Of a DNA stretch of 57,333 bases, positions 1 through 57,333 are shown piece by piece. Each line of letters starts with the position of its first letter. The first letter of the stretch is position 1. The notes under the pieces were generated by a model. That model was not told the DNA's origin and ran no database searches. It saw nothing but the letters and a program-made list of their open reading frames with translations. Position numbers and translations under genes: made by a program. Origin of the DNA: Gammaproteobacteria bacterium (GTDB taxonomy: Bacteria > Pseudomonadota > Gammaproteobacteria > JAADGQ01); the NCBI GenBank assembly GCA_021648145.1, contig JAKITI010000017.1, positions 1-57,333 on the forward strand, read 5' to 3'.

Positions 1-267
1 GAGCTATGGAGCAAGATCAAAGAGAAACTTGCCGGAAAAATAGCAACGGATTACTGGAAACCCTATGAAAACTTTATCCCAAAAGAAAAACACATCCAAT
101 CGAAAGCTGAAACCTACACGGTGGAAGACTACAACAGCATCTTCAGACACTTTCTTGCACGAATGGGTCGGAAAACAAAATGTTATACAAAAAGTGTACG
201 TATGCTGGAATTGTCAACATTGTTGTTAATGCATAAGAGAAATGGAACACTAACTATACTAGATTAG
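1..267 (+). CDS. IS1-family transposase, C-terminal part (runs in from the left edge)
   Basis: An open frame enters from the left edge and stops at 265-267. The 88 residues visible match the end of IS1 InsB-type DDE transposases: a Trp-rich stretch (DYWKPYENF), then an ARMGRKTKCYTKSVRMLE segment equivalent to the ARLGRKSLSFSKS region of IS1 InsB. The catalytic Asp residues lie outside the window. It is not a copy of the IS1-family element at 50482-51296, whose C-terminus differs at most positions. No IS1-type terminal repeat is recognisable just after the stop, so the right end may be degraded. Confidence 0.75.
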   Translation, partial: ELWSKIKEKLAGKIATDYWKPYENFIPKEKHIQSKAETYTVEDYNSIFRHFLARMGRKTKCYTKSVRMLELSTLLLMHKRNGTLTILD

Positions 268-305
268 CAATGCCTCTAACTAGGCTATACTACTTTAGCA
301 ATGCC
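249..305 (+). repeat. Imperfect tandem duplication after the transposase end
   Basis: Two adjacent segments share CTAACTA...CTA...TTAGCAATGCC; the 11-mer TTAGCAATGCC occurs exactly at 264-274 and 295-305. Both copies lie on the same side of the transposase, so this is not a target-site duplication. It may mark a small rearrangement at the IS/flank junction. Confidence 0.4.
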
Positions 306-334
306 ATTTCTTTTGTCTCAAACGAATTTTTTTC

Positions 335-706
335 TTGCAATACGGGGCGGACTTATATGGTCTGCTTAAAGGAAATAATGCCGTAATCCAGCTATTTTTT
401 GATTCAAGGTGCGTGCTTTCTGAATGTGCTGTCAGCCAGATTACTCGTATGGAATTGTTGAGTTTTCCATCATTGCAGGCTAATGAAGAGCAGGCAATTC
501 AAAAATTTCTAGATACTATAACGGTCTTGAATTTTGATGAAAGAATAGAAGAAGGTGTGATTCAGTTTAGAAGATCTCAAGGTGGGAAGCTTCCTGATGC
601 AATGATAGCTGCAACTGCGCTTTGCTATCAGTTGCAGCTGCTTGCCATGGATAAAAACCTAGATAAGCGAGTCAAGCTGATAGCAAAGGGATTATCAAAG
701 GGGTAA
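335..706 (+). pseudogene. PIN-domain (VapC-like) toxin, 5' end degraded
   Basis: The C-terminal two thirds are a normal PIN ribonuclease domain of the VapC class: LPDAMIAATAL followed by LLAMDKNL carries the conserved third and fourth acidic positions, and ITRMEL carries the second (Glu). The expected N-terminus, hydrophobic-Asp-Thr-Asn/Ser, is not there: the frame reads FLQYGADLYGLLKGN, so LLKGN is aligned correctly but the first catalytic Asp is lost. An ATG at 301 is in another frame and gives only a short peptide, which suggests an indel near 330-345. No antitoxin gene is next to it. It lies directly after IS1 sequence, so the antitoxin may have been lost with the insertion. Confidence 0.55.
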
Positions 707-730
707 TTGATTTGATTCCTTTGTTGATGG

Positions 731-1015
731 GTGGATGGCAGTTTATTTGAAGGCAGTCGATTATTGGTCCAGGTAGAACTAAAAGCTATTTTCAGATGTG
801 TTGATGATTATTTGCCGAGTAGCATTAAGGTAGCAGCAGTCATGATGCATGACCTAGCATTAGAGTTAATAGCTCAAGGCCATGAAGTGACTGTTTGTAC
901 GCCAGACCATACTCTAAAAAAGCCATTTTTTATCGAAGAACTTGATGGTGTTCAAGTGATGCGTTTTAAAGTCCCCGATAGGGGATCTGTAAATCCCACG
1001 CCTTCAGGTGGCTAG
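731..1015 (+). pseudogene. Glycosyltransferase family 4 (WbuB-like), N-terminal fragment
   Basis: From about 779 the frame reads AIFRCVDDYLPSSIKVAA, then HDLALELIAQGHEVTVCTPD and IEELDGVQVMRFK, the N-terminal Rossmann fold of GT4 glycosyltransferases used in O-antigen or capsule synthesis (WbuB class). The usual start Met is replaced (CTA codon at 779) and no ribosome site is visible; the leftward extension is not homologous-looking. The frame ends at 1015 within IS200-type left-end sequence, so only about 70 of an expected 400 residues remain. It is a dead fragment left by transposition. Confidence 0.65.
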
Positions 1016-1419
1016 GGTCAGCATGGTATGCTTGTGATATGCAGAATTATAAGCATGGCGGACACACTATTTGGGATTGCAAATATCATTTGGTCTGGGT
1101 AACGAAATATCGTTATCCGATATTGGATGGAGATGTAGGGCAGAGGTGTCGAGAGTTGTTGCGAGAGATTGCGCGAAGCAAAGAGATGATCATCTATGCG
1201 GGAGCAATCAACAGGGATCACGTGCATATGCTGATAGGCATTCCACCGAGTTTGTCTGTATCCAAGGCGGTTCAGTTTCTGAAAGGGAAGAGTTCTCACA
1301 AGATGCTTTCGGAGTTTCCACAATTAAGGAAGCGGTACTGGGGTCAGCATTTGTGGGCGAGGGGTTATTTTGGGTTGCCTCCAGTGGCAACGTGACAGAC
1401 GAAGTCTGGAAGGCCTATA
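973..1419 (+). mobile_element. IS200/IS605-type element, left copy, damaged
   Basis: Two short hairpins precede the transposase, CCCC-GATA-GGGG at 973-984 and CCAC-N8-GTGG near 996-1011, as expected of the imperfect palindromic left end of IS200/IS605 elements. The transposase frame then runs from 1039. Similarity to the other copy at the right edge of the window stops at about 1419, and the terminal hairpins seen after that copy (57144-57205) are missing here. The right end has been replaced by unrelated sequence. Confidence 0.5.
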
Positions 1420-1529
1420 AAGTGGTTAAGACGGGGCGGCAATTATTTGTAAAACTAAAAGAAAAACATCGAATATTACTGGAGCAAGTGCTTATCGCAC
1501 TGAAGGAGTTTGAGCCGCCGCCAATTTGA
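1039..1529 (+). pseudogene. tnpA: IS200-type Y1 transposase TnpA with frameshift and foreign tail
   Basis: Residues 1-110 are a Y1_Tnp domain: WDCKYHLVWVTKYR near the start, and the HUH metal-site motif in INRDHVHMLIGIP. At about 1366-1374 the sequence GGTTATTTTGGGTT has extra bases relative to the homologous GGCTATTGGGTA in the right-edge copy, so the frame slips: the reading GQHLWARGYF continues only if one moves to the frame ending at 1529, which gives WVASSGNVTDEVWKAY. After that Tyr the sequence no longer resembles TnpA (KVVKTGRQLFVKL... to the stop). The catalytic Tyr normally lies in the C-terminal helix reached only after the shift. Non-functional as written. Confidence 0.75.
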
Positions 1530-1995
1530 AACGATACAAACACAGCTTGTTACAGGATAGATCCGTCCAAAATGGCCAATTGACTACTGAATAGGCATCG
1601 AGGAACGGTTTTTGACTAACCTCACCCCTCACACACACGGTGACGGTCAGCAATAAAACCTGAAAGAGGGATTCAAGGTCTCTTGGAGTCATGATGCCCC
1701 CTACCTGGGGATTTGGGAGACAGGTTGCCTTTGACGATTACGCATGACTGGTGGTACCGCGCAAAGGTCTCAAGATAAATATTTTAAGATGTTTGAAGGC
1801 TATAGTTGCTATTTAAGAAACCGAACCTGCCTGTGAATGGTGGCATATAATCTAGGTTTATATTGCCAATAGAGAGTTATTTTTAATAATAATTATCAGA
1901 AAACTTTACAAATATTTTTATTTCATTGAGAATTGCAGGGTGGATAGGTAAAAGTGTTCCATTTTAAATTTTTTGAAAACTTAGGATGTATAAAA
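1530..1995. other. 466-bp gap with no convincing gene
   Basis: No frame in this stretch has a ribosome site plus recognisable protein. The GC-richer first half (to about 1760) continues the mobile scrap of the left end; the AT-rich second half probably holds the promoter of the lipoprotein gene at 1996. It contains the first copy of CAAAGGTCTCAA (1762-1773), which recurs at 2811-2822. Confidence 0.4.
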
Positions 1996-2709
1996 ATGAA
2001 AAAAGCCATTTTATTAACTACTGTTATGGCAGCAGCTTTAATGGGTTGCGAACAGGCTAATGATGCCGTTGATAAAGCAAGCTCTACTGTAACTGATGCC
2101 GCTAAAGACGCAGTCTCTGCCGTTGAAGAAACAAGTGCTGATGTTTTAGATGCAGCAAAAGAAACAGCCAATGGTGCTGTAGAGGGTGCTAAAGATGTGG
2201 GTTCTAATATAGTGGACTCTGCAAAAGATGCGACTTCCAGTGCAGTTGAGTCAACTAAAGAAGCAGGAGCCAGTATGCTTGATGGTGCTAAGGATATGAC
2301 ATCCAAGGCAGTTGATAGCACTAAAGAAATGGGCGCAGATGCACTTTCTGGTTCCAAGGACATGACAGCTGGAGTTGTTGACGGAACTAAAGAAAAAGTA
2401 GCTGGTGCAACGGCGGCTGTTGCTGGATTAGCGGCAGCTTCTTCTCAAAAAGCCTCAGGTGCTGATTTGGCCAAAGGAGAGGAAATTTACTCTGCAACCT
2501 GTAAATTGTGCCATGATACTGGCATGATGGACGCACCTAAATTGGGTGATGCAGGTGATTGGGGCGCTCGTATGGCTCAAGGTATGGATGCAATCAATGC
2601 GAATGCAATCAATGGTATTCGTGGAATGCCTGCAAAAGGTGGTAAAGCGAGCCTTACAGATGATGAAGTAAAAGCAGCTGTAGCTTATATGCTTTCAAAA
2701 AGTCACTAA
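1996..2709 (+). CDS. Lipoprotein with LEA-like 22-residue repeats fused to cytochrome c5
   Basis: The ATG at 1996 starts a clean lipoprotein signal, MKKAILLTTVMAAALMGC, with the lipobox LMGC; an in-frame codon at 1954 would bury it. About residues 20-140 are Ala/Lys/Asp/Thr-rich amphipathic repeats with a 22-residue period (AVExTKExGAxxLDGAKDMT), like group 3 LEA or apolipoprotein-type helices. Residues 155-237 are a cytochrome c5 domain: haem motif CKLCH, APKLGDAGDWGAR, and the distal GMPAKGG with an axial Met. A periplasmic, membrane-tethered electron carrier on a long helical stalk is the natural reading. It has its own terminator. Placement near the cbb3 locus is compatible with electron delivery but does not prove it. 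Confidence 0.8.
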   Translation: MKKAILLTTVMAAALMGCEQANDAVDKASSTVTDAAKDAVSAVEETSADVLDAAKETANGAVEGAKDVGSNIVDSAKDATSSAVESTKEAGASMLDGAKDMTSKAVDSTKEMGADALSGSKDMTAGVVDGTKEKVAGATAAVAGLAAASSQKASGADLAKGEEIYSATCKLCHDTGMMDAPKLGDAGDWGARMAQGMDAINANAINGIRGMPAKGGKASLTDDEVKAAVAYMLSKSH

Positions 2710-2733
2710 AAGTATATAAATACAGTTTTTCTT

Positions 2734-2765
2734 AAAAAGGGGCTTTATAGCCCCTTTTTTTGTTT
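2734..2765 (+). terminator. Rho-independent terminator after the cytochrome c5 lipoprotein
   Basis: AAAAAGGGGCT-TTAT-AGCCCCTTTTT forms an 11-bp stem with a 4-nt loop, followed by more T residues, 25 bp after the stop codon. Confidence 0.9.
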
Positions 2766-2913
2766 TGTTATTTCCAGTTTCCCTTACTGGAACGAAAAGT
2801 ATTTTTCGTACAAAGGTCTCAAAATATAATATTTTTTTCAATAAAATTTAATGTTTTACATAAATAGGGTGATAATAAGCTTGAGATCATATTTTTGAAG
2901 CTGGAGATATTTA

Positions 2914-3654
2914 ATGAAAAATAGTCATTTGGTTGTATATGCACTGTCAACAATATTCGTTTCGCCTGCGTTTGCAGGTGGAGATATTGATCAGTTGGAA
3001 AAATTGACAAGTCAAGATGAATTTCTCTCTTTATCAAAAGATTTAGGCGCAGCTTTCAGCTATAAATCAATTGTTCCTGCAGAACCCATGGGGATTTTGG
3101 GATTTGATGTCGGGGTGGAAGTGACGGCCACGCAAATGGAGCATTCAGATATATGGAAAAAAGCAGCAAGCTCGAATGGTTCGTCTAGCGTGCTGTATTT
3201 GCCTAAACTGCACGCACATAAAGGTTTACCTTTTGGTTTTGATATAGGGGCTTCATATTCAGCGCTCCCATCAACTGATATAAGCATGATGGGTGCAGAG
3301 GTGCGTTATGCCATCCTGGAAGGCAGTATTGCAACTCCGGCTCTTGCTGTGCGGGGAACTTACTCCCGCATAAATGGAATTGATGAATTAGACTTTGAAA
3401 CCAAAGGGCTTGAGCTTTCTCTGTCAAAAGGCTTTGCCATATTGACTCCTTACGGTGGTGTAGGAAAAGTTTGGGTGAATAGTGACCCTGGTGGTGTTGC
3501 AAAGAGTGTCGCGGGTCTGGAAAGCGAAAGCTTTGCGGAGAATAAATTGTTTGCGGGTATCAGTATGAATTTGTTAATTTTAAATCTTACTGTAGAAGCG
3601 GATAAAATAGGTGATAACACATCTTATAGTGCTAAAGTTAGCTTGGGTTTTTAG
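2914..3654 (+). CDS. Outer-membrane beta-barrel protein, function unknown
   Basis: A signal peptide is visible (MKNSHLVVYALSTIFVSPAFA, cleaved after AFA), preceded by a GGAG-type ribosome site. The mature 225 residues alternate hydrophobic and polar positions with many Gly and aromatic residues and finish with a C-terminal Phe (KVSLGF), the usual BamA recognition end of outer-membrane barrels. Short strands such as VGVEVTATQMEH, FGFDIGASYSAL and AEVRYAIL suggest eight to ten strands. There are no Cys residues or enzyme motifs. It stands alone between the c5 lipoprotein and the convergent motor operon. The exact family was not recognised. Confidence 0.7.
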   Translation: MKNSHLVVYALSTIFVSPAFAGGDIDQLEKLTSQDEFLSLSKDLGAAFSYKSIVPAEPMGILGFDVGVEVTATQMEHSDIWKKAASSNGSSSVLYLPKLHAHKGLPFGFDIGASYSALPSTDISMMGAEVRYAILEGSIATPALAVRGTYSRINGIDELDFETKGLELSLSKGFAILTPYGGVGKVWVNSDPGGVAKSVAGLESESFAENKLFAGISMNLLILNLTVEADKIGDNTSYSAKVSLGF

Positions 3655-3663
3655 TCACTATTA

Positions 3664-3724
3664 AGCTCACCCCTGAAATTTGCCACTTCTTTCTCCTTGA
3701 ACTGGCGAATTTCAGGGGTGAGCT
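3664..3724. terminator. Long inverted repeat between convergent genes
   Basis: AGCTCACCCCTGAAATTTGCCA (arm 3664-3685) is matched by its reverse complement at 3703-3724 with one mismatch, around a 17-nt loop. It lies 10 bp past the outer-membrane protein stop and 42 bp from the end of the opposing TonB-like gene. There is no T-tract, so it is either a bidirectional transcription stop or 3'-end mRNA stabiliser rather than a textbook terminator. Confidence 0.6.
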
Positions 3725-3765
3725 GAACCAGTTACATGTTCATTTTCTACTATACTGAGAGCTTT

Positions 3766-4749
3766 CTATGTCGGTAGAAAATCAAAGTTATATTGAATTG
3801 TAAATTCACTAACATTTTCCGCACCAAAATTAATAAATTTGATACGTGAGCGAATTTTTTTCAGAACCTCTTCTGACTGAAATTCGCTGGAAATAATTTC
3901 ACACTTTATGACTTTCCCTGACGGTGCGATGACAATCTCAATATTGACTCTACCTTGCAAGGTAGGGTCTTTTCTTAATGCTCGCCGGTAAATTGAATCA
4001 ATTGCACCTTTATTTTGACTGAGTTTAAGAATAACGGCTCCTTTGGAACGCTCTTTTATCTTGGAAACTTGTTTTGTAGGCTTTTTGTTTGCCACCGCAT
4101 CACGAGCAGCGAGCTCAATTGGGCTTTCCATCGCAGTTGTAGAGCGGTCAGTGAGCTGAACACCTCCTGTATTGAGAGGGCGTTGGCTTGTGCTGATGCC
4201 TCCACTGCTTTTTTCTGCCATAGAAGTCATCATAGAGCGCTCTATACTTGAGCTTTTAGGCTGTCCCGTTGCGAGTGGAGCTGTGTTGTTAAACACGGGG
4301 GTCTCTCGAAGGTCAGCAAGATCATCTGAAAATGCAAGCAATCCAGAACTTGCTGCTTTTTCGCGAGCCGCTTCAACACGTTGTTCGGGTGTTTTTTGTT
4401 TTATAGGTTTAGGCGGTTCTTTTTTTTCAATTTTTTCTTTTTCAGGTTTTTTCTCTGGTTTCTTCTTTTCCGGTTCTTTTTTGGGTTCCTCTTTTTTAAC
4501 CTCAGGTTTTTCTATTTTGATTTCAGGTTTAGGTGGTGGTGCGATTTTTTTACGCTCAAGAATCATCTTGGCCAAGCGTGGAGGAAGTTTTTCGGCTTGT
4601 GAGCGCTCTTGTTTGGGCACTGTAATGTAAGATACGGAAATACTTCCGATTAAAAATACAATCAAAAAAATAGCGACAACTTGACGAAATCTGCGTTCAT
4701 CAAATTGATTGGCTGTCCATGATAATTCGTAAGGAGTCAATGTCGCCAC
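3766..4749 (-). CDS. TonB/AgmX-like energy-transducing protein
   Basis: 327 residues with a GTG start 7 bp after the upstream exbD-like gene. A single membrane helix lies at about residues 25-45 (VVAIFLIVFLIGSISVSYI). A long Pro/Lys/Glu-rich rod follows (about 55-120, many KKPEKKPEK units), as in TonB and TolA. Serine-rich linker sequence covers about 130-230. The C-terminal 80 residues (IYRRALRKDPTLQGRVNIEIVIAPSGKV) are the AgmX/PglI C-terminal type of TonB domain. It would carry the proton-motive motion of the ExbB/ExbD complex across the periplasm. It is last in the operon starting near 11213. Confidence 0.8.
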   Translation of the reverse strand: MATLTPYELSWTANQFDERRFRQVVAIFLIVFLIGSISVSYITVPKQERSQAEKLPPRLAKMILERKKIAPPPKPEIKIEKPEVKKEEPKKEPEKKKPEKKPEKEKIEKKEPPKPIKQKTPEQRVEAAREKAASSGLLAFSDDLADLRETPVFNNTAPLATGQPKSSSIERSMMTSMAEKSSGGISTSQRPLNTGGVQLTDRSTTAMESPIELAARDAVANKKPTKQVSKIKERSKGAVILKLSQNKGAIDSIYRRALRKDPTLQGRVNIEIVIAPSGKVIKCEIISSEFQSEEVLKKIRSRIKFINFGAENVSEFTIQYNFDFLPT

Positions 4750-4756
4750 GTTTTAA

Positions 4757-5263
4757 TTAGTCCTGTTTTTTTATCATTTTTTTAGCGACAGCCAATGAGA
4801 TATTGCTGTAGCCTGAGCGCGAACAAGTGGCCATGATTTTTTTAAGCAGTGAGTATGGAATCTGTTTGTCGCCCATAATGGTAATTTCACCTTTAAAAGG
4901 TTGGTCATCTGGCAGATTTTTTATGGATCGTGCGGCGTTATAGTTCAGTTCATCCTGTAGTGGTTTGATCATGGGTTCGGAGCTATTCATTACATCGCGA
5001 ATAGAGGCCACTTTTTTACCATGAATTAATATGTCACGGTTGTTGACGACAATAACTAAAGTCTCTTTAGGCAATTGTTCCACTGATGCCTTAGGAAGTT
5101 TCATATCTTTTGTGCTTGGGAGCACCGCAACATTGGATGAGTTGACTAATAAAAAGAAAACAAGAATGGTAAATATATCCATCAACGAGACTAAATTAAT
5201 TTTTCCTTGATATTTTCGTTTATGGTGTCGCTCCATGCGGCGCGCACGTCTGGACATTTTCAT
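4757..5263 (-). CDS. ExbD/TolR-family protein, second paralogue (Asp present)
   Basis: 168 residues: a very basic cytoplasmic N-terminus (SRRARRMERHHKRK), one membrane helix (about 24-44) beginning KINLVSLMDIFTILVFFLL, and a periplasmic domain ending SNISLAVAKKM. Asp29 sits where ExbD and TolR carry the membrane Asp that takes part in proton transfer. The start ATG overlaps the stop of the preceding exbD-like gene by 4 bp (ATGA), so the two are translationally coupled. It partners the ExbB-like protein and the TonB-like protein on either side. Confidence 0.85.
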   Translation of the reverse strand: MKMSRRARRMERHHKRKYQGKINLVSLMDIFTILVFFLLVNSSNVAVLPSTKDMKLPKASVEQLPKETLVIVVNNRDILIHGKKVASIRDVMNSSEPMIKPLQDELNYNAARSIKNLPDDQPFKGEITIMGDKQIPYSLLKKIMATCSRSGYSNISLAVAKKMIKKQD

Positions 5264-5748
5264 GGTGCATCACCAAGCGATATATCAGGGAAAAGCTCAG
5301 CTTGCACGACAGAGCCCGCCTGGTAAATTTCGACCATGCGCGTATTATCCATAACCTGAATTAATGTGTCATAAGTCGTTTCGGGTTTTGATAGAATCAT
5401 CGCTTCCTGTTTGTCAGGGAAGCGGGTTTTTAGTGCGCTTAATAAATCGGTGAGTGCTTTGTAATCGTGTTGTCCTTCTTTTAAAGGGATCATTCTGAGT
5501 AACCTTCCTGGGCGATCAGAGACTTGCAGTGCATCTGGATGAATGATGACCTCCAGTAAAAATTCAGGCTTTTCATCGTTTTCAACATTAACACTGTCAG
5601 CAGGTGGCAGGTTAAGCTCGAGTATTGTAATCTGGGAAAACACAGCAGTAATGAGTAAAAATGGTATGAGAATGACCATCAGGTTCAAGAATGCGGTGAT
5701 ATCCAGCTCAGCCGGCTCTTTGCCATGTCGGCGCAAGCGCTTTCTCAT
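5260..5748 (-). CDS. ExbD/TolR-family protein, first paralogue (Asp replaced by Asn)
   Basis: 162 residues: basic N-terminus RKRLRRHGKEPAELDI, one membrane helix (about 17-40), and a periplasmic domain. Aligned to ExbD, the membrane Asp position reads TAFLNLMVILIP, that is Asn22, whereas the neighbouring paralogue keeps Asp. Asp16 is just outside the helix and is the only nearby acid. It overlaps the end of the ExbB-like gene by 4 bp and the start of the second exbD-like gene by 4 bp. Two dissimilar ExbD proteins per motor is also the arrangement in the myxobacterial AglRQS motor. Confidence 0.85.
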   Translation of the reverse strand: MRKRLRRHGKEPAELDITAFLNLMVILIPFLLITAVFSQITILELNLPPADSVNVENDEKPEFLLEVIIHPDALQVSDRPGRLLRMIPLKEGQHDYKALTDLLSALKTRFPDKQEAMILSKPETTYDTLIQVMDNTRMVEIYQAGSVVQAELFPDISLGDAP

Positions 5749-6410
5749 TGTTGTGGTCTTTTATTTGCTGCGGCGCGGCGCGTATTAGTGCTTATTACGT
5801 TAAGAACTTTGACCGAGGCCATCTCTAGATTGTCAATGATATCTGTGGTTTTTGTCTGCAAAAAAGCGTGCATTAAAATCAGGGGGATCGCGACAATCAA
5901 GCCAAATGCGGTCGTATTCATGGCGATAGAGATACTGGATGAAAGCAGATCAGCTTTTTGGGCTGGGTCGGCTTGAGCAACTGCAGTAAATGCCTGGATC
6001 AAGCCAATAATTGTGCCTAGTAGCCCCATGAGTGTTGCGATATTAGCTAGAGTTGCTAAGTAGTGGGTTCGCTTTTCTATTTTTGGAATGGCTTCCATTA
6101 ACCCTTCTTCCATGGCGGTTTCAATATCGTCACGGTGTTGGGAGGTTTGTAAGCGCGCCAAACCATATGAGACGATGCTTGCCATGGCAGTTTTTGATTT
6201 AACAACAATATTGGCTGCTTTATCATAAGCACCTGATTTAAGCTGCGGTATGAGTGCTTTCCATACCTTCATATTTCTGTTTTTGACAGAAGTAAGATAC
6301 AAGTAGCGCTCAACAGCAATGGCAAGGCCTAAAGCTAAGATGAGTATGATGGGATACATAAACGCACCACCTTCTTGCAAAAAGCGAACAATGGTTGTTA
6401 TGGCATCCAT
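5745..6410 (-). CDS. ExbB/TolQ/MotA-family motor protein
   Basis: 221 residues with three membrane helices: about 16-36 (FMYPIILILALGLAIAVERYLYL), about 120-142 (LATLANIATLMGLLGTIIGLI) and about 160-185 (SISIAMNTTAFGLIVAIPLIL). The Thr residues in helices 2 and 3 match those lining the proton path in ExbB and TolQ. A GGAG ribosome site lies 8 bp before the ATG. It forms the stator pentamer with the two ExbD-like proteins encoded right after it. A separate promoter can be seen upstream (6462-6489). Confidence 0.9.
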   Translation of the reverse strand: MDAITTIVRFLQEGGAFMYPIILILALGLAIAVERYLYLTSVKNRNMKVWKALIPQLKSGAYDKAANIVVKSKTAMASIVSYGLARLQTSQHRDDIETAMEEGLMEAIPKIEKRTHYLATLANIATLMGLLGTIIGLIQAFTAVAQADPAQKADLLSSSISIAMNTTAFGLIVAIPLILMHAFLQTKTTDIIDNLEMASVKVLNVISTNTRRAAANKRPQQ

Positions 6411-6461
6411 ATTGATCTCCTGAGTTGAATATAGTTTGTTTTTGACATAAAAAAACCGGGC

Positions 6462-6489
6462 ATTATAACTGACTGAATAATTTTGTTAA
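6462..6489 (-). promoter_or_regulatory. Candidate sigma-70 promoter in front of the motor genes
   Basis: Reading the minus strand, TTAACA (6489-6484) and TATAAT (6467-6462) are separated by 16 bp, with the exbB-like start about 50 bp further on. The -10 box is perfect and the -35 box has one mismatch to TTGACA. It overlaps the 3' end of the 106-residue gene, so the four motor genes could be transcribed apart from the TPR genes. Confidence 0.45.
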
Positions 6490-6806
6490 GGTTTCGTTTC
6501 GTGCTGATTTTTGTGTTCGTTTTTAAACAGCTTGTAGTATTTGAGCTGTCGTTGAAAAACCTCTCTGTCGAGTGGTTGCAACACATCTTTATTAGCCAGG
6601 CTTTCGAGCGGTTTGCCTGATATTTTGCTCATGGGAGGCGATTTCCAGGGGATGATGTAGGAGACAGTCGGCAGCTCCGTATTGGTTGAGCTTTTTTGAG
6701 GCATTTCGGCAAAACTGCTGTTAAATGGTATGAGCACTAAAATGAGTAGAGCATACATTTTTTTATAGAAGCAGGTTTGTATCGAATATTGTTGCATTGA
6801 TTTCAT
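6486..6806 (-). CDS. Small exported protein of the motor operon, unknown
   Basis: 106 residues with a hydrophobic segment and a signal-peptidase-like site (MYALLILVLIPFNSSFA, then EMPQ). The Met at residue 17 (minus-strand position 6758) is an equally good start and would give a standard signal peptide. The mature part is about 72 residues, Lys- and Pro-rich, with no Cys and no motif that I recognise. It sits 21 bp after the small TPR lipoprotein gene and before the exbB-like gene, so it is probably a periplasmic component of the same machine. Confidence 0.6.
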   Translation of the reverse strand: MKSMQQYSIQTCFYKKMYALLILVLIPFNSSFAEMPQKSSTNTELPTVSYIIPWKSPPMSKISGKPLESLANKDVLQPLDREVFQRQLKYYKLFKNEHKNQHETKP

Positions 6807-6827
6807 TGGTTTATGTGTTCAAAGAAG

Positions 6828-7460
6828 TTAGATTTTTGACATTTCAGATTTAATTCGACGTTGAAGGTCGAGTATCCATATAGCGGCTTTTTTATCTTTT
6901 TCAGTAGATAGCTCCTGATAGCGCTTGTAATGGTCTAGCGCTTTTTTCAGGTTTCCCATATATAGATCATAAAGAATTCCCAGATTGATGTGAGCATTAG
7001 TATAGTTTTCATCAAGTTTTAGTGCTTTTTTATAAGCTGACTCTGCTTCATCGAAACGACCATTTTGTCTGTGTAATATACCCAGTTGATTGTATATGGC
7101 GGGGCTGTTTTTATTGAGTTTAATTGCCTTTTTGTACTGTTTTTCAGCCTCACTATCACGACCATCACGGGCATAGATGATCCCCAGGTTTGCGTAAGGC
7201 CCAGAAAAATTTGGATATTTTTGGATTATTTCAACCAATAACTTTTCAGCCTTTCGGTAATTTTGTATTTTCATTGCTTTTTTAGCACGTTTAAAAGCAT
7301 TTTGTGCTTCGGGTGGAGCCGAAGTATTTCCGGTTTTTTCTGAACCAGGTGTTTGCGCGGTTGTTTTAGATATAGGCGTACTACTACAGCCTGCTAATCC
7401 GGTTAAAAGCAGTGTTGTAAGTAATAAAGGTTTAATGTAAGCGGTCAATGGCTGTTTCAT
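6828..7460 (-). CDS. TPR lipoprotein (GltE/AglT-like)
   Basis: 210 residues. Lipoprotein signal LLTTLLLTGLAGCSS (lipobox LAGC). Residues about 55-190 contain three to four tetratricopeptide repeats, for example FKRAKKAMKIQNYRKAEKLL, YANLGIIYARDGRDSEAEKQ and YNQLGILHRQNGRFDEAESA. The start overlaps the 3' end of the large TPR gene by 29 bp. A membrane-anchored scaffold in the periplasm is expected; small TPR lipoproteins accompany Agl/Glt-type motors. Confidence 0.8.
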   Translation of the reverse strand: MKQPLTAYIKPLLLTTLLLTGLAGCSSTPISKTTAQTPGSEKTGNTSAPPEAQNAFKRAKKAMKIQNYRKAEKLLVEIIQKYPNFSGPYANLGIIYARDGRDSEAEKQYKKAIKLNKNSPAIYNQLGILHRQNGRFDEAESAYKKALKLDENYTNAHINLGILYDLYMGNLKKALDHYKRYQELSTEKDKKAAIWILDLQRRIKSEMSKI

Positions 7461-10251
7461 TGTGTTCTACTTTTTTATAACGTGCGGGCATAAGTATTTG
7501 GAGTGCCGAAAAGCTTTTTTCTATCCATTGATTGTATACCCCTTGACGGGTTCTACGGGTGTTTTGAATATGTGTTTCAATGGCTTTCTCTTCGAAAGGA
7601 AAGGCTTGTTCTTCCAGTAATATGTCATATTGTTCAAGCTCTTCAGCATTTAACTCTTGTGGGCGCTCTGATTTTAACAAGGCCTGGCTGAAATCGTAAT
7701 AAATATTGGCGATGTTATAAGTGGCTGCAGTTGTGGAATCAGCAATAGCGTAGTTAGTAATTTGTGTATAGGCACTCAAGCTGCTTTGCATGTATCTTTT
7801 CTTTTTATGTAAATTATCTTTAAGTGGCGCAACCAGCTTGATTCTTTGATAGGAAGAGAGTGTTGATTTTGCCAGTGTGAGCGCTGCTTGTGATGCGATA
7901 TAACGGGTTCGATCTGTGCGTTTTTTTCCTGCATTCTTATCTGCTTCAATAATCTTTTTTAACCAGCTCTGATGAGCGAGCGGATTTTCACCATGGCTGT
8001 AAAGTACTGCAATTCTATTGTGTGCTTCAATAGCTTGCTCGAAAGGGTCAGGGTAGAGCGTGATGTAGCGCTCATAAATCGAGATTGCATCCTGTTTTTT
8101 GCCATTTTTTTGATATAAATCTGCCGTGAGCCACAATGCTTCACGTTCGACTGTACCTCCTTTTTTTATGATGTCACTAAATTCTTTTGCGGCTTTAAGA
8201 GGGTGCCCGCCTTCCATGTAGGCGACAGCCAGTTTGCTAGGCACTTCATTTTGCAGGGGATGATTGGGGTAACTCCGGCGAAAAACTTCTAAAATACGAA
8301 TGGCATTTTTCCAGTCTTTAAGAGCGATATAGCTGGCTGCGACATCAAAGGTTGCTGTTGCAATAATTGATGTGGCGTTAGGGGTGATGCGTTCAATGCG
8401 CAAATAGTGCTTGATCGCATTGTGATACTTTTGTTGTTTATGTTGAATTTCGCCTTGTTTGTAAATAGTCGCTGCGAGTCGTTCATCCAGTTTTTGCCGA
8501 TTTTGAATACTCTCAGCCGGAAGTTGTGCCAGTGCTTTTTTATAGGTGGCTTCAGCATCAGTGTAGTTTTTCATCTCAAATTGAGAGTGAGCGATTACAG
8601 TGAGTACAATCTGTTTTAATTCAGGTTTCAATGATGTGGATGTGTCGATAATTTTCTGTGCCGCATTAATTGCATTTCCGTATTCACCTGATGCATATAG
8701 CTGCTCAATGGCCTTAATTGTAATTTGTGTTGTTCGCGGATCTTGCGGGAAAGTTTCAGAGAAACGTAATGAGCTTAGCGCTGCTTCGCTTTCCCATTGC
8801 AATTTTTGCTGGTATCCCAGGCTTTTTTTATAGTGTTTTTGTGCAATCAGTGCAGCATAGCCTGCATCTGCAGAATTTTTATGGGTGGGGTAATCGTAGG
8901 CTGTTTTTTCATACTCTTTGATGGCATCGGCATAACGCTTACTTTCAAAGAGCAGCTCTGCCAGTAAAAAATTGACAGACGGTGTCTTGCTATCGTTTGG
9001 AAAGTTACGAATAAAAAGCTGATACCAGTGTGTTGCTTGGCGATAGGCTTCTGAGCTGTTATTTTTTTGTGCAATGGCATGGTAATGTTGAGCAACATCT
9101 TCTGTGTTGGATTTCAGGTCATCCATGATCTGGTGGCGTGCTGACTGATTGCGATCAGTCCAATAATCACTGTTGATGTCGTAACGTGTTATAAAGTCTA
9201 CTTTTGCATCAAGAAGCTTGTTACTCAGCCCTGCTTGTCGATAGACTTCCACTTTTTTTGCGAAGAAGTGAGGGGTGTGAATGCTGTAGGGAGATTGTTG
9301 AATAAAAGCGTCATAGGTTCGTGCTGCCTGAGCAGTTTTTCCCTGTTTTAAATAGTGTTCTCCCAGAAGTGAGTAAATGCGAAACTCATAGTCACGACGA
9401 CCTTGGCGACTGAAAAAATCATTGACAGATGACGCGCCATTTTGATAGGAAAAACTGAAGGTTAATACCTGGAAAATATCATCGACCAGCTTTCTGTCTG
9501 CATCCTTTTCAAGTGATGCAATGGACCACAGTAATGAGGTGTCCGTATCAAATAATATGATGTCAAGAAGTTTGATGAACGATTTTTGTGCCGATTGGTA
9601 TTGCCCCCATTTAAACTCACTCCAACCATGCTTGTAGAGTGCTTTTTCATAAAATATGGAAGGTTGACCTTTTTGAATGATTTTCTGATAGGCGTGTGCT
9701 GCTTCCTGGTATCGTTCAAGTGTAAATAGTGTGTCTCCCAGTCGAAAGTAAGCTTCAGCAGTGTACGGGCTATCAGGTTGGTTTTCTATGAGCTTTAAAA
9801 GTATTTGCAAGCTTTTAATCAGTTCTCCGCTCAGATCATAAGCACGAGCTAACTGGTAAAGTGCGCTATCTATATGTTCGTAGTCAGGGTTGTTTTTTAT
9901 TAACGATTCATAGTGCTTAATGGCTTGGTAGGGTGATGTTTCGGCATCTTGATTAACTGCGATTCTCTCTTCATATTTTTCGAGTTTCAGGTCAGCCAAT
10001 CGGCGTATTGCGTCGATTTTTCTATGGCTGTTGTCGGTCATATCAAGATAGGTTTGGTAGTATTTTATGGCTCTATTTTGTGACTCGATAGGTGAAATTT
10101 TTGTATCAATTTTGAGTGGTTTATTAAACAAGGCCAACTCATTCATACTTTTTTTATTGTTGGACTTTTCACTTTTTTGTTGGAGAGCCCCTCCAGTGCA
10201 TGCAGTGAGCATAATAATCAAGCATAAAGCTGATATAAATTGCCTTTTCAT
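7432..10251 (-). CDS. Large TPR lipoprotein of the envelope machine
   Basis: 939 residues beginning MKRQFISALCLIIMLTACTGG (lipobox LTAC). Almost the whole length is helical repeat: YKHALYQLARAYDLSGE-type, AYFRLGDTLFTLERYQEAAHAY, NFLLAELLFESKRYADAIKEYEKTAYDYP and FDVAASYIALKDWKNAIRILEVF units are clear TPRs (BamD/CpoB-like). It resembles the large TPR partner (GltD/AgnA position) found beside AglRQS-like motors. It overlaps its upstream neighbour by 4 bp and its downstream neighbour by 29 bp, showing tight coupling. Probably faces the periplasm and spans or organises the complex. Confidence 0.8.
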   Translation of the reverse strand: MKRQFISALCLIIMLTACTGGALQQKSEKSNNKKSMNELALFNKPLKIDTKISPIESQNRAIKYYQTYLDMTDNSHRKIDAIRRLADLKLEKYEERIAVNQDAETSPYQAIKHYESLIKNNPDYEHIDSALYQLARAYDLSGELIKSLQILLKLIENQPDSPYTAEAYFRLGDTLFTLERYQEAAHAYQKIIQKGQPSIFYEKALYKHGWSEFKWGQYQSAQKSFIKLLDIILFDTDTSLLWSIASLEKDADRKLVDDIFQVLTFSFSYQNGASSVNDFFSRQGRRDYEFRIYSLLGEHYLKQGKTAQAARTYDAFIQQSPYSIHTPHFFAKKVEVYRQAGLSNKLLDAKVDFITRYDINSDYWTDRNQSARHQIMDDLKSNTEDVAQHYHAIAQKNNSSEAYRQATHWYQLFIRNFPNDSKTPSVNFLLAELLFESKRYADAIKEYEKTAYDYPTHKNSADAGYAALIAQKHYKKSLGYQQKLQWESEAALSSLRFSETFPQDPRTTQITIKAIEQLYASGEYGNAINAAQKIIDTSTSLKPELKQIVLTVIAHSQFEMKNYTDAEATYKKALAQLPAESIQNRQKLDERLAATIYKQGEIQHKQQKYHNAIKHYLRIERITPNATSIIATATFDVAASYIALKDWKNAIRILEVFRRSYPNHPLQNEVPSKLAVAYMEGGHPLKAAKEFSDIIKKGGTVEREALWLTADLYQKNGKKQDAISIYERYITLYPDPFEQAIEAHNRIAVLYSHGENPLAHQSWLKKIIEADKNAGKKRTDRTRYIASQAALTLAKSTLSSYQRIKLVAPLKDNLHKKKRYMQSSLSAYTQITNYAIADSTTAATYNIANIYYDFSQALLKSERPQELNAEELEQYDILLEEQAFPFEEKAIETHIQNTRRTRQGVYNQWIEKSFSALQILMPARYKKVEHNETAIDRLH

Positions 10252-11213
10252 CGCGCGCCTCCTGATGCACGGCTCGCTTTTTTATCATAGATTTGAGCGG
10301 TTGCAAGATAAGCGTCGGCAAGGTAGTTGTTGAGTTGTTTTTTCTGTTTTTCCAATATTGAAATTGCAGATTGATTTAAAGCTTTTATCTGTATTTTACG
10401 CTCAGATTGTGTTTTTTTATTAAGGTGTTCAATCTCTTGCTGAAAAGAGTGGCTAGCCAGTAATGGGATTAAATAGTGGTTAATATAAGGTTTGAATAGT
10501 GTGTTTGGTTGAATATTTCCAGTAGGTGTCATACTTAGGTTATTTAGGTCGGTGATTGCAGATTCCAGTGTATGGATTCTTGTTTTATATTGTTCGATTG
10601 CATATTGGTATTCATTGAGCGACCTGTTATAAAAACCTAGTTTAAACAGTAGATCAGGAATTAAGTAAAGTGATTCCAGTACAGCGCTATTAATGGGTTG
10701 TTTTTGAAGTATGGACCAGGATTCAAGTGCTTGTTGATACTGTTTTAGTGCAAAGCTTGTTTGACCTGACCCAAGCAGGGCTTCGCTATAAAATAGACTG
10801 TAATTGGGGATCTCAATGAAATGTTTCCTGGCTAAAAATGGCTTTTTATTCTTTAGCAGAGTCTGGCCTGATATGAGGTGTGCTTTCTCTTTTAGTGCAC
10901 GCTGTTCCTCACCATATGCAGTTCGACGTATCACTTCACCTAGCAGTGCGATACCCGCTTTAATTTTTTGATGAGAAATAAGCGCAATACCAAGATTGTA
11001 ATGCCCATAAGCCGACTGGATTATACTTTGGTCCATGGTGGCGAGTATTTGGGCTGCCTGTGAGAGCTGATCTGTTTGAATGAGTAAGTTAAGTTTTTGG
11101 AGCTTGGTGCTCTCCTCTGCGTTACTGGTGCTATATGAAAATGATAAAAAACAAAGCAAAAACAGGCTAAGCAAGCTTGTATTTTTGAGAAGTAAAAATT
11201 TATACATACGCAT
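10248..11213 (-). CDS. Exported TPR-like protein, first gene of the motor operon
   Basis: 321 residues with an N-terminal signal (FLLLKNTSLLSLFLLCFLSFSYSTSNA). The rest is predicted all-helical, with weak TPR-like units (AYGHYNLGIALISHQKIKAGIALL and EALLGSGQTSFALKQYQQALESW) and a C-terminal coiled coil (EIEHLNKKTQSERKIQIKAL). It ends in a basic tail overlapping the next gene by 4 bp. It opens the eight-gene operon; the 118 bp upstream, up to the HDOD gene stop, must carry its promoter. Specific function unknown. Confidence 0.7.
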   Translation of the reverse strand: MRMYKFLLLKNTSLLSLFLLCFLSFSYSTSNAEESTKLQKLNLLIQTDQLSQAAQILATMDQSIIQSAYGHYNLGIALISHQKIKAGIALLGEVIRRTAYGEEQRALKEKAHLISGQTLLKNKKPFLARKHFIEIPNYSLFYSEALLGSGQTSFALKQYQQALESWSILQKQPINSAVLESLYLIPDLLFKLGFYNRSLNEYQYAIEQYKTRIHTLESAITDLNNLSMTPTGNIQPNTLFKPYINHYLIPLLASHSFQQEIEHLNKKTQSERKIQIKALNQSAISILEKQKKQLNNYLADAYLATAQIYDKKASRASGGAR

Positions 11214-11331
11214 TTTTAGTATGTTATTTTCCGATTAATTATTATTTTTTATCACTTGATAACTCATTCTGATGAAAATAACAATATTTGGCGCGATCAG
11301 TTCATCCGAAATAATAAAATGAAATTTTAAC

Positions 11332-12603
11332 TTAACCATTGAGTAATTGTCGTGTTTTTTCGATTTCACTGCGTGCTTCAACAAGAATTTCCAGGCTTTT
11401 AGATGGGCCGTCTTCGCTGAGGGGTAGTTTTTGGAACGCTGGAATCTCTATCATGGTGGGTAGGGTGGCTGCCTGGGGGGTGCCAAAATAGCTATGAAGT
11501 TGGGCAACAATAATAATGTCATTATAATCTGGGGTGCTCCCTGAGTCTCTTTGCCAGTTCTCTGCTTCCAGTGGAACGGAAAGTAATTCGGCAGGGAATT
11601 CCCATTTGCGTAAAATCATCGCACCAATTTCTCCGCGAAGCTGGTAAATAACGTGGTTTAGGGCGTTGCTGTCTTCCACCAAATCTGGATAGCGTTCAGC
11701 GTAACCGAGTATGGCGAGTGTGCCTATATCGTGTAGCAGGCCGCCTAACATCGCTATTTCTGGGTTAATACCTTTGACTGAATTGGATAAAATAGCGCTT
11801 ATTGATGCGACATGGGTGCTGTGATACCACAACTCTTTCATGCGCTCTGTAATTTGAGGGGAATTTGATTTAAATAGCTGTTGCAATGAAAATGTAGTGA
11901 CAATATCTCGAACTGTAGTGGAGCCTAAGCGTATTATTGCAGATTTACAGTCTGTAATTGCATTGGAGGCTTGGTAGAGTGGGCTTTTGGCAACATGGAT
12001 CAGTCGAGTGGCAATAGCAGGGTCGGACTGAATAATTTTAGCAATATCGTTCGCACCTTTTTCTGGGTCTTGTATGGCTTGCCGAATCCGTAAGGCCACA
12101 TCAGGCAAGCTGGGGAGCTCCAGTTTATCTTCAAGGCAATCTTTATTTATTTGTGCAAACAGCTGATTCTCTGTCGTTACATTTTCTGCAGTTATTTTTT
12201 CATTTTTCAAAACCTGGGTTGAGATGGATGAGTTGTCTCGAGCCTTTTTATAAATTTTTTCTAGTAACAATGACTCTACCTGAATAAGTTTTGTATCTGT
12301 TTTTGTTGTGACATCGGCTGGGTGTGTGCTGTTGCCATAAAGGGGGGATAATGCTGACTCCGTACCGCCAATGATTGTTTTGATTTCACCGTTATCATCA
12401 AGTCGCTCAGCGGTGCCGGTAATAATGTAAAAGTCATACATGCTGTTTTGGTATTTTTGACGCAACCGAAAGTTTGCGGGGCGTTCAATAAAAGTACATT
12501 TTGAAGCAAATTGTTTTGCTTCATCGCGCGACAATTCGCGGAGGGGTCTTAACGTCAGGAAAAAATCGAGTGTGATTTTAGGTTGAGCCGCTGTCATTGT
12601 CAT
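11332..12603 (-). CDS. HDOD-domain protein with N-terminal cNMP-binding-like domain
   Basis: 423 residues. Residues about 12-115 look like a cyclic-nucleotide-binding fold (FASKCTFIERPANFRLRQKY, TGTAERLDDNGEIKTIIGG). Residues about 165-360 are an HDOD domain: LPSLPDVALRIRQAIQDPEKGANDIAKIIQSDPA, then LIHVAKSPLY and MLGGLLHDIGTLAIL. HDOD proteins are signalling adaptors in cyclic-di-GMP and stress networks and usually lack HD phosphohydrolase activity. It is on the same strand as the motor operon, 118 bp upstream, so co-regulation is possible but not shown. Confidence 0.85.
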   Translation of the reverse strand: MTMTAAQPKITLDFFLTLRPLRELSRDEAKQFASKCTFIERPANFRLRQKYQNSMYDFYIITGTAERLDDNGEIKTIIGGTESALSPLYGNSTHPADVTTKTDTKLIQVESLLLEKIYKKARDNSSISTQVLKNEKITAENVTTENQLFAQINKDCLEDKLELPSLPDVALRIRQAIQDPEKGANDIAKIIQSDPAIATRLIHVAKSPLYQASNAITDCKSAIIRLGSTTVRDIVTTFSLQQLFKSNSPQITERMKELWYHSTHVASISAILSNSVKGINPEIAMLGGLLHDIGTLAILGYAERYPDLVEDSNALNHVIYQLRGEIGAMILRKWEFPAELLSVPLEAENWQRDSGSTPDYNDIIIVAQLHSYFGTPQAATLPTMIEIPAFQKLPLSEDGPSKSLEILVEARSEIEKTRQLLNG

Positions 12604-12707
12604 GCTGTAACGATCCGTGTTGAATAGATGGTTGATTAATATAAATATCGGAAGAAAGTTATTTGAACTTAGGGGTTATTTAAAAAAATATTGAGAGGAG
12701 AAAGTTT

Positions 12708-13442
12708 ATGGATAATAGTCAAGTGCTTGCAGGAAAAGTTGTTGTGATATCAGGTGCCAGTAGCGGAATTGGCCGTGCAGTTGCGCTTGAGGTTGCAAGG
12801 CAAGGTGGAATTCCTTGTTTGATTGGGCGGCGCATTGATGCATTGAATAGTGTGTTGTCTGAGGTGCGTGAGTATGTGGTTGGTGCACAGTGTTATGAAG
12901 CAGATTTAACGGATGATGATGCGCAGAGCAATTTATTGGTTTTGTTGAAACAAGATTTTGATGGGCTTGATGCATTAGTGCATTGTGCCGGTGTATTTGC
13001 CATGGGTGCAGTGGAAACAGAGTCGGTGGCACGCCTGGATTGGCAATATAAAATAAATGTAAGAGCGCCTTATTTGTTAACTCAGCATTTGTTGCCTTCG
13101 TTGAAACAGCAACAAGGCCAGATTGTTTTTGTTAACTCAACGGTGGGTCTGGCAGCAAAATCGGGAGTGGCACAGTATGCTGCAAGCAAAGCAGCATTGA
13201 AAGCGATTGCTGATGCATTAAGGGAGGAGGTCAACCCAGACGGGGTGCGAGTGCTTTCTATTTACCCAGGGCGAACGGCAAGCCCGATGCAAGAGGCGAT
13301 TCATAAAATGGAAAAACGAAATTATGATAGTGCGCGTTTGATGCAGTCTTCCGATGTGGCTGACGCAATTGTTTATGCGCTGAGTGCACCGAGAACGGCT
13401 GAGGTTACTGATATTACAGTTCGCCCTATGGCCAGATTATAG
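12708..13442 (+). CDS. Short-chain dehydrogenase/reductase (SDR)
   Basis: 244 residues with every classical SDR mark: the NAD(P) motif SGASSGIG (about 15-22), the segment HCAGV (92-96, in place of NAG), catalytic Ser144 (NSTVG) and Tyr157-X3-Lys161 (YAASK). Arg41-Arg42 after the second strand favours NADP. A strong ribosome site (GAGAGGAGAAAG) lies 6 bp before the ATG. The substrate cannot be told from sequence. It stands alone between the HDOD gene (divergent) and the cbb3 operon. Confidence 0.9.
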   Translation: MDNSQVLAGKVVVISGASSGIGRAVALEVARQGGIPCLIGRRIDALNSVLSEVREYVVGAQCYEADLTDDDAQSNLLVLLKQDFDGLDALVHCAGVFAMGAVETESVARLDWQYKINVRAPYLLTQHLLPSLKQQQGQIVFVNSTVGLAAKSGVAQYAASKAALKAIADALREEVNPDGVRVLSIYPGRTASPMQEAIHKMEKRNYDSARLMQSSDVADAIVYALSAPRTAEVTDITVRPMARL

Positions 13443-13797
13443 GGGTAATTTCAGGGAATATTTATATAAATTAATGGTCACGGTATTGGAGTGTAGGTCA
13501 TTGAATTTTATAGTTAAAATTCCGGGTGATTTTTACCCCATATTTTGTCATATCTGCTGCTTGTTTGTGAAGTGAGTCACAAGCTTGCGCGCCTATCTAA
13601 AATCAAGTACGCTCCCATCTCGACACCTCAATATATAAAAGGTTCCTGAGTGTTTTGGTATGTTATACCTTAATTCTAAGTAGCCATTATATGTGGGGGT
13701 TGGCGGGGCTTGCGGTTGTTGAGTGGCTTTCAGTTCGTTGCTACATGACAGTTCGTTAAGTTCACTTCTTTTGATTAATAAAAATGGAGGGGGTTAC
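13443..13797 (+). promoter_or_regulatory. 355-bp leader/control region of the cbb3 operon
   Basis: No gene is visible. It holds a perfect CRP-type palindrome (13565-13582) and a second small palindrome, GGTAT-GTT-ATACC (13657-13669). An exact FNR/Anr box (TTGAT-N4-ATCAA) was looked for and not found. The last bases carry the ccoN ribosome site ATGGAGG (13784-13790). Confidence 0.55.
13565..13582. promoter_or_regulatory. CRP/Vfr-type binding site upstream of ccoN
   Basis: TTGTGAAGTGAGTCACAA is a perfect 6+6 palindrome and fits TGTGA-N6-TCACA exactly, the consensus of the CRP family. It lies about 215 bp before the ccoN start. It suggests cAMP-CRP or a CRP relative, rather than a standard FNR box, in control of the oxidase. 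Confidence 0.55.
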
Positions 13798-15222
13798 GTG
13801 TCTGCTATCACAACAGATGAAAAGACATACAACTTCGATATCGTTAGAGCATTTACCATCTGCGCTGTAGTGTATTTGGTGGTGGGTGCTTCTATTGGTG
13901 TCTATATTGCCTCAGAGTTGGCTTGGCCAGCACTGAATTTCGATAGCCCATATTTGACTTTTGGTCGTTTACGACCATTGCATACAAATGCGGTTATTTT
14001 TGCTTTTGGTGGTTGTACTTTAATGGCGACCGCATTCTATATCGTTCAACGTACATGTCATGTACGGTTATGGAGCGATAAGATGGCTTGGTTTACTTTC
14101 TGGAGCTGGAACTTCGTCATTGTATGTGCAGTAATTACATTGCCTTTGGGTTACACGCAAGGTAAAGAGTATGCAGAGCTGGAGTGGTGGATTGATATCA
14201 TCCTTGCCCTTTCATGGCTCTCTTACATGATCAACTTTATTATGACGTTGGTGATCAGGAGAACATCCCACATTTATGTGGCGAATCTGTTCTTCCTAGG
14301 TATGATGATCATGATCACCTACCTGCATGTCGTGAACTCGGCAGCGATTCCAGTTTCAATGATGAAATCGTATTCTGCTTATGCAGGCGTTCAAGATGCG
14401 ATGATTCAATGGTGGTATGGCCATAATGCAGTAGGTTATTTCTTGACAGCTGGTTTCCTTGGGATTATGTATTACTTCATTCCCAAGCAAGCAAATCTTC
14501 CGATCTTCTCATATCGTTTGTCGGTGCTTCATTTCTGGGCTCTGATGTTCGGTTATGCTTGGTTGGGTGCGCATCATTTGCAATATACCGCGCTTCCTGA
14601 CTGGACTGGATCTTTAGGTGCTGCAATCTCTATTGCTATGATTATTCCTTCGTGGGGTGGTGCATTGAATGGTCTGTTGACACTTTCTGGTGCATGGCAC
14701 AAGTTACGTGATGACTACATTCTTCGTTTCTTGATTATCTCTCTGGCTTTCTATGCAATGGCTACTTTTGAAGGCCCTGTCATGGGAATCAAGACGGTTA
14801 ATGCATTGTCTCATTATACAGACTGGACTATAGGTCACGTTCACTCAGGTGCATTAGGTTGGGTTGCAATGGTCTCTTTTGGTGGTATTTACCATATGGT
14901 GACTCGTTTATGGGGTCGTGAAATGTACTCAACAACGTTGTTGGGCGTTCATTTCTGGCTGGCAACAATCGGTGCTGTTATTTACATTTGTGCAATGTGG
15001 GTGTCCGGTATTATGCAAGCGCTGATGTGGCGTGCGACAGATGAGTATGGCAATCTGGTTTATACGTTTGTTGAATCTGTTTCCGCAATGCATCCGTTTT
15101 ATGTAATGCGTGCAATTGGTGGAGCACTCTTCTTGCTCGGCGCTATTCTTATGCTCTATAACATTGTGATGACTATTCGCAGTGCCAAGAGTGAAACAAA
15201 TATGGCAACAGCCAACGCATAA
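13798..15222 (+). CDS. ccoN: cbb3-type cytochrome c oxidase subunit I
   Basis: A GTG start at 13798, 7 bp after ATGGAGG, gives a 474-residue protein, the normal CcoN size; an upstream in-frame start at 13723 would add an unlikely 25 residues. Twelve membrane helices are expected. Haem and copper ligands are visible: [14 protein letters not shown] (low-spin haem b His), [11 protein letters not shown] (CuB His and the helix VII Tyr region), [13 protein letters not shown] (two CuB His) and [10 protein letters not shown] (haem b3 and low-spin haem His). It reduces O2 to water at high affinity and pumps protons. First gene of ccoNOQP. Confidence 0.97.
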
Positions 15223-15236
15223 GAGGAGAGAATTCA

Positions 15237-15902
15237 ATGGCTCATAATAGCAATGAAAAAATGTCTTTCCAGGAAAAGACGGAAACAAAGGTCTGGCTCT
15301 TGGTTATTTGTCTGGCATTAGGGCTTTCAGTTGCGGGTATTGTACAGATTTTGCCGCTTAGCTATCTCGATAGTACCTATGAAACGCTGACTGAAGAAGA
15401 AGATGGTATTCGTCCTTACACAGCGCTCGAACTGGAGGGTCGTGATATTTACATTCGTGAAGGTTGTTACACTTGCCATTCGCAAATGATTCGTCCTTTC
15501 CGTGATGAGAAACAGCGTTATGGACACTACTCTTTGGCAGTGGAATCCAAGTACGATCATCCGTTTCAATGGGGTTCAAAACGTACTGGACCTGATTTGG
15601 CTCGTGTCGGTGGTAAATACTCAGACGAGTGGCACTATCAGCATATGATGGAGCCTAAGTCTGTTGTACCTGAAACTGTGATGCCTGCTTATCCGTGGTT
15701 AGCAACTGAAATAATAGATCATACGATGACTGCAAAAAAGATGAACGCTTTATCGATAGTTGGGGTTCCTTATACTCAAGCAGATATGGATGGAGCAGCT
15801 GATGCGGTTCAAGGCAAAACAGGAATGGATGCCATGATCGCTTATTTGCAAGTATTGGGTACGATGGTAAATTTCCAGGAAGGAAAGGATTACCGTCAAT
15901 GA
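15237..15902 (+). CDS. ccoO: cbb3 oxidase monohaem cytochrome c subunit II
   Basis: 221 residues: one N-terminal membrane helix (about 19-40), then a periplasmic cytochrome c domain with [12 protein letters not shown] (haem binding) and a Met ligand in [10 protein letters not shown]. These are diagnostic of CcoO/FixO. GAGGAGAG ribosome site before the ATG, 14 bp after ccoN. It takes electrons from CcoP and passes them to the CcoN low-spin haem. Its stop overlaps the ccoQ start by 4 bp. Confidence 0.97.
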
Positions 15903-16120
15903 TTGAATCCGTGAAGGAGTATTTTCACACGGATTGGGCGGCTATGACTGATACCGATTGGTTCGGGCTTGTGGCCGTCATTATCCTAAGCGTTTTGATG
16001 CTTATTCTTTATTTTTATGTATTTAATCCTAAAAATAAAGATAAGCTCGAAAGTCATCGTGATTTCGTATTAAAAGATAACTCGACTGTTGGAGAGGATA
16101 ACCATGGCGATAAAAAATAG
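15899..16120 (+). CDS. ccoQ: cbb3 oxidase small subunit CcoQ
   Basis: 73 residues with one membrane helix ([23 protein letters not shown]) and a charged C-terminal tail ([16 protein letters not shown]), typical of CcoQ/FixQ, which stabilises the assembled oxidase. Overlaps ccoO by 4 bp and ccoP by 17 bp, so it is translationally coupled to both. Confidence 0.93.
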
Positions 16121-16961
16121 CCAAAATCAGGTGCCTGATACCGGACATGAGTGGGACGGTATTCGGGAATTAACTAACCCGCCACCACGTTGGTGGACAA
16201 TTGCTTTTTACCTAAGTGCTGTTTGGGTAATAGTGTATTTAATCATCTACCCATCAATTCCTTTGGTAACAGACCATACTAAAGGTGTGATTGGCTGGAC
16301 TGCAATTGGTGAGTATAAGGAAGCGGTTGCTGCAAATGATGCGATTCGTAAACCTTATCTCGATAAGTTGGAAACAATGAGTGCTCAGGATATTATCAAT
16401 GACCCTGAAATGCTTAATTTTGCTAACTCATCAACCAAAGCGTTATTTGGTGATTACTGTGCTGCTTGTCATGGCTCAAATGGCCAAGGCATAGCAGGTA
16501 TGTTTCCTGTGCTGCTGGATGATGACTGGTTGTATGGGGGTACTGTTTCAGATATCACCACTACAATTGCCAGTGGTCGTAAAGGAAATATGCCAGCTCA
16601 TACAGGTACTCTTGATGACACGCAAATCAATCTTTTGACTGATTTTGTGATTGCAGCAGCAGCAGGGAGTGCAACCCAGGAAGGTTGGGATGCTTACCAG
16701 GCGGCAGGTTGCTTTGCATGTCACGGTGCTGATGCAAAAGGTAACAAATGGATGGGTTCAGCGAACCTGACTGATGGTATCTGGCGCTTTGGCAGTGATC
16801 GTGAAGCTGTGATGAATGTTATTAAACATGGTGTTAATCAAGACGGTGTTGATGGTACTGTAGATGGTGTCATGCCAGCATTTGGTGACAGACTATCGAC
16901 AAATGACATTAAATTGTTAACCGTTAAGGTCTGGTCTCTTGGCGGAGGCCAATCGGAGTAA
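16104..16961 (+). CDS. ccoP: cbb3 oxidase dihaem cytochrome c subunit III
   Basis: The ATG at 16104 follows GGAGAGG closely and gives 285 residues; an in-frame start at 16089 has no ribosome site. An N-terminal membrane helix (WWTIAFYLSAVWVIVYLIIYP) is followed by two cytochrome c domains with CAACHGSNGQG and CFACHGADAKG, and Met ligands in KGNMPAH and GVMPAFG. It accepts electrons from soluble or membrane-bound cytochromes c and feeds CcoO. Last recognised structural subunit, 72 bp before a 37-codon reading frame. Confidence 0.97.
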   Translation: MAIKNSQNQVPDTGHEWDGIRELTNPPPRWWTIAFYLSAVWVIVYLIIYPSIPLVTDHTKGVIGWTAIGEYKEAVAANDAIRKPYLDKLETMSAQDIINDPEMLNFANSSTKALFGDYCAACHGSNGQGIAGMFPVLLDDDWLYGGTVSDITTTIASGRKGNMPAHTGTLDDTQINLLTDFVIAAAAGSATQEGWDAYQAAGCFACHGADAKGNKWMGSANLTDGIWRFGSDREAVMNVIKHGVNQDGVDGTVDGVMPAFGDRLSTNDIKLLTVKVWSLGGGQSE

Positions 16962-17033
16962 TCCCTTCCATAACCTTTTAAGGAAGGGATTGTATCTCTT
17001 CCTTTCTAACACTAAAATTTTAGGAGGTTCATT

Positions 17034-17147
17034 ATGGACGCAGTTGCAATTGGTGCAATTCTTACTGTTGTTGCTACCGTTATCATTGTTGTATATATGT
17101 TCATTAAAGGTTACAAACTGATGAATGACGATTCTGATAAAAGTTAG
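17034..17147 (+). CDS. 37-residue single-helix membrane protein in the cco operon
   Basis: ATG at 17034 follows a strong AGGAGG ribosome site (TTTTAGGAGGTTCATT). The peptide MDAVAIGAILTVVATVII... has one membrane helix over about residues 5-24, then a short polar tail (KGYKLMNDDSDKS). It lies between ccoP and a strong terminator, so it is transcribed with ccoNOQP. Size, single helix and position recall CcoM, the small extra subunit seen in the Pseudomonas stutzeri cbb3 structure, but I see no clear sequence match, so it is only a candidate oxidase subunit or assembly peptide. Confidence 0.75.
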   Translation: MDAVAIGAILTVVATVIIVVYMFIKGYKLMNDDSDKS

Positions 17148-17163
17148 TTATAAAAATCTTTGG

Positions 17164-17209
17164 AAAAAGTAAAGGGGCATTTTGCCCCTTTACTTTTTAT
17201 TTTTTTTAA
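17164..17209 (+). terminator. Rho-independent terminator after ccoNOQP and the 37-residue gene
   Basis: AAAAAGTAAAGGGGCA and its complement form a 16-bp stem with a 3-nt loop (17164-17198), followed by ATTTTTTTT. It separates the structural operon from ccoG, which needs its own promoter or read-through. Confidence 0.92.
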
Positions 17210-17245
17210 AATCTCGTACATAATTTTTAATGGAAAAATAAAAGT

Positions 17246-18673
17246 GTGAGTGAAGAAAAAAACAATTTAGAAAATATCCATAATATAGAAAAAATTTACA
17301 ATGAAAGTGCTGAGCACTTTGATGTGAATTTGGGCGGTAAAAAAATTCACCCTAAAAAAGTTTCTGGACGATTTAGGAACTATAAGAATTTTGCATGGGT
17401 TTTCTGGATTGGATATATTTTATTACCTTACCTGCGTTGGGATGGCCAGCAATCGATTCTTTTTGATATTCCAAAGCGACAATTTCATCTGTTTTCTATC
17501 ACTGTTTACCCGCAAGATATATGGATGTTGGCGTTTTTGTTGATTCTGCTCGCAATGATGTTGTTTGGGATCACCGCAATTGCAGGGCGTGTTTTTTGTG
17601 GTTATTTCTGTTTTCAAACAGTATGGACCGATTGGTTTGTTCAAATTGAAAGTTGGATTGAAGGGAATCCCACACAAAGAAGAAAGCTGGATGATGCTCC
17701 CTGGAGCGCGAAAAAAATCCGAAAAAAATCATTTAAATATTTGATTTGGATTTTGATTTCACTGCTTACGGGAATTACCTTCGCGGCTTATTTTACGGAT
17801 GCCTATCAATTATGGGTTGATATTTTTACTCTCCAGGCACACCTCTATGTATGGGTGACTTTACTGGCCTTTTTTGTCGGTACATTTTTGTTTGCCGGTT
17901 TTATGAGAGATCAGGTCTGTTTATGGCTCTGCCCGTATGCTCGAATTCAATCTGTGATGATTGATAAAGATTCAATTTTGCCAACCTATGATGTAAAAAG
18001 AGGTGAACCTAGAAGTAAAGCTAAAAAAGGGGTGATTGACTCGGAGCATGGAGATTGTATTGATTGCAAAGTCTGTGTTGCGGTGTGTCCAATGGGGGTT
18101 GATATACGTAACTCAGCGTTGCAAGAAGGCTGTATCATGTGCGGTGTCTGCATTGATGCTTGTGATGACATAATGGATAAAGTGAATAGACCACGGGGTC
18201 TGATTCGTTACAATTCTGAAAAAGAAATTGAAGGTATTGATTTGCCTCCAGTATATAAACGACCTCGGGTCATAATATATGCAGGCATCAGTTTGATTGC
18301 AATCATGGCAATTGTAATGGGTTTGCTGAATATTCCGCCACTGGCAGTAACGGTTATTCATGAGCGTCAGCCTATGTATGTCACTATGTCTGATGGATCT
18401 ATACGCAATAGTTATACATTTAAAATTTTGAATAAAACACCTGAAGCGCTCAATGTGAAAATTTCTGTTGAGGGTATTGATGGTATTGTCATGAAGGGGG
18501 TGGGTGAATTTGTTATACTTAAACCAAATAAGATGATTCCTTTCAGTGTCCGGTTGGAAGCCATGCCTGATAAGGTGGTAGATAAAAAAGTCCCTGTGTA
18601 TTTTACAATTACAACGGTAGACAGTGACATTAAAATTTCTGAGCGATATGAAAACTTTTTTGCCAAACCCTGA
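17246..18673 (+). CDS. ccoG: Cytochrome oxidase assembly protein CcoG (FixG/RdxA)
   Basis: 475 residues with a GTG start and only a weak ribosome site. Five or so membrane helices span about 55-225 (including RVFCGYFCFQTVWTDWF and QVCLWLCPYARIQ). A 2[4Fe-4S] ferredoxin domain at about 270-310 shows CIDCKVCVAVCPMGVD and CIMCGVCIDAC. A C-terminal Ig-like domain follows a last helix (IIYAGISLIAIMAIVMGLL). CcoG is a cupric reductase that prepares copper for CcoN. First gene of the assembly cluster ccoG-H-I-S. Confidence 0.95.
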   Translation: MSEEKNNLENIHNIEKIYNESAEHFDVNLGGKKIHPKKVSGRFRNYKNFAWVFWIGYILLPYLRWDGQQSILFDIPKRQFHLFSITVYPQDIWMLAFLLILLAMMLFGITAIAGRVFCGYFCFQTVWTDWFVQIESWIEGNPTQRRKLDDAPWSAKKIRKKSFKYLIWILISLLTGITFAAYFTDAYQLWVDIFTLQAHLYVWVTLLAFFVGTFLFAGFMRDQVCLWLCPYARIQSVMIDKDSILPTYDVKRGEPRSKAKKGVIDSEHGDCIDCKVCVAVCPMGVDIRNSALQEGCIMCGVCIDACDDIMDKVNRPRGLIRYNSEKEIEGIDLPPVYKRPRVIIYAGISLIAIMAIVMGLLNIPPLAVTVIHERQPMYVTMSDGSIRNSYTFKILNKTPEALNVKISVEGIDGIVMKGVGEFVILKPNKMIPFSVRLEAMPDKVVDKKVPVYFTITTVDSDIKISERYENFFAKP

Positions 18674-18760
18674 TTCTAAAACCAGAACCCTGAAAGCATA
18701 AATATTTTTTGGGTTTTGCTTTAATCGGATATTTTTTGTAATTGAATTGAGTTGTGCTTT

Positions 18761-19303
18761 ATGTCATCAAATAATCAAGAAAACAATAAATCTTCGCACC
18801 GTTCAGGTGAAGAATACACTCCAGGCTGGAAAAGCCCTTGGGTTTGGGGGATGACTGGCCTTATTGTCGTCATGATCTGTGTCAATATGTTTATGATTTA
18901 CATGGGGTCTAAAACAGCGCATGGATTGGTTGTTGATGACTTTTATGAGCGAGGAAAAAATTATTTTGAGGCAGAAGGTGACCGTCAGGAGACAGAAAAT
19001 CGCCTAGGGTGGAAGATGAATTTACTAGTACCAGCCGAGCCACGAATGAATACACCTCAAAACTATCGTTTAAAAGTTGTTGACTCTGATGGGTACCCTA
19101 TTCCCGATACGACTGCCCAGTTTTTGGCATATCGCCCTGACAACGTAAATCAGGATTTTTCTATGGAAATGTCTGTAGAGTCCAAAACTATGTACAGTGC
19201 TAAAGTGTCATTTCCCTTGCCAGGTCATTGGGATTTACTCATTGTTGTAAAGCAGGGAGAAGATGAGATGGATATTGCCAAGCGAGTTTTTATCGAAAAG
19301 TAA
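18761..19303 (+). CDS. ccoH: cbb3 oxidase assembly protein CcoH (FixH)
   Basis: The ATG at 18761 (MSSNNQENN) is preferred over a TTG three codons earlier; neither has a clear ribosome site. 180 residues: one N-terminal membrane helix (about 28-50, VWGMTGLIVVMICVNMFMIYM) and a periplasmic beta domain containing VVDDFYERGKNYFE and GHWDLLIVVKQG, the FixH signature. It interacts with CcoN during assembly and stays with the complex. 15 bp before ccoI. Confidence 0.92.
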   Translation: MSSNNQENNKSSHRSGEEYTPGWKSPWVWGMTGLIVVMICVNMFMIYMGSKTAHGLVVDDFYERGKNYFEAEGDRQETENRLGWKMNLLVPAEPRMNTPQNYRLKVVDSDGYPIPDTTAQFLAYRPDNVNQDFSMEMSVESKTMYSAKVSFPLPGHWDLLIVVKQGEDEMDIAKRVFIEK

Positions 19304-19318
19304 AGATATCATCATACT

Positions 19319-21790
19319 ATGAACTCGCATAGCTGTTTTCATTGTGGTTTACCTGTGACGGAAGAGGGTAGGCAAGAAGCCGAAGTTGCAGGTGAAAAGC
19401 ATGAGTTTTGTTGCTCAGGGTGTGTTGTTGTTTGCCAGACAATTTATGATTCAGGTCTGGGTGGATTTTATCAACGCCTACAATCAGCAGAAATAGCGCC
19501 ACCCCCACAGCAGAATCAAGACCCTGAACAGTTTGATCTGGATGATGTGCAAGCAGAGTTTGTGATCACGGCAGGCAATGAATCTGAAGCAACCCTTTTA
19601 ATTGAAGGCATCCATTGTTCAGCTTGTGTCTGGCTTATTGAGCGTGCGTTGGAACCTCTTGATGGAGTTCTTGTTGCTGAAGTTAATTTAGCCCACCACC
19701 GCTTGCGACTCCGCTGGGATCAATCCCTAATCAAACTGTCTCGGATTTTAAAACGATTAAATGCTTTAGGGTATGGTGCGACTCCTTTTGATGCTAAGCG
19801 CGCTGAAGGTTTGGCTGTAAAACAGAATAAATCCATGCTTTATCGTATGGCTTTTGCCGGTTTTGGTATGGCCAATATTATGTGGATTTCAATTTCCCTT
19901 TATGCAGGCGAGCTTTCCGCCTCCGGGATTGACCCTGAGCATAAACAGTTTTTTCATTGGGTAAGTCTATTTTTGGCAACGCCTGTACTTCTTTATTCTG
20001 GCTGGCCTTTTTTAAAAGGGGCTCTATTAGGTTTAATACACCGTCAGCTGAATATGGATCTTCCTATCAGCATTGGTGTTATTGCAACTTATGCTTATTC
20101 CGTATGGGTTACGATTTCTGGAGTAGGGGATGCCTATTTTGATACTGTGGTTGCATTTCTTTTTATTATTCTGATTGGGCGCTATCTGGAAGGGATGTCA
20201 CGGCGCAATGCAACATCAGCAACCAGCCGCCTAATGGGATTGCAACCGCGCTCTGCAATGCGAATTGAAAATGGTGAACCGACACTCGTCAGTGTACGTC
20301 GTTTGGCATTAGGTGATCATGTATTGGTTCGTCCAGGTGAAAAATTGCCTGTTGATGGGTTGATTGTCGAAGGGAAGTCAAGCCTTGATGAATCAATGCT
20401 GACAGGAGAGTCACGCGCGGTAAAAAAACAGATCGGTGATGAAGTTGCAGCAGGTACAGTCAATGGTCGAGGAACATTGACCGTTGAAGTCAATCAGCTT
20501 GGAAAAAATACTGCGCTGGCCAAAATTATTCATTTGGTTGAATCTGCTCAAGGCTCAAAAGCACCGATTCAATCACTCACTGACCGTATTGTTCCCTGGT
20601 TCATTGCCGTCATCATAGGCTTGGCAACAGCAACCTTTATCTTTTGGTCTCATCATGCTGATTTTGATACTGCACTTCTGGCTGCTGTTTCGGTATTGAT
20701 TATTACTTGTCCATGCGCATTTGGTTTGGCGACACCAATGAGCTTGGCGGTGAGTGTCGGGCATGGTGCTGGAAATGGAGTGCTGGTGAAAAACGGCGCT
20801 GCATTAGAAACACTCGCTGGCGCGACACATATTGTATTTGATAAAACAGGCACATTGACCGAAGGGCGTATGGTGGTATCCGAAATTTGTTTGAGCGATA
20901 AAAGTTTATTGCAAGTGGATGAGCTATTAAGTTTGACAGCACAAGTGGAATCACATTCAGAGCACTCAATTGCCAAAGCGATTGTGGCTAAGTCAATTGA
21001 AACGAATGAACAACAAAAAAAGAGTTTTCAAAAAGAAAAAATTTCTGAATTTGAAAGTATACCGGGTCGAGGAGTCACGGCTGTCGTTGCCAATCATACA
21101 ATGATAATTGGTAATAGAGCGATACTGGAAGAGCAAGGGATTGTTATTTCCGCAGAATTAGAGAAAAAATCATATGCCGTGGAGCATGCGATGGGAGTGG
21201 CCGTTTTTGTTGCCATTGATGGACAACTGGCCGCCTTGATTGTAGTTCAGGATAAAGTCAGGGATGACGCGAGTGAGTTGATTCGTGCATTGCGATCAGA
21301 AGGGGTAGGTATTACTTTGTTGACAGGCGACAGCCAGGGAGCGGCTGAATATGTAGCAGAGTCCTTGGGTGGTGATATTGAAGTCATTGCGCATGTGCGG
21401 CCTGAAGATAAAGAGAAAATCATCGCTGATTTACAGATCCGTGGTGAGTGTGTTGTTATGGTGGGCGACGGTGTGAACGATGCGCCTGCATTAAGTCGCG
21501 CTGATGTTGGAATCGCTATGGGCTGTGGTACGGATATATCTATGGACTCTGCCGATATTGTGCTTATGAGTAATGAACTGTTAAAGATTCAATTTGCTCT
21601 GAATCTGGCGCGTCAGACCATTCGCACCATTCGACAGAATATTTATATATCTTTTGGTTATAATATTATTCTTGTTCCATTAGCAATGTCGGCAAATTTA
21701 ACGCCTGTTTTTGCTTCGATTGCCATGCCAATTAGCTCTTTACTTGTGATTGGCAATGCAATGTTGATTCGAAAACGGTGCAAAACATAA
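19319..21790 (+). CDS. ccoI: Copper-transporting P-type ATPase CcoI (FixI)
   Basis: 823 residues. The N-terminus has a metal-binding zinc-ribbon-like segment ([18 protein letters not shown]) and an HMA domain with HCSACVW (about 100-106). Eight membrane helices include the CPC ion motif ([12 protein letters not shown]); catalytic motifs are [13 protein letters not shown] with the phosphorylated Asp, HSEHSIAKA-type HP region and [14 protein letters not shown]. CcoI exports Cu(I) to the periplasm for the CcoN CuB site, not for detoxification. Closely follows ccoH. Confidence 0.95.
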
Positions 21791-21811
21791 AAGTATTAAG
21801 GGTGAGGCATT

Positions 21812-22042
21812 ATGGATGTAATTTATAGTTTGATTCCGGCAATGATTTTGCTTGCTGTTGGCGCAATAGCCGTATTTTTCTGGTCAGCACGCAGTGGTCA
21901 ATATGATGATATGGAAGGGCCACGGCATCGTATTTTAACCGATGATGATGACCCGTTATTACCTGAAGTACATCGAAAGTATACAGCCCAAAAAGCCCAG
22001 AAATCAGAAAACATGATCAAAAAAGGGAGTGATGATGAGTAA
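21812..22042 (+). CDS. ccoS: cbb3 oxidase assembly protein CcoS
   Basis: 76 residues: one N-terminal membrane helix (about 4-24, YSLIPAMILLAVGAIAVFFW) followed by the family signature WSARSGQYDDMEGPRHRIL. CcoS is needed to insert the redox cofactors into CcoN. Starts 22 bp after ccoI with a GGTGAGG ribosome site, and its stop overlaps the start of the next gene. Confidence 0.93.
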   Translation: MDVIYSLIPAMILLAVGAIAVFFWSARSGQYDDMEGPRHRILTDDDDPLLPEVHRKYTAQKAQKSENMIKKGSDDE

Positions 22043-22535
22043 ACACAGCTATTCAAAAAAAGAGTTGAAAATAGCACAACTGCCGCATCAACTGTTTCTT
22101 TTTAATATGGTTGGCAACCATATTTTGCTATCAATTATTACTGCAAGCAATTCGTCTCACTTATGGGTGACGGCAATTGTTCCAGTGATTGCTCTATTAA
22201 TTTTTTCATATACATTGATTCGTGGAAAATCAGAGGTGAAGTCTGAGTGTTTGCTTATAAGAAGCCATTGGCAAGTTGTTGTTAAAAGAACCAAAATATT
22301 TTTAATTACTTATATTGCGCTTTTTATTGGAGGAACAATCGCATGGTTGCTTTATAGTTACGCAGGTATCATGAAGGAGCTTGCTTTTGCTGTTGTCGGT
22401 GGTTTAGGTATTTTGCCTGTTATGGTCACTGTTCTGGTGCTGACTGTGATGGAATCGGAAACATTGGGGCATGCTATGCACGGTCGTACTCCGGATTCAC
22501 ATAAGGAAAAAAACGATCTGGTTGAAGAGGGATGA
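22035..22535 (+). CDS. Membrane protein of the cbb3 assembly cluster, unknown
   Basis: 166 residues from the ATG at 22035, 7 bp after GGGAG; two earlier in-frame codons (22029, 22032) are less well spaced. Four hydrophobic segments: about 20-40 (FNMVGNHILLSIITA), 45-62 (LWVTAIVPVIALLIFSYTLI), 90-110 (IFLITYIALFIGGTIAWLLY) and 115-138 (LAFAVVGGLGILPVMVTVLVL). The tail is charged. It overlaps the ccoS stop, so it is co-translated with ccoS and probably serves the oxidase or its copper supply. Family not recognised. Confidence 0.75.
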   Translation: MSKHSYSKKELKIAQLPHQLFLFNMVGNHILLSIITASNSSHLWVTAIVPVIALLIFSYTLIRGKSEVKSECLLIRSHWQVVVKRTKIFLITYIALFIGGTIAWLLYSYAGIMKELAFAVVGGLGILPVMVTVLVLTVMESETLGHAMHGRTPDSHKEKNDLVEEG

Positions 22536-22541
22536 AGGGAG

Positions 22542-22616
22542 TTATTTTCGAATAAGCCAATAAATAGCCACGAAGAGTACAATAATTACTGTGAGTTCAA
22601 TCAATGCGAGCCACAT
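22542..22616 (-). CDS. Possible 24-residue membrane peptide
   Basis: The minus-strand frame MWLALIELTVIIVLFVAIYW plus LIRK is one hydrophobic helix with a basic end, placed 17 bp after the TauE-like gene and just before the convergent gene ends. It is the right shape for a single-pass micropeptide, but no ribosome site is clear and such a short frame can occur by chance. Confidence 0.3.
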   Translation of the reverse strand: MWLALIELTVIIVLFVAIYWLIRK

Positions 22617-22633
22617 GCTTATAACGAAAATAA

Positions 22634-23350
22634 TTAGTGATGTTGGGTATGGGTGCTATGATCATTCAGCTGGCTAGTTGCGGAATGATCATGATGGTGT
22701 AGATTACCGCGTAACATAGTCAATAGACCTAAAGCAATTAATAACAGAGCTGCAATTTTCAAAAAATGTCCACGTTTCACCGGGGTTATTTTTCGCAGTA
22801 GTGTCGGGGTGACAAGCATGGCGGGAACAGTGCCCAAGCCAAAAAGAAACATTGTTATCGCACCATAATATGGTGATGAGACGGTTAAGCTTAGCGCTAA
22901 ACCAGCATATACCAAACCACATGGCAACAGGCCATTAAGCATGCCGACAATCAGCCAGGCATCAAGTCTGTTGCTGCTTGATGCTTTTTTTATCCAGAAA
23001 GTCATGCCTGTTGCCTGTGATATTTTTGCGGTGAGCCTAGAAAACGGATCAGGGAGCCAGCCGCCTAAATAACAGGCAAAGAGAATCATAAGTCCGCCCG
23101 CCAACAGAGTCAGTAACCATTGAGCCTGTTTGAACCATGCAATATCACCAAGGCTGCTACCCAAGAACCCCGCAATAAATCCCAAAACGGTATACGTAAA
23201 AACGCGCCCCAATTGGTAGCTGAGTAATCCAGGCCACCAAAGCTTAGGGCGTGTCATACAGAGTGCGCTGACCAATCCACCACACATTCCAATACAGTGC
23301 AGACTGCCAAAAAAGCCAATTGCAATGGCTGAAATGAAGAGCTCTGTCAT
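22634..23350 (-). CDS. TauE/UreH-type membrane protein with His-rich tail
   Basis: 238 residues with about six membrane helices. The start MTELFISAIAIGFFGSLHCIGMCGGLVSAL has the HCIGMCGG motif of the UreH_2/DsbD_2-like family often placed beside cbb3 assembly genes; GLLPCGLVYAG is the second signature. The C-terminus, GNLHHHDHSATSQLNDHSTH, is strongly histidine-rich and would bind a metal such as copper. Likely job: metal handling or electron transfer for oxidase maturation; sulfite export, implied by the family name, is not supported here. Opposite strand to ccoS. Confidence 0.8.
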   Translation of the reverse strand: MTELFISAIAIGFFGSLHCIGMCGGLVSALCMTRPKLWWPGLLSYQLGRVFTYTVLGFIAGFLGSSLGDIAWFKQAQWLLTLLAGGLMILFACYLGGWLPDPFSRLTAKISQATGMTFWIKKASSSNRLDAWLIVGMLNGLLPCGLVYAGLALSLTVSSPYYGAITMFLFGLGTVPAMLVTPTLLRKITPVKRGHFLKIAALLLIALGLLTMLRGNLHHHDHSATSQLNDHSTHTQHH

Positions 23351-23358
23351 GATATAAG

Positions 23359-24039
23359 TTATTCCGTGCTCGTTCCTAAATCAGGTGTTACACCTAATGA
23401 TGTTAATATTTTCTGAAAACTATCTGGAGCAACAAATTGCAGCATAACTTCGCCACTCTGATCTAAAATAGCATCAAGTCCTATTTGGGGGTAAAGGTTA
23501 TGCATAATATCACCGTCAAGGACTTGTTGTTCGGGAGAGCCAAATTGGTTAATGAGCATTTTCTGGGTGATTTTGATACGAGGAATTGCGGTCATGCTAC
23601 TGACTTTTAGAGTTTCAATGGCCTGCATGTGCTCTTCAGCAATTTTGAATTTTATATTTCCTGAAGGAAAAGCCATTGGGCTGTACGCACTATTAATTAT
23701 TTTTTCGATTAGTTCATCACTTGCAGCCAAATTTAAAATCATCTTGCTGCCATCTGGCATTTTCGGGAAAAATGCTTCAATAACAGGTTTTTTATCACTA
23801 TTTTTGGGGCTTATAAAAAGAGCTTGCTCGCTGTGGCTATTGAGTATTTTTGTCGCTTCTTTGAGAGTGGTCTGATCAATTGTGACCCCTAAAACAGAGA
23901 GCTGGCCTTGTTCGTTTACTGTAGCATTCCACATTCGTTTTTCAGGTTTTTTATTGTCACTGTCTGAAGGTGAAAAAAGCGTCCAGAGTGCCCAGATAGC
24001 TAAAGGAGCGACCAAGAATAAGGTGGTTTTGCTGTTCAT
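23359..24039 (-). CDS. Membrane-anchored periplasmic protein, unknown
   Basis: The Met at minus-strand position 24039 (MNSKTTLFLVAPLAIWALWTLF) is chosen because it begins the membrane anchor and leaves room for the divergent gene; the frame is open back to 24123. 226 residues: helix at about 5-20, then a soluble periplasmic part with NLAASDELIEKIINSAYSPMAFPSGNI-type sequence and NLYPQIGLDAILDQSGEVMLQFV. No Cys, no enzyme motif known to me. It stops 8 bp before the TauE-like gene, so the two form an operon. Confidence 0.7.
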   Translation of the reverse strand: MNSKTTLFLVAPLAIWALWTLFSPSDSDNKKPEKRMWNATVNEQGQLSVLGVTIDQTTLKEATKILNSHSEQALFISPKNSDKKPVIEAFFPKMPDGSKMILNLAASDELIEKIINSAYSPMAFPSGNIKFKIAEEHMQAIETLKVSSMTAIPRIKITQKMLINQFGSPEQQVLDGDIMHNLYPQIGLDAILDQSGEVMLQFVAPDSFQKILTSLGVTPDLGTSTE

Positions 24040-24105
24040 CAGTTTTTTTAGAAAGCCTGTTCGTTTAAAATGAAGGATATTGTACCCCAAATAGATAGGA
24101 AATCG

Positions 24106-24495
24106 ATGAGCTTTTTTTATCACAAATTTACAGTGGCTACATTATGTGCTGTTGAAATCGGAATGTTACTCTTTCTATCAGAAGCGATGTTCTATAGCTT
24201 TCACTGGGTGATGGGGGTGATGGGGGTGATCTATTTTTTTGTTACCTTCTGGTTCGTGTTTGGTGACTGTAAATGGTGGCTATATCAGACGGCTGGTATT
24301 TTATGTGTGGTAACGATTATGTTGTTTAAAATCAGTGCCGTTGTTTATGGGATGAACTTATTGGTTTGGTCTCATGGTGTGCTTGCTACGCTGTGGGCGA
24401 GTGTATTGTTAATCCATCTATTTGTTGAAAAAAACTGGGGGCCTCCTAACTGCCCACCGCGTCCTCGGAATGATGCGCGGCGGTTCCCTGAATAG
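24106..24495 (+). CDS. Small polytopic membrane protein, unknown
   Basis: Start taken at ATG 24106 (MSFFYHKFTVATL) with AGGA 8 bp upstream; an in-frame ATG at 24070 has no clear site. 129 residues, three to four helices: CAVEIGMLLFLSEAMFYSF, WVMGVMGVIYFFVTFWFVF, ILCVVTIMLFKISAVVYGM and GVLATLWASVLLIHLF, and a Pro-rich tail (WGPPNCPPRPRND). It is divergent from the anchored protein. No family recognised. Confidence 0.6.
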   Translation: MSFFYHKFTVATLCAVEIGMLLFLSEAMFYSFHWVMGVMGVIYFFVTFWFVFGDCKWWLYQTAGILCVVTIMLFKISAVVYGMNLLVWSHGVLATLWASVLLIHLFVEKNWGPPNCPPRPRNDARRFPE

Positions 24496-24517
24496 CGGCT
24501 TAATTGTATCTTTAGAA

Positions 24518-26587
<2,070 letters not shown>

Positions 26588-26635
26588 CTATCTTATCAAG
26601 ATTTCACCATTTATTCGGAATTTAGAGTCATCAAA

Positions 26636-27946
26636 ATGTCAAAAACAACTTTTACAATCGACCATTTAGGTTCCTGTAAATACCCTAACCCTATTAGCAA
26701 GCAGCAAAAAATTTCTTATCAAACGGATGATAAACGCCTGCCCTTGATCGCAACACAATGTGAAAAAATCAGAGATATTGAGACCGAAACATTTGAGTTA
26801 GCCGGGCCTCGTGAAAAACTTTTTTTTCAGTCGAAACATGTTCGTGCTGCGATTGTGACATGTGGAGGATTGTGCCCTGGGTTTAACGCCGTGATTCGTG
26901 AATTAGTGATGCAGCTTTGGTATGTATACCAATGCCAGAATATCATGGGTATTCGTTACGGTTATCAGGGGTTAGCGATGAAAGGGGCGATGGAACCTAT
27001 CGTATTGACACCTGATTTTGTTTCAAACATTCAATCTCAAGGAGGGACTATTCTTGGTTCATCACGAGGCACACCATTGAGCAAGGAAATTGTTGATTCG
27101 CTGGAACGGCTGGATATCAATATGCTTTTTATTATTGGTGGCGATGGCACCATGCGCGGCGGAACATCCATATGGAAGGAGATCAAACAACGTAAAAAAG
27201 CCATCTCAATCATTGGCATTCCCAAAACTATTGATAATGATATTCCATTTGTACGTCGCACCTTTGGTTTTTCAACCGCCGTTGAAAAAGCAGCCGATGT
27301 GATTAATGCCGCAGAAATTGAGGCTAAAGGCATGCTGAATGGAATAGGCCTGGTTAAGCTGATGGGGCGTGATGCAGGTTTTATTGCTGCAACTGCAAGC
27401 ATTGCATCGGGTAATGCCAATATCTGTTTGGTTCCAGAACTTCCTTTTAACCTAAAGGGTGATGGTGGTCTATTTGACTTGATTGAAAAGCGTCTAAGCG
27501 TCAAAGATCATGTTGTTATTGTTGTTGCAGAAGGTGCTGGGCAAAATTTTGTATCCCGTGCAATCAATGAAACTGATGCATCAGGAAATATTAAGCTGGG
27601 CGATATTGGACTCTTCCTTAAAAAAGAGCTCAAACAACACCTGACAAATTACGGAATTCAAGTATCAATGAAATACTTTGATCCCAGCTATATGATTCGT
27701 GCGACAGGCCCTAACTCATCCGATCAACTTTACTGTAGCCGTCTGGCTCGCGCAGCTACGCACGCAGCCATGTCAGGGAAAACAGGCATGCTGATTGGGC
27801 ATTGGTATGATTTGCTTACCCATGTTCCATTTCATACTCTGGAAAATCAAAGCCGTAAGATCAACATAGATGGTGAACTGTGGTTCAGCGTGCGAGAGAG
27901 TACGGGGCAGCCACAATATTTCGGATCTCAAAATACCGATCAATAG
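26636..27946 (+). CDS. ATP-type 6-phosphofructokinase (TP0108/plant clade)
   Basis: 436 residues, longer than the 320 of E. coli PfkA, with a leading arm before the core. Motifs: TCGGLCPGFNAVIRE (75-89), GGDGTMRG (168-175), PKTIDNDIP (196-204), MGRDAGFIAA, and a substrate Arg-containing PSYMIRA. Gly after the GGD pair (GGDGT, not GGDDT) predicts ATP rather than pyrophosphate as donor. It phosphorylates fructose 6-phosphate in glycolysis. It lies apart from other glycolytic genes here, though glycogen phosphorylase is encoded at 44357. Confidence 0.93.
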   Translation: MSKTTFTIDHLGSCKYPNPISKQQKISYQTDDKRLPLIATQCEKIRDIETETFELAGPREKLFFQSKHVRAAIVTCGGLCPGFNAVIRELVMQLWYVYQCQNIMGIRYGYQGLAMKGAMEPIVLTPDFVSNIQSQGGTILGSSRGTPLSKEIVDSLERLDINMLFIIGGDGTMRGGTSIWKEIKQRKKAISIIGIPKTIDNDIPFVRRTFGFSTAVEKAADVINAAEIEAKGMLNGIGLVKLMGRDAGFIAATASIASGNANICLVPELPFNLKGDGGLFDLIEKRLSVKDHVVIVVAEGAGQNFVSRAINETDASGNIKLGDIGLFLKKELKQHLTNYGIQVSMKYFDPSYMIRATGPNSSDQLYCSRLARAATHAAMSGKTGMLIGHWYDLLTHVPFHTLENQSRKINIDGELWFSVRESTGQPQYFGSQNTDQ

Positions 27947-27969
27947 TTGCGAGATACTGAAGCCAGAGC

Positions 27970-30444
27970 CTACATAAGCCCATGTTGCTTAAAATGGTGA
28001 ACATATTTTTTATCTGTCCCTTGAATATGGTGAATTAACCACTCTTTAAGGAAAGTAAGCAGCTCATTAAATAACTGCTCGCTGTGATCGCCGGCCTTGA
28101 CCCGATCAACAAAGCCAATGACTTGGCCAACCAGTTTTTTATGGGACTGTTTATGTGCTTCAACATCAGGGTACTCAGAGTGAGCAAACAACTCTTCCTC
28201 AAAGGCAAAGTGGCTAATGGTATATTGCACAAGAGAATCAAGTGCTTTCTGGATGGAATCCATACTATGTTTTTCGGCAATTCCTTGATTCAAATCATTG
28301 ATAAGATGTACCAATATTTGATGCTGGCGATCAACTTCTGTGACGCCAATGCAATACTGATCGCCCCAGACAAATAGAGGCTCGACATCTGTCGATTTAG
28401 AGTGGCTAATTTCTGCTTCATTAATCACAAAACTATTCAGCAGGGTTCTTACTTCCATCGATAGTGAAGCCACTTTGTTGTTAGCAAGAAAGGACTGGAA
28501 GCCAATTGAGGCGGTTTCATTGGCGTATTGGGTAATGGTTGCAACGTTATTGTCAATTTCATTAGCCATGGCTGATTGCTCTTCAGTGGTGCTGGCAATT
28601 TGCCTTGTTACATCATTGATATGTTGGATATTGTCTGCAATTTTAGAAAACATTTCGCTGGTATTGGTGGCTTGCTGAAGTGTTTCTTTGGCACTTTGGC
28701 TACTTTTAAGCATCACCGCTGTTGCCGAACGAGAGCCACTTTGCAATTGGTCAATCATGCTTTGAATTTCAAGTGTCGCATCCTGGGTACGTCGGGCCAG
28801 AATGCGAACTTCATCGGCAACAACGGCAAAGCCACGCCCTTGCTCACCCGCACGTGCAGCTTCAATAGCGGCATTAAGAGCAAGCAGGTTGGTTTGCTCT
28901 GAAATATTTCGGATGACTTCCAAAATTTTACTGATGTCGTTGCTGCCTTGCTCAAGCTGTTCAATAACATGGCTGGCTTCATCAACCTCTTTATTTAATG
29001 ATTCAATATCAGTAATCATCAGCTGAACCGTTTTAGTGCCTTCATTGGCTGACTGGTTTGCTTTTTGTGCCGTTTCGGCCGCTTTACTTGTAGTGGTGGC
29101 TACGTCCTGAATGGCTATATTCATTTGCGAAACTGCATTGGATACCCCTATGATTTCACCTTTTTGCATCTCTATTTTCTGACGCTCTTCTTTGCTAACC
29201 TTCATCATTTTTTCAGACTGTCCAACAAGCAAGCTTGATGATTGTAAAACTCCTGACACACGTTTCGCCACACGTATTCGCAAATAATTGAGTGAGTTGC
29301 CAATTTCTGCTAACTCATCATGTGAGTTAAACTCGGGAAGCTTTTGAAAATCACCCTCAGCCAGTTTAGAGACGCAGCGACTGATCTGTGCAATGTTGTT
29401 TCTGATAGAGATAAAAAGAGCTGCGAACAGATAAAGTAATACAAAGAAGGCTGTAGTAAGCCCTATAACAACCGATAGCTTCTGGTTCTTTGCGGCTTGT
29501 TTGCGTTCATTCAGAAGTTGGGCAGCGACCTGACTCATTTCACCATAAAGTGCTAGGTTACTTGCAATTGTTTTACTGCCTTCTGAAAAATACTGTTTTG
29601 AGTCGATATTAATGTTTGGCGTGCTAACTAACTCTTTAATACTTAATTCAATAAAGGTTTGATTGTTTTTTTCAACCTCTGCCAATAGGCTGGCCAGATT
29701 TTCTTTAATAACAGGGTGGCCATCAAAGGCGATATATAGACCAGTCGCAAGGTGCTCGTTGATAGATTCTATATTGCTCAGCAAAGAGGTAATATGCAAA
29801 CGTTGTGCATCATTCATGGATTTTTCTGCTGCTCGTCCCGCACCAAACCCACGGGTTTTACCCAGTGTTTCTACTAACACAGGAAGGTAGTCAATCAGGG
29901 AAATATTAATATAGTGCAGATCTAACGCTGATTCAGTGCTGAGGTTGGTGGCATCAGCGACGGTTTTCATGTGGGTTAAAATATCCTTGATCAACATGCT
30001 ATGGGCTGTAAAACTGGCCTTGGCTTGCATTGAAAAAGATTCTTTGCTTAAGGTTTTCCAGCGCTGTTCTAATTGGGTCACTTGATCACTTAAGCCAAAT
30101 TTTTTGGCCAGGATTTTATCCAGTGCTAACAGCTCTGTGTAATCTTGGTTAACCTGCTGGCGCTTAGCCATGATTTTATCTTTAAAATTTTTGTCACCAT
30201 TAAGGTAGGCGTTGGTCATGCCGCGATGCTGAGCCACATGCTCACCAAGATGTTTCAGTGGCAGCAAATAACTCAGCCCTTCTGCTTGAAGCTCACTGCT
30301 GCTGACCTTTTCACTGACACTATTTAATACGATAACAGCAAAAAAAAGCATTGATAACATTGAGATAGAGATGATAATCGCAAACTTGGTAGCAAATTTG
30401 AATTTATCAAAAAGGGCGGTGGCAGGTGATAGAAAAGTATTCAT
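27970..30444 (-). CDS. Chemoreceptor: NIT-like sensor, HAMP, MCP signalling domain, hemerythrin
   Basis: 824 residues. Helix 1 (about 18-45) and helix 2 (about 322-345) bracket a helical periplasmic sensor resembling the nitrate/nitrite-sensing NIT domain ([19 protein letters not shown]). HAMP follows ([23 protein letters not shown]), then the MCP methyl-accepting/CheA-binding tip ([20 protein letters not shown]). The last about 135 residues are a bacteriohemerythrin with a full di-iron ligand set: His708, His745, Glu749, His764, His768, His806 and Asp811. It should couple an external ligand and internal O2 to chemotaxis. No chemotaxis kinase gene is nearby. Confidence 0.9.
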
Positions 30445-30613
30445 AATTAGATTGTCTTATAATTTATTTTGTTAAATAAAAGGCGTAGCTTTTGTATTTG
30501 AATAGAAACATCGGCCAGTATGGTAAAGAGCTTAAAAAAATATGCAGCTAATTAAGGGGTTATAAATAGTAATGAATAATCGGTTTTGTTGAGTGAAGCC
30601 AGGGTGAATGTAC

Positions 30614-30671
30614 TTTTTTCTACACTTATCCCAAAAAGAACGGCTATTTTTTTACACCTATCCTAAATAGG
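30614..30671 (+). repeat. Twin 24-bp direct repeats upstream of the DUF4143 ATPase
   Basis: TTTTTTCTACACTTATCC (continuing to 30638) and TTTTTTTACACCTATCC (30647 to about 30670) are near-identical units spaced 33 bp apart, i.e. about three DNA turns, ending 14 bp before the start codon. The second contains CCTAT-N5-ATAGG (30657-30671). They look like operator sites for a dimeric or cooperative regulator, possibly autoregulation. Confidence 0.5.
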
Positions 30672-30684
30672 CCATAATGCAGTT

Positions 30685-31791
30685 ATGGAGCGCCTGTTAA
30701 AAAAACAAATTTACGCTGACTTGAATGATTACAAGATGATTTTGCTTGCCGGCCCTCGGCAAGTTGGAAAAACAACATTGGCAAAGTCACTCTATAAAAC
30801 ATCCGACTATATGAACTGGGATATAGACGAGGATAGAACAAGGATTCTGGATAAGGAGTTCAAAAAAGCACCACTGTGGATTTTCGATGAGGTACATAAA
30901 TATTTAAAGTGGCGAAATTATCTAAAAGGTATCTACGATAAAACGGGAACGTCACAAAAAATTCTTGTCACAGGAAGTGCTCAGCTGGATATTCTCAGAA
31001 AAGGGGGCGATAGCCTTCAAGGTCGCTACTATTTTTTAAGATTAATGCCTTTGACCTTTTCTGAGCTTAAAATGTCTACGCAAAAAGATGCTCAATACCT
31101 CTATCATCTGTCAGGGTTTCCTGAGCCTTTTTTAAAAGGGAGCAAATCAAATGCAAATAGATGGTCACGATTTTATCGTCAAAGAGTCGTCAGAGAGGAG
31201 ATATCTTCCAATGAGCAATTCAATGATCTGGCAACAATTGAGATCATGTATAACCGTCTTCCAGACTTGGCGGGTGGAACACTTTCGATCAACTCTCTTG
31301 CTGAAAATATACAGGTATCCAACAAAACACTTGGAAAATGGGTTGATGCCCTTGAGCGGCTCTATGCAATATTCCGGCTCTCTCCGTTTGGGTCGCCACA
31401 AATAAAGGCACTAAAAAAACTACAAAAAGTTTTTCTCTATGATTGGAATGCGGTGCATGATGAAGGTAATCGCTTTGAAAATTTTATCGCAGTTCATCTG
31501 CTAAAATGGATCTATTATGAACAGGACATCAATGGCCGAGATGTTGATCTAAGATACTACAGAGACAAATATGGCCGAGAAGTTGATTTTGTTATTACTG
31601 AAAATGGTCGTCCCATCCATTTTATTGAGGCCAAACTTTCAGATTCTTCGATAACAAAAGGGCTCAGTTATTTGAAATCAAAATTTCCAGATACCAGAGC
31701 GACCATTGTTCACTTGAAAGGTAAAAAAGATTTTATCAATAGCGAAGGGGTCGAACATCTTCCGGTTCATAAATTATTAACAGAGCTGTAA
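30685..31791 (+). CDS. AAA ATPase with DUF4143 domain
   Basis: 368 residues. Walker A LLAGPRQVGKTTLAKSL (about 20-36), Walker B LWIFDEVHK, then sensor region KILVTGSAQLDILRKGGDSL. The C-terminal half is DUF4143: FENFIAVHLLKWIYYEQD, RYYRDKYGREVDFVITENG and IEAKLS, with the D...E-x-K pattern of a restriction-like nuclease fold. Such stand-alone ATPases are common in mobile and accessory DNA, and their role is still unclear. Preceded by twin direct repeats; the 39-residue gene after it is truncated. Confidence 0.85.
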   Translation: MERLLKKQIYADLNDYKMILLAGPRQVGKTTLAKSLYKTSDYMNWDIDEDRTRILDKEFKKAPLWIFDEVHKYLKWRNYLKGIYDKTGTSQKILVTGSAQLDILRKGGDSLQGRYYFLRLMPLTFSELKMSTQKDAQYLYHLSGFPEPFLKGSKSNANRWSRFYRQRVVREEISSNEQFNDLATIEIMYNRLPDLAGGTLSINSLAENIQVSNKTLGKWVDALERLYAIFRLSPFGSPQIKALKKLQKVFLYDWNAVHDEGNRFENFIAVHLLKWIYYEQDINGRDVDLRYYRDKYGREVDFVITENGRPIHFIEAKLSDSSITKGLSYLKSKFPDTRATIVHLKGKKDFINSEGVEHLPVHKLLTEL

Positions 31792-31954
31792 CAGGATTTA
31801 CAGCCTCTAAAAGTGTCAAATTCTTCCCATCATGCTTAAGCGCGCTATCATTAATACCAACAAAAAAGTTGATAACACGGTGGATGTCGATTTTCACCGC
31901 GTAAAGCCCGACACAATCAGTCAGTTTAATAATGAAAATAAAGAAGGCCGTACA

Positions 31955-32074
31955 ATGTCAATATATAAAATTACTGTGAATGGTGAGCTCCTGGATGGAC
32001 AAGAGTTAGAGCAAGTCAAACAGCGTTTTTCCAAGCTGTTTGACCTTGATAGCGAACCAGTCAAATATTTTTAA
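31955..32074 (+). pseudogene. Truncated small protein (N-terminal 'GELxxG' domain)
   Basis: From ATG 31955 the frame reads MSIYKITVNGELLDGQELEQ then VKQRFSKLFDLDSE, matching the first 35-40 residues of a small proteobacterial domain that begins MxxYKVxFxGELVEGxDxEQVKxNLAKLF and normally runs on for another 30 or more residues, often fused to membrane domains. Here a stop follows at 32072. The open frame extends upstream to 31832 but that part is not family-like. I did not find the missing half in the next 180 bp. Confidence 0.45.
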
Positions 32075-32254
32075 TAAGTCTGGGCATTATGTGATCCTCG
32101 TGGTGGATGAACAGGGGGAGAAGTGACGAAGTTGCTGTTGAAATTTTACTTTAGCCGGTATGTTTCAATGAGACTTGATATGATTAAAATACTTGGAATC
32201 TCATATAATCTTTGCCAAATGAAATAATCTACGAAGAAAATCATTTATAACATT

Positions 32255-34408
32255 ATGCAATTAGCCCCCTCTATTTTCTCTTACCGCCCCTATTGGGCTA
32301 AACGCTTTGGCGCTGCGCCCGTGTTACCGATGTCTCGTCAAGAAATGGATGTTCTAGGCTGGGACAGTTGTGATGTGATTTTGGTGACGGGGGACGCGTA
32401 TGTAGATCACCCAAGCTTTGGTATGGCTCTTATTGGTCGTTTACTGGAAGCGCAAGGTTTTCGGGTCGGGATTATCTCGCAGCCAGACTGGAAAAGCGCA
32501 AAAGCATTTAAAGTGCTTGGCAAGCCCAATCTATTTTGGGGCGTGACTGCAGGCAATATGGATTCGATGGTGAATCGTTATACCTCTGATCGCCGCCTTC
32601 GATCTGATGATGCCTATTCCCCTAATGCAGAAGGCGGAAAGCGGCCAGATCGTTCTGTGGCTGTTTATGCTCAGCGTTGCCGGGAAGCATTCAAAGGTGT
32701 GCCCATCATTATTGGTGGTATTGAAGCCAGTTTACGGCGATTAGCTCATTATGATTACTGGTCAGACCAAGTACGGCGTTCTATTTTGCCCGATTCAAAA
32801 GCGGATCTGTTGGTGTTTGGTAATGGTGAGCGGCAAGTCGTTGAAATTGCGCATCGTCTGGCGGCTGGGGAAGCGGTGAATAGTCTTACCGATATACGTG
32901 GCACAGCGTTTATGTGCAGAGGCATTCCTGATGATTGGCTGGAAATTGATTCAACGGATGTTGATACACCTGGGCGAATAGAGTCTCATCGCGATCCTTA
33001 TGCCATGAATGAAGAGGGTGGGGCGGCCTGTGCTGAAAAGAAGGAAAAACCTTCCAAAGAAATTCAATTTGAACGCCGTATCAAACAGCGCGCTCAATCA
33101 GTGATACGTTTGCCATCGTATGAAAAAGTCAAAAATAACAAGATCCTTTACGCGCATACCTCACGAATTTTTCATTTGGAAACAAACCCAGGAAATGCTC
33201 GGGCTTTAATCCAAAGCCACGGGCCACGTGATGTGTGGCTGAATCCACCGCCCATCCCGTTAACAACCGAAGATCTTGATGCTGTTTTTGAGCTGCCCTA
33301 TACGCGAGTGGCTCATGAACGTTATCAAAAGGCACATATTCCTGCGTATGAGATGATACGTTTTTCAGTCAATATTATGCGTGGCTGTTTTGGCGGATGT
33401 ACGTTTTGCTCGATTACTGAACATGAAGGACGAATTATTCAAAATCGTTCCGAAAAATCGATTCTGAATGAGATTGAAAATATTCGAGATCATACACCGG
33501 GTTTTACTGGCAATATTTCAGACCTTGGTGGCCCGACGGCCAATATGTATCGTTTGCATTGTGAGTCCCCAAAAATTGAATCTGCGTGCCGTAAACTCTC
33601 TTGTGTTTATCCGGGTATCTGTTCCAATTTGAAAACAGATCATGCGCCGTTGATTCAACTCTATAAAAAAGCACGCAAGTTACGGGGTATTAAACGAGTC
33701 TTTATTGCGTCTGGGCTGCGTTATGATTTAGCGGTGGAGTCACCGGAATATGTTAAAGAATTAGTGACACATCATGTGGGCGGGTATCTCAAAATTGCAC
33801 CTGAGCATACGGAAGAAGGGCCGCTCAGTAAGATGATGAAACCAGGTATTGGCACTTACGAACGTTTTAAAAAAATGTTCGAAAAATATTCAAAAGAGGC
33901 CAATAAAGAGCAATATTTGATTCCCTATTTTATTGCCTCACACCCAGGGTCAACAGACAAAGACATGCTGCACTTGGCACTTTGGTTGAAGAAAAACAAT
34001 TTTAGGCTGGATCAGGTTCAAAACTTTTTGCCTTCACCGATGGCGGTGGCTTCTGCCATGTACTATTCAGAGCGAAACCCTCTGAAACGAGTGAACTATC
34101 GCAGTGAAACGGTTTCTACAGCAAAGGGTGACATAGCACGGCGATTGCATAAAGCATTTCTTCGTTATCACGACTCAAACAACTGGCCCATGCTGCGGGA
34201 AGCACTTAAAAATATGGGGCGGTCTGACCTGATTGGAAATGGCAAGCGCCATTTGATTCCAAGTTGGCAGCCGGATGGGAGTGGTCAAAAAACTAAAAGA
34301 ACTTTTTATGGGAAAGGGACAGAAAAATCCAGGCCAGCACGTACGCAACATACACATGGTAAGGTTGCCGTGGGTCGAAAATTCAATAAAAGGCGTTCAA
34401 AAAAATGA
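32255..34408 (+). CDS. YgiQ-family radical SAM protein
   Basis: 717 residues. The N-terminal domain has the family opening [20 protein letters not shown] and a B12-binding-like fold ([25 protein letters not shown]). The radical SAM cluster motif is at about 375-385, [17 protein letters not shown] (CxxxCxxC). The C-terminal tail is very basic (KFNKRRSKK). YgiQ proteins are conserved but their reaction is unknown. The stop overlaps the start of the next gene by 4 bp. Confidence 0.93.
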
Positions 34409-34893
34409 AAAAAACACTGATGGAAACCTATGCGCTGGCGGTCTGTTTTGCTTCAATGATTTGTATATCCATATCATCTGGGGTTATTGTTTATGATCTC
34501 GCCCAGATTGCATACCCAGAGATAACCATTGACTCATATAAGCTGGAAGGTCCTTTTTCAGCACCCTATCCAATGGTAATGCATGGCCGTAGTTCGGTCA
34601 CTACTGAAGCTGTCAATGTTGACTCTGGTCACTCTAAATCGACTCCTCCACATATGTTGCCACCGCCACTCCCACCAGAGGCTAAATGGGGAGAACAACT
34701 GTTTTCAGCGCCCCCAACAGTGCCTGGAATTTCAGCACAAGAACTTGAAAAAAAGAAGCAGCAGAGAGTAGAGCGAGCATTGAAGTACGAGCAAAATGAT
34801 GCCAAGCGTAGTTTGATTCAGATGCTGATTATTTTACTTGTTTCTGGTGTTGTATTTTTCATTCATTGGCGCTTGGCGAAAAGGTGTAAATAA
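34405..34893 (+). CDS. Membrane protein with Pro-rich loop, unknown
   Basis: 162 residues: helix 1 at about 10-30 ([23 protein letters not shown]), an extracytoplasmic section with a Pro-rich stretch ([20 protein letters not shown]), a short coiled coil ([22 protein letters not shown]), and helix 2 at about 137-155 ([19 protein letters not shown]). Overlaps ygiQ by 4 bp (ATGA) and precedes rnhB by 17 bp. No family recognised. Confidence 0.65.
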
Positions 34894-34910
34894 TATGGGG
34901 TTTTTGATTA

Positions 34911-35507
34911 ATGTCTGATCCACTACTAAAAATTCTGGAAAGCGGGAAAGTGATCGTCGGTGTCGATGAAGTGGGTCGGGGGCCTTTGGCGGGTGCGGTT
35001 GTTGCAGCGGCGGTCATTCTTGATCAAAACAGTCCCATTGAAGGTTTGGCTGATTCAAAAAAACTCAGTGAGAAACGACGTGAAGTGCTCTTTTTGGAAA
35101 TCAGAGAAAAAGCATTAAGTTGGGCTTTGGGTCGGGCTGAAGTTGAAGAGATTGATGAGATCAATATTCTTCATGCAAGCTTGTTAGCGATGAGCCGAGC
35201 GGTCTACGCTTTGAATGTAATGCCTGATATTGCTCTGATTGATGGCAACCGTTGCCCCGTCGATTTGCCTTGTCAATCAATCGCTGTAGTGAAAGGCGAC
35301 CAACGTGTGGCTGAAATCAGCGCCGCATCTATTATCGCTAAAGTGGCTCGGGATCATGAGATGATTGAGATGGATCAAAAATATCCTGGTTATGGGTTGG
35401 CGGGTCATAAAGGGTATCCTACCAAGGCACATATCGCAGCGTTACAAACGCTGGGAGTTACACCGGTTCATCGGCGTAGTTTTGCACCTGTACGTAAGTG
35501 TTTATAA
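34911..35507 (+). CDS. rnhB: Ribonuclease HII
   Basis: 198 residues. The RNase HII active site is present: [12 protein letters not shown] with Asp19 and Glu20, and the third acid in [26 protein letters not shown] is the fourth conserved block, and [13 protein letters not shown] the C-terminal one. It removes ribonucleotides and RNA primers from DNA. It directly precedes dnaE (8 bp), an order common in Gammaproteobacteria. Confidence 0.97.
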
Positions 35508-35515
35508 TATAAATT

Positions 35516-38500
35516 ATGTCTGTAAAATTTATCCATTTAAGAGTACACACCGAGTTTTCTCTGGTTGACGGTATTGTCCGTATCAAACCGCTGGTAAAAA
35601 AAATAGCGGCCGCAGGAATGCCAGCGGTGGCGGTGACAGACCAAAATAATCTGTTTGGTCTGGTTAAATTTTATCGCGCTGCAATGGCTGCGGGAATCAA
35701 ACCTATTGTCGGGGTTGACCTGTGGGTCAGTGGTGACTCCCCCAGTGATCCGGTATCACGTCTGGTGTTATTAGTTCAAAATCGTGAAGGTTATCTGAAT
35801 CTGACGCGTTTAATTTCTCGTGGCTATATTGAAGGGCAGCATCAAGGTGTTCCAATCATTCAAAAATCGTGGTTAAACGGTGCAACAGAAGGTTTGATCG
35901 CGCTTTCAGGAGGGCGTGAAGGTAATGTTGGTGTGGCATTGCTTGCTAAAAGGCAAGATGAAGCTGCCGCTTTACTGAACCAATGGTGCGAACTGTTTCC
36001 CGATCGGTTTTATCTGGAACTGCAACGTACGGGGCGGGAGCGTGAAGATGAATATATTCATGCGGCTGTTGATTTGGCGATCAAAGCTCAAATGCCTGTG
36101 GTGGCGACCAATGATGTACGTTTTATTAAATCGGATGAATTTGATGCACATGAAGCGCGTGTCTGTATCAATCAAGGACGAGTGCTAGATGATCCGCGCC
36201 GTCCGCGTGACTACAGTGAACAACAATACCTGCGTACCCCTGAAGAGATGGTCGAGCTATTTTCGGACATTCCTGAAGCGCTGGAAAATACGGTGGAAAT
36301 TGCAAAGCGTTGCAATATCGAATTAACCCTTGGGAAAAATGTACTGCCTGATTTTCCTGTGCCAGAAGGAGTGAGCGTCGATGAGCATTTTCGTGACATC
36401 TCAGCTAAAGGCCTGGATGAACGTTTAGAGTTACTGTTTGGTCAGCAAGCGCCAGACTTCCAGGAAAAACATAAAATTTATCATGAACGCCTGAAAATTG
36501 AGCTTGATGTCATCATTAAGATGGGCTTTCCAGGTTATTTTTTGATTGTGGCCGATTTTATCCAATGGGCGAAAGATCAAGATATTCCCGTGGGGCCGGG
36601 GCGTGGTTCTGGTGCAGGTTCGATTGTTGCGTATGCGCTTAAAATCACAGATCTCGACCCCATTGAATATGAGCTTCTGTTTGAACGTTTCTTGAATCCA
36701 GAACGTGTTTCCATGCCCGATTTTGATATCGACTTCTGTATGGAAGGGCGGGATCGGGTGATTGAGTATGTTGCACAGACTTATGGTCGTGATCGCGTTT
36801 CACAAATCATAACTTATGGCACGATGGCGGCTAAAGCGGTGGTGCGAGATGTGGGGCGTGTATTGGGATATCCCTATGGTTTGGTGGATAAACTGGCCAA
36901 ACTGATTCCTTTTGAATTGGGTATCACGTTGACAGGCGCGCTGGAGCAAGAAGAAGAGCTCAAAAGACGTTATGACGAAGAGGATGAAGTTAAAACACTA
37001 TTTGATTTAGCACTCTCTCTGGAAGGCGTGACCCGTAATGCCGGTAAACATGCGGGAGGCGTGGTGATATCACCTTCCGCGCTGACTGACTTTACACCTC
37101 TTTATTGTGAGGAGGGCGCTTCGGGCACAGTCACCCAGTTTGATAAAAATGATGTTGAAGCCGTGGGTTTGGTTAAGTTTGACTTTTTAGGGCTGCGAAC
37201 ACTCACCATTATTGATTGGGCGTTAAAAACAATAAACAGACAAAAATCCGAGAAGGGTGAGGATATTTTGGATATCACTCAAATTCCTTTGGATGATAAA
37301 GAGACCTTTGTTTTATTAAAAAACTGTGCGACGACGGCTGTTTTTCAGCTTGAGTCACGCGGAATGAAAGATTTGATCAAACGACTGCAGCCGGACTGTT
37401 TTGAAGAGATCATCGCTTTGGTTGCACTGTTCAGGCCGGGGCCATTGCAATCGGGCATGGTGGACGATTTTATTAATCGTAAACATGGCCGTGCAAAAGT
37501 TGAATTTCCGCACCCTGATCTAGAGCCTGTTTTAAGTCCCACTTATGGAGTGATTCTTTATCAAGAGCAAGTGATGCAGATTGCTCAGGTGCTTGCTAAG
37601 TTTTCACTGGGTGCGGCAGATCTGTTACGCCGAGCCATGGGCAAGAAAAACCCTGCTGAAATGGCAAAGCAGCGCGTGATATTTACTGAGGGCGCGGTAA
37701 AAAACAGTGTCAAAGAAGAGACGGCCACCTACATCTTTGATTTGATGGAAAAGTTTGCCGGTTATGGCTTTAATAAATCACACTCTGCGGCGTATGCTTT
37801 GGTTTCCTACCAAACAGCTTGGTTAAAAACACACTATCCTGCACAGTTTATGGCGGCCGTGTTGTCAGCGGATATGGATAATACGGATAAGGTTGTGATG
37901 CTGGTGGATGAGTGTCAAGCCATGAAAATCAATGTGTTACCGCCGGATGTTAATCTTTGTAAGTATGCATTTGCCGTTCCCGATAATGATTCAATCATTT
38001 ATGGCTTAGGAGCTATAAAGGGCGTAGGGGCAGCCGCTATTGAAAGCATTGTTGATAGCCGAAACAAAGAAGGCATCTATAAAAGTCTATTCGACTTTTG
38101 CCAGCGTATTGATTTGCGCAAAGCGAATCGCCGGGTTCTGGATACTTTGGTGCGTTCGGGAGCACTGGATCAATTGGGTGCCGGTCGTTCAACACTCATG
38201 GCGACATTGATCAAGGCAATTAAGTTAGCCGAGCAAACTCAGAAAAATAGTGACACGGGTCAAACGGATCTGTTTGGCAGTGCGGTGAAAGATGAGGGTG
38301 ATTCAAGCTACAGTGATGAATATTATATTGCTCAGGCAGAGTGGAGTGATGAAATTCGACTGACGGGTGAAAAAGAGACGTTAGGGCTTTATCTGACGGG
38401 TCATCCCATTGATCGTTATGAGAGTGAGTTGAAACAGTTTATCTCATCAAGGTTAAATAAATTACAACCAAACCGCGACCAAAACGTGACGATTGCTGGA

Positions 38501-38986
38501 TTGGTGGTCGATATTCGTACAAGAAATAGCCGCAAAGGCGACCGTATGGCGTTCATTATTCTGGATGACCGCACAAGCCGTTTTGAACTCGCCGTTTTCC
38601 CTGAAGCGTATAGCCATTATGGTGAGTTGATTATTAAAGACCAATTGATCGTTGTCAGTGGTTCAATCAGTGTGGATGATTATTCCGGTGGATTTAAAAT
38701 GAGCGCTGAAAAAATCTACAACATTGCTCAGGCGCGTGAAATGTACGCCAAACGCATCGAAGTTGAGTTTGATTCGTCAAAGCAAAAGAGCGATTTTCTA
38801 CCGATTCTTGAAAAAACACTTGATCCTTTTAGAGAAGGCATCTGCCCTGTCAATATTAACTACCAAAGTGAAAATGCCCGAGCACGTTTGGTGTTAGGGG
38901 CTGATTGGCGGGTGAGTCCGACTGACGAGTTCATTCAGCGCATAAAAAAACTGGCAGGTGACAATGAGGTTCAAATTATTTATTAG
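35516..38986 (+). CDS. dnaE: DNA polymerase III alpha subunit
   Basis: 1156 residues, the size of E. coli DnaE. N-terminal PHP domain (FIHLRVHTEFSLVDGI), polymerase core with PGRGSGAGSIVAYAL and the catalytic aspartates in MPDFDIDFC (about residues 400-406), third Asp region GLVKFDFLGL, the finger segment HSAAYALVSYQTAWLK, tandem HhH, an OB domain (NVTIAGLVVDIRTRNSRKGDRMAFIILDD) and the tau-binding C-terminus. The replicative polymerase. Confidence 0.98.
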   Translation: MSVKFIHLRVHTEFSLVDGIVRIKPLVKKIAAAGMPAVAVTDQNNLFGLVKFYRAAMAAGIKPIVGVDLWVSGDSPSDPVSRLVLLVQNREGYLNLTRLISRGYIEGQHQGVPIIQKSWLNGATEGLIALSGGREGNVGVALLAKRQDEAAALLNQWCELFPDRFYLELQRTGREREDEYIHAAVDLAIKAQMPVVATNDVRFIKSDEFDAHEARVCINQGRVLDDPRRPRDYSEQQYLRTPEEMVELFSDIPEALENTVEIAKRCNIELTLGKNVLPDFPVPEGVSVDEHFRDISAKGLDERLELLFGQQAPDFQEKHKIYHERLKIELDVIIKMGFPGYFLIVADFIQWAKDQDIPVGPGRGSGAGSIVAYALKITDLDPIEYELLFERFLNPERVSMPDFDIDFCMEGRDRVIEYVAQTYGRDRVSQIITYGTMAAKAVVRDVGRVLGYPYGLVDKLAKLIPFELGITLTGALEQEEELKRRYDEEDEVKTLFDLALSLEGVTRNAGKHAGGVVISPSALTDFTPLYCEEGASGTVTQFDKNDVEAVGLVKFDFLGLRTLTIIDWALKTINRQKSEKGEDILDITQIPLDDKETFVLLKNCATTAVFQLESRGMKDLIKRLQPDCFEEIIALVALFRPGPLQSGMVDDFINRKHGRAKVEFPHPDLEPVLSPTYGVILYQEQVMQIAQVLAKFSLGAADLLRRAMGKKNPAEMAKQRVIFTEGAVKNSVKEETATYIFDLMEKFAGYGFNKSHSAAYALVSYQTAWLKTHYPAQFMAAVLSADMDNTDKVVMLVDECQAMKINVLPPDVNLCKYAFAVPDNDSIIYGLGAIKGVGAAAIESIVDSRNKEGIYKSLFDFCQRIDLRKANRRVLDTLVRSGALDQLGAGRSTLMATLIKAIKLAEQTQKNSDTGQTDLFGSAVKDEGDSSYSDEYYIAQAEWSDEIRLTGEKETLGLYLTGHPIDRYESELKQFISSRLNKLQPNRDQNVTIAGLVVDIRTRNSRKGDRMAFIILDDRTSRFELAVFPEAYSHYGELIIKDQLIVVSGSISVDDYSGGFKMSAEKIYNIAQAREMYAKRIEVEFDSSKQKSDFLPILEKTLDPFREGICPVNINYQSENARARLVLGADWRVSPTDEFIQRIKKLAGDNEVQIIY

Positions 38987-39063
38987 TTGTGTCAGTGCCT
39001 TGAATGAATGTTGAGTGTAAGATAAGCTCAGCTTCACAAGCTATATTTTAACCAAGAAGAATA

Positions 39064-39876
39064 ATGACTCAACTGTTTGTAGATTCCCATTGCCACCTCA
39101 ATTTACTGGCCGATTTCAAGAAGACCTCAGATGCAACATCTGCCATCGCTGAAGCGGGAGAGCAAGGTGTCAGCCATATTCTTTGTGTATCGGTCGATAT
39201 GCAATCACTGCCTGATGTACTTAATATTTCGGAGCAGTTTGATAACGTCTTTGCCAGTGTGGGTGTTCATCCGAATGTGCGTGATATTGATGAGCCGTCT
39301 GTCCAAGAGTTGTGTGAATTAGCCTATACTCCAAAAGTCATTGCTATTGGTGAAACAGGTCTGGACTATTTTCGTTCAGAGCCAGAGGATACTGGTGAGC
39401 AGCAGGCACGTTTTCGACGGCATATTACAGCAGCAAAACAGTGTAACAAACCATTAATTATTCACTGTCGAGATGCACGGGAAGATACATTACGAATTTT
39501 ACACGAAGAGAGTGCCTCTGAAGTGGGGGGGGTGATGCACTGTTTTGTAGAGGATTGGGAGACGGCTCAAGCAGCAATGGATATGAATTTTTATATCTCA
39601 TTTTCAGGTATCGTGACTTTTAAAAGTGCAAAAGAGTTGCGCGATGTTGCAAAACAGGTTCCGTTGGATCGCATGCTGATTGAAACGGATGCACCTTATC
39701 TGGCACCTGTTCCTTTTCGTGGAAAAGTGAATCAACCTGCTTATGTGCGGCATGTTGCGGAATGTATTGCCGAGCTTCGTGGAATCAGTGTTGATGAAGT
39801 TGCAGAGGCGACTAGTCGTAACTTTTTTGAACTGTTTAAATCAGCAATCCCGCCACTTTCCCTGTTTGACACATGA
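39064..39876 (+). CDS. TatD-family metal-dependent deoxyribonuclease
   Basis: 270 residues. Metal ligands: DSHCHLNLL (His9, His11), IGETGLDYFR (Glu), PLIIHCRDA (His), GVMHCFVEDW (His) and ETDAPYLAPVP (Asp near 213). This is the YcfH/TatD family of 3'-5' exonucleases or D-aminoacyl hydrolase-like amidohydrolases. Preceded by GAAGAATA, 77 bp after dnaE. Its 3' end abuts a fragment of a metal efflux pump, but the protein itself ends normally. Confidence 0.92.
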   Translation: MTQLFVDSHCHLNLLADFKKTSDATSAIAEAGEQGVSHILCVSVDMQSLPDVLNISEQFDNVFASVGVHPNVRDIDEPSVQELCELAYTPKVIAIGETGLDYFRSEPEDTGEQQARFRRHITAAKQCNKPLIIHCRDAREDTLRILHEESASEVGGVMHCFVEDWETAQAAMDMNFYISFSGIVTFKSAKELRDVAKQVPLDRMLIETDAPYLAPVPFRGKVNQPAYVRHVAECIAELRGISVDEVAEATSRNFFELFKSAIPPLSLFDT

Positions 39877-40072
39877 TATTGAAGTATTCAGTGCGTTAGG
39901 TCAGAAAATCGAAGGCTTGTTGAACGCTTTTCCTGGTACTGTCTCGGTACTTTCCGAGCAAATTTCTGGGGGAGATTATATTGATGTTCAGCTTGATTTT
40001 AGCCGCTTGGAAAAATATGGCATCAAGCTCGAAGATGCCATGTTATATGAACAAACAAAGCTTAATAATTAA
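39869..40072 (+). pseudogene. CusA/CzcA-type RND efflux pump, internal scrap
   Basis: The frame reads HDIEVFSALGQKIEGLLNAF, PGTVSVLSEQISGGDYIDVQ and LDFSRLEKYGIKLED. This matches the periplasmic porter subdomain of heavy-metal RND pumps (LNxLAxKIxxxLxxIPGTxxVxxExxxGxxYLxIxIDRxxLARYGL). Only about 65 of some 1040 residues survive, with no start codon or ribosome site of its own, and the stop is at 40070-40072. A deletion relic. Confidence 0.65.
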
Positions 40073-40102
40073 AATTTTAAAAGCACTTTGGAGGAGGGTA
40101 CT

Positions 40103-40489
40103 TTGAAACGTAAACTTATCATTATACCGTTTGTTATTGTTGGGATGATCACGGCTGTTTGGTTGCTGTTACCGCCCAGTTACAAAACCGATCTATCACT
40201 CATTGGTCAAGGTAAACCCGTCATTGTGATGGTTTACGACTCTTATAATGCTGCCAGTTACGAGTTGGTGGAAAATTTTAATCAGGTTCATTTGGATTAC
40301 GAAGACCGTGTCGAGTTTGTTATTGCTGACACCAAAGTACCGGCTGGGCAGAGTTTTGAGCGTACCTATGGCGCCTCATCGGCCAGCGCAGTGTTTTTCA
40401 CTGGAGACGGCGAAAAGGTGCGAGTGCTTAATAAATTATATGAACCTGAGGTACTCAGCAAGCTCATTGATGAAACATTCGGCTTTTAG
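40103..40489 (+). CDS. Membrane-anchored thioredoxin-fold protein without CxxC
   Basis: A TTG start at 40103 with GAGGAGGG just upstream gives 128 residues; a TTG at 40088 is the other possibility. N-terminal helix (LIIIPFVIVGMITAVWLLLPP) then a thioredoxin-like domain: KPVIVMVYDSYNAASYELVENFNQ, VEFVIADTKVP, SASAVFFTGDGEKV. The redox CxxC site is replaced by DSYNAAS, so it cannot be a normal thiol oxidoreductase. It may once have gone with the pump fragment before it. Confidence 0.6.
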   Translation: MKRKLIIIPFVIVGMITAVWLLLPPSYKTDLSLIGQGKPVIVMVYDSYNAASYELVENFNQVHLDYEDRVEFVIADTKVPAGQSFERTYGASSASAVFFTGDGEKVRVLNKLYEPEVLSKLIDETFGF

Positions 40490-40512
40490 AAAGAGAAAGT
40501 ATCAAGCTCTCT

Positions 40513-41409
40513 ATGTTCTTTAAATCTTCTTCCGGTTCATGGCCAGTGCTCTGTTTGTTGTACGGAGCCACCATGTGGGGCGTACTCTGGTATCCACTAC
40601 GTCTGCTAGAGGGTGCGGGACTAAGTGGCTTATGGGTCAGCTTGACGATCTATTCTGCAGCTCTGCTGTTGGGCATGGTGCTGGCACGGGGGCACTGGGC
40701 CGAGTGGCGTCGCCACCCTTGGAAACTCGCCGCCCTGGCCGTGTTGGTGGGTTGGACCAATATTGCATTTATCCTCGCACTGCTGGACGGCAACGTCGTA
40801 CGGGTGATTCTGTTGTTTTACCTGTCACCGCTATGGGCAACCCTGCTCAGTTGGCTGTTTTTAGGGGAACGGTTGTCGGCCAGTGTATTGGCACTCCTGG
40901 CTCTGGCCATGGTTGGTGCATTGATCATGTTATGGGATCCCATGTTGGGGTCGCCCTGGCCGCAAGAAAAAAGTGACTGGTTAGCGATCAGTTCAGGAGT
41001 GACCTTCGCCGCAAGCAATGTTTTGATTCGCAGATTGCAAGATGTCTCGGTGCGAACCAAAACGTTGGTGAGTTGGTGGGGGACGACCCTGTTGGCTGCC
41101 ATCTGGATTCTGAGTATTGGATTGCCGCTGCCGGAAGTCTCTTGGCAGCCCGTGACAGCGGCCTTGCTTCTGGGGATATTAGGTATCAGCAGCATGACCT
41201 TGGCGGTGCAGTATGGCGTTACTCACATGCCGGTTCAGCGCTCAGCAGTGATCCTGTTGTTCGAGTTAGTCGCAGCGGCAATTTCAGCACAACTGCTTGC
41301 CGCAGAGGTGGTTAGTCCTAGTGAATGGGTGGGTGGTGGTCTGATCATTTTGGCGGCCTATCTATCGAGTCGCTCATCGGTTTTTTTACACGGAAAAAAT
41401 AAAGTGTAA
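40513..41409 (+). CDS. EamA/DMT-family transporter
   Basis: 298 residues with ten predicted helices in two EamA repeats (about 10-140 and 155-295): LYGATMWGVLWYPLRLLEGAG at the start, FYLSPLWATLLSWLFLGERL at the end of repeat 1 and LLFELVAAAISAQLLAAEVV in repeat 2. A drug/metabolite exporter; substrate unknown. By eye its GC content and codon choice (CTG, GCC, GGC) are clearly richer than in the neighbours, suggesting recent transfer. Confidence 0.88.
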   Translation: MFFKSSSGSWPVLCLLYGATMWGVLWYPLRLLEGAGLSGLWVSLTIYSAALLLGMVLARGHWAEWRRHPWKLAALAVLVGWTNIAFILALLDGNVVRVILLFYLSPLWATLLSWLFLGERLSASVLALLALAMVGALIMLWDPMLGSPWPQEKSDWLAISSGVTFAASNVLIRRLQDVSVRTKTLVSWWGTTLLAAIWILSIGLPLPEVSWQPVTAALLLGILGISSMTLAVQYGVTHMPVQRSAVILLFELVAAAISAQLLAAEVVSPSEWVGGGLIILAAYLSSRSSVFLHGKNKV

Positions 41410-41427
41410 CTTATTTCGCGCTCGTTC

Positions 41428-42237
41428 CTAAGATGGTTTACTTTCAAAAAACTGTTTTGTTGCTTCATCGGCAGGAAAATATTGCTCAATCACGATCTCT
41501 TCTGCGGTAACATCAATGGGCGTTCCAAAAGATGATAATGTCGTGAGTAGTTTCAGGGAGGCATCTTCTATTTTGAGCTCCACATAAATCATCGGTTCGG
41601 GGCTTTTTTTGAAATTCAGGTTTCGCCAATGTGAAGGTGTGTCGGAATAGGATAATAGACGCGCCAATAAATTTTCATGCCTGTTCTTATTCTCCATCAT
41701 TTCACGGTGAAGGCGCTGAATCGCTGTGCTTGCGACCTCTTCCCAGTTGCTTATGAAAGGTTTTAAACCTTTCGGGTCAAATATTAACTCGACAATGTTG
41801 GATGAGGTGGAGAAGTCAGTTTGCAGTGATTTCACTGACTCCAGCATGTTGTTGTAACCTCTGTTTCCCATTAATACATTCCAGCCCCAATCCAGTACGA
41901 TGGCAGGATAAGGTTCATGTTTTTCAAGCATCATTGCCAGAACTTTTTGAATATTTTCCATCTCTTTTTTGTGGATGGGTGTGCGGCTGTAATTTTCAGA
42001 AAAACCTGCGGATAAAAGAAGTTCATTGCGATTTCTCAAGGGCAGTTCCAGAGTGCTTGCTAGCAATAAAACCATTTCTCGGCTGGGTTTGTTGCGCCCA
42101 GTTTCAAGGAAACTGATATGTTTGCTGCTGACATTTGCATCCAGTGCCAAATCCAGTTGACTGAATCCTTTTGATTTCCGCCAGAAACGCAGTTGTTGGC
42201 CAAACTGATCCAATATTTTTCTACTTTCTCTATCCAT
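41428..42237 (-). CDS. XRE-family regulator with MmyB-like ligand domain
   Basis: 269 residues. Helix-turn-helix at about 10-65 (LRFWRKSKGFSQLDLALDANVSSKHISFLETGRNKPS), then an MmyB-type PAS-like domain (ILDWGWNVLMGNRGYNNML, then LIFDPKGLKPFISNWEEVA and a C-terminal IDVTAEEIVIEQYFPAD). Such regulators bind small hydrophobic ligands and control the divergent operon. Here that is the ICL/PEP-mutase-like gene and the alkyltransferase, across a 92-bp gap holding a palindrome. Confidence 0.85.
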   Translation of the reverse strand: MDRESRKILDQFGQQLRFWRKSKGFSQLDLALDANVSSKHISFLETGRNKPSREMVLLLASTLELPLRNRNELLLSAGFSENYSRTPIHKKEMENIQKVLAMMLEKHEPYPAIVLDWGWNVLMGNRGYNNMLESVKSLQTDFSTSSNIVELIFDPKGLKPFISNWEEVASTAIQRLHREMMENKNRHENLLARLLSYSDTPSHWRNLNFKKSPEPMIYVELKIEDASLKLLTTLSSFGTPIDVTAEEIVIEQYFPADEATKQFFESKPS

Positions 42238-42249
42238 TGATCTATTTTT

Positions 42250-42264
42250 TTACCTGCGAGGTAA
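42250..42264. promoter_or_regulatory. Palindromic operator between the XRE regulator and the ICL-like gene
   Basis: TTACCTGCGAGGTAA is a perfect 6-3-6 inverted repeat 12 bp before the regulator start and 66 bp before the divergent start. Its position suits repression of the regulator and control of the operon. Confidence 0.6.
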
Positions 42265-42329
42265 TTGAGAGTATCACTTATATTGCTCAATATTCGTTCT
42301 GTTATTATTAATTTTTAAAGGAACTTATC

Positions 42330-43088
42330 ATGAAACCATTTAAAGTGTTACACCAGCAAAAAAAAGCCTTTCATTTGGGTAATGTTTGGGATGTTCAGAG
42401 TGCATTGCTGTTTCAAAAATTAGGCTTTAAAGCTGTTGGCACTTCAAGTGCGGCTATTGCGGCATCATTAGGATATGACGATGGTGAAGATATGCCTTTT
42501 GAAGATTTGGTGTGGATGGTGAAAAAAATCCATGCGAAAGTCAATATTCCATTGAGCGTTGACATTGAAGGAGGATATAGTCGAAATGTTGATGACATCA
42601 TTGAAAATATCAAAACTTTGCACCAAATTGGTGTGGCAGGCATCAATATAGAAGATTCCGCAGTGTACGAAAAAAGGGAAATTCTTGATGCTGAAATTTT
42701 TAGCGATACGATTTTGAAAGTGAAGTCGTATTTATTAAAAAACGGTATGAATATTTTTTTGAATGTTCGCACGGACTCCTATATTTTGGGTTTGGATCAT
42801 CCACTTGAAAAAACGCTTGAGCGAATCAAACGGTATGAAGAGAGCGGCGCAGATGGTGTTTTTGTACCGTGTATTGTTGATGAGAAGGAGATTGCCAAGG
42901 TTGTTCAATCAACTTCTTTACCCATTAATGTTCTGTGCATGCCAAATTTACCCTCTTTCAGTACGTTGACAAAATTGGGGGTGAGGCGCATCAGTTCCGG
43001 GCATTTTATTCATCACTTTATTGCGGGAAACCTGGAGCAAACAATCAATGAAATTGTTGAAGAGCAATCGTTTAACTCTCTGTTTTAA
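42330..43088 (+). CDS. Isocitrate lyase/PEP mutase-family enzyme
   Basis: 252 residues, the short ICL/PEPM form. Metal and substrate motifs: NVWDVQSALLFQKLGFKAVGTSSAAIAASLGYDDGE, SVDIEGGYS (77-84), GINIEDS (104-110) and VRTDSYI. The catalytic Cys loop KKCGH of true (methyl)isocitrate lyases is absent, so it is more likely an oxaloacetate/2-oxo acid C-C or P-C enzyme of unknown substrate. An AAAGGAAC ribosome site precedes the ATG. Followed 9 bp later by an alkyltransferase gene. Confidence 0.85.
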   Translation: MKPFKVLHQQKKAFHLGNVWDVQSALLFQKLGFKAVGTSSAAIAASLGYDDGEDMPFEDLVWMVKKIHAKVNIPLSVDIEGGYSRNVDDIIENIKTLHQIGVAGINIEDSAVYEKREILDAEIFSDTILKVKSYLLKNGMNIFLNVRTDSYILGLDHPLEKTLERIKRYEESGADGVFVPCIVDEKEIAKVVQSTSLPINVLCMPNLPSFSTLTKLGVRRISSGHFIHHFIAGNLEQTINEIVEEQSFNSLF

Positions 43089-43097
43089 GGAAACTGT

Positions 43098-43601
43098 ATG
43101 ACACTGTTCTATCAAAAACTGAACTCTCCTGTAGGGTCGATATATATCGCAACAGATGGCGATAATTTGAGAGTGTTAGCAATTGATGGAAACAACTGGG
43201 CTCGGCTGAAAAGTAGTTTTAGTGATGTCGTGGAGAAAGAACATCAAGTCTTATCGCGCACACAGCTGCAATTGGATGAATATTTTTCCCATCAGAGAAT
43301 AATTTTTGATTTACCACTGTATTTTGAAGGCACAGCATTCCAAGTGGCGGTGTGGAATGCCTTGCTTAAAATACCTTATGGTGAGACGAGAAGTTACTCT
43401 GAGCAAGCACACATGGTTAAGAATCCAAAAGCGGTGAGGGCGATTGGTCGAACCAATGGCTTGAACCCAATTTCAATCATTGTGCCGTGCCATCGAGTGA
43501 TCGGTAAATCAGGTCAATTAACGGGCTATGCCAGTGGTTTGAGTGATAAAAAATATTTGCTTGATTTAGAAGATAAAGCTCTTAACTACAAATACGAATG
43601 A
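43098..43601 (+). CDS. Methylated-DNA--protein-cysteine methyltransferase
   Basis: 167 residues. Helix-turn-helix and active-site region: GTAFQVAVWNALLKIPYGETRSYSE, RAIGRTNGLNPISIIVPCHRVIG with acceptor Cys131 in PCHRVIG, and GYASGLSDKKYLL at the end. It repairs O6-alkylguanine by a suicide transfer. In one operon with the ICL/PEPM-like gene, which suggests that both respond to the same stress or alkylating metabolite. Confidence 0.93.
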   Translation: MTLFYQKLNSPVGSIYIATDGDNLRVLAIDGNNWARLKSSFSDVVEKEHQVLSRTQLQLDEYFSHQRIIFDLPLYFEGTAFQVAVWNALLKIPYGETRSYSEQAHMVKNPKAVRAIGRTNGLNPISIIVPCHRVIGKSGQLTGYASGLSDKKYLLDLEDKALNYKYE

Positions 43602-43777
43602 TGAAAAAGTCACCACCATAAAACCAAGTGTATTTGCAATGATCGGCACTGGATTTTTAGTGGAATGGATGGGGTAGGATTTTGGCTGGTGATGCAAATT
43701 ATTATTGAAACAGTATCGTATTTATGCACAATGAGCGGTTATGCATTTATTATATGAATTCAGATTGGAATATATTT

Positions 43778-44275
43778 ATGATTATTGAAGTAAATAAAGT
43801 GGTTTCTTTTCATTATAGGTTGAGAGAAGAGGGAGATGAGAGCGTACTTGAAGACTCTTATGAAGGCAGTGCTGTGGTTTATTTGTACGGGCATGAAGGG
43901 ATGTTAGCAGGGCTGGAAGAGGCGATGGCGGGCAAACAGTCTGGAGACAAGTTTACTACAATACTTCCTCCTGAAAAGGCTTATGGTTCCGTAATAGATG
44001 ATTCGATACAACGTGTTTCTATTAAACATGTGATGAATCCTGGGAAAAAGAAAGTGAGATACAAACCTGGAATGGTGGTGCAACTCAATACAAATGAGGG
44101 GCCACGCGAGGTGGTAGTTTCTAAAGTAGGCTTGAAAAATCTGGACGTTGATACAAACCACCCATTTGCAGGAAAAACATTAAAGTTTGACGTTGAAGTG
44201 GTTAACGTGCGAGATGCCAGTGAAGAAGAGATTGCACACAGACATGTACATGGTGAAGGTGGTCACGATCACTAA
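43778..44275 (+). CDS. slyD: FKBP-type peptidyl-prolyl isomerase SlyD
   Basis: Start set at ATG 43778 (MIIEVNKVVSFHYRLREEG), matching SlyD; an upstream in-frame ATG at 43724 would add a non-homologous 18 residues. 165 residues: split FKBP domain with the IF insert (about 70-120, ISIKHVMNPGKKKVRYKPGMVV region) between ILPPEKAYG and NHPFAGKTLKFDVEVV. The C-terminal HRHVHGEGGHDH is a short His-rich nickel-type tail. A folding chaperone. Confidence 0.93.
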   Translation: MIIEVNKVVSFHYRLREEGDESVLEDSYEGSAVVYLYGHEGMLAGLEEAMAGKQSGDKFTTILPPEKAYGSVIDDSIQRVSIKHVMNPGKKKVRYKPGMVVQLNTNEGPREVVVSKVGLKNLDVDTNHPFAGKTLKFDVEVVNVRDASEEEIAHRHVHGEGGHDH

Positions 44276-44297
44276 AACTTATTTCAATCGGTTACGA

Positions 44298-44340
44298 TCA
44301 AGTTGCACTCTGAAATAGTGGGTTTCATAGTGCAACTTGA
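44298..44340. terminator. Hairpin between convergent slyD and glgP
   Basis: TCAAGTTGCACT pairs with AGTGCAACTTGA (12 bp); after one mismatched pair TGAAA pairs with TTTCA, leaving a 7-nt loop. It lies 23 bp after slyD and 17 bp from the glgP stop. No T-run, so a bidirectional stop or 3'-end stabiliser is likelier than a simple terminator. Confidence 0.6.
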
Positions 44341-44356
44341 GCTGTGACTGCAGTTT

Positions 44357-46873
44357 TTATTTAATCGGAAGAGGCGCTATTGGGGTCAATTTCCAGATAT
44401 CAGCGTTGTACTCTTTCATCGTGCGATCTGTGGAAAATTTTCCACTGCTGGCGGTGTTGAGAATGCTCATACGCGTCCAGCGTTCCTGATCTTGATAGGC
44501 TGCGGATGCTAACTTTTGTGCATCAATAAAGCTGCGGAAATCCGCCGCAACCAACCATGGGTCATGAGGGCTGGTGATGGCATGGATAATTGGATCAAAC
44601 AAGCCCGGTTCAAACTGGTTGAAGTGGCCGCACTCCAGCAGTTGCATGACGTGCTTGAAATCTTCGTCACCATTGATGATGGCGCTGGGGTTGTAATGAT
44701 GGCGTGTTTCTTCAACTTCAGACGCGGTGAGGCCAAAGAGAAAGAAGTTGTCATTGCCCACCTCTTCACGAATCTCAATATTGGCTCCATCCAGCGTCCC
44801 AATGGTGATTGCGCCATTCATCATGAACTTCATGTTGCCCGTGCCTGAAGCCTCTTTTCCAGCCGTGGAAATCTGTTCAGAAAGGTCTGTCGCGGGGCAG
44901 ATGATCTCCATGGCAGAAACGCAATAATTCGGTATAAAAGCCACCTTTAGTTGGTCACCAATCTCAGGGTCATGGTTGACCACGTTGGCAATATTGTTGG
45001 TTAGTTTGATGATAAGCTTTGCCATGGCGTATCCTGGCGCTGCTTTACCGCCAATAAGAACGCAGCGGGGTGTCCAGTTTGCTGTATCGCCTTGTTTGAT
45101 GCGCTTGTACAGGTGAATAATGTGCAATAAATTTAATAGTTGGCGCTTATATTCGTGGATACGTTTGACTTGAACATCAAACATTGCGTTGGTCTTGAAT
45201 GTGACACCACACTCTTTTTCAACGAGTTGTACTAATCGCTGTTTATTGTTTTGTTTGATTTGCCGCCACTGATTACGAAAACTTTCTTTATCGGCATAGG
45301 GTTTTAGTTTGCTGATTTGAGCAAGGTCAGTGATCCACTTTTTACCGATCGTATCGTTAAGCAGGTCGCTCATACCAGGATTGCACCAGGCCATCCAGCG
45401 CCTTTGAGTGACACCATTGGTTTTGTTATTGAACTTTCCAGGCCAAAGATCGTAAAAGTCACGGAATAGTCCTTCTTGCAGCAGCTTGGAGTGCAGTTCT
45501 GCCACACCGTTTACTGAGTAGCTGCCGACGATGGCGAGATAGGCCATACGTACTTGTGGTTCAGGACCCTCTTCAATGATGGACATACGGCGTTGGCGTT
45601 CAGTGTCTCCGGGCCATTGTGTCGCCACTTCGGCTAAAAAACGTGCGTTGATTTCGTAAATAATATCTAGTAGTCGGGGTAGCAGTTGCTGGAACAGACG
45701 TACGGGCCACTTCTCCAGTGCTTCTGGAAGAAGTGTGTGATTCGTATAGGCCATTGATGAACTGGTGATGCTCCACGCTTCATCCCAGTCAAGTTTATAT
45801 TCATCCATAAGTAGTCGCATGAGTTCGGCAATGGCGAGGGTTGGATGGGTATCATTGAGTTGGAAGCAGTTTTTATCCGTAAAATTTTGACTGAAGTCCT
45901 TACCATGATCCCGGATCCAGCGTCGCATGACATCCTGCAAACTGGCCGATGAGAGAAAGTACTGCTGGCGCAATCGGAGTTCTTTGCCATTTTCGCTGGC
46001 ATCATTGGGGTAGAGCACCATAGAGATATGCTCTGCCTGATTTTTTGCTGCAACAGATTCAGGGTAGCTTCCTGCATTGAACTCACCCAAATCAAACTCA
46101 TCCGTTGCAGTAGAGCTCCAGAGACGCAGAGTGTTGACTGTATTATTACGATAACCTGGAATAGGAACATCGTAGGGAACGGCGAAGACATCATGAGTAT
46201 CAACCCAGCGAACCCGCATCTTGTTGTCAGCGTCTCGGTAATATTCACTGCGGCCTCCAAACTGGATGCGCTGAGTGTATTCAGGGCGTTCGAGCTCCCA
46301 TGAGCTGCCATCACGCAGCCAATGGTCAGGCTCTTCAATCTGATGGCCATTTTCAAGCTTTTGGCGGAACATGCCATATTCATAGCGAATACCGTAGCCG
46401 ATGACAGGAAGATTTAAAGTCGCGCAGCTATCAAGAAAACAGGCCGCCAAACGACCCAGGCCACCATTGCCAAGGCCTGCATCGTGCTCAGCTTCGGCAA
46501 TCTCTTCGAGGTCAAGCCCTAAGCTGTGCAAAGCCTGACTGGACGCGGTATGGGTGTCGAGGTTGAGCATGGTGTTACCCAAAGCTCTGCCCATTAAAAA
46601 CTCTAATGACATGTAGTGGGCACGTTTGCAATCAGCCTCTTCATGAGCATAACGGGTATGTTTCCAGCGCTCCATGAGGCGATCACGTAACGTAAGAGCC
46701 AGTGCATCGTAAGGGTAATGTGTGTATTTGAAGTGTCTGTCCCTTCCTAGCGTATGGTTAAAATAGCGCCGAAAATCTTCGGTAATACTTTTGCAGTCCA
46801 TGCTGAGTGGAGGCAACTCTGTTAATTCAGGGACATGGGTGTTGTTGAGTATGGGGGTGAATTTACTATTCAT
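44357..46873 (-). CDS. glgP: Glycogen/alpha-glucan phosphorylase
   Basis: 838 residues, full length. Motifs: RAHYMSLEFLMGRALGNTMLNL, the glycine-rich GLGNGGLGRLAACFLDS, FQLNDTHPTLAIAELMR, VKRIHEYKRQLLN, and the pyridoxal-phosphate Lys in EASGTGNMKFMMNGAITIGT (near residue 680). It releases glucose 1-phosphate from glycogen. Its start overlaps the upstream kinase-like gene by 4 bp. No other glycogen genes are in the window. Confidence 0.97.
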   Translation of the reverse strand: MNSKFTPILNNTHVPELTELPPLSMDCKSITEDFRRYFNHTLGRDRHFKYTHYPYDALALTLRDRLMERWKHTRYAHEEADCKRAHYMSLEFLMGRALGNTMLNLDTHTASSQALHSLGLDLEEIAEAEHDAGLGNGGLGRLAACFLDSCATLNLPVIGYGIRYEYGMFRQKLENGHQIEEPDHWLRDGSSWELERPEYTQRIQFGGRSEYYRDADNKMRVRWVDTHDVFAVPYDVPIPGYRNNTVNTLRLWSSTATDEFDLGEFNAGSYPESVAAKNQAEHISMVLYPNDASENGKELRLRQQYFLSSASLQDVMRRWIRDHGKDFSQNFTDKNCFQLNDTHPTLAIAELMRLLMDEYKLDWDEAWSITSSSMAYTNHTLLPEALEKWPVRLFQQLLPRLLDIIYEINARFLAEVATQWPGDTERQRRMSIIEEGPEPQVRMAYLAIVGSYSVNGVAELHSKLLQEGLFRDFYDLWPGKFNNKTNGVTQRRWMAWCNPGMSDLLNDTIGKKWITDLAQISKLKPYADKESFRNQWRQIKQNNKQRLVQLVEKECGVTFKTNAMFDVQVKRIHEYKRQLLNLLHIIHLYKRIKQGDTANWTPRCVLIGGKAAPGYAMAKLIIKLTNNIANVVNHDPEIGDQLKVAFIPNYCVSAMEIICPATDLSEQISTAGKEASGTGNMKFMMNGAITIGTLDGANIEIREEVGNDNFFLFGLTASEVEETRHHYNPSAIINGDEDFKHVMQLLECGHFNQFEPGLFDPIIHAITSPHDPWLVAADFRSFIDAQKLASAAYQDQERWTRMSILNTASSGKFSTDRTMKEYNADIWKLTPIAPLPIK

Positions 46874-47859
46874 GTGTTGTTATTTCTCGATATTTGATGG
46901 AGTGATTTTTCGGCCATTTGTTGTGTGTATGTATTGATTTTACTGTGTGTTGGCATCCAGCCGCAAAGAAAGCGGTAAAAGTCTGTCCATGCCACTGGAA
47001 AGAGTGCCAGCCATTCTGATTTTAATTCATGCCAATTGACCTCTTTTTGGGTCGTGTATAATGCGGCCTTGAGCACTTTAAAATAGTACTCCAATAGCTC
47101 AGACTCCCACTGTTTACACTGGTTTTCGTTCAGGCAGCTTCCTAGGAAATAAACAACATCTTTCATACCACACCCTCCGCCAGTATATTGAAAATCTACA
47201 GCGGCTACGTTCTTTCCATCTGCAGAGAAGCAGAAGTTAGCCACCTTGGCATCACCGTGAACTAATGTCTTGTATCGGCACTTATTTAATAATTCATCGA
47301 TCATTTTGGCTGATTTTTTTAGTGAGCCATTTTTCATTGCAGAAAGTTCATCGGGTCGAGTTTCAAGATGCCAATAAGTGCCTGTTTTCCAAAGTCCATC
47401 TGGGGTTTCGCCTAAAAAAGTAGCGTGAAAATTGGCGAGCCATTTCAGGCAGACTTTTGTCTCTTCTTTGTTTAAACGAGTTTTTCGTGCAGTAAAGCCT
47501 GCAGCGTCCAGATCCTCTAGTACGATGATATGTTCATGGTTCTTTGAAGTGGCCGCATAACATTGAGCGACTCTACATGACGAGTGACAGCGCTTGCTCC
47601 AGTTTCTGTACCAGTGCATTTCAACATCATAGGATTTGATTTTGCGCTCATGAGAGTTATTTGTATTCCAGCCTCTGGGGTGTACGGCCTTTTCAGGCAA
47701 TACAATATATTTCAGTACGGCGGACTCTGTTTCTGTGCCAGTAAGAGCGACCCGCACAATTTCTCCGTAACCACTCCAGAGTGTTTGTATGACTTCAATA
47801 GGCGTTAAACTTTTAGCGCCGGTAGATTCTAGTACGATATTTTTGAAATACGGGTTCAC
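46870..47859 (-). CDS. Ecdysteroid-kinase-like (EcKL/CHK) phosphotransferase
   Basis: 329 residues of protein-kinase-like aminoglycoside/choline kinase fold. VLEDLDAAGF is the hinge region, TLVHGDAKVANFCFSADG the catalytic loop (HGDxKxxN with Asp and Asn) and VAAVDFQYTGGGCGMKDVVYFLGS the metal-binding DFQ loop. These are hallmarks of the EcKL family, in which the substrate is usually a sterol, choline-like or other small alcohol. Overlaps glgP by 4 bp; 15 bp after the CarS-like gene. Confidence 0.88.
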   Translation of the reverse strand: MNPYFKNIVLESTGAKSLTPIEVIQTLWSGYGEIVRVALTGTETESAVLKYIVLPEKAVHPRGWNTNNSHERKIKSYDVEMHWYRNWSKRCHSSCRVAQCYAATSKNHEHIIVLEDLDAAGFTARKTRLNKEETKVCLKWLANFHATFLGETPDGLWKTGTYWHLETRPDELSAMKNGSLKKSAKMIDELLNKCRYKTLVHGDAKVANFCFSADGKNVAAVDFQYTGGGCGMKDVVYFLGSCLNENQCKQWESELLEYYFKVLKAALYTTQKEVNWHELKSEWLALFPVAWTDFYRFLCGWMPTHSKINTYTQQMAEKSLHQISRNNNT

Positions 47860-47874
47860 TTGGCTCTTTAATAT

Positions 47875-48357
47875 TTAATAGGGCCTATCACGAATATTCA
47901 GTTTATATAGAATACGGGAGAGCAGGAGTTCAACAATAAAAAATATGACGACAATAGCAATTATCTCTTCAGCGCTCAGATTCAACAGGCTTTGACATGC
48001 TAACAGTGGAAACAGTGTTTCCGGCACTTGGTCAATCCCAAGTGCCATACTGCTGGGTGGCATTTTCATGCGGCGTTTGATAAAGCTTGAGAACAGGTCT
48101 CCGAGCATGGCTGCGCTCGCAATGATTATACCAATATACCAGTCGAGTCCCAAAAGAAGTGCAAAGAATGGTGTGATGATGATTGATAGAACAACTCCGC
48201 GTATTGTCTTTGATTTTCCAAAGAGTGGTTTTCCATCAAAAAAATGAATACCTCCATCGACTGGATAGTTGAAATGTTGCCCTAAAATATTCTTTGCAAT
48301 AATGGGTATGCCATTGGCAACAATTAATAAAATGAGAAGTTGCAGTATTAATAACAT
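47875..48357 (-). CDS. CDP-archaeol synthase-like (CarS/DUF46) membrane protein
   Basis: 160 residues, four to five helices. Signature blocks: FFDGKPLFGKSKTIRG (about 39-54), then SAAMLGDLFSSFIKRRMKMPPSS and GIDQVPE (about 80-110), the same cytidylyltransferase motifs as archaeal CarS and bacterial CdsA (GDLxxSxxKRxxxxKD in CdsA). In archaea CarS makes CDP-archaeol; in bacteria the product is unknown and a CDP-lipid is the reasonable guess. It shares an operon with the EcKL-like kinase and glgP. Confidence 0.85.
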   Translation of the reverse strand: MLLILQLLILLIVANGIPIIAKNILGQHFNYPVDGGIHFFDGKPLFGKSKTIRGVVLSIIITPFFALLLGLDWYIGIIIASAAMLGDLFSSFIKRRMKMPPSSMALGIDQVPETLFPLLACQSLLNLSAEEIIAIVVIFFIVELLLSRILYKLNIRDRPY

Positions 48358-48368
48358 TGCCCTCTATA

Positions 48369-48752
48369 TCAATCTGAGGTCATCTGTTTGCCAAGTTCAG
48401 TCAGCTCACGGTTAATTGCATCACTGCTGCCGAGGTTAAGTTCGACAAGGCGTTTCAGGTGACTGATACTTTCCAAGTCAATATGTTTGACTTGCAAACC
48501 CAGAAACCTGTCTGTTACATGTTTGATGGATACATCCATATGGATGAGCACATCAATACCTGATTGCAAAAATTCCAGAGTGAATGGGTCACTGGATGTT
48601 TCTGTCCATGGGTCTTTGACTTCCACTAATGCGCCTTGAAGTGAAATATCAATGAGGTGACAACACCATTCCTGATGGTCATTTTTAAGAATAACTCGGG
48701 TATCAAAGGGAATTCTTCGAAAATGGCGCTGCTCTTTAAACTCTTTTGTCAT
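48369..48752 (-). CDS. PilZ-domain protein
   Basis: 127 residues. The c-di-GMP signature begins RHFRRIPFDTRVIL (RxxxR) and continues with CCHLIDISLQGALVEVKDPW (D/NxSxxG-like). A single PilZ domain with a helical tail. It would bind cyclic di-GMP and act through a partner. First gene of the minus-strand group that continues with the CarS-like gene 11 bp later. Confidence 0.88.
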   Translation of the reverse strand: MTKEFKEQRHFRRIPFDTRVILKNDHQEWCCHLIDISLQGALVEVKDPWTETSSDPFTLEFLQSGIDVLIHMDVSIKHVTDRFLGLQVKHIDLESISHLKRLVELNLGSSDAINRELTELGKQMTSD

Positions 48753-48876
48753 AGTGATTATCCGTGTCTTGATAGTTAAATTGATATGATCTGATATTTA
48801 GCGTCCTGATTAGATCCCAACCTTAGGCGCGACTCACTTAGGAATGCGCACAAATAACTTATATAGCTTTTCAATA

Positions 48877-49731
48877 CTAAAGTCTATTAAGTTCGGCAGC
48901 CTTCAGAGTATTGCTTAATAACATGGCGACTGTCATGGGGCCGACTCCACCTGGAACTGGAGTGATCCAGCCCGCGCGTTCAGCGGCGCTATCAAAATCG
49001 ACATCACCCACTAACTTCCCTGACGCTGCGCGATTAATGCCAATATCAATAACAATACTTCCTGGCTTCACCCATTCACCTTTGACGATGCCAGGCTTGC
49101 CGACAGCAACAACGAGAATGTCAGCATCAGCAACGTGTTTGGCCAGATCTTTGGTGAAACGGTGGCAAACAGTAATGGTGCAGCCTGCGAGCAGCAGCTC
49201 CATGGCCATGGGACGACCCACATGGTTGGAAGCGCCGACAATCACCGCATGTTTGCCTTTAAGTTCTGAACCGATATTTTCCAACAACATCATTACGCCA
49301 TAAGGAGTGCATGAACGCAGGGTGGGCATACGAACTGCTAGTCTGCCAATATTGTAAGGGTGAAAGCCATCAACATCTTTATCAGGATGAATGCGTTCTA
49401 TAACAATCTCTTCATCAATGTGATCAGGCAAAGGAGATTGAACCAGAATGCCGTGAATTTCAGGGTCATTGTTTAATTCGTCGATCAGCGCAAGTAATGT
49501 TTCTTGAGTGATATCAGAAGGCAGATCATGAGCACGAGAGAGCGTACCAGTGGCAGCGCAAGCATTGCGCTTATTACGAACATAAATTTCAGATGCCGGA
49601 TCGCTGCCCACAAGGATCACAGCCAGCCCTGGTGGTGGCAATGCTTTGGCTAAGCGCTGATCAATTTTTTCTTTAATTTCATTTTTGATTTTTTCAGCAA
49701 TCGCTTTACCGTCAATAATAGTGGCTGTCAT
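48877..49731 (-). CDS. folD: Methylenetetrahydrofolate dehydrogenase/cyclohydrolase
   Basis: 284 residues. [22 protein letters not shown] has the catalytic Tyr and Lys, [13 protein letters not shown] the substrate loop, [14 protein letters not shown] the family block, and [19 protein letters not shown] the NADP site (GASxxVGRP, with Ala-Ser where GRS is commoner). [16 protein letters not shown] ends it. It interconverts one-carbon folate units. Monocistronic by position. Confidence 0.97.
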
Positions 49732-49963
49732 ATTTTTCCAGCAATTTTATGAATGTGTTTATTCCTTGTGAATTACTATACCTAATGTTTATGTAATAGC
49801 AATATCTTCTAAGGGTGAAGCAATTTGTTTATTTATTTTAGAATAATTTGCCTGAATTCGTATAATAAGTGCATAACCTATGAATGTATCTGCAAACACC
49901 AAAGATTGAGCTCAGTGCTATATAATTGACTAAACCTGGTTTGGAGAAAAGGATGGTTACACC

Positions 49964-50486
49964 ATGAAAAATTTTTCACCTTTTTATATTTCCACCTTTA
50001 AATATATACCCCATATCCTTGTGCTGACACTATTCCTGCTCTTCTGTAGCAACTCTTTTGCGTGGAAAAAACCAGATACCGAATACTTTAAAACACTGCC
50101 AAAATTTTGGGGAGCACTCTATGCCAATGGTGGTAAAACCCTCTACTGTGGACGCGAATTCGGTAGTCGTCACGGTCGCGATATTAACGCTGAGCATGTG
50201 TTTCCGATGGCCTGGGTCACAAAATCCTTGAAATGCGGAAAAAGAAAGCAGTGCCGCAGTAACAGTCACCAATTCAATGTTATTGTGGCTGACATGCACA
50301 ATATTTTTCCGGCGCTGGCAAAAATCAATCGGCAGCGCAGTGCATATGCATTTGCCGAACTGCCTGGCGAGCCAAAAAAAGGCACATGTGATTTTGAAAT
50401 CGATAAAAGAAAAAGGCTTGCAGAGCCGCGTCCAGCAGTGCGAGGTGATATTGCCCGTGCCATGTTCTACATGAGTAAAAAATGGT
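49964..50486 (+). pseudogene. Endonuclease I-like secreted nuclease, 3' end cut off by IS1-family insertion
   Basis: A signal peptide (ILVLTLFLLFCSNSFA) precedes an EndA/endonuclease I domain: NAEHVFPMAWV (the bba-Me His motif), SHQFNVIVADMHNIFPALAKINRQRS (Asn/metal), RGDIARAMFYMSKKW. Family members continue some 50-60 residues beyond the FYM motif; here the frame stops at once, and the TGG-TAG that supplies the last Trp and the stop codon comes from the terminal repeat of the IS element starting at 50482-50484. The catalytic core is intact, so activity might persist, but the C-terminal part is lost. Confidence 0.8.
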
Positions 50487-50524
50487 AGTGGGTTAAATTT
50501 GAAAAGTATTTTATAATGTAGGCT

Positions 50525-50815
50525 ATGAAATGCTATGAAGAAATAAAATGCCCGAAGTGCAAAAGCCCGGAAATCAAGAAGGTGGGAGAAAGCGTACACG
50601 GAATTCCCAGGTATCGTTGCGAGAATAATGAGTGTCAAACAAAAACATTCATGCTGTCCTATCGCTATAGAGCGTATGAGGCAGGCATCAAGGAACAGGC
50701 GGTAGAAATGGCGATGAATGGAAGCGGTATTCGAGATACGGCGCGAGTCCTTAAAATCAATAAAAATACAGTGATCAGTACGCTAAAAAAAAAGCGAAAA
50801 TGCTTGTCCAAGTGA
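50525..50815 (+). CDS. insA: IS1-family InsA (zinc-ribbon, helix-turn-helix)
   Basis: 96 residues. Zinc ribbon ECPKC-type: IKCPKCKSPEIKKVG then RYRCENNECQTKTF (four Cys), followed by a helix-turn-helix (GIRDTARVLKINKNTVISTLKKK). As in IS1, InsA alone should bind the terminal repeats and repress; the transposase is made as an InsA-InsB fusion by frameshifting. Confidence 0.92.
   Translation: MKCYEEIKCPKCKSPEIKKVGESVHGIPRYRCENNECQTKTFMLSYRYRAYEAGIKEQAVEMAMNGSGIRDTARVLKINKNTVISTLKKKRKCLSK
50785..50793 (+). promoter_or_regulatory. A9 slippery site for -1 frameshift between insA and insB
   Basis: Nine A residues (TAAAAAAAAAGCG) lie in the 3' end of insA, 22 bp before its stop, and insB is in the -1 frame. 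IS1 uses an A6C tract in the same place for programmed -1 frameshifting. Confidence 0.7.
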
Positions 50816-51285
50816 ATCCTAGATTTAACGTGAGCAAAGAACGAGAAGTGAGGCTTGAACTTGTCTGTGAAGAGGCAGAACTGGATGAACAGTGGTCATT
50901 TGTAGGGAAGAAAGAAAATCAACGCTGGCTATGGTATGGAGTTGATCACGCAACCAATACGATACTGGCGTATGTGTTGGGTCGGCGTAAAGATGTCGTT
51001 TTTAAAAAACTTAAAGTCTTGTTGGAGCCTTTTGAAATCAGCCGTTATTACACCGATGACTGGGGCGCTTATGAACGTCACCTAAAACCGGAGAGCCATG
51101 AAGTAGGCAAACGTAACACCCAAAAAATTGAACGCAAAAATCTAAATTTTCGAACCTGGATTAAACGACTGACTCGCAAAACAATCTGCTTTTCAAAAAC
51201 AGACGAAATGCATGATATTGTCATTGGGCTATTGATTAATAAAGTGGAATTTAACAGGGATATTCATGCTGACTCTCAGGTTTAA
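50800..51285 (+). CDS. insB: IS1-family InsB (DDE transposase domain)
   Basis: 161 residues overlapping insA in the -1 frame. LDEQWSFVGKKENQRWLWYG (the DE..W signature and first Asp region), DHATNTILAYVLG (Asp), YYTDDWGAYERHL (Asp) and KIERKNLNFRTWIKRLTRKT (Glu) form the IS1 DDE site. Complete, so the element may be active. Confidence 0.92.
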   Translation: MLVQVNPRFNVSKEREVRLELVCEEAELDEQWSFVGKKENQRWLWYGVDHATNTILAYVLGRRKDVVFKKLKVLLEPFEISRYYTDDWGAYERHLKPESHEVGKRNTQKIERKNLNFRTWIKRLTRKTICFSKTDEMHDIVIGLLINKVEFNRDIHADSQV

Positions 51286-51391
51286 CCCACTACCATAAAT
51301 TTGTTGGGGTTCGCAAGCTCACCGCTAATCTACAAAAATTTTGAGGGTAGTGGGGGGTTTTTAGTGATGCTGTACAATCTTTCATTCCCGA

Positions 51392-51616
51392 TTAGCTTTT
51401 TGAAAAATGTTTATCCAGCTTGTCTAGCAGGTTTAAGCCTTTGTCGATATCGCCACGAGAAGCAAGAGCTCTAAAACGAACTTCACTATCAAATTCTGCG
51501 AGTGCCTGGGTTGAAAACTCTTCAACCAATTTGTTAACGCTTATATGTCTGTATTGAGCCAGCGCTTTTAAGCGGTTGTGCTTGTCGTCTGGTAGTCTAA
51601 TGGTTAATGTGGCCAT
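51392..51616 (-). CDS. Ribbon-helix-helix antitoxin
   Basis: Start placed at the ATG (MATLTIRLPDDKHNRLKALA), 6 bp after GAGAGGTGAG; an upstream GTG at 51625 would be inside the Shine-Dalgarno region. 74 residues: beta strand TLTIRLPD and helices (HNRLKALAQYRHISVNKLVEE) of a CopG/HicB-type DNA-binding fold. It begins 1 bp after the PIN toxin stop, i.e. toxin first, antitoxin second. Confidence 0.75.
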   Translation of the reverse strand: MATLTIRLPDDKHNRLKALAQYRHISVNKLVEEFSTQALAEFDSEVRFRALASRGDIDKGLNLLDKLDKHFSKS

Positions 51617-51617
51617 A

Positions 51618-52043
51618 TCACTCACCTCTCAATATTTGTTCAGGTTTCAAAATAGTCAATTCGGGGAAATTAAGTTCGGAGTTTCTCAGGTCAGAAATGT
51701 TATTGGTAACAATATGTGTGGCATTTCCGGCTAACCCCAGTTCAATCAAAAAATTATCGGCTTCGTCTGTAATATTTGGTCGCCACAGATAATAAATAGG
51801 AGTCCAATTACAAACGCTGTAAAAGGCGTTAAGCAATTCTTTTATTTCAGTGGCAGCCAAAGGGCATTTTTTCCGTATTCTTTCTCGTTGGCTTACGTCT
51901 TCAATTTCTCGAAACAGTGCATTACTTATCAGGGGTTTATATTCCCCATGGAGGCACTTTCTAAGTACCACCCTGCTGGGTCCTCTTTCGCCAATCAGGG
52001 CACTAACTACGACGCTAGTATCAATTACTACTATTTTTGTCAT
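51618..52043 (-). CDS. PIN-domain toxin (TIGR00305-like)
   Basis: 141 residues. VVIDTSVVVSALIGERGPSRVVL (first Asp), LISNALFREIEDV (Glu), NITDEADNFLIELGLAGNATHIVTNNISDL (acidic cluster) and a tail LKPEQILRG are the conserved parts of the 'putative toxin, PIN family' group. Expected to cleave RNA. The gene is upstream of the RHH gene, the reverse of the usual antitoxin-first order. Confidence 0.85.
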   Translation of the reverse strand: MTKIVVIDTSVVVSALIGERGPSRVVLRKCLHGEYKPLISNALFREIEDVSQRERIRKKCPLAATEIKELLNAFYSVCNWTPIYYLWRPNITDEADNFLIELGLAGNATHIVTNNISDLRNSELNFPELTILKPEQILRGE

Positions 52044-52062
52044 ACTTTGAATGATAGCATAT

Positions 52063-52161
52063 ATGCAGTCAGTGGCAACCGCTGCCGAAACATATCATAG
52101 CCTTGCGGATGACGAGGTGCTATATGATGCCGCCTTGCGCAATCTACAAAAATTCCGCTAA
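52063..52161 (+). pseudogene. Short remnant resembling the start of a HepT-type toxin
   Basis: 32 codons: AETYHSLADDEVLYDAALRNLQKF then stop. The DDEVLYDAALRNLQ segment resembles the N-terminal helix region of HepT (DUF86) proteins, which then continue with GEA. It overlaps the end of the LysR gene and contains the right copy of the 14-bp direct repeat. Weak evidence. Confidence 0.25.
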
Positions 52162-53021
52162 CCCTCTATTTTCTCCAGCAGTTTTATAAATGCATTCGCC
52201 GCATTGGAGAGTGTTCGTTCTTTGTGGTGCACTAACCCCAATGTGCGCGTTATAACAATATCTTCTACAGGATGAACGCAGACCGTTTCATCCAGCATGG
52301 TTTCAGGTAACACACTCCAGCACAGCCCGATTGAAACCATCATCTTTATCGTTTCCAGATTGTTGGTTTCTAGCATCACATTAAGCTTTATTCCAAAGGG
52401 GTGGAGTTGTTGCTCCAAAATGTCGCGCGTATAGGTGTCGTAAGCAGGCAAAATGGCGGGGTGCGCGGCCAGTGTTTGTGGTGTGGCATGTTGCAGTGGA
52501 AAACCAGGCGCGGTCACAAAGGCCAGTGAATCTTGCCAGACAGGCAGCAATTTCAGTGAGTTTGATGGCTGGTTAGGCAGTGTCACTACTGCGATTTCCA
52601 GCTCATTTTTTTCAACCGCCTGACATGCCGCTTCGGAATCAATAAATTTCAGATCGAGCTTAACGTCCGGGTATTGCTGTGTGTACTGTTTGAGTATGGG
52701 CGGCAGACGGTGCAAGCCAATGTGGTGACTGATACCGAGTGATAATTTACCGCCCACATGGCTGCTGATATTGGTGATCAGGCGACGTGTATCTTCCAGA
52801 TCCAATAATATTTTCTGGGCACGCTGCAAAAGCATTTGTCCCGCTTCCGTCAGCTTGGTTTTACGTGCAATGCGATCGAACAGTCGAATGTTGAGTGATT
52901 GTTCTAATGATGAAATGCGTTTGCTGATGGCGGGTTGTGTGAGGTGAAGCAGCGAAGCGGCCTTTGAAAATGAGCCGCACTCTGCAATCGTTACAAAGGT
53001 TTTCAAGTCAGTCGTATTCAT
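52158..53021 (-). CDS. LysR-family regulator divergent from leuC
   Basis: 287 residues. Winged helix at the N-terminus (LKTFVTIAECGSFSKAASLLHLTQPAISKRISSLEQSLNIRLFDR) and a periplasmic-binding-like effector domain (KLSLGISHHIGLHRLPPILKQYTQQYPDVKLDL). It is divergent from leuCD, the classic LysR arrangement, with 107 bp between the start codons. It may control leuCD in response to leucine-pathway intermediates. Confidence 0.93.
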   Translation of the reverse strand: MNTTDLKTFVTIAECGSFSKAASLLHLTQPAISKRISSLEQSLNIRLFDRIARKTKLTEAGQMLLQRAQKILLDLEDTRRLITNISSHVGGKLSLGISHHIGLHRLPPILKQYTQQYPDVKLDLKFIDSEAACQAVEKNELEIAVVTLPNQPSNSLKLLPVWQDSLAFVTAPGFPLQHATPQTLAAHPAILPAYDTYTRDILEQQLHPFGIKLNVMLETNNLETIKMMVSIGLCWSVLPETMLDETVCVHPVEDIVITRTLGLVHHKERTLSNAANAFIKLLEKIEG

Positions 53022-53128
53022 GGCTTTAGATTCTATCTATGAAATATAGTTATATATTATATAAAAAATATGAATTTGTGTAATGTGTTTTTGTTGCCGT
53101 ATGATGTTTGGCAAGGAGGAGTCAATCA
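53022..53128. promoter_or_regulatory. Divergent control region of lysR and leuC
   Basis: An AT-rich segment, ATAGTTATATATTATATA at 53044-53061, has the T-N11-A symmetry expected of LysR boxes. The leuC ribosome site is GGAGGAG (53114-53120), 8 bp before the ATG. Confidence 0.45.
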
Positions 53129-54532
53129 ATGACTGAAAAAACACTTTACGATAAATTATGGGATGCGCATGTGGTGCGCGAAGATCAAAACGGTGCAACA
53201 CTTTTATATATTGATCGCCAATTGGTGCATGAGGTGACTTCACCGCAAGCCTTTGAAGGATTGCGTATGGCGGGGCGAAAACCACGCCGTAGTGATGCCA
53301 GCCTTGCGGTGGCGGATCACAATGTTCCGACGACAGATCGCAGTGCTGGAATTTCTGACCCCGTGGCACGTTTGCAATTAGAAACATTGAGCAAAAACTG
53401 CTCTGAATTTGGTATTACCGAATTTGATATGAATGATTCGCGTCAAGGAATTGTGCATGTCATTGGCCCTGAGCAGGGTGCGACATTGCCGGGTATGACG
53501 GTTGTTTGCGGTGACTCTCATACTTCAACTCATGGTGCTTTGGGCGCATTGGCTTTTGGTATCGGTACTTCTGAAGTGGAGCATGTGCTTGCAACGCAGT
53601 GTTTGATTCAGAAAAAATCGAAAAATATGTTGATCCGAGTCAATGGTCAGGTGCGTAGCAGCGTGGGTGCTAAAGATATTGTTTTGGCGATTATCGGCAA
53701 AATTGGTACCGCAGGTGGCACCGGATATGCGATTGAATTTGCCGGTGACGCGATTGAGGCGTTGTCTGTCGAAGGGCGGATGACGGTGTGCAATATGGCG
53801 ATTGAAGCGGGTGCGCGAGCGGGCATGGTGGCGGTGGATGACAAGACAATTGAATACGTCAAAGGTCGGCCTTATGCTCCGAATGCAGAGCAGTGGGACT
53901 CTGCTATGGCGTGGTGGAGAACTTTGCATAGTGATGCAGGTGCTTATTTTGATCAGGTTGTTGAGCTTGATGCAGCTGATATTAAACCGCAAGTGACGTG
54001 GGGAACATCGCCAGAAATGGTGTTAGCAGTCGATGGTCGTGTGCCGAATCCTGATGAAATTACAGATTCAGTTAAGCAGGAGAGCACTCGAGCGGCATTG
54101 GCTTATATGGGCGTTGATGCGAACACTAAAATTACAGATATAATGATAGATAAGGTTTTTATCGGGTCGTGTACAAACTCACGCATTGAAGATATGCGTG
54201 AAGCGGCGGCAGTAATTCAAGGCAGAAGTGTGGCAGATAATGTGAAATTGGCACTGATTGTTCCTGGATCTGGTCTGGTTAAAAGACAGGCGGAAGATGA
54301 GGGGTTAGATAAACTGTTTATTGAGGCCGGTTTTGAATGGCGTGAGCCGGGTTGCTCGATGTGTCTGGCTATGAATGCAGATCGTCTGGAAGCGGGTGAG
54401 CGCTGTGCTTCAACTTCAAATCGTAACTTTGAAGGGCGACAAGGTGCGGGTGGGCGCACACATTTAGTGAGTCCGGCGATGGCGGCAGCGGCAGCGATTG
54501 CAGGTCATTTTGTTGATATCAGTCAGGTATAA
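53129..54532 (+). CDS. leuC: 3-isopropylmalate dehydratase large subunit
   Basis: ATG 53129 behind GGAGGAGTC gives 467 residues; the in-frame codon at 53108 lies inside the ribosome site region. Motifs: [45 protein letters not shown], and the [4Fe-4S] cysteines in [16 protein letters not shown] and [11 protein letters not shown]. It isomerises 2-isopropylmalate in leucine synthesis with LeuD. Confidence 0.98.
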
Positions 54533-54535
54533 AAT

Positions 54536-55180
54536 ATGGAACCTTTTAAAACATTAAAAAGTATTGTTGTGCCTTTGGATCGTGCCAATGTTGATACCGA
54601 TGCAATTATTCCAAAGCAGTTTTTAAAATCAATTAAACGCAGTGGCTTTGGACCGAATCTTTTTGACGAATGGCGCTATCTTGATGTCGGTGAGCCGGAC
54701 CAGAATAACAGTGGTCGCCCCTTGAACCCCGATTTCGTATTGAATCAAAAGCGTTATCAAGGCGGGCAAATCTTATTGGCGCGGGAAAATTTTGGCTGTG
54801 GATCATCACGCGAACATGCGCCGTGGGCACTGTTTGATTATGGTTTTCGAGTGGTAATTGCACCAAGTTTTGCGGATATATTTTTTAATAACTGTTTCAA
54901 AAATAGCATCTTACCGGTGGTACTTGATGCAGAAACAGTGGGTAAGATGTTTGTCGATATAGAACCCAATGAAGGGTACGAGCTGGAAGTGAATCTGGTT
55001 GAACAAATTGTATCGACCCCAGAAGGGTTGAGCTATCTTTTTGAGGTTGATAAATTTCGTAAATACTGCTTGCTCAATGGTCTGGATGATATTGCGCTGA
55101 CTTTGGAGCATGTAAGTGATATTGATATTTATGAAGCTAAGCGGGGTAAGGATGCGCCTTGGTTATTCGCACTATCATAA
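54536..55180 (+). CDS. leuD: 3-isopropylmalate dehydratase small subunit
   Basis: 214 residues. [39 protein letters not shown] (substrate loop) and [13 protein letters not shown] are the LeuD signature. 4 bp after leuC, so co-translated. leuB, which usually follows, is not in the window: after LeuD comes a 287-bp gap and an unrelated lipoprotein. Confidence 0.98.
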
Positions 55181-55467
55181 TCAATCTATAAATCGGTTTA
55201 TTTGATTTCATAGTGTAGTAATGATTAGTGCTACATAGTGATACATTTTTTCAATGGACATACACTGTTTACAAGCATTAGAGTAAAAGTGTTGCTGGAA
55301 TAGTGCAGTACGACACATTTTTAGTTGCGTCATATTATTAACATGAAAAAGTTCATGAATTTGAATAGTGCTGTCTAATTCATTACGTGAACGCCTTTCT
55401 TTTTCATGGATATTCATAATAGACGGATACATCTAATTTCCATTAAACCTTTAATAAGGGGGTTGTT
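55181..55467. other. 287-bp gap after leuD
   Basis: No convincing gene. A 74-codon minus-strand frame (55208-55432) lacks a ribosome site and family signal. The end of the gap has AAGGGGG before the GTG of the next gene. No clear terminator for leuCD was seen. Confidence 0.35.
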
Positions 55468-56325
55468 GTGAAATATTTAAAATATATAAAAATACCTGCA
55501 GTTTTAATACTCATTTTATTTTTAACCGCATGTAAATTAGGCGGGGAGGTGAGCGGTCTTGAAAAGGGTGACTCTATAACACTGATGGAGGATGTCACGG
55601 GTTCTACTGTTGCTATTAAACAAAATGGGGCTTTTGAATTTTCTAAGGATTTTTCATATCGAAGTGACTATCAAGTCTCTGTGCTTAAACAGCCAGAGAG
55701 TGTGAACAGTTGCTATGTGAGTAATGGTGTGGGGAGTTTTAATGGCGATGTTAGGAATGTTAAGGTTGAGTGTGAAGGTCTAGAGGCTTGCACGAAGCAA
55801 TATGATCCCGTCTGTGCCAAGCAAGAAACTTCTATCGAGTGTATTAATGCGCCCTGTCCTACGCATGTTTATAAAACCTTTGGAAATGCTTGTGTTGCAG
55901 GTTTGGAAAAAGCAGCAATAAGCTTTAACGGCGAGTGTGGAACTCTGGAAGGTGTTGTATCCGGTGATAGTGCCCCTGTACGGGTGGATGACCTAAAAGT
56001 TATGGATTTTGGCCGTGTTGCTACGGTACTTAGTGCTAAATTTGATGGTGATGATGTAGAAGTAGAGGTGGGTTTTAGTGGTTGCGATGATGGTGCGACT
56101 GTGGATTTTTATGTAGACTCTGATTTTATGGAGTCAGATCCCGTTAAGGTTGCTTCTGTCTTTCCACTCAACACCAAAGGGGATCAGGGAGATATTACAT
56201 GCATGGCTTATTGGACTAAAAAAATAGGCTTTGATCTGTTGCCCTTAAAATATAAATATATGGAAATGTATGGAACAGAGTCTGGTGTCATTGATATTCA
56301 AGGGGTCGGGCTGTATAAGTTTTAA
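55468..56325 (+). CDS. Lipoprotein with Kazal-type inhibitor domain
   Basis: 285 residues from a GTG 5 bp after AAGGGGG. Lipoprotein signal IPAVLILILFLTACKLGG (lipobox LTAC). Residues about 28-105 resemble a bacterial surface repeat that begins VSGLEKGDSITLMED and ends in NVKVEC. Residues about 108-150 are Kazal-like: CTKQYDPVCAKQETSIECIN and HVYKTFGNACVAGLEKAAI plus a last Cys in GEC; the PVC...YxNxCxA spacing is typical of protease inhibitors. The remainder is beta-rich with two Cys pairs. A surface inhibitor or binding protein is likely. Confidence 0.75.
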   Translation: MKYLKYIKIPAVLILILFLTACKLGGEVSGLEKGDSITLMEDVTGSTVAIKQNGAFEFSKDFSYRSDYQVSVLKQPESVNSCYVSNGVGSFNGDVRNVKVECEGLEACTKQYDPVCAKQETSIECINAPCPTHVYKTFGNACVAGLEKAAISFNGECGTLEGVVSGDSAPVRVDDLKVMDFGRVATVLSAKFDGDDVEVEVGFSGCDDGATVDFYVDSDFMESDPVKVASVFPLNTKGDQGDITCMAYWTKKIGFDLLPLKYKYMEMYGTESGVIDIQGVGLYKF

Positions 56326-56337
56326 TTAATTAGGGAA

Positions 56338-56369
56338 ATTCAGCCCTGCGGCACCGCCGAGGGCTGAAT
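56338..56369 (+). terminator. Hairpin after the Kazal lipoprotein gene
   Basis: ATTCAGCCCT pairs with AGGGCTGAAT (10 bp), around GCGGCACCGCCG that can pair further; 12 bp after the stop. No long T-run. Confidence 0.6.
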
Positions 56370-56445
56370 ACCCAATCCCCAGAGAGAAAAGTCTAAAACG
56401 TAGAAAGCCTTGGCCTAGTTGTTTTCTATGTCATGAACTGGGCAG

Positions 56446-56472
56446 TCAAGTGGCTGTATGACAGCCACTTGA
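56446..56472. terminator. 12-bp inverted repeat at the end of the Phd/ParE operon
   Basis: TCAAGTGGCTGT-ATG-ACAGCCACTTGA is a perfect 12-bp stem with a 3-nt loop lying 5 bp from the ParE gene stop (minus strand) and downstream of the convergent lipoprotein gene. Probably terminates both. Confidence 0.65.
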
Positions 56473-56477
56473 TTGGT

Positions 56478-56796
56478 TTAGATTGTACTTCGGTCTTCCA
56501 GATGAGTGAGCGGTATCATGCTTTTATGGAGCACACCAAACACCACGACCTGTTGTTCGTGTAGCGTGTAATAAATTACATGGCTGGCGTGAGGAAAGCT
56601 GGAAACATCCGTTCCAACTTCGTGACGTTGCTTTCCAATGGCTGGTGTTTCTGATAAAAGCTTGATAGTTTGGCGCAGTTCAGAGAGATATTTTTGTGAT
56701 TGGTCTTTCCCCCCATTGACTAAGGGTATAGCGACGAATTTTGATGAGATCTGCTTGGGCATCAGGAGTAAGCCGGTATATTGGCGTATTAATCAT
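56478..56796 (-). pseudogene. RelE/ParE-type toxin, frameshifted in a G6 tract
   Basis: From ATG at minus position 56796 the frame reads MINTPIYRLTPDAQADLIKI then RRYTLSQWG; the rest of the toxin (KDQSQKYLSELRQTIKLL, HASHVIYYTLHEQQVVVFGVLH) is in the next frame. The join is at six C residues on the plus strand (56709-56714): one base fewer restores SQWGKDQSQKYLSEL. The start overlaps the antitoxin stop by 8 bp. Either a true mutation, a phase-variable tract, or a sequencing error; the rest of the gene is well conserved. Confidence 0.8.
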
Positions 56797-57049
56797 GTTG
56801 CCCGGATTCCAGCGCATCAAAAAATGATTCGCCGTTTACCATATTACCATTATGAATGTCGTCTTTAGCTTTAGCCGCTTTGGATTGCAATAGTTGTAAC
56901 TTTAGAGCTTCGATGCTTTTATATTCCTCCACGGAGATAACGACAGCAACGGGTTTACCATTTTTGTTGATTTGAATAGGTGCACGTTGTGCCTTCAATA
57001 ACATATCGCAAAATTGTGTTTTGGCATCATTTGCTGATATGGCTTGCAT
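56789..57049 (-). CDS. Phd/YefM-family antitoxin
   Basis: 86 residues, start at MQAISANDAKTQF behind AAAAGGTGATACTT; an upstream in-frame ATA/ATG (57058) is less well placed. The N-terminal Phd fold reads ISANDAKTQFCDMLLKAQRAPIQINKNGKPVAVVISVEEYKSI, and the C-terminal tail (about 55-86) is the toxin-binding helix. It overlaps the ParE start, as in typical phd-parE operons. Confidence 0.85.
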   Translation of the reverse strand: MQAISANDAKTQFCDMLLKAQRAPIQINKNGKPVAVVISVEEYKSIEALKLQLLQSKAAKAKDDIHNGNMVNGESFFDALESGQHD

Positions 57050-57143
57050 AAGTATCACCTTTTAATATCGTTCGATTCGGTTATTTTAGCCTATTTAATC
57101 GGTACGATAAATACGTTAATATTGTTTTTTTCAAATGAATACT

Positions 57144-57205
57144 CCACCGGCTAAAGCAGGTGGTTTCAGGTTACGGCTGAAAGCCGGTCATTTCGCCTAA
57201 AGGCG
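57144..57205 (-). repeat. IS200-type right-end hairpins, right-edge copy
   Basis: Three small hairpins follow the transposase stop (reading the minus strand): CGCCT-AA-AGGCG at 57205-57194, CGGCT-N3-AGCCG at 57186-57174, and CCACC-N10-GGTGG at 57163-57144. They are the palindromic right end of the element. Confidence 0.6.
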
Positions 57206-57207
57206 AC

Positions 57208-57333
57208 TTACAGCACACTAAAATCATCATCGGGGTCGTTCGGCTTCTGGTTTTCTATATACGCTTTCCAGACTTCGTCTGTCACGTTTCCGCTTGAAGC
57301 TACCCAATAGCCTCTCGCCCACAAATGCTGACC
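57208..57333 (-). CDS. tnpA: IS200-type Y1 transposase, C-terminal part (runs off the right edge)
   Basis: The 41 codons visible read GQHLWARGYWVASSGNVTDE then VWKAYIENQKPNDPDDDFSVL and stop at 57208. This is the intact form of the region frameshifted at about 1367 in the left copy. The nucleotide sequence differs at several positions, so the copies are related but not identical. The catalytic His-Hyd-His and the start lie beyond the window. Confidence 0.88.
   Translation of the reverse strand, partial: GQHLWARGYWVASSGNVTDEVWKAYIENQKPNDPDDDFSVL

Follow-up and report, generated by a model that had tools for sequence, protein, structure and literature searches.

cbb3 oxidases serve respiration at very low oxygen. 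In the window analysed here (the whole stretch of DNA, 57,333 nucleotides), a short frame lies between two genes of such a system, ccoP and ccoG. Does this frame encode a protein at all and, if so, does the protein belong to the oxidase?

A small gene between ccoP and ccoG

The frame stands within a cco gene cluster read on the forward strand. We assigned ccoN (catalytic subunit, 13798-15222) from a full-length alignment of relatives and from the CcoN tree, ccoO (monohaem cytochrome c subunit, 15237-15902) from synteny and similarity, ccoP (dihaem cytochrome c subunit, 16104-16961) from the loci of relatives, and ccoG (maturation factor with 4Fe-4S domains, 17246-18673) from its Fer4_18 and FixG_C matches. 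A divergent small subunit gene, ccoQ, occupies 15899-16120. Its product, separate from the 37-aa protein discussed below, scores 19.9 bits against FixQ for a cut-off of 29 and has homologues in all operons of the clade.

The small ORF runs from an ATG at 17034 to 17147 on the same strand and encodes 37 aa (MDAVAIGAILTVVATVIIVVYMFIKGYKLMNDDSDKS). A gap of 72 nt separates the ccoP stop (16961) from this ATG, and an AGGAGG ribosome-binding site (17022-17027) is found 6 nt 5′ of it, similar sites being present in relatives. AlphaFold2 predicts a single helix covering residues 3-34, with a mean pLDDT of 87.8. Sixteen nt past the stop begins a terminator-like hairpin with a T-run (17164-17208, forward strand, fold z -5.3). 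The 37-residue frame with its AGGAGG site, the single helix and the terminator just 3′ of the gene had all been put forward in the original prediction, and each was borne out.

Related loci were retrieved using CcoP as bait (45 loci returned); consequently, these relatives were not selected for the presence of the small ORF. Where the contig spans the ccoP-ccoG gap, almost all loci contain a short ORF that is similar to the query or recognised by the family profile. The clear exception is a Methylococcales contig (L047), in which ccoH comes directly after ccoP. Family members are 35-45 aa long and possess an invariant Asp near the start, followed two residues on by a nearly invariant Val. ATG is the start codon of every distinct member (57/57), nearly always behind a purine-rich RBS. 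For 90 pooled pairs of members, pS is 0.62 and pN 0.15, a ratio of 0.24, and close pairs show pN/pS of about 0.03-0.1. Protein similarity between members is still detectable at about 30% identity. The occurrence of relatives at this position in dozens of genomes, together with the uniform ATG, the RBS and the pooled pN/pS, leads us to reject a chance ORF: the small gene encodes a real, selected protein. The original prediction had staked itself on conservation in relatives, and position, length, charge pattern and frame all proved to be conserved.

The charge pattern is strict. Among aligned members, Lys and Arg number 0 before the helix (38/38 are without any) and 121 after it, the signature of a helix that would lie N-out/C-in throughout the family. 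Short length, one helix and uniform orientation are features of one-helix oxidase subunits as a functional class, and the family displays all of them, as well as the linkage to and co-inheritance with the oxidase described in the next section.

Hairpins recur on both sides of the gene. Of 48 relatives, 29 have the downstream one with its T-run, where shuffles give 1.2. Another one, which lacks a proper T-run, separates ccoP from the small gene (about 16959-16992, forward strand, fold z -3.2) and had been absent from the original prediction; it occurs in about half of the relatives (24/48, against about 3 in shuffles), with a sequence that changes between them. Such recurrence in relatives would suit an RNA element, a leader or attenuator acting on ccoG, in which the reading frame is incidental. 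We give this reading practically no chance: the low pN/pS, both pooled and in close pairs, the invariant ATG and the protein similarity persisting at low identity form a codon-level pattern by which an RNA-only element is ruled out. The upstream hairpin is possibly an mRNA processing, stabilising or attenuating element and, given its presence, the messages of ccoP and of the small gene may be processed or attenuated apart. Judging from the sequence, the small gene is probably part of the ccoNOQP transcript. A scan for FNR/Anr boxes with 2 mismatches allowed returned 81 against 58 expected, too common a motif to be informative.

Distribution along the CcoN tree

Strong matches to the family profile (E <= 1e-5) were obtained in 35 of 369 genomes of the class. 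CcoN is present in 35/35 of these, and no strong match was found among the 141 class genomes without CcoN. The matches examined in context are flanked by ccoP and ccoG, in operons that also encode a window-type CcoQ; the match in G080 falls at a contig end, where its placement relative to ccoP and ccoG is not readable.

In a CcoN tree of 101 rows, a non-random sample partly picked by positive or negative profile search of the corresponding genomes, all carriers group in one clade (SH-aLRT 100). They represent 64 of its 73 rows, or 64 of the 71 testable ones when two non-carrier rows cut by contig ends (L033 and L042) are left out. The carrier label changes 7 times along the tree, against 30.2 in shuffles, and the small gene occurs in 0/28 rows outside the clade, Pseudomonas included. 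The class sample alone gives 35 carriers and 6 non-carriers among judgeable window-type operons. Carriers of the clade belong to Gammaproteobacteria and Zetaproteobacteria, with one Nitrospinota contig (L043). Zetaproteobacterial carriers obtained with the CcoP bait include Mariprofundus; many further genomes, of one other family (f207), come from the phylum sample.

The remaining non-carriers of the clade are G004/G363, G084, G110, G232 and one Methylococcales sequence represented twice (L047, and L219 from G233). In these genomes the family profile search found no match elsewhere either. They would correspond to gene losses in about five lineages, which suggests that the small protein is helpful, not essential, to this oxidase type.

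Three genomes carry a second family member remote from the cco genes: G138 (L274 5669-5788, reverse strand), G345 (L275 5321-5440, reverse strand) and G126 (L276 6808-6921, forward strand). These extra copies have a distinctive tail, RITRLMK-x-CNS, with a Cys. A search of the plasmid collection found no family member.

Comparison with known small proteins of oxidases

The window protein matches nothing at threshold in Pfam, NCBIfam or the PDB, and searching the PDB with the profile of the family returned nothing significant. Matches of family members to Syndecan, small_EYxxD, CbiN and other Pfam/NCBIfam entries stay below cut-off and resemble chance hydrophobic matches. CcoQ/FixQ is comparable in its small size, single helix and location in the same operon. 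The 37-aa protein has no FixQ (PF05545) match and no significant similarity to CcoQ and, since a separate ccoQ exists in the same operons, we reject its identification as CcoQ or as a CcoQ duplicate.

In Campylobacter jejuni, the genes of two small one-helix proteins, CcoX and CcoY, come directly after ccoP; deletion of ccoX abolishes oxidase activity and deletion of ccoY reduces it (PMC8267372). Both share with the window protein the single helix and the gene position. CcoX differs in that its family, DUF4006 (PF13179), went undetected at the locus when 6 carrier genomes were searched, and the likeness to CcoY is one of position. CydX and YnhF, too, are one-helix oxidase subunits that annotation had missed for a long time (PMC9264385; PMC12350097). 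They belong to a different oxidase, cytochrome bd, and the likeness is one of kind.

The nearest profile match is CcoM, for which we used chain N of 5DJQ (P. stutzeri) and the curated model NF041600 (cut-off 40 bits) as references. Like the family, P. stutzeri CcoM (36 aa) has one helix, an Asp near the start and several Lys/Arg after the helix but none before. NF041600 did not match the window protein, and the best family member reached 21.3 bits, below the 40 required. Sequence-to-profile comparison was marginal (p 0.02-0.06). The CcoM model nevertheless aligns in register with Methylophaga members (E 2.8e-4). When the two profiles are compared, a weak similarity extends in register over 35 columns from the first Met with a score of 22.7. 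This exceeds 400/400 column shuffles (10.6 +/- 2.3), and the maximum obtained with 148 real helix windows of Cco proteins against CcoM was 15.7. As the score stands above all shuffles and control windows, remote homology between the family and CcoM is plausible. The suggestion of a CcoM analogue in another lineage, made in the original prediction, thus appears reasonable, although the match lies below the NF041600 cut-off.

Could the family be the true counterpart of CcoM, that is, an ancestral small subunit whose gene most lineages kept in the ccoNOQP operon and which is encoded elsewhere in Pseudomonadaceae? This would be a sharper form of the accessory-subunit explanation presented below, not an alternative to it. 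The in-register profile match and the Methylophaga alignment support it, as does the distribution of the two proteins: CcoM is present in 98 of 119 Pseudomonadaceae genomes, where no member of the window family was found, it passes the cut-off in none of the 36 carrier genomes (0/36), and no tested genome has both. Yet the best score remains below the cut-off and the sequence-to-profile test marginal. Moreover, the oxidase of CcoM belongs to another CcoN branch, Pseudomonas CcoN lying outside the carrier clade, so that the non-overlap may be mere phylogeny. Among the genomes tested in the class, only G163 and G364 pass the NF041600 cut-off, and G364, which is outside Pseudomonadaceae, also has its CcoM (L280 4177-4341, forward strand) remote from the cco genes, a further point against this reading. 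On balance, we hold that the family is quite possibly the counterpart of CcoM in this strict sense, somewhat short of probably so.

Pseudomonadaceae ccoM was not near cco genes in the one locus examined (L279), and most of the ccoP-ccoG gaps read in this group are without small helix ORF. One gap (L150) contains a weak 35-aa candidate unlike CcoM or the window family, another (L155) a helix ORF of 74 aa that overlaps with the frame of ccoG. A search of the class with the single CcoM sequence gave mostly chance membrane matches.

Proposed role in the oxidase complex

We think it likely that the small protein, with its single helix, is dedicated to one clade of cbb3 oxidases, as an accessory subunit or as a stabiliser of assembly. 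This reading draws on the location of the gene, flanked by ccoP and ccoG in nearly all operons of the clade, and on its co-inheritance with CcoN in that single clade, on selection (pN/pS and start codon), uniform topology and the single helix, and on the precedents of CcoM and CcoX/CcoY together with the profile similarity to CcoM. Counted against it are the about five lineages without the gene, the hairpin after ccoP and the three genomes with a remote extra copy.

We infer the following scheme of expression with the oxidase, docking and stabilisation. The small protein would be made most likely from the ccoNOQP transcript. Its N-terminus with the invariant Asp would face the periplasm and its Lys/Arg-rich end the cytoplasm. 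The helix would pack against the membrane surface of CcoN/CcoP and hold the assembled complex together, comparable to P. stutzeri CcoM, which, according to PMC8267372, is needed for complex stability, not for activity. Operon position and co-inheritance both point to a physical association with the oxidase. On the whole, the original prediction was largely right.

The operon position would fit a transient assembly factor equally. Such a helper of assembly or maturation, acting in CcoP insertion or in CcoG-dependent copper/haem handling, would be absent from the finished complex. Its gene would be well placed between the structural genes and ccoGHI, the place also taken by CcoX/CcoY in Campylobacter, where the complex members identified by mass spectrometry are given without mention of CcoY (PMC8267372). 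However, the family conserves only the Asp and Val near the start and no metal-binding or catalytic residues, which better suits a structural helix, and CcoM, its nearest profile match, is a subunit. We therefore regard a transient helper as unlikely.

If the small protein is indeed an accessory subunit, the usual picture of CcoNOQP with its four subunits is incomplete for many environmental bacteria, iron oxidisers and sulfur symbionts among them, and CcoM ceases to be peculiar to Pseudomonas. We would even suggest, tentatively and with more doubt than conviction, that it is both a subunit encoded in the operon and overlooked across a whole cbb3 clade (Gammaproteobacteria, Zetaproteobacteria and Nitrospinota) and the ancestral state of CcoM, the ccoM gene having moved out of the operon in Pseudomonas.

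Some observations concern other genes of these clusters. CcoQ of the carrier clade is overlooked by a six-frame genome search with PF05545. According to the genome paper of Mariprofundus PV-1, CcoQ is not encoded there (PMC3179512); contrary to this, we found a CcoQ homologue at 4775-5017 of L022. On a Methylophaga thalassica plasmid, a ccoN without annotated adjacent ccoO or ccoP (L282 5010-6461) stands beside sulfite reductase and DsrE-type genes.
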